64,000 nucleotides of DNA from Symbiodinium natans (Eukaryota > Sar > Dinophyceae > Suessiales > Symbiodiniaceae), in contig CAJNDS010000060.1 of NCBI GenBank assembly GCA_905221605.1, positions 124,001 through 188,000 of the forward strand. The letters run 5' to 3'. A program made the position numbers and the translations under genes. A model generated the notes under the pieces. It was not told where the DNA came from. It saw nothing but the letters and a program-made list of their open reading frames with translations, and searched no databases. Position 1 is the first letter of the stretch; the number at the start of each line of letters is the position of its first letter. This document shows, piece after piece, positions 1 through 64,000 of this stretch.

Positions 1-650
1 CGCGTCTCGTGCCTTTTGCCTTTTCGTTTAGGTGGTGCCGGCGCGTTCGCATCAGTTCGCACTCGCTGCGCCGTGCACCAGCTGTAGGTTTGCGCGAGTT
101 TGCGCTGCAATGTTTCAGCTTGGACATTGCCTTTTAAGGAACCTCTGCCGCAGCTGAGTTAGCTTCTTCGGCTAGGTCAACCCATTTTTCAAGACTGCTG
201 TTGTCAAGTCTACTGAGCTGTAACGACTCTTTGTTTCTGCAGGGCAGGCAACCTTCGCAGGATGTCCTGAACACCAGGAACATCCGCTGAATGTGGGCAA
301 GCACGCGTAGCTGGCAGAGTTGACGCCTGAAAACCTGTGGCGTTGATAGCAAAACAGCTCCACGACTCCGAAGTACACGTTGCTTGAGTGAGGTGGTTGG
401 ACAAGTGAGTGAGCAGTCATAGGTTTTTGGAAACATGGGCTTGAAGGGAAGGCACAACCACGCAACTTCAAGAACAAGATGTATGGGGACCCGTGCCAGT
501 GCGTTGTTCGAACATAGTGACCTAGTGGTTGCGTGGACAGCATCAAGCCTGAGCTTTTTGTCATAGCTGATTTGTATACGCTTTACTCAGTCGGATACCC
601 TAAGCAAGCCGCACAGGTATGTAATATACATATGTAAAAAATAAATAAAA
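1..650. other. Unassigned flank, no gene recognised
   Basis: Several overlapping short ORFs exist on the minus strand, but none shows a recognisable domain or consistent codon bias. No RNA gene was seen. The stretch ends in the AT and ATGT microsatellite that precedes the thioesterase-like gene. Confidence 0.5.
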
Positions 651-652
651 GA

Positions 653-787
653 ATATATATATATATATATACATGTATGTATGTATGTATGTATGTATGT
701 ATGTATGTATGTATGTATGTATGTATGTATGTATGTATGTATGTATGTATGTATGTATGTATGTATGTATGTATGTATGTATGTATA
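653..787. repeat. (AT)n followed by (ATGT)n microsatellite
   Basis: A short AT dinucleotide run is followed by an almost perfect ATGT tetranucleotide array of roughly 28 copies, ending near 787. ORFs across it encode Tyr-Ile-His-Thr repeats and are artefacts of the repeat. Confidence 0.95.
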
Positions 788-899
788 TAATATACATATA
801 CTTCTGACATATACACACAATCTCAGACAAGCAGCCAGCATTGCCTTTTGTTGCTGACTTTCAAGAGCTTTGGCGGCATTTTGCCGCAAGTGGTAGGCA

Positions 900-1796
900 A
901 TGACGTTTCGAGGCACGGCGTCGGGCCTCGCATACCCCTTCGACATCACCCAGCGCGAGCATGAATACTGGGTACAAGCTTTGAATCAACAGGACTTGGA
1001 TCGTCATCTCTGTGTGGCCACCAGCAGCCTCTTCAAGTGGATGCAGGCTGCTCGAATGGAGCTTGCATGGCTGCAGGCAGGCTATAAAAATCTGTCCTAT
1101 ATCGAACCGCAGTTGCCCCGACGCCTTTTGGTGGCCTCTCAGGGCATTAAGATGATCCGGCCGGCAGCGCTGTCCGAAGCTCTGCACAAGTCGGTCCTTA
1201 CCCGGGTGAGCATCGGAAAGGTCGGCAAGACCTCCATGGAGTTCCGCTATGAGATCTTTTTTGATGGCGACAAGGTTGCGGATGGCTGCACCGTCATGAT
1301 CTTTGCAACCGGACGATCTGGGAGCTTCACTCCAACACCTGTCCCGGATGATCTGAGAGCCTTGGCGGTGGATGGCCTTAACGCATCGCCTGCGGAGCTG
1401 TCCCGGTCAGTTTCTGATCAGATGCCACAAGTTCCCCAAGCTTTGCTCAACAGTCCTGCAAATTCTGGAAATTCTCAAAGTTTGCAACATGTGTACCGGA
1501 CGCGGGCTTTCGTGCGCTTCTCGGATGAGGACCTGAACAAGCATGCCAACCACTCGGCGCAGGCGCGGTTCTTCGAGGATGCGCAGGAAGAGTTGGCCGC
1601 TGACGCTGGGGCTCCAGATGAGCTGCGCAGACTTGCAGCTGGCCACATCGAAGCGATTGCCATCACCTACATGGCTGAGGCACATGCTCTTGACGAGCTT
1701 GAGATTTTCTTGGCCCCCAGTGCGGCTGCACATTCTCTGGATGTTTGGGTCCATCGGATGAGACCCGACCGGCGGCTGTTGGCAAAAGGACTGTGA
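900..1796 (+). CDS. Tandem hot-dog-fold thioesterase-like protein
   Basis: This 298-residue ORF has no intron and starts at the first ATG. Residues about 33-140 resemble a first hot-dog domain, with a long helix (LFKWMQAARMELAW) followed by strands ending FDGDKVADGCTVMIFAT. Residues about 200-298 resemble a second copy opening with FVRFSDEDLNKHANHSAQAR, the pattern of acyl-CoA/acyl-ACP (4HBT-like) thioesterases (D/H near the active-site helix). Such proteins hydrolyse acyl thioesters. The substrate here is unknown. The ORF ends at LAKGL, where relatives usually have another strand, so the C-terminus may continue through an intron or be truncated. Fold-level assignment is from motif resemblance, not a search. 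Confidence 0.6.
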   Translation: MTFRGTASGLAYPFDITQREHEYWVQALNQQDLDRHLCVATSSLFKWMQAARMELAWLQAGYKNLSYIEPQLPRRLLVASQGIKMIRPAALSEALHKSVLTRVSIGKVGKTSMEFRYEIFFDGDKVADGCTVMIFATGRSGSFTPTPVPDDLRALAVDGLNASPAELSRSVSDQMPQVPQALLNSPANSGNSQSLQHVYRTRAFVRFSDEDLNKHANHSAQARFFEDAQEELAADAGAPDELRRLAAGHIEAIAITYMAEAHALDELEIFLAPSAAAHSLDVWVHRMRPDRRLLAKGL

Positions 1797-2330
1797 AGGC
1801 TGTGCAAAATAGCCCCCATAAGCCGCCGTACTCTGCTTTTGTTGCTTGTTCTGGTCCTTGGGTCCTTTCAGTCGAGCAGCCCACGCCGAGCCAAATCTCC
1901 CCGTACGTACCCGTAACTGTAAGATGCGACTTTGAGCCCTCGACAGCAATGCATCGGCTCCGTTGCTCAAGCAGGACGGATCTGCCTCAGCGAGCTCCCA
2001 GCAGCTACGACTACGACGTCGCGCCTTTGAAGGGGTTTCGGATTTGGGCCTGCGCATCAGTTCCTCAGAAGTGGTGGCGCTGCTGTCAGTAGACTTGAAG
2101 GGAGCGGCGGCAAGAAGAGGAACGCTGTGCACGCTGCATGCCAGCTTAAACTACCTTCTTCACGCCTATTTTCGCAGGAGTCTCATTGAAAAAACGTTCA
2201 CTTATAACCCTGGGAGGTCTATTTTTTTCAAGGATTTTTTTGTTTTTTTTTGGGATTTTTTTTTGTCCTTGCTACTGGTAAACCCTAAAAAAAAAACCCT
2301 AAACCCTTTGGGGTCTGCTAGGCGGGCGGC
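1797..2330. other. Intergenic DNA with T-rich tract
   Basis: No convincing exon was seen. One frame between about 1,963 and 2,150 is open and could hold a continuation of the thioesterase gene after a CAAGCAG acceptor, but no homology supports it. A T-rich stretch lies at 2,220-2,270 and leads into short CCCTAAA units. Confidence 0.4.
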
Positions 2331-2407
2331 AAAAACCCTAAACCCTAAACCCTACTCCCTAAACCCTAAACCCTAAACCCTAAACCCTACTCCCTAAACC
2401 CTAACCC
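2331..2407. repeat. Interstitial telomeric repeat (CCCTAAA)n
   Basis: About ten CCCTAAA units, some with a CCCTACT variant, are arranged head to tail. The complement TTTAGGG is the plant-type telomere unit, also reported for dinoflagellates. Isolated units precede it at 2,281-2,310. Confidence 0.9.
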
Positions 2408-2499
2408 GAATGGACGCTGGTTGGATTGTAGGATACACCGTCGTACCTCGTAGTCGCCCTGCGATGTGGATTCGCCCCAGCTGTGCAGGAGTGAAAAAA

Positions 2500-2544
2500 A
2501 AAACCCTAACCCTGAACCCTAAACCCTAAACCCTAAACCCTAAA
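2500..2544. repeat. Second interstitial telomeric repeat
   Basis: About five CCCTAAA-like units follow a run of A and end about 65 bases before the start codon of the coiled-coil gene. About 90 bases of unique DNA separate it from the first telomeric tract. Confidence 0.85.
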
Positions 2545-2610
2545 GCAAAAAACATGGCACAGCTCGCTAGCTAACGCATACACGCAGTAGCACAACCTGT
2601 CTGCCCCGCC

Positions 2611-3642
2611 ATGGACTTTGTGAACATGGTTGACGACTCCCTCCTGCAGGCATGGGCGGTTGGGGGATCGTGGCAGGGCCCGCTCCCGATGCTGGGACGC
2701 GCTGCCCAGCAGGCCCTGCTGCTTGTCGTGACAGGGTCGCTTGCCCTGGGCTTTGGTGTGGGCATCTTTCGCCGAGCTGTCCTGGCCAAGCAAAGTCACA
2801 TGGACGCCAAGACTGAAACGCTGCGGGTCAGGATTAAAGTCCTTGAGGACCTCCTTGCTGACCATGCCCAAACGATGCGATCTGACCAAGCTGCGATCCA
2901 GTCGGAGATCTCCAAGACCTATCAGGAGGCCAGCAAGTCAGCAATGGCGGTGTCGCAGCAAACTACGAAACTTGCTGATATCAAGCTGGGGCAATCTGAG
3001 CACCTCCGGGACACACTGAAGTGCTTTGCCGACCAAGAAAAACGCCTGGACGACCTTGAGAAATTGCTCAAGCCCCTGCACCTCAAGATTGACAAGATCA
3101 ATGGGGATGTGGTCGGCATTGGCAAAGACTTGGGAGCCCTACGTGATGGTATGGGGGAACTTCGTGGAGAAACCACGGCCGTCCAGAACACGCTCCGGGA
3201 TCTCACCAAGGACATGCTCAACGCCAGGAAGGATGTTGCCGCTGCCCATGATGAAGTCAAACAGGTCTGGGCCTTGGCAGACAGGTTTGACAAGATCGAC
3301 TACCAGATGAAAGGCCTGGACAGTCTTGCTGCTGGCATGAACTCGCTCAATGAGCGAATCCCTCAGATGGTTGCTGACTTTCAGGCCGAAGTGGACAATG
3401 TCAGGAGGGGCATTTATGAATGCCTGGATCGCATTGGGCCTCCGCCGTCCAACCGCTCCAACCCGCAGGGGCAATCATCGCAGGTGCACCTGGAGTCCCA
3501 GGCTCCAATGACGAATGCCGTGGTGCGCCCTGCCATCAACCTCTCGACGGCCATCCCAATGCAAACAACGACGCCCTCGATCACAGTGCAGTGCCCCCCG
3601 GGTGAGCTCTTCAGGGCCCTCTTTCACCCCCCGAATCCGTGA
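2611..3642 (+). CDS. Membrane-anchored coiled-coil protein, unknown function
   Basis: This 343-residue intronless ORF starts at an ATG 67 bases after telomeric repeats. Residues about 33-53 form one hydrophobic segment (QQALLLVVTGSLALGFGVGI) followed by arginines, suggesting a single membrane anchor. Residues about 65-285 are rich in E, K, L, Q and D with heptad-like spacing and look like a long coiled coil. The tail (286-343) is rich in Pro, Thr, Ser and Asn. No enzyme motif is present and no named family was recognised. It lies on the same strand as the dioxygenase-like ORF about 980 bases downstream. Both are uninterrupted, so they could be two ORFs of one mobile or recycled unit, which is inference. 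Confidence 0.6.
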   Translation: MDFVNMVDDSLLQAWAVGGSWQGPLPMLGRAAQQALLLVVTGSLALGFGVGIFRRAVLAKQSHMDAKTETLRVRIKVLEDLLADHAQTMRSDQAAIQSEISKTYQEASKSAMAVSQQTTKLADIKLGQSEHLRDTLKCFADQEKRLDDLEKLLKPLHLKIDKINGDVVGIGKDLGALRDGMGELRGETTAVQNTLRDLTKDMLNARKDVAAAHDEVKQVWALADRFDKIDYQMKGLDSLAAGMNSLNERIPQMVADFQAEVDNVRRGIYECLDRIGPPPSNRSNPQGQSSQVHLESQAPMTNAVVRPAINLSTAIPMQTTTPSITVQCPPGELFRALFHPPNP

Positions 3643-4621
3643 TGATGGTGAGAGCGGATACGGCCTGCTGAGCTCGTAGTGCGGATGACATGTATGTGCG
3701 AATTTAGGCATGTGCATGACTGCACTATATGCATGTAGATGGCAATTTGTGCAAGTGCATAGCTACATTTTCTGCATATTTGACACAGGACGATACTACT
3801 ATTCTATGTTAGGTTCTAAGCCTACTAGCGACTTCAGGTTGGGAGCCAAAGCTTGTAAGGGTTTCGCACAATAGTTGCTGGTGACAATTGATGGTCCCTG
3901 TAGCACGTGAAGGGTTGGTTCGCATGTAATCCTGCATGATTGTGAATTCGTGGATTTGTTGCTCGCTTGTATGACATGGAGACTGTGAGCACGGTGCAGC
4001 CCCCCTCGGGAATAATCTTCTCCCGCTTCCCCTTATGATATTCTCCTCCCAGTCCTTCTTCCCTATCCGAGGGGGCTAGCTGCTCTAAGCTCTCGCGTGC
4101 GAGTCACACTGTACTTTATGCATGCTGCATTTGTAGCCTGTACTTTATGCATGCTGAATTTATAGCCTAAAAGAATTTGGAGAATTTGGAGAGAATTTGT
4201 GGAGTTGCCTGAATTCAGAATTCGGTGTATCTATGCTTGCCACATACAAGTCTGATGTGTGCCGAAGAGGGTACCTGCCTCGGAAGGCGAAGGTGTGCTG
4301 AAAAGTTTGTCACCTCGTGTCGTGGGATGCGGGGATACCCTACCACCCCCCCTTGCCTACTTAGTCCCTGAATTCCCTGAAGATAGTGGATGTATGAAGT
4401 AGTGTGAGAGGGGAGCCACAAACCTGTGCACTTTCTGGGCAAGGTAATACTGTAGCAAGGTAGGATGAGTATGTCGCATAACACACGGGGTTAGCCTGTG
4501 CCACGCTGCAGCTGCCTGCAAGTGCAAGGCCTGTGCATGCATCATGACCCCCATTCTGACACATCTCTGCTCCTAACCTCTACATCCTCCATCCTCCCTC
4601 TCCCTACAACTGAAACCCCCC
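3643..4621. other. Spacer between the coiled-coil and dioxygenase ORFs
   Basis: No exon was recognised. The spacer holds TGCATG-rich sequence around 3,710-3,780, a 29-bp tandem duplication at 4,110-4,167 and an EcoRI-like GAATTC pair near 4,211-4,222. Similar GAATTC-rich motifs recur at 6.85-7.26 kb. Confidence 0.5.
4110..4167. repeat. 29-bp tandem duplication
   Basis: Two adjacent copies (4,110-4,138 and 4,139-4,167) begin TGTACTTTATGCATGCTG and end TAGCC. They differ at only a few positions. Confidence 0.9.
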
Positions 4622-5647
4622 ATGACGGACATGAGTTCTCGCGGGGAATCTGTTGCTGAAAAGGCGGAAAGGCGGGCCTTTGAGCTCCTCCAGGCCCCCG
4701 AAGCTCTAACAAAGGAGCACATCGTGGAGCTCTATGACTTGGCCCCCCCCCAATGTAAGCAAGGTCCCACGAATGCCAGGCAGACGATGACGGGGGGCAA
4801 TCCAAGAAGTTCTAACGCCCCTCTTCACAATATTTTTGACCTTCCCTGTGTCACTCAAGCTGTGACCAAGTTTGTCAGACACTATGCTCCTGGGATACCT
4901 TTCAGCACTGTCACCATCCTGGAAGGGGCAAAACATGGAGTTCATGTTGACACGCACAACGCATCCCCCCCGAATGTCCTCATGAATCTCACAACGTTCC
5001 ATGGCGGGGGCCTATGGATTGAGCAAACAGGGGGTCCTGATCACCTTGAGTGTGAAGGTAGAAACATGCAGGGACGAGTTTGGAGCCTCGAAACCAAGCC
5101 AGTTGTTTTCTCTGCCTCACGCTTGAAACACATGGCCACTCCGTGGAAAGGGACTAGGAGGGTTGTCTTAATTGCCTTTACTGTTGGGACAATCAGAACT
5201 CTGTCAGAGGAGGTCAGGAGTCTTCTTGCTGCTGCAGGCTTCTGCCTGCCTACTAAGGCACAACTTAGTTTCTATAAAGCGCATCTCATCCGTCCGGGTG
5301 AGCTACGGCAGCTCACGCTGCCTAGCAGCATAGTCAGAGGGAGTGTAGGAATGGACAAGACAGGACAGCCTTCTGAGCTTGAACTTGAGTGTACCGAGGC
5401 CATTGAGGTCACGAGCTCAGATGAAGAACCTGTAAAAGCTGTGGGGCTCCGTAGAGGGAATCTACTCCGTCCCCCCCCAATGAGCTATATGCGTAGACTC
5501 ATGTGGGAGGAGGATGCTGATTTGGAGGAGACCTTCTCACGGCAAGAAGGGCCTCTGCCCTCCCATGGGCCCCCCCCTAGTAAGCCCTGCCCCCCCCCAC
5601 TGGAGCCTCCCCCAAAAAGGGCAAGGACCGCGCCGGCGGGTTTCTGA
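4622..5647 (+). CDS. 2-oxoglutarate/Fe(II) dioxygenase-like protein
   Basis: This is a 341-residue intronless ORF. The core resembles a double-stranded beta-helix dioxygenase. It has an HxD metal pair (H108, D110 in GVHVDTHN) and a strand with a GGG turn (HGGGLWIEQTGG, 127-138). A distal H170 is followed nine or ten residues later by R179/R180 in PWKGTRRVVLIAFTVG, the usual 2-oxoglutarate-binding arrangement. This family hydroxylates protein, nucleic acid or small-molecule substrates. The substrate here is unknown. The C-terminus is acidic, then proline-rich, and ends with a possible nuclear-localisation patch (PPPKRAR). Four runs of 8-10 C lie inside the ORF without breaking it, although such runs are prone to slippage. 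Third-codon positions look less GC-rich than in the transporter-SET gene. Fe/2OG activity is inferred from spacing of the ligands. Confidence 0.6.
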   Translation: MTDMSSRGESVAEKAERRAFELLQAPEALTKEHIVELYDLAPPQCKQGPTNARQTMTGGNPRSSNAPLHNIFDLPCVTQAVTKFVRHYAPGIPFSTVTILEGAKHGVHVDTHNASPPNVLMNLTTFHGGGLWIEQTGGPDHLECEGRNMQGRVWSLETKPVVFSASRLKHMATPWKGTRRVVLIAFTVGTIRTLSEEVRSLLAAAGFCLPTKAQLSFYKAHLIRPGELRQLTLPSSIVRGSVGMDKTGQPSELELECTEAIEVTSSDEEPVKAVGLRRGNLLRPPPMSYMRRLMWEEDADLEETFSRQEGPLPSHGPPPSKPCPPPLEPPPKRARTAPAGF

Positions 5648-6751
5648 AAGCCTCCGACTAAGGAGCAGGTGGCTGCGCACCTAGGGATTGCGTGTGCAAT
5701 ATATGCCAACTCAGGGGCCAGCTGCACTGCACACCCCATGTCTCCCACTCCTTGCATGTTTCTACATTTGCATGTCTTTGAATTTTGAGTGATGTCTGCA
5801 ACTGTGGACTGTGAACTGTGAGCTTGCTGCCGCTGTGGAGGGATGCACGGAGTGTGTTGAACTGTCATGGTACTGGCCGGCGCCACACCACCCGCCAGTC
5901 CGCATGAATGCCTGCACGGACCCACTCTACTTGCCCCGCGAACCCGCCTAGGCCCACTGGAACAATTCGGGGGGAGGGGGGGAAGGTCCTAGAGACCTAT
6001 GAAGAAAACCTGTGTCTGCTGGGTACAGGCCCCAAGAAGCTCATGTCCGCCCACCTTTACAATTCCCTGTATGAGAGCATCTAGTGATGTCCCCCCCCCC
6101 ACCCCCCCTAGCATCCAGGATATCCTATGCACTTCCTAGTCCCGAATTTGATAGCACTGCCGAGCACAGACACCACGCCATGGCTGCTGGCGTTGCAAAG
6201 TGCTGATATGCAGATTGCGCAGTATGCCACGGGTGCAAACGATCCTGCTGCAGACACTCAGCACAGGGCTGAACTGGACTGGACTGGAATGGCCGCCTGC
6301 TGGTACGTGTGGACTGGCAGGAGAAATGGTGGCCTGCGCTGGCATAGGTTACATCGACACAGGTCCACCATGGGCCCGACCAATCTATTCAGGTGTCTCA
6401 GCTGACTGCTCACCACAATGCATGAATGGTCTGGCCAGACACGTGCCACCTGCTGGTCCGGAGGTGATCGCTGAACAAAACGCGTGCATTTGAAGCAGTG
6501 GGATAAGGTACAAAGCAGCACCGACGGAGTGACAGCCATCGGTGAGGAACTGGGTAAAGGGCATGAGAATGGCCAGTGATCGCTTGCCCTACACGACCGG
6601 AAGCCTGCACCCTGGGAAGAGAGCCTGGTGGACAGCACAATCGGCTTTCTTCGCCGATACCAAACAGCTGCTACATCTCTGAGCCTCTCAGGCATGGAAT
6701 TCGGACTAAGGAATGAGGGCCAAGGGCTGAGTGCTCGCTCCCGTGGCAAAG

Positions 6752-6787
6752 ACATATATGTGACTGTTCACATATATGTGACTGTTC
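6752..6787. repeat. 18-bp tandem duplication
   Basis: ACATATATGTGACTGTTC occurs twice in immediate succession (6,752-6,769 and 6,770-6,787). ACATATATGT within each unit is itself palindromic. Confidence 0.9.
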
Positions 6788-6972
6788 GTATCCATAGCTG
6801 TTTCGTCAACCAATGCCAGAGGGAGAAGTGAATGTAAACTCAGCAGAAACTTTGTTGAATTCATGAATTCATGCTAACTGAGCCTTTCTGCACGTTTTGG
6901 TCGCCAATGCTAGGAACAAGAACACACATTGATGAGTGTGGAGTTTGCATTACCAGGATATCCTACGCACGG

Positions 6973-7534
6973 GCCACAGGCGTGCCTAGACTGTAGTTAC
7001 TGTTGCAATATGCAAACTCTGCAAGAACCCTGTCGAATTCATGAATTTAAGCTGACTGAGCCTCACTGCATGATGCCGAATCCGTGCTGACTACCTTTCT
7101 GGATGCGACCCTTTGAACCTCGGGGAACTTGCTTAATACAATTCGTGGCATCTAAGCAGATAAGCTGGGTATTTCTGCGCATTATGGCAGTAGAACTACA
7201 AGGGGTTGCACGAAGCATGTTGCAACAACCTGTTCGAGTTTGAGAATTCAGAATTCAAGAAATCATGCATGGCTGCCGTGTGGGAAGCTAGAGGGTCCTG
7301 AGGGATGGAAGCCAGGAGGGGGACTTTCTCCTACTCACCGGCCACAGGCGTGCCCATAACTAGTGAATCCCTTTTCGGCTTCCATCCCCCTTGAGAACCA
7401 TTGAAGAGACAATGGTCTCGGACGCGAAGAAACACACTTAGGACTCCAAGGAGAGGGCCTTAAAGACTTTCGAGACGGTGTTCCAGCGAGAACCCTAACT
7501 ACTACCCATGCCAGGTGCCACAGGCGTGCCTAGA
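6973..7534. repeat. Dispersed CCACAGGCGTGCC repeat, three copies
   Basis: The shared core GCCACAGGCGTGCC appears at 6,973, 7,341 and 7,518. The first and third copies continue with TAGA. Flanking sequence is only weakly similar, so the copies are old or were selected for the core. Confidence 0.7.
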
Positions 7535-8800
7535 TCCAACTCTAAGCCTAAAGGGTAGTCTCATGGCAGGACCACACCTCACTGCACAGGGAGTTGCGAC
7601 ACGTGAACGGCTCGCTAAACCTACGTTATGGGCTTATAGGACAGTTGAGGGTTGTAGAATCAAGCAGGGGAAATGCACACTGGAGGCAACTCCCAGGTTC
7701 CTGTGAGCTATAGAGCCATTTGAAACAGGCCAGGCTCTGGGAACAAACAGACCCATTTGAAGCCCTGGTAATTCTGCTCTAGCGAAGTGAATGCCATGGG
7801 CAAGTCTGCAGCGTGAATGTATCCCCGGGAAATGTATTTGCAGTGGTACTCTGTTGATGTGGGGTGAATATAGGTTGATAGGACCTCAACACTGCAAGAC
7901 TGGGGATATGAAGCTCTGTCGCCCCCATTGTACATCGTTTCCAGGATAGTGAGCCTGTCCGGGTGCATGCATCTCATCCTTCAAATAATCCATCCCTTCT
8001 TTGTCAATCCCGCTTTGATGCTTTCTGGCCTACGTGCCACTCGGACAGGTGCGCAGGGGGGGACAGGGTTCTGACCTTCGAACTTTGGGAGTCCGGGGAT
8101 GGAGGCTTCGGGGTTGGTTCATTGTTGTCCTGGGGTTGTACGTGCTTTGAGGTTTTGTTGGTGTGGTTTGGGCTGTTAGTGGGTACGGTAAACTCCGAAG
8201 GCCATCTTGGGGCTCCAGCAACGGACTAGCAAACTTTTCAACCTGAATTTTGGCGGTAACTAGGCCTGACCTCTTCCCCGTATACGCTTGCGAAACGGGT
8301 GGGAAAAAAAGCAAAAAACAAAAAAACTCCAAAAAAAACAAAAAAGTTCCTAATTTAATTCTCCGGCCATAATCCTGCCCCCTCCATGTTTTGGAAGGGT
8401 GAGGCGTGCCCGAAGCCAACTAGAACGGTCCAAGCCGAAATGCAGAAGTTGCCACTTACACATCTTACACTAGAATTGCAGTCAAACCTGCACCTGGAAA
8501 CAAACAACTAGGACCAGCATCTGTTTGCTCCAGACGGTCATGCGCGGGAGTCGTTGGTCACTCGCTTGGCCTGCCAGAAGAGGCACCATGTTCCGCCATG
8601 CCTGATCGGCGCCATGGCAGAAGATGCAGCTTGAATTGCAAGACCTTGTATAGTAGGCTGTTTAACGATGCATGGAAAACGGCTGCCCCGACAGAGGAAG
8701 CTGCTGTGCACGCGTGTTTGTACCGAGTGCTTCGTGACACGCAGCGATGCTGCATCACAGAGATTATGCTTCAGGCCACACACCCAGGGAGTACAGGAGG

Positions 8801-11800
8801 GCAGATATGCAAACAACACAAACAACACAAGTTAACTGAAAGAGTGAGTCTTCTGAGGTGCCTCTTTTGGCTTCGCTGCTGTGTCAGGGCAGCTTCCTCC
8901 TAGTGAGATGTCTGCTGGTTGCGGGGCCGCCTGCCTACAACTTGAAGATCAAGCAACATCAAGCAAGCTAGTGAAATCATCGTGTCATGATGTGTCATGT
9001 ATTCTTCTAAGAGCTTATCAGATTGCGTTTCGTGATGTGTCCTGTGGGATGTGGTCAGTAGCGGTTGGGGTACCCCAGCGTTGGGCAGAGGGGCTTTTTG
9101 AGGCTGGCTTTGATGCTGTCAGCACATGATTACGGGTCTCTGAACTGCCTAATCTTAGCCCCTGCGTAGCTCGATATTACATCGCGGTCTTGACCAAAAC
9201 TTGTGGTGGAACTCCAAACTTGTTTTGCAGAGGATTGAACCAACGTCTGGAACTGTATACGGCTGGCTGATGCGTCTGCTATCCTTTAGGTTACGTTTAA
9301 AGCTTTCCGTGCCAAACATGGGGTTTGGCTTTCATAATTCTCTCTTTTCTCGCTGTTGGCCAGTCACTGGTTTGTTTCTATTGATTGTTTCTCCAGGTTC
9401 TCTGTTACGTGCGCACCATGAATCATTGAATCGTGTCTAATGTAATGAAGTCAATCTTGGCATACTTCGAAGGCAAGCTACGCGCACTACTTTGAAAATG
9501 TTTCCAGCAGATCGACGTATGCAGAGGCTGATTCCAGCCTGTGCGCAAGAGTCACTGGGCGAGGCCGCCGCTTATCGCACAGCTGGGCTTAGATTTGTGT
9601 AGTCAGATCGGCATGGATCCTCGGTTTTACCCTACAAAGCTTGTGGTTGAGTATGGCATCGTACAAACTTCAAAGTGAATTGAATTTGCTTGTTGGCTTT
9701 AGGGCGTTGAATTGGGTCGCAGCCTCAAGGCAGAGTGACACTGCGCTGGTTTTCAGCATGGTTCAGTTCAGGAGACGGCTCTTGTGTACGTGGGGCTGAG
9801 GGCTTTCAGACGTGTCGGGGCCATGCATGGTGGAAAGGGCAAAGCAGTACAGTGGCTAGTTGGGGGCATCCTTGTGAACTCCTGAGCCCCGTCGAGCAAG
9901 CGACGGTAGCGACGGATGTGGGCATCATGTTCCGAAACCTGCTTGACACATTGGTATGCAGCCTCCACTCCTGCACAGAATGTGCAAAGGTAGAGATGAC
10001 AAATTTGTGTCACCCTTGATTTGCACAAGTGCGCGAAGGCATCAGAACCCGCATCCACCAAGTCACCTAGTCGAAGCCCCAAAACCTGACATGAAAAACC
10101 CCAAAACGGAGACCAAATCGCACCAAATCGGCAGGACATCTTCGTGACACAGCGATGGGGCTCCCCGCGCGAGAAGCAGCTAACCCAAGCCGCAGCCTGA
10201 GCTCCGATGCCTTTTGGGTAAAGGGGGGTGCTGTCAGCCTACGCTGATGGCTCCTAATGACGCGCATGAAAGTAGCCGCTGTCTTGAGCAACAACATGCA
10301 GATAAAGTTCTTGCAAAGTAAACAAAGTTGCCTGAATCTGTGGGGGCATGGGTGGGCCTGCGTGGCAATAGATGCAATAGCTTGTAGGCTATAAAGCAAT
10401 GACTCAATGACCCAGCGTACATATTTCAGCATCGTACTGTACGAACCCTACGTCCCACTGGTCCCGCGCGTCTTGTTCAACACCATTGAAGTCCGCACTA
10501 CACATCGACCACATTTAGGAGCTGCGCCTGTGGAGCTCGAGAGCCATGGAGGCCTGCATAATGCATCATTCGGCGTGTTTCATTGTATGGAATTTTGGTA
10601 TACTTTTGAAGTCGCAGTGTCTGGCACAAGGGACGGCGCCGACTGCATCATGCATGTTTTTGGCTGCGGGCGCCTATAATGGGCCTAGACCCGGGAATGG
10701 TAGGCACCGCCAGACAAACAAGCCTGCTCGCCCTAGACCGATTCTTCGTGATCACGGTGCAGAATGACACGTTGTCCTGTGCCCAATGCAGGTTTTTTAA
10801 GCTGCAAATCCTGAGCATTCCTTGTCAACTAACCTCTAGGAGAGCCATCGAGTGGTGGCAGCAATGACAACCACACCGAACCTCGAAATGCAATTGACTG
10901 CAAAGGGCATCGGTGGCGTCTTTTGCGTTGAGAGTCTCGGGTTTATTCACCGTGACGGGAGCCAAGATGCCGACTCGACAGCTTCTCAGTGAACACATCG
11001 CTGGTTGCCCACCATGTGATGCGGCGCAAGTTGCTTCTGTGGTGATTCGATCCTGTGGTTCTTAAGGACCCGGATTCAGTTGATCGAGGGAGCTGTCGAC
11101 AGCCTGCTGAATCAGAGCAGGACCATCCGGCTGCCGGGTTGCTTTCGTGTTTCGTGGCCCGAGTCCCAATCGTAAGCAATGCCGCCATCCTAGCTGTACG
11201 GCACCTCGGAATAGTGCGAAATGGGCTTATGGAGATGATGTTTCTTTTTGTGCGCTTCTCCTGGCTTGCGCAGGCATGCTACGGCTTGTCTCAAAGTCCC
11301 AAACTCCCAAAGCGGCCCCAAGGCATCCACGTGTCCTGGACAATGATTGAGTGCGCTTTCCCTTTTCGCAGAAGCAACCGGCGGGAGGAAATGTCTGAAA
11401 ACACGAGACAAGCGTCCGCGGAAGCAAAGGGCCCATGCGATGCCATGCTATAGGGGGCCACTGGCGGAAGGAGCCCAGCTTGCGAGCGGAGTTTTTGCCG
11501 TCTGGCTCCGCAGACTGTGGGGGCAGTTGAAATGGTGAACGTGACATCCTGGCTGAAAGCAGTGGTAGCTTTAACATAGGTCCTTGGTTTCAGGCGAATT
11601 TGCTCCATCTTCTCAGGTTGAGGGATTGTATCTGGATGGCCCAGGGTGTTCTTACCTTTTGGGGGAGGGGATGGGTGTTTTATGGTGTATTACCAATCTG
11701 TGGTTCACAGTGCTTTTGTTCAACGTGGAGCTCAAAGCTTGTTGAATCGGCCGTAGCTCCACCAACCACTGCCAAAAGCCGGTGCCTGCGGGAGGCCTTT

Positions 11801-12480
11801 GGACGCAGTGTACCTTTTTGTTCCACACACCTTCTTGCGGGATGGCAGCAGGCGCCGCGGCGATGAAAAGTCTGAAAGTCTCTTTCAAGTTGACGTGGCC
11901 GCCAATTAAACTAATCTTGCATAATGCAGTTGTTGAAGGCTCCGAAGACTGAACCCCGGGCCCCAGGCCAGCGGAGCAGTACCCCGGAAAGCCATCTCAG
12001 CCATAGCCGTACTATGCCATGCTAGCACTGTAGCGGCCATGAGCATGTTCAAGCTCTGGCAGCGTCTTTTTGCGTTCTGGAGGTACGTGCTTCCTTCCTG
12101 GCTGGAGCGCAAGGCCGCCATGTAGCTGAGGGACCTACCGTATATAGTTGTTTATGTCAAGACAAGCGATCCAAACGACTTCAGACGAGGAAATATGAGA
12201 AAATGAGAAGCCTTCCTAGGTTGCTTCCCGGTTCCATGTGAGGTGGGTGTCCGAAACTTCCACCTCCGAAGATGCGAAGACTCAGGGCCCGCCACACACA
12301 TGCAGGAGACGCTGCCAGGGCAGTTGCGTCACGAGCCTTCTTTCAAAAAGCTTCGTGAAGGCGAAGCGGCCCCAAAGCAACGCCTTGACATTCGGAACCC
12401 GGATGCAGACCGAACATTGCGATCTGAGCAGCTTTCATCCCCAGGAACCCTTGTCTACGCTCATATGCTCCTAATCTAAT
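8801..12480. other. Unassigned region, no gene recognised
   Basis: Short ORFs occur on both strands without a recognisable family, signal peptide or consistent codon bias. No large repeat was found. Some could hide short exons of an intron-rich gene, but no splice-bounded model could be supported. Confidence 0.4.
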
Positions 12481-12538
12481 CCATCTTATCCCTCGAACCT
12501 CGCCTGTTGGCCTGTGGCCATCTCATCACTTTGTGCAG

Positions 12539-12623
12539 GAGGTGCTCAAGCTGGAGCTGGATCCCCACACATACATCCTTCAAGCACCTCGGGTCTCTCT
12601 TTGTGGGTTTGGTTGGTCTGAAG
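12539..12623 (+). CDS. Possible short exon upstream of the glycosyltransferase-like exon
   Basis: An 85-nt open stretch is bounded by a TTGTGCAG acceptor and an AAG/GTACGTG donor. It would encode EVLKLELDPHTYILQAPRVS and a short tail. Its placement directly before the glycosyltransferase-like exon suggests the same gene. No homology was recognised and the phase with the next exon is unresolved. Confidence 0.3.
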
Positions 12624-12707
12624 GTACGTGTTGCGTGAGGGTTGGCAAGATGATGGCACTTGCAAAGCAACTCGTTGCTTAAGTTTGACGGACGAAGCTG
12701 CGGGCAG

Positions 12708-13170
12708 AGTTCAGGGGTCGAATTCCCCTGTTGAGGTAGATGATGACCAGGAGTACGGACGTGAGTTGGTGCAGCACTTGCTTAGGGCCACTGGCCCTCT
12801 TCCTGGGCGAGCTCTTGGCGCGGCCACGCAGCATGCCTACAGCTACCTGAAGAGTGCCATCACGGAGGGCGTCCACGGCGTTCTTTTTCAGAGGAAGTTT
12901 TTCGACAGTAGCGTTTTTGACTACACTGGCTTCTCGGAATCTTGCAAGCTGCACGACGACCTTTGGCTCTCGGCACACCTGGCACGCAAGGCGTTGCGGC
13001 GGGAGTCTTTGACTTCCCGCTTTGGTAGCAAGCCGCTGGGCTTCGGCTTTCGTGCCGATGCGCTCTTCCAGGGCGGCGCAGGGACGGACAACCAATGGAA
13101 CTTTTTCGCCTGCATGTCCTCGCTGCTGGAGGCGCAGCCCAACCTGTGGGAACCGGAGGACGAAGCATGA
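12708..13170 (+). CDS. Glycosyltransferase-like C-terminal exon
   Basis: The open frame closes at a TGA and encodes about 153 residues after a GCGGGCAG acceptor candidate. It carries an acidic DDD triplet in VEVDDDQEYG, then EGVHGVLFQRKFFD, then CKLHDDLWLSAHLARKALRR. This order (DDD with a following Tyr, a G-V-L-aromatic-R segment, and DD followed by a WLS-type helix) resembles nucleotide-sugar glycosyltransferases of algae and bacteria that transfer sugars in secretory compartments. The reading frame continues upstream to 12,628 but probably as intron. The donor and acceptor sugars cannot be inferred. The assignment is by remembered motif resemblance only, and the 5' part of the gene is not resolved. 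Confidence 0.45.
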
Positions 13171-16100
13171 TGCGGCCCACGCGCACAGATACACGTCACA
13201 AGGTAATGGTAATTAGAGGCTATCGAGTCTGGCCCTTAAGGCTTGAGAGCTACCGACTTCTGAAGGACCGCCTGGCTGTGGTGGTGCCTCTTGCTGGTTT
13301 GCGTGCTCGGGAGGCCTCGAAGGCACGATGCCTTCAACCCGTTCAGTTCCTGAGTTTACAGAATGCCAGTATGGACCATGAGATTTCAGGGCTTTTCGTT
13401 TCTGCGTGGAGCCGCCGCAACAGGGCCTCAGGCTACAGCTGCAGGCTCATGTATGAAACAAGTCAGCAAAGTAACGCGCCGTTCTCATACTCCTTGACCA
13501 TCCTTGACCCCTCGGCCCGCTCTGCACGAGGTGCTCTGGCGGCTGCTCCAAAGGCTGCCGCGCAAGCCCGGAATTGGCCCCCATGCGTTGTACCTGCGGC
13601 CACGATGGATTCAGAAATTCACTTCTTACGAACCTCAGAACAAGGGGTCCTAGAATGTTTGGGAACCTCTCCATATTTTGCGGCGCAATAATTGGCTGTT
13701 GGGTTGGCCCCTGGATCAAGGTTTGGCAACATCGCAGATGCTCATGCTCTCCTCCACAACAGGCTGCATGCTTTTGTGGACTCGGGACTTCGGGGTGCCA
13801 TAAATGGTTGAAGGCCGGAGCCCACTGCCTCGGCAGTCGGTTCGGCCCAACGCGGCTCGCGCAGTGCTTCAGGAGGTTTACAGTGGTCCCAGGAAGGTCC
13901 CAGGGAGTTGCCCAGGTTTAGGGGGTTGTCCAAGGGGAGTCCAGACTGCGAGGCGAATTTCAGCATTAGTCAAAAAAAGTTCTGAAACTGTCGTTTACAA
14001 AGCACAGTATCTTTGGCAAATGAGTTTAACCATGAGCTGCAGGGGAAAGCACGGGCGTGAGGGATGGGTGCAACCATGTGCAGCCACTCCAAGACCCCAA
14101 TGCCCCGTGAGCCTTAGCAAGCCGACGGTATGCAGCCCCTTCTGCAGACTTAGATCAGCCTCTCCGGCAGTTCAGGAGCCTGTGGATGCAGATGTGCGGC
14201 TCCTCAACCCTCAGCCTGTGTGTGTGTGTGTCAACCTGTCAACCTGAGTAACACCGAACCCTCCAGGGCACTACATCCCAGCTCGTGTGCAAGGCGAGGG
14301 CAGACGCCGGAGATGACAGTGCGTGGTGGCTACGCCACCAGCTATGGGCCCTGGGCTCACACTCTGGACTTGGCAGCTTTGACGCACCTTCAAAGAGTAT
14401 CTGTGCACTTCAATTCCTGTGTCTTTCCTGGGCGTTAGTGCCGTTTTGGGTGCAGACATCGACTGCAGGAGGTGTTCGGAACTCCCCGATTGTACAGTGG
14501 GTCTAAAGTTTGTAGCGCAAAGCAGGTTGCATTCCCCAGTTGATGGCCCATTCGATAGTCTAAATGACATGCAGAAACATCCCAGCCAGGCTGTGGCCTG
14601 GCCAGCTCAACAGGTGACACGAAACCCCAATGACTTCTCTCACAAAGCTCCCAGGTGTTTCAGGCTTGCGGAGGGGAGGTGCCCTGCTCTTGGGCCTTCG
14701 CCTTGCACACTGCGCTGCGCTTCGAGGAGGATCCCGCAACCGCGATCGTGCGCGGGCCCCAGGGTCCATGAGACGTCCTAAGGTATCAATTAGTTAGCTT
14801 AGTTAGCTTTCACTAGCACGCTGCGGTCGGGTCGGGTTGCCCTATAGGCTTACCCACAGCAGCCGGATGTCATTTTTCAGAAGTCGGGGAGCGTTGATGT
14901 GTGATTCTTGAAGTGCTGTGGGCCGGCTCAACACGAGCTTCTGGAGCTTCGGATTGCCCTCCATTCTGAACACGTGGGCACCATCGTCGATAGGGCAGCT
15001 TCGTTTTGCGAGGTCCGCTCGCTGCATTCCATGTGTCGGCAGCTTCATCCTTCAAGCTGATGTTGACCCAGATCGTTCTTACGTGTTCTTGCGCCTTAGC
15101 AAGACTGCTGTGTCCGGACTTCCGGCTCTATGGGAATGTGCTCGTTGGGACGTTCGTGGCAGCCTCGAGTTCAGATGTCGTCTACATGGAGCTTTCGATC
15201 GTGTTCGGGTTTGCGAGCGAGCTTTTTGTTACCTGCTTTGCAGATGTCGGGCCTTCGATGCCCGAACGTCCGAGCAAGATGCCATTGTCCAGGCTCTGAA
15301 AGGCCATACATGAAAGGGAAATGTCCGCCCGAAGACCTAAAGCACTCTACAGCACCCAACAGGCACATCACCTAGACTCCGAACCCCTAGCCATGAAACC
15401 CCAAAGTCCCAAGTTTCGCCCTCAGAGATCTCTGAGGCTGGCAGACGGCAAGATCTCGGAGGCCCCGCCAAACCCTGCACTGGCAAGACATATGGCATAC
15501 GGCCTTAATATGTTTTTCATCACGCTAAGAACGCGCAAGCCCTCCCAAGCCCAGCGACTTCACAGATTGCACTAAAGTGCGCGCTTCACGCGTCTGTCCT
15601 GACGTAGGTTTCTTACAGTGCGCGATGTGAGAGTCCCCTCGGACCGAGCACTGAAGATCTCTGAAGGCCTCTTACTTGTAGTAACCTCCCGTAAACAACA
15701 CACCTTGCCGCCCAACTCTCCATGCCCTCCCCAGTTTGAGCCTTAAAGAGGCCACACTGCGCCAACACCGTCGCTGCTTGGGGCCCACGGAGCGAGCCGG
15801 CTCCAAGGAGCGACACACTTACCATTTTTGAACTTCAACTGCACTATAAGTATGAAAACTTACACGGACATTCATACATGTATATATATATATATGCCTC
15901 TTCGAGTTTTTTTGTTTGGTGTGTGTGTGTGTGTACGGTGGCTTTCGGGGGTGCGGGTGGAGAGTGTGAGGTCCTTCTGGCACATGTCCTGCATATGACT
16001 CCAACAAGCTCTGAAGAACCCTTGAAAGCCCAGGAGCCCCAACTTCACCTTATGTGTTGAATGCTCATGCTGCGTTACACCGTCCGAAGTGGAGGACTTG

Positions 16101-17072
16101 GTCGTGACCGATTTGATGTACGCCACACTTGGATATGCCAATCTGTGATTTTGGGTACTTTGATCCTTTGTTTTGTAGTTCCTAATCGCCAAAGACTTCT
16201 GAATCCAAAACCGACGCGCTCTCCTGCAGGTGTGCCACGCAGCAGATGGAAGCACCTCCTCCGCAAACGGTGGCCATCGGAGTGGGCTCTGGCCCAGAAG
16301 CCCAAAACCGCAGCAAGTTGTCTCTGTCAGGAAAATTACGACACAATTTGAGGGTTCGATTCGCGCCATCCATCCTGTAGGTGTAGAGCTGTTGTCAGTA
16401 TACTATAGTATACTGCCCGAAGTGTGATCTCTGCTCCCCAAGATTCCCGTTGACAGCAGTGCCAAGGTATGTCTTTCCGGCGTATCGCAGCCTACGGCCA
16501 GGACCCTGCCCGGATCGCAGCCTTCATGCCCCACTTCAGCCCCTGGGCAGAATCGCAATGGCCCCCAACTGTGTGGAATCAGGGGTAGGCGTCTTTGAAT
16601 TCTTCCACCCGATGGAGATGCGAAACTCAGTGTGCTCGGTTTTCTGCAGGGTTTCAGATCATGCTTACGGATTTATCGTATGGACAAGAGCTGTGGAGGC
16701 AATGACCAGCGCGCAGCACAGCCTCCTGCCACGGAAACGGCTGCCAGCGACTACGGGGCAGCTGTTGGGCAGCGCTTACCGGGGTGTAGCGCAACTTTTG
16801 GGTATGGGATGGGCGGAAAATTGCGACAGCCTGAGTCCGTGCCAGCAAATACTCGTACTCGGTACGTACAGCACTTTCAACTTTTCTGCGCAACTTCGTC
16901 ATCGCACCTTCCATCTCTACTTTGGGCCTTTGTCTTTGGCGTTTGACGCCATCACTTGTTTTTGTTGTGTGTTTTCCTTTTTTCGGGCGCGGGGCGGAAG
17001 GGGGGGTGAGGTTGCTTTCGGACTCCCGCTGCTGATTCACGCAGTTTCTGCGCGTTCTCCCCTATTCCATTG
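13171..17072. other. Unassigned region with simple repeats
   Basis: No gene was recognised. Simple sequence includes GT runs at 14,219-14,231 and 15,919-15,935, an AT run at 15,878-15,894, and a perfect 20-bp palindrome at 16,396-16,415. ORFs such as the one at 14,918-15,313 overlap open frames on the other strand and cannot be supported. Confidence 0.4.
16396..16415. repeat. Perfect 20-bp palindrome
   Basis: CAGTATACTATAGTATACTG equals its own reverse complement. It could form a cruciform or be a binding site for a symmetric dimer. No function is known. Confidence 0.9.
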
Positions 17073-17093
17073 TCCGTGGCCATTTGGCTCATG
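17073..17093 (+). other. Relict dinoflagellate spliced leader (DinoSL)
   Basis: TCCGTGGCCATTTGGCTCATG matches the 22-nt DinoSL consensus, which has CCGTAGCCATTTTGGCTCAAG as its core, except for an A to G change, one missing T and an A to T change near the 3' end. It lies about 150 bases upstream of the BTB ATG on the same strand. DinoSL is added to mRNA by trans-splicing, so a genomic copy before a gene marks reinsertion of a processed cDNA. The match is by eye. Confidence 0.7.
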
Positions 17094-17242
17094 CAATTGG
17101 TTGGACCACTTCGTCTTCTGTTTTGTCTAGTGAGGTTACTTGGTTACTTGCTTGCGAAGCTAATCGTATTATCACGACTCGCCTTTGTTTGCTAGCCTGA
17201 CGATCTGCTTGACGGTTTGGCCTGCCCCATCCTGTCCCTGTC

Positions 17243-18271
17243 ATGAAGTGGCAGCAGCACCCGAACTTTGAGTTGTCCGTCGACGACACGATATGCACAT
17301 CGAAGGTGGAAATGGCCCCAGGTACCTTTGACTTGAGCAAGGTCTTAATCCTCGGGGATGTGGCGTTCCATGAATGTCGAGAAGAAGAAGTAGCCATCAC
17401 GCTTGTGTCTAGGTGCAACGGCAAAGGCCATCTGCCGAATTATTTTCGTGTTGGCATTGCACCGGCTGGGCACACCGGGAGCTGGAACGAATGCATCTGG
17501 TACGGCGGCAACGGGTTCATGTATGTGCAGCAAAAACAACACTTGGTTGGGCTGAAAAAAGCCATGTATCTCGGAGATCAGGTCATCGTCCATTGGGAGC
17601 CGCAGGCGCGCCAAGTCAAATTTTCTGTGAACGCTTCTAGCATTGCCGAACCTTTGCCAGTCGGTCGTGGGAGTTATTGTCTTGTTGCAGCCGCCTATAA
17701 GGGCACCATGCTGAAGTTAAGCGGTGGGAGAAAACGAAGTCGCGATGTAGGCGACACAGAGCACTTTGCGGCCAAGCGAGCCAAGGAGCAATTGGAAAGT
17801 GGCTTGTTTAGCGACGCAGTTGTGCATTGTGGTGAGCGCAGCTGGTCAGTGCACAGATCTTTCTTGGCATCGGCATCTACAGTCCTCCGTCGCATGCTCG
17901 AAACTCCGATGGTCGAAGGCAGCACGTCAACAATCAAGATTACCCAGTGCCAGCCCGAGACTGTCCATGAGCTCTTAAATTATATTTACACAGGTAGTGC
18001 ACCTGTGTTGCGCGCCACGGGGGTGGATTCAGATCGAGGCCAATCTATCGTAAGATTGTTGGAGCAGGCTCAGGCTTACGAGATTGAGAGTTTGTCGGAG
18101 GCGTGCTGGGATATTCTCTTTGACACAAGCGCTTTGATCAGCGCTTCTATCGTTGTACCTCTCGCTCGTTTGGCCCGCAACGATCCAAGGCACGAGCATC
18201 GTATCACTGATTTGGTATGGGCTGTGAACGGCAATGCAGAGCTTATTGAAGCCTTGATCCGAAGTGGGTGA
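17243..18271 (+). CDS. SPRY-like plus BTB/POZ domain protein
   Basis: This is a 342-residue ORF. Residues about 28-160 resemble a SPRY-type beta-sandwich (YFRVGIAP, WYGGNGFMYV, LGDQVIVHWEP, VKFSVNASS). A basic nuclear-localisation-like GGRKRSR follows at 161-167. Residues about 187-290 form a BTB/POZ domain (SGLFSDAVVHCGERSWSVHR, FLASASTVLRRML, VHELLNYIYTG), then BACK-like helices. BTB proteins dimerise and often act as substrate adaptors for cullin-3 ubiquitin ligases, while SPRY domains bind partner proteins. The specific role here is unknown. A spliced-leader relic lies upstream, suggesting origin by retroposition. The stop codon overlaps a GTGAGC splice-donor-like site, so the protein may continue into a second exon. 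Confidence 0.8.
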   Translation: MKWQQHPNFELSVDDTICTSKVEMAPGTFDLSKVLILGDVAFHECREEEVAITLVSRCNGKGHLPNYFRVGIAPAGHTGSWNECIWYGGNGFMYVQQKQHLVGLKKAMYLGDQVIVHWEPQARQVKFSVNASSIAEPLPVGRGSYCLVAAAYKGTMLKLSGGRKRSRDVGDTEHFAAKRAKEQLESGLFSDAVVHCGERSWSVHRSFLASASTVLRRMLETPMVEGSTSTIKITQCQPETVHELLNYIYTGSAPVLRATGVDSDRGQSIVRLLEQAQAYEIESLSEACWDILFDTSALISASIVVPLARLARNDPRHEHRITDLVWAVNGNAELIEALIRSG

Positions 18272-18381
18272 GCAGGAGGAGGTACCTTTGTTGAAGACCT
18301 TTCCAGTACTGCAACGCATCCAAAATTCACAAAGCAGTGCTCGGCAAGCCATTGAAAAATCCGCTGCCTCCTGTTGCAGAG

Positions 18382-18651
18382 ACGGGAAGTATTCCTGTTT
18401 ACGGTTCCGGGTCAGCTTCGCGGCTTTTTAACCTTCGGCCCTCAACGTTGCCCCGAATGTGCCGTGCAATGCAGTGTTCCTGCACTTGGTGGCTTTGGGC
18501 TTGCTCGCATGTCTCGTATCTCTTTTCTATCTCAGCCCTGCACTGCCGAGGAGTACTGGGCTGCTTTCAAGCTCCTACTGCAGAAAGACCCTGGTATTGC
18601 GGCAACCGTGCAGGGGTGGCTCTCTGAACCCCGGCTGCTCCGATCTTTACA
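18382..18651 (+). CDS. Possible second exon of the BTB gene
   Basis: A 270-nt open stretch follows a pyrimidine-rich GTTGCAGAG acceptor and ends at a GTGAGT donor. Splicing 18,267 to 18,382 keeps the frame and removes a 114-base intron. The encoded segment includes REVFLFTVPGQLRGFLTF, CPECAVQC and EEYWAAFKLLLQKDPGIAAT, which looks protein-like but matches no family recognised. The next exon could not be placed, because the frame after the likely acceptor at 18,768 closes quickly. The alternative is that the BTB protein simply ends at 18,271. Confidence 0.35.
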
Positions 18652-20310
18652 GTGAGTCCTTTGCGACTTTCTAAGCGTTGTATTTCATGTGCGCTCATAT
18701 GCCACATGCGCTCAACACTTCAAAGCCTTCGACCCATGTCACCGACCACTTGAAATTGCTCATGCAGGGGCAGGGGAGCTTGAGAGAATCGAAGCATCTC
18801 GACATTGTGTGGCTGGCAGAGTGAAGCTCCGAAGACGACAGCTCGCACTCGGGAGATGCTTGGGGATCTGGGGACGCCGGCAGGCTCCTTGTTGGCTTGT
18901 GCACGATGGGGGACGTGAAGAATCCACGCGCCGTTTAAGCAGACACGACGCACTCGTGGAGTGACGTGTGCAATCGTGACTCTACTAGCTGCAACCCGAG
19001 GAGAAGCGACGCATTGTCGGCGTGCTGATGGCTTCTGCCCGGTGGCGACAGCGCTCCTCTCGGACACTGTGGCCTGCAACTGCATAGCCTGAAGAAAATT
19101 TTGATTTCAACACCAGGCAGAACAACATTGGCAGTGCTGGTAATGGTTAGGCCTCTGTGTTCCGTGGTAGAGAGGCCCTGCGTCGTCAGCCGAGGATTTT
19201 GAGCAGTTCAAGCAGGACCCCCCCCCCCCCCACATCCCATGTTGAAATGCAGGTTTTCAAGGCCGCCCCTGCAGCAGTGTTTGTCGGAGTTTTTGTGGGC
19301 TCGTTGTCTGGCCAAGGTTCTGTTTTAGGAGCCTTCATGCCTGCATTGAAGGTAACATATCTTAACATATTGGGGTGTGGAACCGCGCAAATCTAGTTCA
19401 CCCTGAAGCCCTGAATGGCCAATTCGGCAAAGCAAAATCCGGGGTTGACAGGAGCCTGTTGCTTCAGCGGCCCCGCATAACAAGGCACGAGGGTGTATAG
19501 GGAGGGGTTCGAGAGAGAGCGGGCGCGCCCAGAGCTCGGGGGAGGGGGAGAGATGCCGGTTCATCCCTGCGAGAAGGAGAAAAGAAACAAGAGAGTGGAC
19601 AGCCCGCTTCGCAAAAGGCTCTGGGTCTTCGTGCGGCCCAAGGCTGCTGGCCGAGGCTGCAGCGTCCCCGCTTACTTGGCCCGGCGACGCTTTGCCTGCA
19701 ACACGAGAGGAAAACAGCTCGGCACGCTTTGTTTCATCCTTTGTTCTTCGAAGTTGTTCGAGCACACCCTTGCTCGCTATGTATGTCTCAGTGTCTGTCT
19801 ATCTGTGTGTGTGTCTACGCACCGTCAACTGAAACTCTGGTGTGCTTGCCTGCACTAATTACTCGCGAACCTGCATAAAGTGTGGCGACTGTCGTGCCTC
19901 CAGGACAGCGCGTCCACCTGGTTTGTAGCCAAGAGCCTTGGAAGCCAATTCGACATTGGTAGAGTTTATTCGGTTGCCGTAGTTAGTAGTAGGAGCTGGC
20001 GGTGCCATTGGTCCTGATCAGCGTCGTGGTGGAATGTAGGGTGGTGGTGGTGGTGGTGGCCATACAGATGCAAGGAGGCCTCGTGGATGGGAGTGCGGGG
20101 ACTATCATGCCCAAACCTGATAAGTTTGCTCGGTGTCTCAGAGGCGCATGGTTCTTGCTACAGAGCCGTCGAGATGATTTGAAGCGGGTTCAAATGATTG
20201 CGCGGGGATTGGTAAACCTCTTTAGCTGCCGGCGTTGCCTCATGAGCTGTTAAATTATGGACGTTCATTGCTTCGTTCGATGGTCAACTCAGAGTGTGGA
20301 AACCTATATT
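18652..20310. other. Unassigned region
   Basis: No gene was recognised. Landmarks are a 13-base C run near 19,220, short CT/TG-rich sequence around 19,780-19,815, and GTGGTGGTG repeats near 20,040. Confidence 0.4.
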
Positions 20311-20864
20311 TTAAGGGGCTGCGCCCATGGGCGGGCGGCGCACGCAGAAGCCCGGGGCGAGCAGTTTCTAAGCATGTTGAGGCCCCTAAACTCCCTTAAA
20401 ATCTCTAAGCGTTAAGTTTCTAACTAAACTCCCTTCAAATCTCTAAGCGTTTGAGGCTCCTAGACTCCCTTAACGTTTCTAAGCACTTTATAAGGCCCCT
20501 AAACTCCCTTTTTCCTAGCCCCGGGCTTAGACACGTCGCTTATGCCCGCCCTTTGGGGGGCATCATGCTCCTGATGCGCCCCGGGGTCCCGCCCCGGGAG
20601 CCGCTGATGCTCCTGATGCGCGCCTGGGGGTCCCGGGCTGGACCCGCTGATGCTCATGATGCGCGCCCTCTGGGGGCCTCCGTGGCGACGCAAAAAACCA
20701 CGGAAAAAAAACCGTTCACCGGCGGCACGCGGGGGTCGGCGGCACTGGCGTCCGGCCTAATTCTGCTTCGCAGAAGGCCAGAGGCCAGCAAGGCTATTCC
20801 CGGGACGACCCGGGCTAAAAGGTCCGCATTTGCTCGGTCCTTTGGGGACCTCGCGCTGCCCGAT
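20311..20864. repeat. Tandem duplication, copy 1 (about 554 bp)
   Basis: The unit starts TTAAGGGGCTGCGCCCATGG and contains several CTAAACTCCCTT and CTCTAAGCG subrepeats. A GATGCTCCTGATGCGC-rich GC block follows. It is nearly identical to the next copy, which carries 14 extra bases in the CTAAACTCCC region. ORFs inside (for example 20,451-20,969) have no recognised product. Confidence 0.9.
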
Positions 20865-21433
20865 TTAAGGGGCTGCGCCCATGGGCGGGCAGCGCACGCA
20901 GAAGCCCGGGGCGAGCAGTTTCTAAGCATGTTGAGGCCCCTAAACTCCCTTAAAATCTCTAAGCGTTAAGTTTCTAAGCATCTTCAGGCCCCTAAACTCC
21001 CTTCAAATCTCTAAGCGTTTGAGGCTCCTAGACTCCCTTAACGTTTCTAAGCACTTTATAAGGCCCCTAAACTCCCTTTTCCCTAGCCCCGGGCTTAGAC
21101 ACGTCGCTTATGCCCGCCCTTTGGGGGGCATCATGCTCCTGATGCGCCCCCGGGGTCCCGCCCCGGGAGCCGCTGATGCTCCTGATGCGCGCCTGGGGGT
21201 CCCGGGCTGGACCCGCTGATGCTCATGATGCGCGCCCTCTGGGGGCCTCCGTGGCGACGCAAAAAACCACGAAAAAAAAACCGTTCACCGGCGGCACGCG
21301 GGGGTCGGCGGCACTGGCGTCCGGCCTAATTCTGCTTCGCAGAAGGCCAGAGGCCAGCAAGGCTATTCCCGGGACGACCCGGGCTAAAAGGTCCGCATTT
21401 GCTCGGTCCTTTGGGGACCTCGCGCTGCCCGAT
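20865..21433. repeat. Tandem duplication, copy 2 (about 569 bp)
   Basis: This copy directly follows copy 1, with identity apparently above 95 percent by eye. It ends where GATTTAA is followed by new sequence. The inverted 20-mer at 21,445-21,464 complements 21,300-21,319, forming a potential 125-base-loop hairpin at the duplication boundary. Confidence 0.9.
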
Positions 21434-21689
21434 TTAATGGCTACCGCCAGTGCCGCCGACCCCCAACAGGGGAAGCACAGCCGGGCGGACGGTGCGGGGT
21501 GTAGGGTCCAGGGCTAGGGGGCAGGGTGGAGGGGGGTCTGCAGGGTTCCGTCGGCAGGATGTCACGTGAACACGAGGCCGTCCGGGCTTGCGCTTTGGAC
21601 GGCTTCGGGTGTCAGGGGTGCTTGTGTATTCCCTGCGCCTGTTCCTCGTGGAATCTTGCTGATGGAAGCCCCCGCAGGGGTCGCGTATC

Positions 21690-21990
21690 GGCGTATGTCG
21701 GGGGGGGGGGGGGGGGGGGGATCGGCGTATTGGTGTATTTCGAGGGGAAGGCAGGGGGGGGGAGGAGAACGGCTTATCGGCGCATGGGCATATTTCCCAG
21801 AGGCTTTGGGGGGCGGGGGGGGGCGAACGGCGTACAATTTCCGGGGGAGGAGGGGGAAGCGGCGTATCGGCTTAGCGGCGTGCTTTCCGGGAGGGGGGGG
21901 TTAGCGTATCTATTGGAGGGAGGGGGGGGGGGGGGAGGGGTAACGCGTATCGGTGTACTTGGCTGGGAAGGGGGGGGGGGGGGGGGGGTT
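21690..21990. repeat. G-run minisatellite with CGTATCGG units
   Basis: Repeated CGTATCGGCGTA-type segments alternate with runs of 7-20 G. This strand could form G-quadruplexes. The poly-G/poly-P ORFs here are artefacts. Confidence 0.85.
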
Positions 21991-22002
21991 CCGGCACGCA
22001 AG

Positions 22003-22232
22003 ATGCAATATGTAACATATGTATATAAATATGCAATATGTAATATATGTTTATATAGATATATATATATATACTATAACCTACAAAATCTATATACGAC
22101 ATACGATATACTGTATAGTAGATACTGCATACTAGATGCTATGTGTTATATGTGATATATAGATATATATTGTATTATATGATATATCATATTGCATATT
22201 GTAAACTATATCTTTTACATATGATACGCGCC
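22003..22232. repeat. AT-rich block of ATAT/GTAT repeats
   Basis: About 230 bases are made almost only of A and T with ATATGTAATATATG-like units. It is self-complementary in many registers and contrasts abruptly with the G-rich block before it. Confidence 0.85.
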
Positions 22233-23988
22233 AAAGGGTCGGTTTGCCCACGCCCAAGCCGTCCAACATAGGGTTTAAGGTTTAGGGTTTAGGGTTTGGG
22301 AAGTAGGGTTTAGGGTTTAGGGTTTAGGGTTTTTGCATGGGATCCGAAACCACCCCTGGGAGCTCCGCAGCCGTAGCTGGGGCTTCGTCCTCGCGCGGGC
22401 TCGGGCCCGAGGTGCCTGGGACGAATCGCGTGTTTCAGTTAGGGTTGAGGGTTTGGGGCCCACGGTTAAAAAGGGTTTCGGGTTCAAACTTAAACGGGGG
22501 GAGTCCAAAACTTAGTAGGACTGTTGGGTTCGAGGTCTAGGGCGTTTTGGCTGGGGAGGAGGGAGTGTTAGGTTGAGTTTGGGGACGCGCCTCGCGCTTG
22601 ACGCAGGCTCAACCCGAGGAACAGGTTTCACGGGCCAGGATCAGATCTTTGGGTATAGGGTCCAGGTTTGAGAGGGGGTGCGGTAGGGCTGACGGTCTAG
22701 TTTAGGTTGAACCCTGCCCAAGATTGGATTCCGGGTTTGGACCCTAAAGCCCGAAACCCTGAAGCTTGGTAGCGTGGGGCATCTGCTTCTCCATCTTGAG
22801 TGCGTTTAGTGAGGTAGCCCCCCCCCCCAACAGAACTCTTGAGTTACGGGTTATGACCTTAAGGCCTGGGGCCCACAACCCTCACGTTGAACCTTAAGCT
22901 TTTCTGCTGCCCGAAGTTTTGTAGAAGCATGAAATCAGGGGTTTAGGTTTCAGGGTTTGCTATGCACCCTTGTTTCACTTGATCCTTCAGACCCTGGAGT
23001 CCCCAAACAGGGTTTAGGGCTTAGGGCTTAGGGTCATGCCTAGGGCGAGCAGGGAATAGAGAAGTACTACTCCCGGACCTTCTACTACTGCTCGTTGGCC
23101 TTGCTGTGACCTTTTTGCTCTCTGGCCTGATGGTGTAGGGTTTAAAGTGTGTGGTTTAGGTGGTTTAGGTTTCAGGGTTTAGGGGGCGAAGATGCCCGCA
23201 AAACATTGTGCGTATCCATACTTTGCAAAGCAAATGGATGCCAACACAGTAAAGGGACCTTCGCTATCATGTGAAGGACATGGCAGTGCAAGGATTGTTT
23301 GGTGGAGATAGTAGTGGTGCAGCTTCATGGTGTGGTGTTAGTGGCCTATTTATAATGAGCATAGATAAACAGCATGGATTTTCCAACCCGCACTTGCAAG
23401 AAGGAACCGTGGGTTTGATTTTCGCTAAACCCTAAACCCCAAACCCCAAACCCTACCCGCCCCCTCAAATAAAATTAACAAAAACAAAAAATTGAACAAA
23501 ACACGAAAGACATCGCACTCCTCGGGGCCCCTTGGGCCAGACTCTGCGCGGCGCCTCCTTTGAGCTTGTGGCTGGTGTCAGGGCTTTGGGCTTACTGGGG
23601 GTTAGTTTAGGGTTTTTGGTTTAGGGTTTAGGGTCTCCTGGCACAAGCCGCGAAGTTTGACAGGCTCTGGCAGATTGCGGCATCGACATGTGGTCGAAGC
23701 CCGCGCCTCCGGCAAAGCAGGGCGACGGCCTCGGCCGAAGAGAAAGATCCACGTGGTCGGTCACACCTAGGCCCTAAACCCTACACCCGAAGCTTTGAAG
23801 TCGAATTCAGTGCACACATGTACAAAGGGCCTACCTCAACCCCCTGAGCCTTGAAGCGTCGGACGTTCACAGCTTCGGCAACTGCGCGTACCTGGCGGCA
23901 AACACATTAGGTAGCCCAACCTTGCAAGCCTCAACTCCCCAAAGGCTTCCTAAGCTGTAGGCTGTAGAGACACAGGGCACCGAGAGAG
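22233..23988. repeat. Decayed telomeric-repeat region
   Basis: GGTTTAGGG and CCCTAAACC units are scattered throughout in both orientations: 22,265-22,332, 22,938-22,960, 23,009-23,032, 23,140-23,182, 23,425-23,453, 23,607-23,632 and 23,771-23,790. No gene was recognised. The pattern suggests an old, mutated subtelomeric or inserted telomeric tract. Confidence 0.7.
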
Positions 23989-24960
23989 TTGGCGCCGGGC
24001 GGCGGCATGCATGACCGTAGAGGAAGTCCGGCCTGCGAGCCCGAGCGCGCGCGCAGCCCCGCCTGCACGCAAGCTGTTGCGATGGAAGTCAAAGACGGCC
24101 GTGTAGACGTCGCGTACGAATGCCCGCAGTGCAAGGCCAAGGTCGACTCAGCCGTGCGAGACGGACGCATCGACAAGCGACGGAAATGCGGACACCAGTT
24201 TAGGGTGGCCGCAGGCAAAGTCGTGGCGACCCGGTCGGCGATCACATGCTTCTCCTATGAGTGCCCACAGTGCAAGGCCAAGGTCGAGACAGCCGTGCGA
24301 GACGGACGCATCGACAATCGACAGAAATGCGGACACCAGTTTAGGGTCGCCGCAGGCAAAGTCGTCGCGACCCGGTCGGCGACCACACGCTTCTCGTATG
24401 AGTGCCCACAGTGCAAGGCCAAGGTCGAAGCAGCCGTGCGAGACGGACGCATCGACAATCGACGGAAATGCGGACACAGGTTTACGGTCGCCGCAGGAAA
24501 AGTTGTCGCGACCCAGTCGGCGACCGCACACTTCTCGTATGAGTGCCCGCAGTGCAAGGCAAGGGTCGAGTCTACCACGCGAGACGGATGCATCGACAAT
24601 CGACGGAAATGCGGACACCAGTTTAGGGTCGCCGCAGGAAAAGTCGTCGCGACCCAGTCGGCGACCGCACACTTCTGGTATGAGTGCCCACAGTGCAAGG
24701 CAAGGGTGGAGTCTACCACGCGAGACGGATGCATCGACAATCGACGGAAATGCGGACACCAGTTTAGGGTCGCCGCAGGAAAAGTCGTCGCGACCCAGTC
24801 GGCGACCGCACACTTCTGGTATGAGTGCCCACAGTGCAAGGCAAAGGTCGAGTCTACCACGCGAGACGGATGCATCGACAATCGACGGAAATGCGGACAC
24901 AAGTTTACGGTCGCCGCAGGAAAAGTCGTCGCGACCCGGTCGGCGACCGCACACTGCTGA
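23989..24960 (+). CDS. Six-copy zinc-ribbon repeat protein
   Basis: This 323-residue ORF has a basic, cysteine-containing 42-residue leader. Six tandem repeats of 47 residues (141 bp) follow at 43-89, 90-136, 137-183, 184-230, 231-277 and 278-323. Each repeat begins YECPQCKA, has R-D-G-x-I-D in the middle and then KCGH, giving a Cys-x2-Cys ... Cys-x-His set that could bind one zinc, and ends GKVVAT. Zinc ribbons commonly bind nucleic acid or protein. Function here is unknown. Copies 4 and 5 are almost identical, implying recent unequal exchange. Because 141 is divisible by three, several other frames are also open, so the correct frame is chosen on its regular Cys/His pattern and its own start codon. 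The start at 23,989 is the first ATG. Confidence 0.65.
   Translation: MAPGGGMHDRRGSPACEPERARSPACTQAVAMEVKDGRVDVAYECPQCKAKVDSAVRDGRIDKRRKCGHQFRVAAGKVVATRSAITCFSYECPQCKAKVETAVRDGRIDNRQKCGHQFRVAAGKVVATRSATTRFSYECPQCKAKVEAAVRDGRIDNRRKCGHRFTVAAGKVVATQSATAHFSYECPQCKARVESTTRDGCIDNRRKCGHQFRVAAGKVVATQSATAHFWYECPQCKARVESTTRDGCIDNRRKCGHQFRVAAGKVVATQSATAHFWYECPQCKAKVESTTRDGCIDNRRKCGHKFTVAAGKVVATRSATAHC
24115..24957. repeat. 141-bp tandem repeat array, six copies
   Basis: This is the DNA array underlying the zinc-ribbon ORF, with period 141 bp. Long open frames on the opposite strand and in a second plus frame follow from the period being a multiple of three. Confidence 0.95.
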
Positions 24961-27910
24961 TAGCCTTAGAGCTTTAGGGGCCAGAGGGGAGCCATGCGGC
25001 CATGAGGCCATGGGGGGGGTTATGGGACCATGCGGAGAGGGCGGCCAGGAGGCCATGAAAGGGGCCATGGGACCATGGAGCCATGGGGCGGGAAGGGCGG
25101 AGAGGGCGGAGAGGGCGAGCATGCACATAGGGTTTCGGGGCGTGAAGCCGTGGGAGGCATGGGACCATGGAGCCATGGAGCCATGAGCCATTGGGGGCTA
25201 GAGGGATGGAGCCATGAGGCCATGGGCGCCATGGGACGGACCATGGAGCCATAGAGCCATGGAGCGTCATGGGGCGGAGAGGGCGGGAAAGTCAGCGATA
25301 AGGTCCAGGGGCGTGAGGCACGGGAGCCATGGGGCGGGATGGGACCATGCACGAGCCATTGGGGGCCGGAAGCATGAAGCCATGAGGCCATGGGCCATGG
25401 GACCATGGAGCCCTGAAGGGAAGAGTGAGAAGGTCCACACGGGCGTGAGGCCGTGGGACCATGGAGCCACGGAGCGCCATGGAGCGGGAAGGGCGGAGGG
25501 GGCGGAAAGGGCGGAGGGGGCGGAGAGGGCGGAGAGGGCGGGCATGCACTAAAGGTCCATGTCAACGCTTTGGATGGGGCGAGTCGGTGGTAGGGAGCCA
25601 TAGGTCCATGAGCGGCATGGGCGGGGCGAGGTGTGTGGGTGGCAGGGGTAGAGCAAACGGGCGGGCGTGCACTGAGGCCCTGCTTTAAAGTGGGGCGGGG
25701 CGGGATGGGGCCATGCACGCACCATTGGGGGCCAGAGGCATGGGGCCATGAGGCCATGGGCCATGGGATCATGGAGCCCTGGAAGGAAGAGTGACAAGGT
25801 CCACGGCCGTCCGTGGGACCATGGAGCCATGGAGCGCCATGGAGCGGGAAGAGTGGAGGGGGCGGAAAGGGCGGAGAGGGCGGAAAGGCGGAGAGAGCGC
25901 AGGTGAGAGGGTCCAAAGCCGTGAAGCCAGGCGGGATGGGACCATGGGCCACAGAACCATGGAGCCATGGAGCGCCATGTAGCGGGAAGGGCGGGGGCGG
26001 AAAGGGCGGAGAGGGCGGGCATGCACTGGGACCCTTTGAAGTCAGCTGATAGGGTCCAAAGCCGTGAAGCCATGGGAGCCATGGGGCGGGATGGGACCAT
26101 GGAGCCATGGGGCCATGAGCCATTGAGGGTGAGAGGCATGGGGCCATGAGGCCATGGGGGGGTAAAGGAAGGGCAGAGGAGGGGGCGGAAAGGGCGGAGA
26201 GGGCGGGCATGCACTGCTTTAAAGTCGAGTGAAGCCATGCGAGCCATGGGGCGGGATGGGACCATGGAGCCATGGGGCCATGAGCCATTGAGGGTGAGAG
26301 GCATGGGGCCATGAGGCCATGGGGGGGGCAAGGAAGGGCAGAGGTGGCGGAGAAGGCGGATGATAAGGTCTGAAGCCGGGCGGGATGGGACCATGGGGCC
26401 ATGGGACCATGGAGCCCTGGAGCGCCATGGAGCGGGAAGGGCGGAGGGGGCGGAAAGGGCGGAAAGGGCGGAGAGGGCGGGCATGCACTGGGACCCTTTA
26501 AAGTCAGCTGACAGGGTCCAAAGCCGTGAAGCCATGGGAGCCATGGGGCGGGATGGGACCATGGAGCCATGGGGCCATGAGCCATTAGGAAGGGCAGAGG
26601 CGGCGGAGAAGGCGGATGAAAAGGTCCAGACGTGAGGCGTGGGAGAAGCCATGGAGCGCCATGGGGCGGTTGAGGGTGAGAGGCATGGGGCCATGAGGCC
26701 ATGGGGGGGCAAGGAAGGGCAGAGGCGGCAGGCGGATGATTATAAGGTCTGAAGCCGGGCGGGATGGGACCATGGGGCCATGGAGCCATGGAGCGCCATG
26801 GAGCGGGACGGAGGGGGCGGAAAGGGCGGAGGGGGCGGGGAGGGCGGAGAGGGCGGGCATGCACTAGGACCCTTTGATAGGGTCCAGAGCCGTGAAGCCA
26901 TGGGGCGGGATGGGACCATGGAGCCATGGGGCCATGAGCCATTAAGAAGGGTAGAGGGCAGAGGCGGCGGAGAAGGCGGATGAAAAGGTGCAGGGACGTG
27001 AGGCCGTGGGAGTCATGGGGCATGGGACCAATGAAGCCATGGAGCGCCATGGGGCGGGAAGGGCGGAGGGGGCGGGAACCATATGGAGCGCCATGGAGCG
27101 GGAAGGGCGGAGGGGGCGGAGCGGGAAGGGCGGAGGGGGCGGAAAGGGCGGAAAGGGCGGAGGGGGCGGGGAGGGCGGAGAGGGCGGGCATGCACTGGGA
27201 CCTTTTAAAGTCAGCTGATAGGGTCCAAAGCCGTGAAGCCATGGGAGCCATGGGGCGGGATGGGACCATGGAGCCATGACGCCAATGAGCCATTAAGGGT
27301 GAGAGGCATGGGGCCATGAGGCCATGGGGGGGTAAAGGAAGGGCAGAGGCGGCGGAGACGGAGGAAAAGGTCCAGACACATGAGGCCGTGGGAGCCATGG
27401 GGCATGGGACCAATGAAGCCAGGAGCGCCATGGGGCGGGAAGGGCGGAGGGGGCGGGAACCATATGGAGCGCCATGGAGCGGGAAGGGCGGAGGGGGCGG
27501 AGCGGGAAGGGCGGAGGGGGCGGAAAGGCGGAAAGGGTGGAGGGGCGGGGAGGGCGGAGAGGGCGGGCATGCACTGAGAGGGTCCAAGGTGAAGCTATGG
27601 GAGCCATGGGGCGGGATGGGACCATGGAGCCATGGGGCCATGAGCCATTGTGAGGGTGAGAGGCATGGGGCCATGAGGCCATGGGGCAAAGGAAGGGCAG
27701 AGGCGGCGGAGAAGGCGGATGATAAGGTCTGAAGCCCGACGGGATGGGACCATGGGGCCATGGGACCATGGAGCCATGGAGCGCCATGGAGCGGGAAGGG
27801 CGGAGGGGGCGGAAAGGGCGGAAAGGGCGGAGGGGGCGGGGAGGGCGGAGAGGGCGGGGGACCCTTTAAAGTCAGCTGATAAGCCGTGAAGCCATGGGAG
27901 CCATGGGGCG

Positions 27911-28273
27911 ATGGCTCATGGCCCCATGGTTCCATGGTCCCATCCCGCCCCATGGCTCCCATGGCTTCACGGCTTTGGACCCTATCAGCTGACTAAAGGG
28001 TCCCAGTGCATGCCCGCCCTCTCCGCCCTCCCCACCCCCTCCGCCCTTTCCGCCCTTTCCGCCCCCTCCGCCCTTCCCGCTCCGCCCCCTCCGCCCTTCC
28101 CGCTCCATGGCGCTCCATATGGTTCCCGCCCCCAGCGCCCTTCCCGCCCCATGGCGCTCCATGGCTTCATGGTCCCATGCCCCATGGCTCCCACGCCTCA
28201 CGTCTGCACCTTTTCATCCGCCTTCTCCGCCGCCTCTGCCCTTCCTAATGGCTCATGGCCCCATGGCTCCATG
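27911..28273 (-). repeat. Inverted block within the satellite
   Basis: Here the plus strand suddenly carries the reverse complement of the satellite unit (CATGCCCGCCCTCTCCGCCC and so on). It then returns to the normal orientation at ATGGGTGAGAGG. All modules of one unit are present, so this is an inversion of about 363 bases inside the array or a misjoined assembly segment. Confidence 0.85.
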
Positions 28274-29518
28274 GGTGAGAGGCATGGGGCCATGAGGCCA
28301 TGGGGGGGTAAGGAAGGGCAGAGGCGGCGGAGAAGGCGGAGGAAAAGGTCAGGGACATGAGGCCGTGGGAGCCATGGGGCATGGGACCAATGAAGCCAGG
28401 AGCGCCATGGGGCGGGAAGGGCGGAGGGGGCGGGAACCATATGGAGCGCCATGGAGCGGGAAGGGCGGAGGGGGCGGAGCGGGAAGGGCGGGGGGGCGGA
28501 AAGGGCGGAGGGGCGGGGAGGGCGGAGAGGGCGGGCATGCACTGGGACCCTTTAAAGTCAGCTGAGAGGGTCCCAAGGTGGGCAAAGGAAGGGCAGAGGC
28601 GGCGGAGAAGGCGGATGATAAGGTCTGAAGCCGGGCGGGATGGGACCATGGAGCCATGGAGCGCCATGGAGCGGGAAGGGCGGAGGGGGCGGAAAGGGCG
28701 GAAAGGGCGGAGGGGGCGGGGAGGGCGGAGAGGGCGGGCATGCACTGGGACCCGGGATAGGGTCCAAAGCCGTGAAGCCATGGGAGCCATGGGGCGGGAT
28801 GGGACCATGGAGCCATGGGGCCATGAGCCATTACGAAGGGCAGAGGCGGCGGAGAAGGCGGATGAAAAGGTCCAGACGTGAGGCGTGGGAGAAGCCATGG
28901 AGCGCCATGGGGCGGTTGAGGGTGAGAGGCATGGGGCCATGAGGCCATGGGAGGGCAAGGAAGGGCAGAGGCGGCGGAGATGGCGGATGATAAGGTCTGA
29001 AGCCGGGCGGGATGGGAGCATGGGGCCATGCATGGGACCATGAGCCATGGAGCGCCATGGAGCGGGAAGGGCGGAGGGGGCGGAAAGGGCGGAAAGGGCG
29101 GAGGGGGCGGGGAGGGCAAAGAGGGCGGGCATGCACTGGGACCCTTTAAAGAGAGGGCCCAAAGCCGTGAAGCCATGGGGGCCATGGGGCGGGATGGGAC
29201 CATGGAGCCATGGGGCCATGAGCCATTAGGAAGGGCAGAGGCGGCGGAGAAGGCGGATGAAAAGGCGCAGGGATGTGAGGCCGTGGGAGCCATGATGCAT
29301 GGGACCAATGAAGCCATGGAGCGCCATGGGGCGGGAAGGGCGGAGGGGGCGGGAACCATATGGAGCGCCATGGAGCGGGAAGGGCGGAGGGGGCGGAGCG
29401 GGAAGGGCGGAAAGGGCGGAAAGGGCGGAGGGGGCGGGGAGGGCGGAGAGGGCGGGCATGCACTGGGACCCTTTAAAGTCAGCTGATAGGGTCCAAAGCC
29501 GTGAAGCCATGGGAGCCA

Positions 29519-29851
29519 CTTGGAGGGTCGGCTGGGTTATTAACTGGTTAGGGTATTTACACTTCTTAGTAAGTCAGTTATTAACTAGGATAACCTGACT
29601 TAGTAAGTCATGTAAACCTCATAAGTGGACTTACTATCTGGTGTAACTAGAAACATGACATAGTACGCGGTTACGGTTCAATGGTTAAGTATCATAAGTA
29701 GTTACACGAGAAACTAAGTCCACTTACACGAGATACTAAGTCCACTTATGAGGTTTACATGACTTACTAAGTCGGGTTATCCTAGTTAGTAATTGACTTA
29801 CTAAGTAGTGTAAATACCCTAACCAGTTAGTAACCCAGCCGACCCTACAAG
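29519..29851. mobile_element. 333-bp MITE-like element with 128-bp terminal inverted repeats
   Basis: The element interrupts the satellite at GGGAGCCA / CATGGGGCGGG. Its ends are CTTGGAGGGTCGGCTGGG and, on the other strand, CTTGTAGGGTCGGCTGGG. The inverted repeats run about 128 bases (29,519-29,646 and 29,724-29,851) with about eight mismatches by eye. CA on both sides is consistent with a 2-bp target-site duplication in the satellite motif GAGCCATGGGG. The core repeats ACTTAGTAAGT-type and CTAAGTCCACTTA motifs. No ORF is present, so it is non-autonomous. The superfamily cannot be told from the ends. Confidence 0.85.
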
Positions 29852-31250
29852 CATGGGGCGGGATGGGACCATGGAGCCATGGGGCCATGAGCCATTAAGG
29901 GTGAGAGGCATAGGCGGCGGGAGCGTGGGACCACTGAAGCCAGGAGCGCCATGCGGCGGGGAAGGGCGGAGGGGGCGGGAACCATATGGAGCGCCATGGA
30001 GCGGGAAGGGCGGAGGGGGCGGAGCGGGAAGGGCGGAGGGGGCGGAAAGGGCGGAAAGGGCGGAGGGGCGGGAGGGCGGAGAGGGGCATGCACTGGGACC
30101 CTTTAAAGTCAGCTGAGAGGGTCCCAAGGTGAAGTTATGGGAGCCATGGGGCGGGATGGGACCATGGAGCCATGGGGCCATGAGCCATTGAGGGTGAGAG
30201 GCATGGGGCCATGAGGCCATGGGGGGGCAAAGGAAGGGCAGAGGCGGTGGAGAAGGCGGATGATAAGGTCTGAAGCCGGGCGGGATGGGACCATGGGACC
30301 ATGGAGCCATGGAGCGCCATGGAGCGGGAAGGGCGGAGGGGGCGGAAAGGGCGGAAAGGGTGGAGGGGGCGAGGGCGGGCATGCACTGGTCAGCTGATAG
30401 GGTCCAAAAAGCCGTGAAGCCATGGGAGCCATGGGGCGGGATGGGACCATGGAGCCATGGAGCCATGAGCCATTAGGTGAGGTGGGAGAAGCCATGGAGC
30501 GCCATGGGGCGGGAAGGGCGGAGGGGGCGGGAACCATATGGAGCGCCATGGAGCGGGAAGGGCGGATGGGGCGGAGCGGGAAGGGCGGAGGGGGCGGAAA
30601 GGGTGGAGGGGGCGGGGAGGGGGCGGGCAGGCACTGGGACCCTTTAAAGTCAGCTGATAGGGTCCAAAGCCGTGAAGCCATGGGAGCCATGGGGCGGGAT
30701 GCAGCCATGGGGCCATGAGCCCTTGAGGCCATGAGAAGCAGTGCGGGCGGGAAGGGCGGGAAGGGCAGAGCCAGCGGAGGGGGCGGGCATGCACTGGGGC
30801 CCTTTAAATTCAGCTGATAGGGTGGGGCCATGGGACCATGGAGCCATGGAGCCACGAGCCCTTGGAGACCACGGGGCAATGAGAAGGGCAGTGCGGGCGG
30901 GAAGGGCGGAGCAAGCGGAGGGGGCGGGCCATGCAGCCATGGGGCCATGAGCCCTTGAGGCCATGAGAAGCAGTGCGGGCGGGAAGGGCGGAGCCATGGA
31001 GCCATGGAGCCGTACGCCCTTCAGGACCATGGGGCCATGAGAAGAGCCGTACGGGCGGGAAGAGCGGAGCAAGCGGAGCAAGCGGAGGGGGCGGCAGCCC
31101 ATGGAGCAAGCGGAGGAGCCATGAGCGGGGTGGGCGGGCAGTGCGGGCCATAGGCGAGGTGGGCGGAGCGGGCGCGAAGAGCGTAGCATGGGATGGGCAG
31201 GGTGTGTGTGGGGGTGGAGGGGGGGAAGGGAAGGGGCCATGCACTAAAGC

Positions 31251-31995
31251 CCCTAGAGCGGACAAAAATGGGTCTTCACTGACGCCGCCCCGCTGCTGCT
31301 GGGGTCGGCGGATAAATACAATGAAGCAATGGTATAAGATTAGTTTAACATATACTGAGAATGTAACACATTAAAACAATACACAACAATATAAGCTATA
31401 ATCATCTGAACAATGACAAGAGAAGAGTATACGAATATCATAATTAAAACGAACAATATTTCAATATAAATATTGAAAAAGTTTAAACAAGTGATTCGAC
31501 TAGCATGTTAGTTAAAAACATAATCTAATACAGTAGAATACAATATATTGCCATACCGAGAGCAGGCCACCTGTGGCGCCTGTTTTTTTTTAAAGGTGTT
31601 TGTAAGGCACACGCACGCGCATATCAGACAAGAAGCGCATCCTTCTGAGACAGGCGCCCAGGACGGTCCTTTTTGAAAAGTCACAGAAAGATTTCCAATA
31701 GTGAGCCCGGCCTGGTGCAAAGTATGATTTCAATACTATATCAGTATGGTATGTCACCACCCAAACGCGACATGGAAGAGTGTTTATTTGTTTTTATTTT
31801 TTTTGGAGGGGGGGGGGGTAGTATATCTGCAGTTGCGCCCAAAGGCCAAATCCTATTCCCTTCATCCTTATCCCTAAACTCTTGTGCCCTTAGTCCGGTT
31901 CCCGAAGCCCGAAAGAGTGGGGTCCTTAAATCCTTAAGAGACGTAGCAAGGCATTAATTTATTCCTGAACCTTGTTCCCTTGATTTTCTAAGCCT
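31251..31995. other. AT-rich DNA after the satellite, no gene recognised
   Basis: Composition changes sharply to AT-rich between about 31,310 and 31,560. Short T runs lie near 31,590 and 31,790, and a G run at 31,807-31,818. No supported exon was found. Confidence 0.45.
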
Positions 31996-32361
31996 CTAGG
32001 CACTAAAGAGTGGAGTCCTTAAAGCCCCAAATCTTCGTCCGTGAATGATGTAACAAGTGATCTCAGGGCCTTTCGTCCGGACATTCTGCTCCCAAACTAC
32101 GACTGCCGTGGCACTCTGGAACCCGATCCCGAGGTTTCCTGGCGACACATGCTGGATAGGAATTGGGTTTGGGACACCAGTCTTGAAGTGATCTAATGCG
32201 CTGCGCAGTAGTACAGCGACGTCTTCGTTGACAGACAGTGTGTGATCCTGCAACACGCATGTTCGTCGGTATGGTTGGCTCATGCTGGGTACGTGTACAA
32301 AGAGCATGACCTGCACTGTGGACCCGAGAGCACCATACATGCATGGCATTCCCCTGTGCAT
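31996..32361 (-). CDS. Hypothetical protein, 121 residues
   Basis: This minus-strand ORF has protein-like composition, for example DHTLSVNEDVAVLLRSALDH and TAVVVWEQNVRTKGPEITCY. No family, signal peptide or membrane segment was recognised. It lies divergently, 44 bases from a candidate plus-strand exon at 32,406. It may be one exon of a larger gene. Confidence 0.3.
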   Translation of the reverse strand: MHRGMPCMYGALGSTVQVMLFVHVPSMSQPYRRTCVLQDHTLSVNEDVAVLLRSALDHFKTGVPNPIPIQHVSPGNLGIGFQSATAVVVWEQNVRTKGPEITCYIIHGRRFGALRTPLFSA

Positions 32362-32405
32362 GGCGCAGGTCTGCTTACGGTCAGCTTAGCTTCTGTTGTT
32401 GGCAG

Positions 32406-32620
32406 TTGCTGCCAAATCGTTGAAGCGTGTCAACCTGGAAAAGTCACGCGATCGGGCAGGGCTTTTGCTCGGGGCAGGCAACGGTGCATCATACACGAAC
32501 TCACCAACTGATGTACTCGGCGGCAGCGCGTTCAGGAACGGAATGATGATTGGGGAACCAACAAGCAAGAAGTTGTTGCCACGAAAACACGAACTCTTTG
32601 GCATCATCTTGCTGGCGCCA
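32406..32620 (+). CDS. Candidate exon of an unidentified gene
   Basis: A 215-nt open stretch is bounded by a TTGGCAG acceptor and a GCCA/GTAAGC donor. It encodes VAAKSLKRVNLEKSRDRAGL, then GAGNGASYTN and HELFGIILLAP. No family was recognised. Further open stretches downstream on the same strand (from 32,767 after a TTTTTCCAG acceptor, and 33,052-33,189) may belong to the same gene. Confidence 0.35.
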
Positions 32621-32766
32621 GTAAGCCCGGATGCGTCTCCAGGTTCTTCTCGCGTCCTGGACAGAGACGCTGGCATTTTACCTGCTGACTGGATCGCCCA
32701 GGACTGGGCGCCCTAAACATCCCTAAACCCTGAACATCCCTAACCCGAAACGCCTGATTTTTCCAG

Positions 32767-33044
32767 GGACCAAGTTAGACTCTGCCAGTTTGACTCCGGC
32801 TGATGAAGTTCCCAAGTTCAAATTTCGGGGTCAGGGGGCTTCAGGGGAGGTCGGGTTCCCACCTTCTTTGAGCTCTGAGCAAGGGCATCTGGTCCTGGAG
32901 CGCCCGAAGAGGATGACGCGAGACTCGGCAGGAAAATTGAGCAGAGTGTCTTTCTTCGTCCCATCTTCAAATCTTCCAGTGATCATCCACATCCTACCAC
33001 ATCCTACAGAAGAGGTTTGCAGAATGACACAGCTGCTTTCCTGA
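32767..33044 (+). CDS. Candidate exon, boundaries uncertain
   Basis: This open frame follows a strong TTTTTCCAG acceptor. It encodes TKLDSASLTPADEVPKFKFR and then VGFPPSLSSEQGHLVLERPK. The internal donor was not resolved and only the 5' part may be exonic. No family was recognised. Confidence 0.25.
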
Positions 33045-33051
33045 CGTGCAG

Positions 33052-33189
33052 ACCAGGATTTGGGTCAACTACGTCAGCGCATTTCAGCAATACATTGACG
33101 ATGACCTGGAAGCAGAGTGTCCCTTCGCCTTCTTCGTGCTGAGGCCTTTGCTTCCGCACATTGCTAGCAAGTCGCTACAGGAAGCGTAG
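33052..33189 (+). CDS. Candidate terminal exon, unidentified gene
   Basis: After a GACGTGCAG acceptor, 45 codons and a TAG encode TRIWVNYVSAFQQYIDDDLE, then CPFAFFVLRPLLPHIASK. The composition is typical of a folded protein C-terminus, and the exon has no ATG, so an ORF scan misses it. No family was recognised. It probably ends the gene whose other exons lie at 32.4-32.9 kb. Confidence 0.4.
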   Translation, partial: TRIWVNYVSAFQQYIDDDLEAECPFAFFVLRPLLPHIASKSLQEA

Positions 33190-35243
33190 CCAAAGCTATG
33201 TGGCATCCTGTACCCAGGCTGCTCCGTTAAGATCTGGTTTGCTTGCGATGGATAGGGCTCTACAGGTTCCGATCTGGAGGGAACATTTCTGGGGTGTGAC
33301 CAGAAGCTTGGAGCTCTTGCGACTGCGTTGACAGGTTGTGCCTGTGGTTCTCTTGCCGACTTCTTCTCGATCCATGGCTGGCAAAGACCGGGTCAGCCCC
33401 CTTCATGCCTTCATTGGCCCCTTCGTTAACGTTGAAGCTCTTAACCCCACTGACGGCCAAACCTTGCATGCTCGACAGTCGAAGTTGAGGCTCATGCCTT
33501 TCATTGTGTGGGGGGTGTTGGGCGCCAGGTCCAAGGTGCATGCTGTGATTGGGTCGACAGTGCGCACGGTGACTGGGTGCAGGGTTTTGGGCATCCACGA
33601 TATGGACTTGCGTTGCCTCTGAAGGCTTCCAAGGGCTACGGTCTAGCGGGAGGTCTTCCCTAAAAACCCCTAAACCCTCAAAACCCTAAACCTTCAAAAC
33701 CCTAATTCCAAAACCCTCCTGAAGTCCCGGAAAGTTGGCTACCCTGGCCAGTGGCCTGCACTAGACAAGGTGCACAGGGTTGTTTAAAAAAAAGGCCTGT
33801 GAGAAACCGGAACGGGCTCGAAAACGCTTGCCCGCGCGTACTCAACGGGACCCTGTGCGTGCCGTGGGCTCGCAAAATGTCGTGTGCACCTTGGACACGC
33901 GGACTCGTCCGCCTTGGATATGACTACCTATACTCGGGTGTTAGGACGGAGTCTGAAGCGTGGGCACGATGTCTTAGCAATGTCGCCGAGTGCAAGAGCA
34001 GACTGGGTCCCGAGCTTCGTGCCAGCATCCCCAGTCCCAGGACCAAGGCCACGAGACTTGCGTGTCGCATGGTCCGGAGCTTAACTGAAAGATGCCCGCA
34101 GTCGTGCAATCGCCGTTTGCAGTTGCAAGCTTCTCGGCAAGGCCTTACAGCCTTGCAAGTCATGATGTAAGTTCATGGCTGTTGTGTGGTATGCCACAAT
34201 AGCACGGCTCCAATGGTGCATAGCTGGCCGCGGCTACCAGAATGAGCATTCAGAAATCCAATTCAGAAGTTCAACCACATCGCAGTCCTGAGGCTGGCGG
34301 GCGCCGTTGCTGGGAAGGCCCTGCCGGTCCTACCAGTCTGCCCTGAGAACCAGCCGAAGACAGAAAGGACCAGCCCTACATCCCAAAAAGCGGACCCCTG
34401 CACCACAAGAAAAGTCCCAGCCCCAGACATCCTGAATTGTTGAAAGGAGAAGGCTGTTGCTGGACTGAGCCACCATACAAATGAACCACCAAAAATGAAG
34501 AATGTCGGGGCTCAATGTGGCACACAATTGCAGGGATCTGCTATCTTCTGGCTACCATGGGCTGAGGCAAGCTGCGAGATTCAAGTGTCCGGAGTTTTGG
34601 GGGGTGCAGTGTGCAGGATGTAGGAGTAGACCGCTCGAACTCAAGGCAAGGATCGGTTGTGTTAGCAGCTGGGGTAGAATTAGGACCTTCTCATGGTGGT
34701 TCTCCAAAAACACGGCACTTGTAGTCAGATCACCAAGCCGTCTTGCCAGATCCCCAACGAATCCTCAGAGCGACCGACCCCTGCAAACCTACCTGAAACG
34801 AGCATGCCTTGTGTATCTTTATGTGACACATGACATCCTGTCACTCCCCAACATGGCTTCGCCATAGTCCTCATGATGGACTTGCTTTCGCTGCACGGTC
34901 TGGAACGTGTTGGGTTCAATGCTTCTGTGGTCAGCAAGCACGGCTCCCTTTTTGGGGGTCGTGGCTTCGTGCTTGCGGTTTCCACGCAGTCGTCACAAAG
35001 GCCAGAAACGCATTTGCCCAAGCTGCAACGGAATGACTGCACCAGGAACTGGGAAACCTTTGGAGTTTTCCTGAACTCTCGATGGGCGCGGCCCTTCTGC
35101 AAATGGGCCGGGGTCTCAGCCCTGTGCATCGTTACCGTAGATGACTAAAATGGCAGGTTTCGTGTGGGGTTTGCTGAGTTAGACGTCCAGTTCAACATGT
35201 CCAGAAATCAGGAACTTTTTCCCAACTGAGGCGACTTGCACAG
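33190..35243. other. Unassigned region with telomere-like units
   Basis: No gene was recognised. Degenerate AACCCTAAACC units lie at 33,662-33,716. Similar units precede the candidate exons at 32,712-32,750. Confidence 0.4.
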
Positions 35244-35403
35244 GCATTTTGAAAAGCAACCAGGTGAAGTGGTTTTTGATAACGGAGTGCTTTCCAGGGA
35301 AGATGTGCGCCTGGAGATCCCCCTGACATGCGCGCACAGGAAGCATGATACTAGCACCTGCCCACGATGGCGCCGAATGTGCAGTCTGACAGCTGGCACC
35401 AAG
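35244..35403 (+). CDS. Candidate internal exon
   Basis: A 160-nt open stretch lies between a CTTGCACAG acceptor and an AAG/GTAAGTG donor. It encodes HFEKQPGEVVFDNGVLSRED, then VRLEIPLTCAHRKHD. No family was recognised, and no neighbouring exon could be joined with confidence. Confidence 0.3.
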
Positions 35404-38400
35404 GTAAGTGAAGGGAATCCCTCCTCCAAAGCGACAGCACCCAACCCGGATCTGCTTCTCACAGGTAACCCATGATGAAGGTACCGACACATGCCCTTCC
35501 ACAGCAAAAACGCTCTTTAACAGACTGCAACCCCTCAAGGATTGCGTAAGGGCGTTTGACCAAGGCTCATGGATCTTTGGGACTGGCTACGAAGCTGGAA
35601 CTGGTCGCGGATGAACTCGTTGTAAGCTGCTCATTCGGGAGAAAGGGTTCGGGTCTTGATAACGTCTGAGCCTGTGCCCACGGCACCAGTTGCATCAAGT
35701 CTGGCAAATAAAGTGCATGTGGCACACCTGGCAGTTCCAGCCCAGCTTCTATTTCATTCTGGATGACGTTGTGCGGGTGGAGGATGATCAGGGCTTTGAT
35801 GATTTTACATCTTGCATGCTATGCCAGTGCATGTAGAAATCACCCAAAGCATCTAAGGAAAACAACGAAAGCCCCAAGCTCTCTCAAAGCGCCGTTTGAA
35901 CTCGAAAGCCGCGAGCTCAATGCCAACAAGGCTCAAACTGTCCTGTGCCGCCGGGCGGCGAGTGGCCATCAAAGTGGAATTGGCAGAAGCACCTGCATCT
36001 GCCGTGGCCTCAGAACGCAGGTATCCTCGAAGCCTTTCTCTCGAAGCCCTGGCATGACTTTCGCGTGGCAGACCGGATACCACTCTGAAAAAAACGTGAT
36101 TTTGCTTGCAACCTACAGCTGCGCCGTCCTTTGCGCCCAACACCCAAGATTATTTCGGTGCAAGCTCCACCTGAGAGATCCTGAGAGCGTGTTTGCTGAC
36201 CGTTCTGGCACTGAGGCTGCTTTGGGACTCAGTTGAGGCCAGAAGCTCCCGGTTGCTTGTGTTGGAGGTGAATTGAGCAGAGCAGGGTTGCAACCTTTCG
36301 CTTGTCCATGTCTAGGGGGTGAGGGTCAGGACGCATGGTCGGAAAGTTTGAAGGAGGGGCGCTTCGAGCCAAAACGGAACGACGAACAACCCCTGCTGTT
36401 CGATCTGGCAGTACCATACAGTGCCGAGCCCAAGCCGGCTTTCATGTCCGAGGCTTTTGTGGGTCGTGGGACTTGCTTTGCCCCTACAGGCCTCCACCAT
36501 GACCATGAACCCCAAGTCCGTGCAGAGCTGGAAGTTGAAGGCCGGAGTTGCTGCATCACTTTGCAGCATGATCCTCCCATGAAAGCAGAGGCTGAAGCAA
36601 CCTGTGTACCTAGCGGATGCGCAGCCGGCCAGCGCGCGATCCATCTACTCCAGAATACTCAATGAGATGCCTCGCAACGGGCGGCATATACTCGAAAGGA
36701 CGACCGAAACAAAAACAGGCCTGAGGCCTTGGAGAGTTGATGCCCGGAATACTGGGTGGCTCTCCAAAAACAGTAGCCGCGGTACGGTGAAGTTGCACCG
36801 CTGCCCGGTTTCGGAGGCCGTGGAATGTCCCTTCGGAATGCTGGCGATCCTGCTCCATCAGTGCCTGCAGCTTGAGAGGGAGGGCTCATTTGCTTATGAG
36901 CATTGGGGGTTTGCAGTTTTGCCAGTTTTGCGAGGACACTGCAGATTGTCACACGTCAGCCTTGCACGACCATCTTTGTCTGCATTCGGTAGCGCTCCCA
37001 TTGCATTCAGCATTCAGGGCGTGCGACTAAAAATTGACGTAGACCGACACTGATTCTGTAATGGCTTCTGGCTGAAGCAACTAAGTCACCTCCAACCCGC
37101 CTTGCAACAAGGATCCAACTCTGCATCACGGGCATTTCTGAGATGGCACCCCGTCTGACAAACCTCACAGTCTTGGCCAGAGTTTGGTATAATTTGCAAT
37201 GGCCAGCTGCTTTGGGTTCCAAAGGGCCTCAGTCGGTTCGCCTTGTGTGGAGTTCTTGGAGCATCTTTCAGCCATAGTAGACTCTGTAAGTTGCATCTGC
37301 AAGGGTGTTGGAGGATAGGGGTGGACACATGTTCTTCCTTAACCCACGGTTCTGCTTGCATCAGTGCAGTGCTGCAGCTTGCGAGTTCCGTGCCAGATTG
37401 GGCATAGCAAATATCCATTTGGTTTCGCCCCAACATCTGTTTCAGCATTGTTTAGCTACACTACAGCAACAAGGTAAGAACTAGAAGCTGCCAGCAGTAT
37501 ACAAAAGTTTGACAAAGAAGGATCAGAAGAGACCTTGACATCAGCATGTCTCAGCAAGAGAGGTGCCCTACCTGTCGGAACAGCTGACGCTGCTTCTCCT
37601 CCTCGTCGAAGTCCAGTTGGAGGCGAGGAGTTTCTTGACTCTCCCACGGGAAACTCCTGCTACACTGCAACTACGCCGTGCTTTCGGTGAACTCAAGACA
37701 TTGGGCGACATTGCGCGTCGCACATCATGATTTGGCACCAAGAGACAGCAAAGAAAACTTGTACCCCAAAAACCCTGCGTGCCTCTGAGGAGTTGGGCCT
37801 CCAAGCACTTCCGCTGCTCATGGCCACTCGTTGGCCCTTCCTCAGGCCGCTCAGTGCCTTGACTTTTTTGCCTTTTCTTGCTTTCGTCACTTGTAACTTG
37901 TATCCGTGTCCACCAGCCTCTGAGCTGATGTGCGGTTCAAAATGTCACTTGAGGCCACCTCAACTAGCCCCTCGCACCGCCACATTCTTCCGACAGTCAA
38001 GACAGCCCAACAGCCAATCTAGGAGATGTGCAGATCCTGGACACGGGCAGCCTTTTAGGAACATACCCTCAGCCGCTTTGGAACACCCATTGCCACAGGA
38101 TGCTCACACATGTGGCGGTGACCGTCCAGCGTAGGCCTCGCAGCTTTACGCTGGTTACTCTTCTTCTGAGCTTGTGGAGGCTTCTATGTGGCTCTTCAAG
38201 TGGACTTTAAATCGACAATCGCCTGAGCCCAATGGTCTAGTCTGGGTTGAAGTAGAGGAAGTTGTGGGATCTTTTGAAGCCCTGTCGAAGCAATTGCGAA
38301 GTCGAGGCACGTGAACGCGCAACTGAAAGTATGTACCTGAACATGGCCTCTCATCCAATATGAAAGTGCTTGTTGGAGATGTTGCTTGAGTGAATGGCAG

Positions 38401-38627
38401 TATGGTCAGTATGGCAGACTGACGCAGAGCACTGGTGACTGCCCTCAGAATGCCAGGAACATCACGATCGATCATGTGCTTGCGCCGCATTACCAGTTCC
38501 ACGACAGCATCTGGCACTGTTTTCCTAAATTCTGCAGCCGCGTTGCGCCCTTTGTTGCCGACAACGAAGACGTTCAATGCCCGACAATCTGTAGGCAAGG
38601 CGAAGCAGCCTCACCGGATATGGATTG
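35404..38627. other. Unassigned region up to the retrotransposon
   Basis: Several ORFs (for example 36,273-36,665) have plausible composition but no recognised family and no clear splice borders. No repeats of note were seen. Confidence 0.4.
38624..38627. repeat. Target-site duplication ATTG, left copy
   Basis: ATTG directly precedes the 5' LTR and is repeated at 46,381-46,384 directly after the 3' LTR, which marks the insertion boundaries. Confidence 0.85.
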
Positions 38628-38775
38628 TGTGAAATCAGTGCAGGCTTCCTCCCTGGCCATATCACCCGCGGTCTTTCTTTTCGGCCCACAGAGGGCCCTC
38701 TTGATCCTTAAGCTACTGACTTTGCAGTGTGCGTAAAATTGAGTCCGAGCCATAGATTCGAAGTGGGCGCTGTCA
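38628..38775 (+). repeat. 5' LTR, 148 bp
   Basis: It begins TGTGAAATCAGTGCAGGC and ends GGGCGCTGTCA (TG...CA). It is identical to the 3' LTR over all 148 positions compared by eye. It is unusually short for an LTR. Confidence 0.95.
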
Positions 38776-38800
38776 GTTGGCAGCGGAGCCTGCGTGGCTC
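38776..38800 (+). promoter_or_regulatory. Candidate tRNA primer-binding site
   Basis: TTGGCAGCGGAGCC follows one base after the 5' LTR. Ten of 13 positions match the TGGTATCAGAGCC-type initiator-Met site common in copia elements. The match is from memory and imperfect. Confidence 0.4.
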
Positions 38801-38945
38801 TTGGCGGCGTGTGTGGCGTCGCAGCCGGCGGTCCCAGGGGCCTGCTGTTTCCCTCCTCGCCTTCTAACCGATCAGCCGCGGGAAGGTGGTGACGTATCTG
38901 ATCGAGCCCAGCCACGTCGACATCTACAAGAGCGAGTGAGTGAAG

Positions 38946-39980
38946 ATGCCATCTACTTCGGAAGGACAGTCCTCAGGCGATCCTGGAGGATATGTCTACC
39001 GAGATAGAGATCCCCCACCTTCTTGGAACGGTTCCACTCCAGAGGTCTCTTTCAAGACCTGGCTTCGAGATCTTGAGCTGTGGGAGGCCACGACGGATAT
39101 TCCCAAGGAGAAGAGGGCGATCAAGCTGGTTCAAGCTCTCACAGGGCCAGCAAGGGAGGCGGTGTCGTCTTTGACGCTGGCCGAGCTCCAGCATGCGGAC
39201 GGCTACAAGACGGTGATGAAAGTGCTCAACGACAACTTTAAGCCGTATGTGGAGACAGCGTTGCCGAGGGCCATGGAGGGCGTGTTCTATGGCCAGGCTA
39301 GAGGTGCCAAGGAGTCCATCCCGGATTACCTGGTGCGCGCGTCGCATGCCTTGGCGGAGCTCAAAGCCGAGGGCGTGGACCTTCCGGCGAAGGCTGCCGG
39401 ATACTTGCTGTTCCGGCAGGCGAACTTGGACAAAGAGCTGGAGTCCCGTGTGGTCACGTGGTTGGCTGGCGACTACACCAAGGATGTGGTGATCGCCAAC
39501 CTAAGGCGACTTGACCGCATCAACTCGAGCAGCTCCGGGTCCAAGGCGATGCTCTGGACGGAGACTGAAGAGGGCGAAGGCCAGGAGGTGTACTACGAGA
39601 ACCACGAGCACTATGGCGAGCCCGAGTTCTACCTGGAGGCGGAAGACGAAGAAGACGAGAACTACGTGTACCTAGAAGACGGCGAGCTGGACGCGGTGTA
39701 CGAGGAAGGCGATGTCATGGAAGCCTTGGCGTCGTACCAACATGTTCGGCAGCAGCTCAAAGAACAGCAAAAGGGCCGGCAGTACTACCAGCCGAACCTT
39801 GGCAAGAAAGGGGGCAAGAAGCTCTTCAACAAGGACGGCAAGAACACCGGCAAGCAGAGCAGCAAGTCCTTCGGCAAAGGCGGCTCGGCATGGAAGGGGT
39901 CGCCTACGTCACGAAGAGTGCACATAGAGCACTCGATGCCGGGCTTGCGGAGAAGTCGGGCATTGGAGCAAGGAGTGTAG
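38946..39980 (+). CDS. gag: Copia gag-like protein
   Basis: The ATG at 38,946 is used. An open start at 38,940 would be GTG. The 344-residue product has the copia capsid-like helical region (FKTWLRDLELWEATTDIPKE, ALTGPAREAVSSL, YKTVMKVLNDNF, IPDYLVRASHALAEL). An acidic Tyr-rich linker and a basic Lys/Gly/Ser tail follow. Gag packages element RNA in virus-like particles. The expected zinc knuckle is not in this frame: it appears shifted by one base, starting at 39,937, and is in frame with the downstream pol ORF. The last 17 or so residues here are therefore probably out of frame. Confidence 0.85.
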   Translation: MPSTSEGQSSGDPGGYVYRDRDPPPSWNGSTPEVSFKTWLRDLELWEATTDIPKEKRAIKLVQALTGPAREAVSSLTLAELQHADGYKTVMKVLNDNFKPYVETALPRAMEGVFYGQARGAKESIPDYLVRASHALAELKAEGVDLPAKAAGYLLFRQANLDKELESRVVTWLAGDYTKDVVIANLRRLDRINSSSSGSKAMLWTETEEGEGQEVYYENHEHYGEPEFYLEAEDEEDENYVYLEDGELDAVYEEGDVMEALASYQHVRQQLKEQQKGRQYYQPNLGKKGGKKLFNKDGKNTGKQSSKSFGKGGSAWKGSPTSRRVHIEHSMPGLRRSRALEQGV

Positions 39981-42900
39981 GCACCGAGCGGGGCCATCGC
40001 TGACAACCTCTTCGTCATCGTCGGGCCCGGGAGCAAGCCGAGGGTCCTTCTACTGGGCCGGCCGAACGGATGGCGGGTCTGGTGGAGCAAACACCTTCTT
40101 GTCCTTCGGCCAGTTCCTCAACGACAGGCCGGGCGAGTCGATGGCGGGCGAGCTCTTCGTGGGAGTGACTACGCAGGGATGCCACGGCCTGGTGGACACT
40201 GCGGCTCAGGAAGGCCTGGTGGGTCGTCCGGCCCTTCTTCGTTTGCTGGACCTTTTGAGGCCCCTAGGCCTAAAAGGCTGCTGGACGGACAAGGCCACCC
40301 AGGCACGCGGCATTGGAGGCGCAGCAAAAACAGTCGGCGTGTGCGAAGTTCCCATCGGCCTCGGTGGAGTTCCAGGAGTGCTTGAGCTGACAGTCGTAGC
40401 CGAAGACGTGCCATTGCTGTTGCCGGTTAGTCTCTTGAGGGCCTTGGGTTCAGTCATTGACCTAAGCAAAGACAAGATCACCTTCAGCAAAGTGAATGGA
40501 GAGTGCAACATGACGACTCTTCCCTCAGGGCACGCAGCTGTGGATGTGCTTGACTTTGGTCCTGAAGGTTGGGTGATGCCTTCCGCGTGTGCAGGGCGTC
40601 GTATGGAGTCCGACTTTCGCACTGGGCAGGTTTTTGGCTCGAGACCAAAGACTACAAGATCGTCCAAGACTCTTAAGTCCGAGGCCTATGCTAGCTTCTC
40701 GTGCCCTGCAGCAGCAGCAGCAGGGGCGGCAGCGGAATCCATGGCAGCTAGTGCGGAATCCCGTCAGCCGGCCAAGGCTCGCCGTCCGAAACTGGCGGGT
40801 TTTGTTGGACAAACTCTGCTCGCTGCTGGCCTGGGGATACTGGCAAACCGTGGTGTCACCGTGGATCTCTCTTCCCGGGCCAGAGTCGCAGCAGCAGCCC
40901 AGCCCTACGGATACCACTTCGCCAGCGACCTTGACTACGAGTTCGGCTACCAGCAGGGGCCAGATCTACAAGAACTACCTGGAAGGCGAGAGGCCCGAAC
41001 AGTTGGCTTCGGTGAAAGGCGTGCCGACTCAAGAGATTGGCCGCTGTGCTCACCCAGCTCAGCAGCTCAAAGGAGGAGGCAATGGACACATGAACTGGTT
41101 CCACTGCAACCTGTGCAAGGCTCGATGGAAGCTCAGCCCGAGAACAGCCGGAGCTTTGACCGGCCGACCGGTGGAGACCGTGAACCAGTCGAAGGAGAAG
41201 ACCCTCAACCTGGCGGAGAACGCTCTGAAACAACAAGAGAAGCGAATGGCCCAGAAGCACCAGGTGGAGATGGGAAACCTGATGCAGCAGCTGGCGGACG
41301 AGCGCGCCAGGAACGACGAGCTGCAGACTACGCTGGACTTGCGCGAGGGCGAGTACCTGGAGTTCGAGAGGGCGGTGGAGAACGTGACCGCAATGGAGGC
41401 TCACCTGTCCGAGATGGACCCGACTACCGCGAACCAGGTGCAGGCAATGGTCTCCGAGTTCAAGAGAGTTCAGCGCTACGAGCAGGAGACCCGACATCGA
41501 GCGAACACGCTGCCCTTGCGAGAAACCAAGAGCGACTGGGAGCAAGCCGTGGCCACGATGAAGCAAGCGGTGGACATGGTGAACCAGTTCTACGCGCGCA
41601 TGATGACCCAAAGAACCCAAGTGGCGAAGCAACTGGCAAGAATGTGAACGTAGGCCAGAACGTCAGATCGTGGGATGGAACGCGAGTGTTGCAAAGTGCT
41701 ACGCCTAACATGGTGCGTCGTTGGATGGCCAGGCCTCTTCCCTTCCTGGACGACTTTGTGGTGGTCTCCAAGAATGGTGTCCTGCAGCGAATGGACCGGC
41801 AGGACGTGGAGGGCCTGCACAGCCTGGAAGACGAGGAGGTCTATGTGGTGGTCAAAGAGCCCGAGCTGTACTTGGAGCACCAGAGCGACGAGACCAAGAT
41901 CGACAAGGCGAAGTCTGATCAGATCCTGGACTACCTCGTGGGGGCTAGTGCCGGGGTTGACGCCATGACCATAGACCTAAAGGGCGTCAACCAGAATGCG
42001 GTGTGGAAGGACATCGAGAGCCAAGGTCCCAAAGTAATATACCTGAACAAGGTGGCGTCGGAGCAGTCGTCGCTGGCTTGTCGCATCGCGAGACATCAGT
42101 GGAGGAAGGGCCGTGGCTTTGTAATCAGTGCCTTGGGGCCGCTGTCATCAGGCTTGAAGAACCTGAAGGAGGCCACTTCAGAAGGCACCGCGTCCTACCT
42201 GCTATACCGCAAGAAGTACCAGATCACAAACTTCAAGGACGCAGTCAAGTATGCCATGGCGAAGGGCAAGCCGCCCCGAGCGGAGGGGGCAATCATGGAC
42301 TATAACCTCGAATGCTTCCCCGGAGAGGTCGCAGAGCAGGACATCTTCGACGAGCTCGACCTTCGCCCGATGGACACAGTGGACGAACGTCCTGAAGACT
42401 CGGTCGTCCCGGTGGGTGAGCCTACAAGACAAGAAAAGGAGGCAGTGATGAAGCTGCATCGAAACTTGGGACACCCCAGCTTGGCGGATCTGGCTCTGAA
42501 GGTGAGCCGAACACCAGACAGGATATGGCGTTGGGCGAAGGACAACTTCAGATGTCCTACCTGCGCTGCCAGTAGAACTCCGAAGGCGCATAGGCCGGCG
42601 ATGGTGCCCAGGTCGTACGCGCCCAACACCGTGGTCGCGATCGACCTCTTGCAGATGCCGAATTGGGATGCTTCCGGACAGAACTGGTACTTGAACATGA
42701 TTTGCCTGGGCACCTCCTTCCAGATGGTGGAAAAGCTACGAAGCAAAGAGCCCGTGAGTGTGTGGGCGGCCTTTACCAGAACGTGGGGGCGCTTCTTAGG
42801 AATGCCACAGATCCTCCTTCTGGACCAAGGGCGAGAGTTCTTGGGCGAATTTCGAGACCGATGCGCGGAACTAGGCGTGCTTCTGCACGTTATTGGGGCC

Positions 42901-43968
42901 AGGGCGCCACACCAGAACGGGCGCTGTGAAAGGCATGGCGGCCTCTTCAAGCAGATGATGGAAAAGGCGAAGTGGCAGAATCCTCCGTGCTCAGAGGATG
43001 ACCTCAGGTTGCTGACACGTGAGGTGGAAGCAGCCAAAAATCGCCTCTTCAATCGCTCCGGCTTTTCTCCAGCTCAAAGGATGCTGGGGCAGACAGCGCG
43101 GACCAATGGGGAGCTCATGTCGGACGATGCCATTGACCCCGCGCTGGTGAACCACGGTGAGGAGGTGGAAAGAGTGTTGGCAGCGCGCAGGGCTGCCCAG
43201 AAGGCGTTCGTGGAGACCAACCTGTCCGAGGCGGCTAAGCACGCTCTCCGAGCCAGGAATCGCGTGCACCGAACCTTTCAGCCGGGAGAGATCGTCTACA
43301 TTTGGCGGTCGTGGAAGGATAAAGGTGTGCTTAAGCCTAACTGGGTCGGGCCAGGCGTCGTTTTGATGCCTGAGGGAGCGAACTGCTACGTCAATGTGTT
43401 GGGCAGACTTTGGAAGGTCTGCAACGAGCACGTGCGGGAGGCCACGTCGGAGGAGGTTCGCGGAGTGGAAGCTGTGCATGAAGTGTTCCAAGACCTAAAG
43501 GAGCGCTTCAAGAAGTCGAGCAGTCGTTTAATCGAGGACCACACGGGCGACCCACTTCCACCAGGAGTTTCCCGAGGAGCCATAGTTCGCGAAGCTGGCG
43601 AAGATGAAGTGAGCGCAGAAGGCCTACATCGAGGGCTACCCCGAGTGAGGATTGACGAGCCGGAGACGCCCGTGGTGCCTATACCTATTCCGCCAGAAGA
43701 ACTTCCCGATCCAGCGCAACTGCCAGAAACTCCAGTGCCAGAAGTCCCAGCAGAGCCAGCAAGGCAAGCATCAGCGCCGGAGCCCGAGGCAGAGATAGAG
43801 GTTCCCGAACTCCCCGTTCCTGAAGCTCCCGGTCGAGAAGAACGACTACGCGCAGCTGTGGACTCCGCGGTGCAGAGCCAGAGATTGGACGGTGTTCCCC
43901 CAAGAGCGCCAAGCAGGCTAGCAGAGGCGGAGAGCAGCGCTGGGTATGAGCCGGTGCGATCTTCCTGA
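39928..43968 (+). pseudogene. pol: Zinc knuckle, protease and integrase ORF (copia pol, 5' part), frame-disturbed
   Basis: The frame is open from 39,928. It first encodes a CCHC knuckle (C-R-A-C-G-E-V-G-H-W-S-K-E-C, 39,937-39,978), then a retropepsin-like segment with LVDTAAQEGLVG and a flap-like ARGIGG. The second integrase region has H-x4-H (HRNLGH) and C-x2-C (CPTC). The catalytic triad is D, D and E with 35 residues between the last two (codons at 42,643, 42,823 and 42,928; motifs LLLDQGREF and HQNGRCERHGG). Between about 40,960 and 41,640 the true coding frame is the +1-shifted one (MNWFHCNLCKARWKL and a coiled coil), while this frame stays open by chance. The frame shifts again near 43,960. 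The protease motif reads DTAA instead of the usual DTGA/DSGA. Confidence 0.85.
40965..41647 (+). pseudogene. Shifted-frame coiled-coil/zinc-finger segment of copia pol
   Basis: This frame continues the polyprotein after the shift near 40,960: QIYKNYLEGERPEQLASVKG, then GHMNWFHCNLCKARWKL with a CxxC pair, then a long E/Q/K-rich coiled coil ending at a TGA (41,645-41,647). The parallel frame here is Arg/Gly-rich and unlike a protein domain. Returning to the pol frame near 41,640 would restore the segment that starts VRSWDGTRVLQSATPNMVRR. Confidence 0.7.
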
Positions 43969-44333
43969 GAAGGCAGCAGGAGCCGGGCAACCCATACTCG
44001 TTCTTTGGCCAGGATGAGTTCGAAGAAGGACCGATGCCAGTTCCACCTCGGCGACAAAGCGAAGTGCAGCGTGACACCTGGGAGCTAAAGCCGGCCCTGG
44101 GCGTCCTGAGAAGGCATCACGTTCGCTGGCGCAGCGCGATGTGCACACCCTGGGAGACGACGAGGCTGCCAGTCAAGCTGGAAGATCTCACAGGAGAGAG
44201 GAAGACGATGGCGAAGATGAAAGATGGAAGCGTGCAAGAAGTGGAGGACGATTGGAAGAGTTTGAAACCCCAGCGAGATCTGAAAGCCAAATGGAAAGGC
44301 TTCACCGACTTCTATGTCACCAAGAAGGCCTGA
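43960..44333 (+). pseudogene. Linker between integrase and RT, ended by in-frame TGA
   Basis: After a shift near 43,960 the frame used by RT is open: FLRRQQEPGNPYSFFGQDEF, then DLTGERKTMAKMKDGSV, then WKGFTDFYVTKKA and TGA at 44,331. The same frame continues as RNLKHVTSKEVPNFDVETTE into the RT ORF, so only this TGA interrupts it. Confidence 0.75.
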
Positions 44334-44378
44334 AGGAACCTGAAGCATGTAACGTCGAAAGAGGTCCCCAACTTTGAC

Positions 44379-46208
44379 GTGGAGACGACCGAAGCGTATA
44401 CGTTCATGGTCCTCAATGCCGAGACCTTCGTCATGAAAAAGGTGGCGACGGATGAGGTAAGCGAGGCCGACATTCCCGAAGAGGAGTGGCCAGCCTGGCG
44501 ACTACAAGACGCTGAAGAGTGGAGCAAAATAGAAAGTTCCGGCGCGATGAAGGTGCTGTCGGTGGAGGAGTCAAGAAGAGTCCTCAAGGAGCTGGAGTCG
44601 CAGGGCAAGCTGAACCGGGTGATCGGGTCAAGAATGGTCCGAAGGCTGAAGCCCGGGGAACAGATTGGCGAGACACCGTCAAAGAAGTCTCGCTTTTGCG
44701 TGCGAGGTGACATGGATCCCGATGCTCTGGACTTGGAAAGATACAGCCCGACGGTCACGACACAGAACTTGCAAGTGGTTTTGCAGCTGGCCGCAAGTAT
44801 GAAGCTGAGGGGGTCCTGCGGGGACCTGAAAGCAGCCTTCACCCAGTCGGACCCTCTCTTGAGACCCGGCGGCAAGCTCTACGTGAGGCAGCCAAAAGGG
44901 GGTCTACCGAACATGGACCCAGAACAGATCATCGAAGTGGTGGCCGGCGTTTACGGGCTCATGGATGGTCCCATACATTGGCGCCAGACGCTGAAGAGCT
45001 ACATCGTGAAGGACTTGAACTACAAGCAAAGCAGGCTAGACCCAACCATCTTCGTTAAATACTTAGAGGGCACCGTTGAAGGGATCATAGTGATAGAGAT
45101 CGACGACTTGCTGTGCTTTGGCAACCGAGATCACGAAGTTCAGCTGGCAAAACTGCGCGAGCGCTTTAAATTCGGAAAATTCAAGCAGTTGATGCAGCTC
45201 TTGGATGGCACGACATTCAACGGGCGACGCATCAGACAACTGAGCGACTACACCGTCTGCGTAGACATGGGCAAGTTCGTGTCCGAAAGAATGGCGCCAG
45301 TGAGTCTGGAAAAGGGGCGCAGAGCTCACCCCGAGGCGGACGCGACAGAGGAAGAGAAGAACAAGTTCAGAGGTGCCGTAGGATCTCTAGCGTGGGCCGC
45401 CAAGGAATGTCGTCCAGATGCCGCCGCTGGAGCCAGCATAATGGCATCCAAGTTGAGCACGCTCAAGATCAAGGACATTCTCGAGCTGAACCAGTGCATC
45501 AATAAGGTGCGCGCTTGGCCAGACCTCACCTTGCGCTACTTCCCAATAGAGTGCGAGGACCTGAGATGGGGCGTGGTCACGGATGCAAGCTTCACCAACT
45601 ACAGCGACGGCTCCACCCAGGGGGCCTTGGGAGTCATAGCATTCCACAAGGACATGTTGCAGGGGCACGAAGCTACCTGCTCGCTGGTCTGGTGGAAGAG
45701 CGGAAAGCTGAGAAGAAAAGTGAACTCAACCTTGGCCGCCGAGACTCAATCGCTCAACAAAGGTCTAGGAGATCTTCTGTGGGCGAAAGCAATCTGGAAT
45801 GACTTGATCCAGGAGAAGTTCAGCCTCGAAGTTTTCAAAGAGAACGTCAGAGCCCAGGCCGATTTGGTGCTGCAGAGTGCCAAGGCAGATCACACGCTCA
45901 AAGATTCGCTGACAGTTGTGGATGCGAAGTCGCTCTACGACAACCTCCGAAAGGAGGGTTCGCTGGCCCAAGACAAGTACACCGCGCTGGACTTGGCGAT
46001 AGCTCGTGAGAGAATGGATGGCGTAGGCGCCGAAGTTCGCTGGGTTGAGCATCAAGCCATGATTGTAGATGCCCTCACAAAGATTCAAGGCAACGCTGAG
46101 GCCCTAAAGAAGCTCTTAGAAAAAGGGACATACCAGTTAGTTGCCGAAACCGAAAGGCTTGAAGAGCGGGCTGAGCGCCGAGATGCCGGGACCGTGAAAC
46201 ATCGGTGA
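44379..46208 (+). CDS. pol: Copia reverse transcriptase and RNase H
   Basis: This 609-residue ORF is the 3' part of pol. The RT domain starts with an I-G-S-R-M-V-R-R-L block and SRFCVRGDMDPD. Catalytic residues are D149 in CGDLKAAFTQ and the DD pair D242-D243 in IEIDDLLCFG, a variant of the YVDD box. RNase H (about 395-555) shows the acidic residues D402 (TDASFTN), E455 (LAAETQSL) and D515 (VVDAKSL). RT copies element RNA into DNA and RNase H removes the template. The ATG at 44,379 is only the first in frame after the TGA at 44,331, so expression as a free protein is unlikely. The frame itself is intact to the stop. Confidence 0.93.
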   Translation: METTEAYTFMVLNAETFVMKKVATDEVSEADIPEEEWPAWRLQDAEEWSKIESSGAMKVLSVEESRRVLKELESQGKLNRVIGSRMVRRLKPGEQIGETPSKKSRFCVRGDMDPDALDLERYSPTVTTQNLQVVLQLAASMKLRGSCGDLKAAFTQSDPLLRPGGKLYVRQPKGGLPNMDPEQIIEVVAGVYGLMDGPIHWRQTLKSYIVKDLNYKQSRLDPTIFVKYLEGTVEGIIVIEIDDLLCFGNRDHEVQLAKLRERFKFGKFKQLMQLLDGTTFNGRRIRQLSDYTVCVDMGKFVSERMAPVSLEKGRRAHPEADATEEEKNKFRGAVGSLAWAAKECRPDAAAGASIMASKLSTLKIKDILELNQCINKVRAWPDLTLRYFPIECEDLRWGVVTDASFTNYSDGSTQGALGVIAFHKDMLQGHEATCSLVWWKSGKLRRKVNSTLAAETQSLNKGLGDLLWAKAIWNDLIQEKFSLEVFKENVRAQADLVLQSAKADHTLKDSLTVVDAKSLYDNLRKEGSLAQDKYTALDLAIARERMDGVGAEVRWVEHQAMIVDALTKIQGNAEALKKLLEKGTYQLVAETERLEERAERRDAGTVKHR

Positions 46209-46213
46209 ATGGC

Positions 46214-46232
46214 CAGAAAGAGTTTTGGGAGC
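46214..46232 (+). promoter_or_regulatory. Candidate polypurine tract
   Basis: AGAAAGAGTTTTGGGAG lies immediately before the 3' LTR, where plus-strand DNA synthesis would be primed. The T run makes the assignment tentative. Confidence 0.4.
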
Positions 46233-46380
46233 TGTGAAATCAGTGCAGGCTTCCTCCCTGGCCATATCACCCGCGGTCTTTCTTTTCGGCCCACAGAGGG
46301 CCCTCTTGATCCTTAAGCTACTGACTTTGCAGTGTGCGTAAAATTGAGTCCGAGCCATAGATTCGAAGTGGGCGCTGTCA
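46233..46380 (+). repeat. 3' LTR, 148 bp
   Basis: It is identical to the 5' LTR in length and sequence. ATTG follows at 46,381-46,384 as the right target-site duplication. Confidence 0.95.
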
Positions 46381-46384
46381 ATTG

Positions 46385-49300
46385 TGCAGGTTTCTCGCGA
46401 TGTTAAGAAGAGCACCGCAGAACGGCAGGCAGGACTTGAATGGCAGAAGCATACCCAAACGTTGCAACATGATGCGTTGGCGGCGACTTTAAGACTTAGA
46501 GGGTTTATACCCAGGGCATCCAAGGGCGTTGGCGGATGAATTAAGTTCGGCGAAAACTCACGCTCTTCACCCGCCAAGAACTATCGGAACGCCAGAGAAC
46601 GTGTCCTGTCGTTCTGAGCCTCTTCATGGTGTCAACATGCTAGCACCCCGCTGGACATTTAACATCCCAATCTGAGGACCAAGCCGTACGTCCTGGACTT
46701 CCATCCTGAGGCGAAAGAACGGGTTCCAGGTTAAGGGCAAAGGTTTGTGAGGGTTCCTAGGCTGTGTATGGGGTCAGTACTCACCTCAACTCTGAAATGG
46801 GGTGAGGCTTCTTGGTTTCGATTCTGCATGCTGCGAGCTGGATTCAGTTCGACGAGGAATCTTCAGGGATCTAGGTATGACAAGCACAAGATACGGGCTC
46901 TAATGGGGGCTACCTCATTGTCGTAAGCCTTCGAGCTTCAAGAAACATCAGGAGCTGCTGTATCCCGATGCCGAGCGGCTGCAACTCCCAGCCGGGCCCA
47001 AAGCTAGAGGTTCCCGAGTCGAGGGCTCTTGCCATCACACTCAAAGTCGCCGAACCTTCCAGAAGCTTCCTAGCTTCCCTGCCTCCCCTGCCTCGACTCA
47101 AACGTCTCTGAATGTTCTGCTTCCGGGACTCTTCTTTCCTTAACATGCACCCGCTTGAGCTCGAAGGGGCATCTCTAAGGCATCAATCAAAGCTCACGCA
47201 CCTAAAAACCTGCAGGATTCGTCATGCTGTAGGATTGCTACTATTACTAACACCACAGCGTGCACAACACTTGACGACTGGCAGTTGACGACAGAAAGGT
47301 TAATTAGGCCGAGGATGCCAGGCTCCTGCAGTAGCGAGTCGTCAACTGCAACCTTGCAGCCGCATTACAACCTGAGCCCACGTAGGCTCACTTTCGCCGA
47401 GGCCGTGTCGATCGAGACACTGCGCTTTCGGCGTCACGGGCGTCCAAGTAAGGCTGGTTAACTGATGATTGCTGCCCCTCTGGAGCTAAAGACCCCCGAA
47501 AACAAACCACAACCCTAAGGTTTGGGTTGTCGGGAGCCTTGGGATGAAGTCAGCCATGGTTACACAGGAATCGGCTTTGGTGACCCTCTCAAGGCTTGAC
47601 CGCTCGACGACACACCTTTTACATCCTCGTATATACTCTCGTATGTGTACTGTTGAAGATCAGGAAGAAACCATGAGAACTCTCCTTACCGCTTTACACC
47701 CTGAGCGCTCGGACGCGAGGCCTACCGTTCGACCTTACGGTTTCTGGAGTCGTCCCTTGGCTAAAGTGGCCAAGCAGGGCAGTCCAAAGCTGTTCTAGGG
47801 GCTGGGGCCTAGGCTACAGTAGCTTGCACATCTTCTTGTCAGTGCCCGTTTTGCAGAGTTTTCATGTCGACGTTCCGCCACAACATGCCGCAACCCTGCG
47901 TGATGCAAATGCAAGCCCCAGGACGCTGAGACAACCAAGCGAAGGCAGGGACAAGCATCGTTTTCAGTCAGGTCTTGGGAAGTCAGTCTTCTCGAGGCAG
48001 TGTGTAGCTTCTCAGGTATCTTCTGGACATTTCGGCGGTTCCTCTGCCTACAGGCCGACCGATCATTCTCACCATGATCTACGGGAAGCGGCTGGCGCAG
48101 CCGCCTGGGCAAAGAACCCCGCCCCTGAGAAACCACTTGTGTCCTTTGTTGGGCCATCCTCAGGAGCTCGCCGAAGCTTTCGGGAATCGACGCAAAGTTT
48201 CCCACCCCACCCCATTTTTCAGCCCTGCCAAAGCCTCTGACAAGCTCGGCGTGTTGTTTCTCTTTTGAAGGGGCTGTGGCGGCTTCAGGCATGTCCTTGG
48301 AGTCTGTCTCCAGAGCGGAAATCAGCATGAGACGCAACTGAATTTCACAGGAAGTGTGCTCTCAGGATAACAAGAAGTTAGGCCAAGTCCATGTGACGGC
48401 GTTCCGTGTCACGAGCATCACGATCTCTGCATACTTTACGAGTGAGAGAGGGAGAGAGTTGAGGGAGGGTTGTTTGCGCTGATGGAGTTGGAGGGTCCAT
48501 GGAAGTGGGAGAGTTGTGAGGGGTGGCTGTTTGGATGCGCAGTGAAGTGACAGAGCATGACAGAGTTGTGGGCATCTGATCTACGCAGAGGCATTTGCCC
48601 AAGTGGTTGCTGCGCTTGAAGGCGTGCCTCTGCTTGGAATGGCGGAACTGAGTTTGGAAGTGAAGTTGTCAAATAAGATTTCATATCCTCATTGTTCTTC
48701 ACGCAAGCCACGCTGACAGCTTCGAAGTTTAGGCATCCAGTCCATCTCCAGCTGTACTAACTTCCCTTGAAGGGGCCGATTGCCTCTAGGCGCTCTTGGA
48801 ACTTCTCTGAACTTCATAATTCTCAGGTTCGGACACCTCTCTCACACCCTGGTCTTCTGCCTGGATTCCGACAGCGCGGAGGCCACTGAAGAAAGAGATT
48901 GTAAAGGAGTACTCTAAGCGTGCAAGAGTTACATTCGTGGCACTCGCTGAGCGAACCATAGTTTTTTTTACTAAGACATCTTGAACACATTTGAAGACAC
49001 TTTTGGGTCTCAGGCCTGCCGGAGAGCACATTCCAACCGCCGCGGGTGCGTCCAGGGCAGCGCCTTTGGCCAGACTTCTTTGGGACTTTTTGGGTGAGGG
49101 GACGGGTCTTTGGGCTTGAGGGTGATGGCGGAATGCACTGCACCGTTTGTGGCAACACACCAGCAACGTACTGGTAGCATCTAAGCAGCGCTACCTGAAA
49201 AATCTCTGCTAGCATCCTGCACATCACGGCATGGTTTCGTGTCTGGGAAGTGCTTCTAACGTATGCATGCTTCTACCCTCACATGTCAAGCAGGATGGTA

Positions 49301-52300
49301 TTGTTCCACAACTCATGGGGTGTGCAGAACATGGAAAGTCTTTAGACGTCGGGCTGCACAAAGCCTTCAGAAAGCCAGTGGAGATGTCAAGCTCGGGGTA
49401 AGTGGAATGTTGGAGGGTGCTGCCCTTTTGGCAGTTTTTTGGCTTTGGCCTGTGAAATTTTGAAGCCCAGCCCATGGACTCAGCCCAGGCTTGCAAACCA
49501 CCGCCAACAAGTTCCACATGATGTCCGTGATCTTGAACTCCGGCTTTGATGTGGCTCGGACTCTGAAGCTCGCTCGGCTAGGACTTTGCGCAGCGTCGCA
49601 CAGGAAGATGCCTGTTTTTGGGTCAACAATGCCATCGAAGTGACTTGTGCGTTCAATCCGCTTCACCACATCGTCATTCTGCCTAAATCCTCATGGCAGC
49701 CCATGGGATGTGTGGGAAACTCAATGCATGATACCAGTAGCATAGGCCGGACCTCAGACGCTGGAACGTCATATCCGAAAAAGCACCGGAGGTCTTGTAC
49801 CTGGACTTCGACGTGGTCCTGATGCAGGACGATGTCGCCCAACAGGGATCAGGGTGGAGGGGTGATCGGGCTTTGTCAGATCCAGAGCCTTTGGAGACTT
49901 CGTGGGGTGTGATGTGTCGGGTTTAGGGTTCAGGGTGGTCGGGACCCGAGGGCTCTTTCGTGTGGGTTGGGTTCGAGGCTGCTAAGGATGAGGCCACAAG
50001 GCAGTCTAACTAGGAGGTACCCTGCTATGGTCACCATGGTGGGGAGTTCTGCCCTGCCTACTTGGGGCGGTAAGCGAATCCGGCTCCCAGCCCGTGTTAC
50101 AATGCAGGACCCCCTGCCACACATCTTGCGCCATGCTGACGAGGCACCGCAGCTATGGCAATCTTGTGACCAGAATTCTGGGTCTTTGCTCAACTTCTGC
50201 TATCATGTCCGGGCATTTGCAGCACACCCACATCTTGTCATACCTTGGTGTTGTTTGTGATGCGGTTGGAACTTGGAACTGTTTTGGAGCTAGTCCTTCC
50301 TCACAGGCACACTGACATCATGGGCTTCATTGGGGCTCAACAGAAGTGTGGGTTACATACATTCACACTGCGCAGCAAACAGAAAGAGAGCCCGTGCACG
50401 ACATGCATGATCCTCTCGCACATATACAACTTTGAAGCTTGAGAACTCATATCCGCAAGCTGGGATGTTGTCGAAAACTGCGCCCAAGTCGGATTCAGCA
50501 AACCTGGTTCATGTGGCTACCTGCGTTAGTTAAAAAGGACTGTCCTGCACACTTGAATACAGCCAGAGATGCCCTCCAGACCCTTCACCCTAGACCCAAC
50601 CTTTCTGAACCCGAAACAAGAGCCCCCTGAGATTGAAACCCCGGGCCGTCGATTCGGCGGAATCGCTGTCGAAGCCTAGGAGTTAGCCCGGCCAAGGGTC
50701 CGACTGAGAGCCTTGAAACCCCGAGTCAGCCCGTAGGCTTTCAGTATACTCTCTCAACGCCTAAACATCCTAAAGTCCTTTATGAAGCTGAAGCTGCCAA
50801 CACTCAACAAAAATTAAGGGGGACGCTCGGCATAAGCAGGCGGAGCTGCTGCTGACGCGAGATTTTGGTGGCGAGTGCATCAACATTGGGGCGCGCCATT
50901 GGGGCGCACAGGGTTTGTAGGGTCTGTGGCTGTTTGCTTGTCTTGTTGCTAGTCACTGGGGGCCGGATGCATCTGGTACGAGCAGAGTTGACAGGCCACA
51001 ACCTGTAAGGTCCCCTTTGGCCGTTCAGGGTTGGAGGTTGCGAGTGCCATGTTGGTTGCACAGGGGCTTTTTGGGCGAGGATCTCACATGGAGGTAGCAT
51101 TCCCTCGAAGAATCAGCGTGATTTCAGCGTTTTCTCTCGGAAGGTTGTGTACATGAAGTCGCACCCTGACACCGCCTTGTTCATGCAGGAGAGGCTCAGA
51201 CTGCTCGAGTCTTGTGTCACTTGCTACAGGAGTGCTGCAGGCCTCAGGGTTTGCACATCGGCACGTGACCCGTCTTCAGGCTGAAGCAAGAAGAATCGAA
51301 AGTCTGGGTGCTGCTAAGACAAACACTATCTCAAAATACAACTCAACCCCGGCGCCCCTTCTCAGAAGGATCATGCCGTGTGCTTATGGGGTCGTACTGG
51401 AAATCAGTAGTATTCCGATGAAATTCAGGACGAATGCTTCCACCGTGTTGAGAGGACGAAAAGCAACTACCAAAGGAACTCCCACCAAGAGTCTTCATGT
51501 CAAAGCCCATGTCATCCCGGATTGCTTCTTTCTATTCTTCGTTATGCCCCTGACCTTCTGTAAGAAGCGGTCCGAACAAATGGGGAAGACCCGGAACTCA
51601 GGAGCTCATTCGCTGGCTCTGGCACCACCCATACGAGTTCTGCCAGAAAGCGTGCCTTGGCTTACAACGCCGGTGCTTGGGCGAAACCCAACGTAATATC
51701 AAGAGTAGAGTGAGTAGAGGACCCTCCGCCAGGACACCAAGTGGCATTCATTCCTCCGAGCCCTTTCGGGCACTTCGTCATCACCAGAACCTTGAACTCA
51801 TGTGGAATCAAGAATCAAGCCTGAAACCTCCCAAAAAAGACAAGGTGCAGGCTTGAAGGGGCCCTGCTTTTGAGGAGCATGTGGGAGCCCACCTAAATTA
51901 CCTCGATGCCGGAACCTTGAGATTCGAAGATCGAGGTTTGCCGGCATGATGGGCTTGGAGGACCCAGACCCGTGAAGGGTTTTTGCCATCCTCACCTGCT
52001 TTGCTGCTGAGTGGGGCTTCGGGCCTGCGGGTGCCCCAAACGCTTTCACTGGTAAACTAGTAGGTTCAGCTGCCTCATGACATTGGATAATAGCGTCAAA
52101 GTGTGACAGAACTGAACCGAACACGAAGCTTCACTACTGTAAGGCGAGAAACCAAACCTACCTTGGACCCTTGCTGCCGCTCACTAGAGCAGTGGTTAAT
52201 TAGGACCTGGCCACCAGGACATCACATGGAACGATCAGTACGGAAATCCTGTCGGAGTTGTTCCTCGCTGGGCCCCTTGCCTGGGAAGTTTTGTATCCCG

Positions 52301-54650
52301 CCCACGTTCAACCCAGACATGTTGCGGCCTGGAGAAGTGAATACTCAGTGTAGCTTGTGCCGGTATGGTCGTGACTAAAGCACTGAGCTCCACCACAGCA
52401 CATCGCTTTAAGATTTGGGATGCGTGTTTCGAAATCTCGTTTTTGGAACGCTGCCTCTGGCCTAGCAATGTTCTTTGAACTGGCTCTTCGACTCACTGCC
52501 TTGGGCAACGACAAAGCTTCCCACGAGGGTGGAGGGTGGGGACGAGCCAATTGGGTGGAGGGTGGGGAATGGAGTGAACGAGGCACCGGAGCATCCTTTC
52601 CCCTTCTCGCGCATTGAGGGCTGGGACGGGCGCCTTCAGAATTTCGGTGTCTCAGAGCGATGGATGAAGGATCTCGTGATGTTTCTCTCCAATCTCCGTC
52701 AGTTCAGAAACGGAACTTTGACTCGCAGGGCTTTCTGGACTCCACGAACAGCTTTGCGACTAGACGCTTGGAACAGCAGATGGGGCTGCAAAGCAAGTTC
52801 GGGGCTTTAAGGACCAGTGTTGAGCCCTTGGCCACTCAGGAGGCCTAAGTAGGCGGTGCATAAACGACAGAGGAATCTAGGTGCTCGATGGATGATTCTG
52901 ATGACATTTTCTGCTCAAGAGTTTCAAGGCGTTCTTCCCTCGCAAAAGGCAGCTTCGGCTGGGTTGAAGAACCCCTTCGCGAAGCTCGTGGTCGTAGGGC
53001 TTTAGAGATAGAATGCCCTTACTCGATGACAAGGTCACCAGCGATCGCCAAGAACCCAAAGAGTCGACTGGTTTCACTGTCAAACAAAAGAACCCCGCCC
53101 CTGCTGAGATCTGAGGCACGGTGTATGACGCGTCTTTGCAAGGGTGGACAGGACTTGGGCATGATCACGGAGCTCCCTCTCTCTCCTTCTTTCGACAGTC
53201 TTGAGCCATGTTCCCAACTTCAGTTGCAATTCCTCTAGGGCTCTAGGGCTTGCGCTCAGCTTTGCATCTGCTCCACTTGACTGTGCTCCTTGCAAGCTAG
53301 CATGGAAGCCTCATGCACAAACGCTCAGAAGCCTGCAGCCACCCTACAGATTGCACCAGGAGACCTACAGAAAGTGGTTATCTACCATTTTCTCGATGGA
53401 CTCGGCGTTGTGGATCCGGAGCTGGCAGCATCCTGGCTAAAACTGGGATGATTTGGGGCCGCTAGGGGTGGTTTACGCCCCAATCGAAAACCAGCAAAAA
53501 AGTTTGCATGACACTCTAAACCGCTGCAACGGCCTTATAGTTGCGTCAAGTTGCATGACACTCGGATCGTAAGAAGAAATCGGCACACATCGCATCATCC
53601 GGATCATCCCGAGCTGCTGCAATTCGAGGTCGCCGGCGAGTACATGGACTTGTGCAGGGCTTGGTGCAGAGAGATGCCCGAAATGATGTTCGATGCTAAA
53701 TACCATTTGACGGAAATCTTGGTTGCTTTTGAAGCTGAACTCGAGTAGATCCCCGCTGTAGATGGGCAGAGTTTGGTGCAGAGGCAGCATTGCAGAACAC
53801 AAGCAGATTATCATCAGGTGGGTTTTGGGCCTGTTGCTGACACTGTATGCTCACCTGAGCCACAGTTATTGCTCCCATTTGGCCCCTATATGTCTCACAA
53901 ATGGTCACTTCCGAGCCTATGTTCGCAAGTTGCCTGTCTTGCTAATGACCTCAAGGGTCTCAGGGTGTCTCCAGAGAGCGTCTACTAGGATCCAACACGC
54001 AACCTGAGTCGCCAAAAGGTTCGCCCTGTTCTACCAGAACCCGGCACTCAACCTCGAGGATGCGCATCAACGGGTCCAACACCAACACGACAGCCCTGAA
54101 AGCTCCAACACTTGCAAACCCCAGCAATGACTCAAACGACCCCCCAAACATCCATGTCCCCGACTTGTGTTTTCAATCGTTATGTTCTTCGCTGCCAGGA
54201 CACCCGTACACCCCTCTACGACCAGGCGCGTGTTCTGCCTGTGCAGCTCATCCCACCTTGAAATCGAATCGTGGCGGGGCTTCCTGTGGCAACCCCCACT
54301 CAAACAGGCACATTTCCTTCCCACTCAAGCCACATCCACGCTGCCAGCATGGATTTGGTTCCGAGCGGCGAAATTTGCAGCCCGCTTCAACACAAATCCT
54401 CCGCAACGAAATCTGAAAATGGGATGAAAAGCCCTGCGAAAGCTGATCATCGAGAAAAACGGCTGGCAATGCCAATAATTCAGCTGGCATGGATGGAGTT
54501 GGCGTTCGTACTTCTGTACTGGAAATGATGGACCGATGCCAAGAAAACCTGAGGTTTGGGCCCAGAAAGGCCTTGCAGACGTTTTCAGAGAATCTCAGAC
54601 AGGCCGCACTGCAAAGCACCGTATAAACCATTACGAAGGTGGGAACCACA
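46385..54650. other. Long unassigned region
   Basis: No gene family was recognised on either strand. Landmarks are a 12-bp stem with a 45-base loop at 47,281-47,349, a purine-rich GAGAGAGG tract near 48,441-48,475, and a TTTAGGG-like unit at 49,919-49,935. The ORF at 53,551-53,748 has protein-like composition (FEVAGEYMDLCRAWCREMPE) but no recognised family. Confidence 0.4.
47281..47349. repeat. Inverted repeat, potential hairpin
   Basis: GCAGTTGACGAC (47,281-47,292) pairs perfectly with GTCGTCAACTGC (47,338-47,349) across a 45-base loop. Confidence 0.85.
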
Positions 54651-54678
54651 ATAGGATGTGGCGCCTGACATCAGTGGG

Positions 54679-54739
54679 CACCTTGAGAAGTTAGGGCGAG
54701 CGAGCTTGCAAGTAGCTCCTATTCGCGCGGAGCCAACAC
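54679..54739 (+). repeat. Left copy of a diverged direct repeat flanking the transporter-SET gene
   Basis: CACCTTGAGAA followed by GCAAGTAGCTCCTATTCGCG resembles 57,876-57,955, which reads CACCTTGAGAA and then GCAAGCAGCTCCTCTTCGCG with extra bases between the two blocks. Confidence 0.6.
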
Positions 54740-54827
54740 GTCGTAATATAGTACGAGTACTCTTACGACGGCTACTCCTAGTGGGCCCGGTAGTGGTACT
54801 GGTTGCAGACGATTTCGTCTTCGCAAG

Positions 54828-54837
54828 TAGTAGTCGC

Positions 54838-54926
<89 letters not shown>

Positions 54927-54990
54927 CAGTAGCAGTAGTAGTAGTAGCAGTAGTAGCAGCAGCAGTAGCAGCAGTAGCAGCAGTAGCAAG
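54828..54990. repeat. (AGT)n trinucleotide microsatellite
   Basis: About 45 AGT/AGC units are nearly uninterrupted. Every frame on both strands stays open through it, giving Val, Ser, Leu and Thr homopolymers. The Val frame is continuous with the transporter-SET ORF. Confidence 0.95.
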
Positions 54991-55042
54991 AGTGGCAGTA
55001 GCAGTAGGAGGAGGAGTAGATGATGTCTTAGTTGTGGTCGTC

Positions 55043-57649
55043 ATGGGGCCGCGCAAGCCCTTTTTCGATGAACTGCTTGCCATTCAGGGCTCGGCTCCCT
55101 TACATGTCTCCTCCGCAATGAAGCTTCACGCGCGCGCCGAACGTCTTGACCATCAAGACCCGACCGCAGATGGCAAGACGGCGATGGCTGTCACCACGGC
55201 AATGGTGATCGGCTCTGTTCTGTTGGCTTTTGAGCTCCTTGTATTGATGCGCGTCGTGACGATAAAGGGTGTCTCGAGCTCTTGGGCGTTCCAGCTCTTG
55301 GGCGCAGGTGTTTCATTGGTGGCAGCAGTGCAGTACTCGTTTATCATCCCAATGTCCTATGACCTCAGCCGCTATGCCGGCGGGGGCGCTGCCGCATCGG
55401 GGTTTTTTATCGGCTCGAACGGCATTGGCCTGTTTGCCGGCATTTGCGCTTCGAGGCTTGCTTGGCACACGATGTCTCCCAGCCAGATCCACACTGCCAT
55501 AGTCCTCCCTGTGGTGGCCAACGCGGGCCTGGGTGTGGCCCTGGCGGGCTTGCTCGCCTCTGGCACCCCAACGCAGCATGAGCTGCTAGGGATGCGAGTC
55601 GCAATGGGGTTGTTCGAGGGTGTGGGCCAGCTGATCCATTATCTCGTGCGCCAAATGACCCCGCCACGTGAGCAGGTACGCGCCGCGGTCATGGAGTACT
55701 CCGCCTACGCCTTGGGCATGGGTCTTGGCCCCCTATTGAGCAGCATGCTTGGAGATGGGCCGGGCTTGGGGAGCAACACGCCCTTCCAGCCCAGTGCAGC
55801 AGCTGCAGTGTCAGTTGCAGTCGCATTCCTTTGTCTTTGCATGGCTGCAATCCTGGTGCTGGCAGTCCCATCTTCGCCGAAGGGCTTCGAACAGGAGCAG
55901 GTTTCAGCGGACGGAGAGCAGGAGTTAGCCGGACCCAGCCTTTCCAACCGTCCTGCAATCGTGTTTCTGTGCTTGATGCTGGAATTTCTTAGTTTGGGAG
56001 TGGCAGCCTCGGTTGAAGTGACCACCGCTCTGCTCCTCGAGGTAGACGGCGGGTGGCAGTACCGCACAATTGGCACGGGCATTGGGGCTGTGCTTGCCGC
56101 GACTGCCGTGGCCGGGGCTGGCCTCATGGCTGTTCAAGAGAGCGGCCTTGTGGATGAGGCTCTGGCTATGTGGGTCATGCTGATTGTGGCTGCAGCTGGG
56201 GCAATGCTGCTCCTCAGGAGCCATGGAATGTCGGCGGCCCTAGCAGCAGACTTCCTGATGTATCCCACCCTCGTCTGCGTCGCGAGTATCGGGGAAGGCA
56301 CCGCCATGCAGGCGAGCAGCTCACGGTCAGTCTTCTCACAGCCAAACATCATCGTGATGTGCGCCTTTGCAGACGCAGCAGCGAGGGCCTTCTTCACACC
56401 ATTGGGGCGGTACGTTTTCGACGAAGGCGGCAGAACTGGCTACGCATGGATGTTGCTCATGATCGTGGCCATCATTGCAGTGGCTGATGTCCTTGTCAGG
56501 CTTTTGCGACGCACTGCATGGCCTGCAACCGACGGATACGACAAGCTGAGCATGAAGTTGGGGGGCGGGCCGGAGAACGGCCCTGACTTCATCAAGGTGC
56601 TTGATGTCCCTCTCATTGAGAAAGTGGAGGTTAGAGACTCGGAACGTGGCAAGGGCTTGTTTGCCAAAAGTGCTATCCGCCACGGCGAGCTTATCTACCG
56701 GGCGAAGTTCCACTTTCTGCCCGACCTTCCTGGGAAGGTGCTGCTGCGCTATGGCAGCGAAGAGTATGTGCTCGATGTTTTCACGCATGCCCCTCTTCAT
56801 GGTGCAAACATTCGCGAATTGAACGAGCTCGACAGCTTCACGAACCACAGCTGTGAACCAAACATATTTTACGAGAACACGCGCTTTTTGACTGAGTCAA
56901 GCGGGGATTACGAGGTTTACGCACTGAAGAACATTTGCCCCGGCGCCGAGCTCACTGCCGACTATGACCTGTTTGCCTTTGAGACTACTCCAGAGGACCT
57001 CTTGCCGTGCAGGTGCAATTCATCCACATGCCGAGGTTCCGTCCGTGGATCGAAATACTGGCCCCTGGAGCTGCTTCTACGGCGCCTCGCGGAGGTAGAG
57101 CCCATCCCGAGAGCTTGCCTCTTGCAGCAGCACCTTGAAGTGAAGTTCCTCGACTTTGGCCGCAGCGTTGGTGTGGTTGCAGGGCCATCAGGGCCATCAA
57201 GGCCATCAAGGCCATCAGAAAAGCGTGGCTGGACCATCACGGCCGCATGCGACTTTGAGCCCGGGGTTGTGATGTTTGAAGGGCCCAGCTGCATTGTGGA
57301 CTGTATGATATGCCACGTGGTTGTGAACTTGCCGGTGCAGCTGGGCCCTGAGTGCTGGCTTCCACGAACGCTGGTCTTTAGCGGCGAAGATCTGGTGCGT
57401 GCTTCGATTCCAGTCAGACCAGTCAACGGAGACATCGGGGTGGGTGGCCACTGTGGCCACCGAGGAGAGCGTCAGTTTTTCGGGTTCGAGTTTGCTGCAC
57501 ACGGCCACCACGCCGACGCGGAGATTCGGATGCTCGCGCATGGAGAGGGCAACCGTGCACCAGAAATCTTCCAGGTCCGCTCAAAGACCCGCATCAAGGC
57601 AGGGCAGGCGTTCAGCTGCGTGGCACCATCATTGAGTCATGCGCAATGA
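55043..57649 (+). CDS. MFS-like transporter fused to SET methyltransferase domain
   Basis: From the ATG at 55,043 one uninterrupted frame encodes 868 residues. An in-frame ATG at 54,803 would add a poly-Val leader from the AGT microsatellite, so 55,043 is preferred. Residues about 48-490 hold roughly 12 hydrophobic segments (for example 48-70, 83-105, 115-138, 151-173, 253-275, 343-365, 467-487) with small-residue-rich helices, like a major-facilitator transporter. Residues about 528-670 form a SET domain: VEVRDSERGKGLFAKSAI, FTNHSCEPNIFY (N601 to N607), GAELTADYDLF (Y641) and post-SET cysteines C656, C658 and C663. SET enzymes transfer methyl from S-adenosylmethionine to protein lysine. Substrates of both halves are unknown. 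Residues 713-725 are a Gly/Pro/Ser/Arg hinge made by a 9-bp DNA repeat, followed by a possible decayed second SET domain. The region is GC-rich at third positions and intronless. Confidence 0.82.
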   Translation: MGPRKPFFDELLAIQGSAPLHVSSAMKLHARAERLDHQDPTADGKTAMAVTTAMVIGSVLLAFELLVLMRVVTIKGVSSSWAFQLLGAGVSLVAAVQYSFIIPMSYDLSRYAGGGAAASGFFIGSNGIGLFAGICASRLAWHTMSPSQIHTAIVLPVVANAGLGVALAGLLASGTPTQHELLGMRVAMGLFEGVGQLIHYLVRQMTPPREQVRAAVMEYSAYALGMGLGPLLSSMLGDGPGLGSNTPFQPSAAAAVSVAVAFLCLCMAAILVLAVPSSPKGFEQEQVSADGEQELAGPSLSNRPAIVFLCLMLEFLSLGVAASVEVTTALLLEVDGGWQYRTIGTGIGAVLAATAVAGAGLMAVQESGLVDEALAMWVMLIVAAAGAMLLLRSHGMSAALAADFLMYPTLVCVASIGEGTAMQASSSRSVFSQPNIIVMCAFADAAARAFFTPLGRYVFDEGGRTGYAWMLLMIVAIIAVADVLVRLLRRTAWPATDGYDKLSMKLGGGPENGPDFIKVLDVPLIEKVEVRDSERGKGLFAKSAIRHGELIYRAKFHFLPDLPGKVLLRYGSEEYVLDVFTHAPLHGANIRELNELDSFTNHSCEPNIFYENTRFLTESSGDYEVYALKNICPGAELTADYDLFAFETTPEDLLPCRCNSSTCRGSVRGSKYWPLELLLRRLAEVEPIPRACLLQQHLEVKFLDFGRSVGVVAGPSGPSRPSRPSEKRGWTITAACDFEPGVVMFEGPSCIVDCMICHVVVNLPVQLGPECWLPRTLVFSGEDLVRASIPVRPVNGDIGVGGHCGHRGERQFFGFEFAAHGHHADAEIRMLAHGEGNRAPEIFQVRSKTRIKAGQAFSCVAPSLSHAQ

Positions 57650-57875
57650 CTCACTGCTCACCCTTATTATAAGCAGGTCAGTTGTCGTGGGCCAATGGGC
57701 TCTTCGAAGCTAGGGTTTTCACCCTGAAGCCAACTCCTTGCTGCGCTAAGCAGTGTTTGTGCGGGCCTTCGGAATGGTCCGGTCCTTTCGCGCGGCCGAA
57801 CGCTTGAAATTGCCCCTGCAAGAGAGATCAAAAGTTGCAGCTGCCCGGCTGGCCAGAAATTACAGGAATCTACAA

Positions 57876-57955
57876 CACCTTGAGAATTTCGCCCCACTCC
57901 ACCTAGCAGGACGAGAGAGTTCGCAAGCAGCTCCTCTTCGCGCGGCAGCCGACAC
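57876..57955 (+). repeat. Right copy of the flanking direct repeat
   Basis: It shares CACCTTGAGAA and an AGCTCCT/TTCGCGCGG block ending ACAC with 54,679-54,739, in the same orientation, on the far side of the transporter-SET gene. Confidence 0.6.
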
Positions 57956-59045
57956 CACCGGCACAACTCCAGGAGCACAGCGTTAATGTCTTCCAGGATT
58001 GGCGGTTTCAGAATCAGGATCTGCTTATCTTCCAGGATGATATTGCTGGAATGGTTTCTCCATGACTTCAAGAAGCTCGCCCTTTAAAGGGCGAAATTTG
58101 AAAGACCTCATGAGGTTCGCAAGTCCATCATCAGCTGACGTGTTGGGGCAGGAAGGGTGTGTTTGTGTTTGTGTTCGTGCTATGTGGGGTGGTAAAACGT
58201 TAGGAGAATCCTGGGGTTTTCTGGGATGAACCCCTTGGCGACTTGGTCCCCAAGCTGACCCTCCAAGCCCTCGCCAGCCTTGCGGCCACTACGAAGTCTC
58301 TGCCTACCCGGCATCTTGGCATCCGAACTTCAAAGCACACTTCAGTACGACTCTCATGTTGGAAACCTTTGCCAAGTTCCCATGGACCTCACGGCATCAC
58401 AAGCAGAGGCCTGGAAGCAGCGGCAGCGGAAGACGCTTGAATCACGGTCGGACATTCGGCCTGTTCAGCTGGAACTCGAAGAAAAGAATCTGCAGCGCCC
58501 TGAGTTGCGTTCCCGTTCTCTTCCTGGGTCAGTTGCTTCAACGTCTTCCCTCCCACGGAGTTGCCTAGTCGGGGAGTTCAATTCGGTCTTGGAGATGGCG
58601 TCCTCCATCCTCCAAAGACGAGTTGCGTATTGGATCCCACGAAACCTTCAATGTCTCCAACTCAACTATACCCAACTCCCAATACTTCTTCACCTATTCA
58701 CCCTGAAGGCAGGCATATCGCTTCCTGGTGACCTCATTAACAAAGAGCGAACCCCTTAGGACCTCCAGGCAGGTGGAAGACTCGTGGGATAGATCACTGA
58801 TAGATCCATGCAGTCGGCCTTGCCAACGCATGGAGTTCTCGAAGCCAGAACCCTCAAATGAGCTCTTGACAGGGCTTTTTGTATGAATGAAGCTTTGAGC
58901 TCGGCACGAGTATCAACAGAAGCAACAAGCGCATTCCTGGCGCCTTCCTGAAAGTCTAGCGCATTCCCGGTTCAGCCTGTGAAGTGTAAAGTGTGGTCTA
59001 ACCGAGTCCATAGGTCCATAACCCCGGGATTAGCTCCCATGCTCC
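57956..59045. other. Unassigned region
   Basis: No gene was recognised. A short TGTTTGTGTTTGTG stretch lies near 58,160. ORFs at 58,243-58,759 overlap in several frames without domain support. Confidence 0.4.
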
Positions 59046-59255
59046 ATGAATGCTCGTCTGAGCTGCTGCCTCTGCGCCGTCTGCGCCTTGCTAGAATTAG
59101 CGGCCGCCGCTCCGACGTTTTCGCACCTGGCGAGCCTGCTGCCCTTCGAAGATCCTGGTCAAACCGTGGCACTTGCGAGCTGGCTGCATGCACGCGATGT
59201 GGCAAAAGCTGCTGGAAGGCAAGCAGGAGCAGTCAGGGGCGGAGGAAGATGCTCT
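59046..59255 (+). CDS. Possible first exon of a secreted protein
   Basis: Exactly 70 codons run from an ATG to a CTCT/GTGAGT donor. The N-terminus, MNARLSCCLCAVCALLELAA, looks like a signal peptide with small residues (AAAAP) at the cleavage site. The mature start would be PTFSHLASLLPFEDP. No family was recognised and no downstream exon could be joined. Chance is a real alternative. Confidence 0.3.
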
Positions 59256-62200
59256 GTGAGTTTGAGTATGTTTGGGCGGTGGGAAATTGCATCAGAGCAA
59301 ACCCCACCTCCCAGATGACAAGTCGTGCTACATGCGACATCCCGTGACTTTCGACAGAATGCTAGGCTGCCAAGGCGAATCAAAGCCCAACGTCCTTGCA
59401 CTCAGCCATACTTCGCCCTAGATAGCCTAAGACTTAGCCACCCTTCTTTGGTCAAAGAAGCCCACGGCACCGAGGCTCAGAGAATCGATGTGTCCCTCCA
59501 CACTGTGGAGGTCGCAGGTGAGCCAAGTGCGCTTGGGCTTTAAAGTCGGCCCATCCCCCGCAAGGTAACAGCTTTCCTGCCATGAAAGAGAAATCCTTCG
59601 CAGGGCGGATGCTCTGTAGGCTCCTGAGTTGAGTTTCTTTTTGGGCGGGTCTTGGGCGTGTGGAATGGAGGCCAGGCCCCAGATCTGAAACATCGAATGG
59701 CGCCCTTAAAGCTTTGACAGGCCCTAAACAGGCCAAACAGCCCAGGTTTGGCGAGATGCTGCTTTTGAGCGACTCCCAGACCTCATGCGAACCACGCGCC
59801 AGGCCTGTGTGCCGAGTTGAGCTAGAGCTGTATTTGCACGGAAAAAGGGGGCCGGGGGGGGGGGGGGGGGGGTGGCCTAAGCTCGAAGCTATGGACCCAT
59901 CGGGTCTCTGTTTAGTGCATATTCTTTACCGTTTCAGGGTGCCAAACATAAGGACATATAAGGACCCTTACAATTAAATCCCCGTTCGTGATGAACTGCC
60001 TTGCACACAACCCTCCCTTGCACATCCTTGCACATAACATATTCGGTTCATGTCCAGGTCCTGTCCACAGTCTTCAATGACGCCCCAAACCTGCCTCTCC
60101 TGCGCGATGTCTTGGAGCGGGCCCTTCTGCTGCCGGGGGAGTTCATCGTGCTGATCCTCGTAATTGCATATATGATCCTTCTTGTGCCGCCCTCCCCAGA
60201 ACTGCTTGACTCGGGAGAGTGTCCTCTCCGAGGACCAACGCGGACATTGGCCTGGTACCCAACTTCTACTCTGAAGTCCTCGCCATCCTTCAAAGGGTGG
60301 CCGTGAAGGCTCTCAGCACCTTAACATACCTTAACTGTCTGGGTTTCGGAGCTTGGGGGACTTAAAGAAAGGCTTCGGAAAACCACCTCTTAAGATCTCT
60401 TAAGCGGGAGAAAGCCAACCCTTCGGACTGCAAATTGGGTTGACAGCGGCAATGGAACTCACGAGCTTTTCGGGTTGGTCAACAGTGCAACCAGCGCGAT
60501 CTTTAAGAAAGTCGAGCCCTGCAGCAAGGCATCAACCGCGTCGGCGTTGGAAACTGGACCGGCTTCGTGCCGGAGAAAGCAGGGGAGGCTCCCAGGGTTA
60601 CAGGCGTTCGCTAGTGCTACTCATGTGAATCCATGGTTCCAATCTCTTGGGTCTTGGAGTCTCACGGAGTCTTTGCGTGGTTCGGCTTCCTGCCCGCGTC
60701 GGCAAAGCCAGGCAGTCGACCTCGGTCCTGTCCTTCAACTGTCGAGGCACTTTCCGCAGTCGCTCAGCCCAGACACCGGATTGCTGCTTCCTTTCTTCCT
60801 GGCGGTTTTGGAGGGATGTCTTTCCCAAAGTTGTTGAAGGCAAAGCGCGATGTGCTCCCAAACATCAAGCCGAACGCCGAAGGAACCACTTGGATTTGCC
60901 AGTGCAGAGCCAGCGGCATCATCTTGCAGAGTCTTGTTGCCTTGCTTCTCGAAGCAAAACCCCCCAGATGGCTTTTGCGCGTATTCTCTACTCCAAACTG
61001 GGATCGTCATCTCGAACCTGCCAAAGCCGGAAAAGTCAAACAGAGCAAAGCTGGCAAAGCCCCGGACTCCACAAAGAATGTAAGAGAAACCTTTTAGGAG
61101 AGCTCGTGTTGGCCTTTCCATGCCTTTGCAGTCCGATACCATCCCAGGGCGCATCCTGGCAGTGATTGCTTCGTCTTCCAGCGCCACACCGCACCCCAGC
61201 TGAATCCGTCAACCCCGTAATCCCGGAATCCGCAAAATCCGTGGCCAATCCTTTGTGGATTACCCCAAACCTTGGGGCTCCTCGCACCCCAAACCTTGCA
61301 CCCTACTTGGATTCAGGTGGAGCGAATGATCTCGGCAGTTGGCTACGTCTTCTATGGACAGGCACCGTTCGGCCAGCTCATGCTGGACCCTACGCCGAAA
61401 TGCGGAAGGAAGATGGAAGTTGTGGGGAATTAGGGCTTCAGGGGTGAGAACTGGGGCTTCAGGGGCGTACAAGCCTCGACCTTTCTTCACACCGGCTTTT
61501 CATTGCACCGGCCCAAGTTCGACAGACCTCCATGAGAACATGCTAGCTTTTTAGGGCAAGACTTTGGAGAACGACAGTGGTAGAACATCGCAGTTCATAT
61601 CAAGTCGATAAACTTGCAGCTCAACGCTCTTATCTGTTTGCAAGGAGTCCATAGTAGACGGCCACACGGTCCTGTATGCTCGTAGACTCTTGGGGCACGT
61701 CGACCAAACAGATGCCCAAGACGATCAGAAGCCCTCAGAAGGGAAAGGTCCCGGTCCAATCCGTTCCAGGGTGAGTAAAGCTGGCAGAAGCAGTGAAGCA
61801 TGTGGTACGGAACGCCCTTGCAAGATGAGGCCCCCCTTGCCACGAAGCCCCCAAAGAAGCCGAGGAGGCCATGCGCTCTGCGACGGGTCTGGAGCCCATC
61901 GCCGCTGGGCCTTTTTTTGGGGGGAGCGTGGGGGGTTCAATTGGAGCCCGGCATACCATCGGCATACCCTTTGGAGATCCAAGGCTTAGGGCAGCTTAGG
62001 GATGTTTCGAGTTGAGAGGAGAATAATTTGGTCTCGTGGCCTTCAGGGGTGAATTCCTGGTTTCCGACCAGGTTCCTACAGCGTCAGCGCGCGGGTTGGC
62101 ATGCTAAGGTGGCGGTCCCTTTGCCTACCATGGCTAAGTGGACGCGCCCAATGCGTGCAGAGAGAGGTACGTGCAAAGTTTGGACTGTTACGTCCGGGAA

Positions 62201-62560
62201 ACCTAATTTCCGTCGTGCCTAAACCCGCGAGCGCTGAACTCTGAACTTGTATGATTGGTCTTGGAAGTAGGAATTAGAAAATAGTTGGAAAGTCCCAGGA
62301 GATCGCCAGACGGAGGTTGACCTTCCACCTTGACCCCATTGAGACGAACCGAAAGTTCGAATGGGCGGACCGGGCATTCTTTTCGGGAGTTGAAGGGCTT
62401 AAGGGGCTTAAGATGGTTGAGGAATGTTGAGGATGTAGGGCGCGGGCCTTTTGACTTCGAGCATGGGCTCGGGGATCAGGTATTGTCAGCTTACAAGGAT
62501 TCAGGTGAAAGGATCAGAGTTTAGGATGCGGGTGCCTTGCATCAGCGTGACGCTGCATGC
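59256..62560. other. Unassigned region with a poly-G run
   Basis: A run of about 20 G lies at 59,853-59,871. An open stretch at 60,058-60,230 encodes VLSTVFNDAPNLPLLRDVLE and a hydrophobic helix and might be an exon, but no family was recognised. Nothing else could be supported. Confidence 0.4.
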
Positions 62561-62689
62561 GGGATGAGCAGCAGGACAAGTCCGACAAGAGTCTGGAGCT
62601 GCTCGCGTTCAACAACCTGGTGGGGGTGATGGAGAGAGAACTGAGAGACAGAGAGACAGAGAGGGAGGCCCTGTCCTCCAAGCCCTGCA

Positions 62690-62803
62690 GCAGAAGAAGC
62701 AGAGGAAGAAGCAGAGGAAGAAGAAGAAGGAGAAGAAGAAGAAGAGGAAGAAGAAGAAGAAGCGGAAGAAGAGGAGGAAGAAGAAGCAGAGGAAGAAGAG
62801 AGA
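62690..62803. repeat. Purine-rich (AGA/GAAGAG)n microsatellite
   Basis: About 110 bases consist of AGAAGAAG, GAGGAAG and AGCAG units on one strand. This is a homopurine tract able to form triplex DNA. Arg/Ser-rich, Ser-rich and Leu-rich ORFs across it are repeat artefacts. Confidence 0.9.
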
Positions 62804-62820
62804 GGTACAATCACACATAG

Positions 62821-64000
62821 AGCAGGCTCAATATGCCCAGGCACAAGGTAGAGATTTCACGGTCAAGGATTCTGCAGCGCATCCAGGATGCATCGGCTGA
62901 AGCAAACGCAGCACAGGGTTGTTGTTGACGTTGCTATGAGAGATGAACGCACGCACGACGCAAGCACCATTTTAGACACTACCCGAGACAACTCGAAGAA
63001 ATCAGTTCAAAGCTCGTCGTACGCATCGAAAGGGCACTGCGAGCAAGCCCCAAAAGCCCTAAAACCCCAAGGCCAAAGATGTGTGTACAACGTAGCATTG
63101 GGCTAAAGCCGCTAAAGCATCACTCCGGTGCAGGCCGGATTTGGCCTCGCTCCGGGGAAGCTCGTGTTTCAGAGCCTCGGGACTCCCGGCCGTGTTGTGA
63201 CCTGGGGCTTGGGGTGAACGTGGTAAGTAGCTGAAGGTTGCTTCTGCGAAGCCGCCACTGCACAGAAAGGGTGTTGTAGGTACATCTCGGCCGGCATGAG
63301 AGGAAACTCTCCATGAGTTCCTTCCCCGGAACAGCCGACAGCAGTTCCGCAATGGCTATGGTCCTCTGGTAGAACTCGGTAGAACTCGAGCACGGTAATG
63401 GACAGGTTGAAGGTATCTGCATCCCTGGCCTGACTGACCCAACAAACTCCTGGAAACTTGCGAAGGAGCCCTCCAGCCACAAGCGACTTGATGGAACGCG
63501 TCTCCCACAACTTCGTCGTTCCACGCGAGGTGGCGATGGACAAGACAGGTGCCTCGGATGCCTCGGCATGCCCCAAATTTCATTATGCACTCTGAGTGAT
63601 TATCACAACACCTCGTGAAGGAGGAGCAGCAAAGATTGAACAGCACATGCTCCCCACCAAGCTCACTTCCTAACTCTTCTTTGTGTTCTCTTTCTCGGCC
63701 CGGCCTTCCTCTCATACTCTGCCTAAACAATTTGCTCTTCTTTCCGCCTCCCACCGCACACAACTCACAGACATGTGCATATTATCTCCAAAGATCTGCC
63801 TTGCTTTGGCTACAGTCGATATTCGGATCCATGTCTACTTTACTACCTGTCTTCTCAGTAAGATGACTGCCGATGCTGGATGAGTTTGCGCTATGAGTGC
63901 TTGTGCAGAAGACCTAAGATCTATGAGTTGTGTCATTCATCTGGAAAGGAGGAAATTGACATGTAAAGAGTTCAGATAGCGACTTGATTGAAACCTTGTC
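62821..64000. other. Right flank, no gene recognised
   Basis: Overlapping ORFs on both strands lack domain support. No repeats or RNA genes were recognised. Confidence 0.45.

Follow-up and report, generated by a model that had tools for sequence, protein, structure and literature searches.

A probable transporter half and a SET methyltransferase domain in one reading frame of the dinoflagellate Symbiodinium natans

The reading frame and its parts

In the window (the whole 64,000-nucleotide stretch of S. natans DNA that was analysed) the forward-strand frame at 55043-57649 is open over 868 codons, and a transporter-like half and a SET domain follow one another in it without a stop (Table 1), as the original prediction had proposed. 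From stop to stop the frame comprises 951 codons, beginning at 54794, and its extra 5′ part is mostly an AGT/AGC repeat. The product (P0001) probably starts at Met26, because the second copy of the gene described below has the same MKLHAR methionine, preceded at a short distance by a stop in frame. The gene lies between the two copies of a 38-nt direct repeat (84%), at 54693-54730 and 57908-57945.

A hydropathy scan with a 19-residue window detected 11 hydrophobic segments in the membrane half of this copy and 13 in that of the paralog, so the predicted number of about 12 was a fair one. We read these segments as a probable 6+6 arrangement of 12 transmembrane (TM) segments with a charged central loop, preceded by one extra N-terminal segment. 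A hydrophobic stretch C-terminal to the SET domain (aa 750-768, hydropathy 1.65) could change the predicted topology, which counts against the reading favoured below. P0001 had no MFS match in Pfam at E≤1 and scored 14.1 bits, far under the cut-off, with tet_MFS_J of NCBIfam; a profile of nine sequences (its membrane half and relatives) matched no PDB chain at E≤0.1. SET-less relatives of the membrane half are encoded on seven other contigs of the same genome (23-31% identity). One of them, the stand-alone L013, exceeds the MFS_1 cut-off (34.8 bits versus 33.4); the other two of the three relatives scanned whole (L010 and L012) gave no MFS profile, and neither did a scan of L006. The proposed polytopic membrane half was thus upheld, while its MFS name is probable, coming from a relative and not from P0001 itself. 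Searches of plasmids and of IMG/VR with the membrane half, and of phages with P0001, returned no match.

The SET core, the DYD motif (in ADYD) and the post-SET cysteines named in the original prediction were all found. Pfam recognizes the SET domain with 44.5 bits (curated cut-off 22.4; E 2.3e-11), phmmer against the PDB aligns aa 531-670, post-SET included, to ASH1L (E 8.6e-8), and modelling predicts a SET fold for this half. The best PDB matches by sequence and by structure are SET domains of the ASH1L/KMT2 (MLL) type, with which the fusion shares the SET core, the post-SET CxCx4C and the NHSCxPN and ELTxDY motifs, the last two present in both copies. A Cys-rich AWS or pre-SET region ahead of the SET domain defines histone methyltransferases of the SET2/ASH1L or SUV39 type. 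Unlike ASH1L and KMT2 (MLL), the fusion has no such region (its linker, read by eye, contains no cysteine and has no Pfam match) and no chromatin-reader domains, and is attached to a polytopic membrane protein.

The earlier description left out about 180 residues beyond the post-SET motif, which are present in both copies. Pfam over 57140-57646 gave no match, and an AlphaFold model of this region made without an alignment (mean pLDDT 34) was of no use. A second SET domain here, suggested by the letters GWTITAACDFEPG... and EIFQVRSKTRIKAGQAF, was rejected: hhalign gave probabilities of 1.2% and 0.1%, and the sole match to a bacterial SET profile, in the paralog, covered 30 residues and scored -0.5 bits.

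Table 1. Features of the fusion gene, with positions in the window, and bacterial loci used for comparison
Feature	Residues	Position	Strand	Remarks
AGT/AGC repeat		54826..55019	+	directly 5′ of P0001; in frame, thought non-coding
Fusion ORF (P0001)	1-868	55043..57649	+	868 aa; TGA stop at 57647-57649
Likely start codon, Met26 (MKLHAR)	26	55118..55120	+	inferred; would give 843 aa
Extra N-terminal membrane segment	54-72	55202..55258	+	from hydropathy; numbering as "extra" inferred
Probable 12-TM (6+6) MFS-like core	85-488	55295..56506	+	hydropathy in both copies; own-genome relatives
Central loop, charged	~274-305	55862-55957	+	within the MFS-like core
Linker	489-535	56507..56647	+	cysteine-free, no pre-SET/AWS; within one exon of the paralog
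SET domain (PF00856)	536-641	56648..56965	+	ELTADY with conserved Tyr
NHSCEPN motif of SET	601-607	56843-56863	+	
Post-SET CxCx4C (CRCNSSTC)	656-663	57008..57031	+	
C-terminal region	681-868	57083..57646	+	in both copies; no family found
Sphingomonas TM-SET loci				L059, L080, L082, L084, L085, L094, L097, L102, L103
Alphaproteobacterial SET + MFS-like gene pairs				L087, L078, L037, L117, L135-L138

A second, spliced copy of the gene

A search of the genome (759,417,921 bases in 2543 contigs) with P0001 returned the window itself and C1856:117923-123055 on the minus strand, the latter exon by exon at 48-93% identity; a third locus with the SET half was absent among the matches listed at E≤0.01 (at least 8 matches in at least 2 loci). 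This paralog has the same architecture and order of parts, and 79% amino-acid identity to the window copy. Its model joins 12 exons into a frame of 818 residues with the same MKLHAR start and the same C-terminus. The exons were modelled with GT/GC/GA...AG splice sites; six of the 11 joints were top-scoring, and the remaining five were chosen by hand to hold the frame, so that openness there is partly by construction. Exon 4 (3366-3988 of the reverse complement of L009, which is C1856:115001-125000) encodes aa 362-569, and so covers the final membrane segments, the linker and the first part of SET. The junction between the two halves, on which the original prediction turned, is therefore free of intron and stop at a second, independent locus.

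Over 817 aligned codons the two copies differ by dS 0.618 and dN 0.124, giving dN/dS 0.200 (bootstrap 0.159-0.246). A ratio near 0.5 or above would be expected had one copy been decaying neutrally throughout its share of the divergence. Taken alone, the membrane part gave 0.189 (0.141-0.246), SET with post-SET 0.142 (0.078-0.229) and the C-terminal part 0.236 (0.149-0.343); the linker, with only 39 codons and a wide interval, gave 0.309 (0.090-0.790), which counts against the reading favoured below. Neutral decay was simulated with 300 runs per rate, for 0.1, 0.2 and 0.31 substitutions per site, and in none of them did the window frame stay free of stops. Given the low dN/dS and these runs, both copies look functional over their length and, by sequence, constrained as whole fusions.

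The paralog model has 11 introns and the window copy none, as would be expected of a dinoflagellate retrogene and an intron-bearing counterpart. Introns may have been gained in the paralog, by introner-like elements, or lost from the window copy. No spliced-leader relict was found near the 5′ end of the window gene (the 64-kb window holds four spliced-leader-like matches with up to three mismatches, against 2.99 expected), so retroposition of this copy is not proven. The paralog introns have direct repeats across their two ends, averaging 4.9 nt; the mean for shuffled pairings was 2.55 nt, and none of 2000 shuffles reached the observed value. Sequence is shared between introns 2 and 4, 1 and 5, and 3 and 5, six of the 11 contain TTTAGGG-type repeats, and the start and end of intron 2 carry stretches that by eye are complementary (GTAGCCCA/TGGGCTAC). 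By sequence, the paralog introns resemble introner elements. Target duplications of 3-9 bp, along with terminal inverted repeats for some introner families, are given by Gozashti et al. 2022 (PMC9860276); for Amoebophrya introners, Farhat et al. 2021 give direct repeats of 3-5 nt together with inverted repeats (PMC7789003). Within the 10 kb of L009 there are 34 short TTTAGGG/CCCTAAA arrays.

SET domains coupled to membrane proteins in bacteria

Judged by sequence, the window SET, which has no Cys-rich pre-SET, resembles stand-alone bacterial SET protein-lysine N-methyltransferases. These share with it a compact SET and post-SET, and differ from the fusion in being mostly of 140-300 aa and soluble. 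Its identity is 27.8-31.7% to six plasmid-borne bacterial SET proteins and 24-43% to 80 bacterial loci; a search of IMG/VR with the SET alignment gave 99 pattern stretches and no relative. In nine of the 80 loci, all titled Sphingomonas, 4-5 hydrophobic segments stand ahead of SET in the same frame. As in the fusion, a membrane part thus precedes SET in one frame; unlike the fusion, the membrane part is smaller and has no clear Pfam family, and the proteins are bacterial and form their own clade. The N-terminus of L041 bears a short hydrophobic part.

In four of the 80 loci a multi-TM frame on the same strand begins -120 to 150 bases from the end of the SET frame. L087 is not among the four, since the frame that follows its SET extends open further to the 5′ side. 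Among alphaproteobacteria, a narrow sample (18 of 385 genomes with any match at E≤1e-8), all eight orthologs at least 56% identical to the L087 SET, L087 included, are followed by a multi-TM frame of 485-562 codons with 8-10 hydrophobic segments. A ninth match, at 37% identity, has no such frame after SET, and L051 has the same neighbour with its frame broken. Three such neighbouring frames were scanned: two gave MFS_1 scores of 32.1 and 21.9 bits, both below the cut-off, and the third none. Here too a SET is coupled to a multi-TM, MFS-like protein but, in contrast to the fusion, as two genes with SET first. By these counts, coupling of SET to membrane proteins recurs in bacteria; we claim for it neither a single lineage nor an excess over a genome-wide background.

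Descent of the fusion's membrane half from the membrane protein of the bacterial pair is not supported (hhalign probability 0.7%, no specific kinship). In a quick tree of 120 rows the window SET, next to a long branch, grouped with the alphaproteobacterial SET+MFS pairs (SH-aLRT 89). A careful tree of 78 rows, from which long branches had been removed, did not fix its place inside the larger clade and does not show that it belongs with the Sphingomonas fusions or with the alphaproteobacterial pair. AU tests rejected neither the grouping with the SET+MFS pair (p 0.32) nor that on the ASH1L side (p 0.41), and we do not claim kinship of the window SET with the bacterial pair. In Umezawaea, a GNAT acetyltransferase domain and a SET domain share one frame (L030 1048-1965).

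Possible function of the fusion

The fusion would consist of a probable MFS-type transporter, with 12 TM segments and one extra at the N-terminus, bearing a C-terminal SET with intact catalytic motifs. The C-termini of MFS proteins lie on the cytosolic side, and the SET half would face the cytosol, provided that the MFS fold holds. We infer that SET is catalytically active and most likely methylates protein lysines at or near the membrane, perhaps in its own transporter half, the membrane half serving as anchor or sensor. Of the readings weighed here, we tentatively put first this membrane-tethered, cytosol-facing and most likely lysine-directed methyltransferase, at somewhat under an even chance.

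The main alternative, which we consider unlikely, is a transporter joined to a small-molecule methyltransferase: SET would methylate a metabolite whose import or export is the task of the membrane half. BurB is a SET enzyme that methylates free methionine, held through main-chain contacts (PMC12542666). BurB (PDB 9l4t/9l4v) has, like the fusion, a SET fold, a post-SET and the conserved Tyr124 and His93; unlike it, BurB is soluble. As a second sequence we used its ortholog from Eleftheria terrae, P0003 (249 bits to PDB 9l4t; L020 199-720, NZ_CP106953.1), whose gene adjoins one for a type I polyketide synthase. The residues common to BurB and P0003 (R70, H72, T73, L92, V/I130, M132, R133) were found at none of the seven positions in the window copy and at one, H72, in the paralog, in an alignment that is loose around R70. 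The column of His72 holds Tyr in the window copy and His in the paralog, a point against the lysine-directed reading. The fusion retains the usual Asn of NHSC where BurB carries Leu, and in comparison of the modelled SET half ASH1L and MLL1 score above BurB. Since BurB holds methionine by main-chain contacts, the missing side chains lower the case for membership of the BurB family, not the possibility of similar chemistry. The suggested coupling to transport of methionine or a relative of S-adenosylmethionine is conceivable but unsupported; most BurB-specific residues are missing, and the sequence points to no particular substrate.

Slightly less probable still is that transport has been lost and the membrane half only localizes the methyltransferase. 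The divergence of P0001 beyond reach of Pfam MFS_1 and the membrane SET proteins of Sphingomonas, with their other, smaller TM parts, would fit such an anchor; against it, the membrane half is under constraint similar to that on the other parts and has kept the 6+6 pattern and the conserved loops of its SET-less relatives. That the frame is an artefact (a dead retrocopy open by chance, or two adjacent genes mistaken for a single one), as the lack of introns in the window copy might suggest, is very improbable and close to refuted, because a separate, spliced locus joins the same parts in the same order inside one exon, no neutral run stayed open and dN/dS is 0.20.

SET enzymes are known and studied mainly as histone methyltransferases. 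Dinoflagellates are reported to package most of their DNA without ordinary nucleosomes (PMC4751559), which raises the question of the role of SET proteins there, and the conserved fusion offers a concrete non-chromatin site to look at, the membrane. Should methylation tune transport or alter the cargo, transporters would be controlled in a way that we did not find described in the literature covered, mostly titles and the openings of abstracts, which likewise yielded no description of a transporter-SET fusion. With the bacterial gene pair and fusions, common laboratory bacteria could serve to test the idea. More speculatively, and with a low probability in our view, small SET proteins may have become linked to membrane transporters repeatedly, through fusion (in this genome and in Sphingomonas) or through gene pairing (in Azospirillales-type bacteria), as a little-noticed class coupling methylation to solute movement, in which SET would tune the transporter or methylate the solute.

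Elsewhere in the window, three long frames at 38940-46208 resemble by eye a retroelement, and we take them to be gag-like, integrase-like and reverse-transcriptase-like. The GC-skewed and highly repetitive stretch at 24001-31020 contains long minus-strand frames for a low-complexity protein of the HGPMAPWSHP type.
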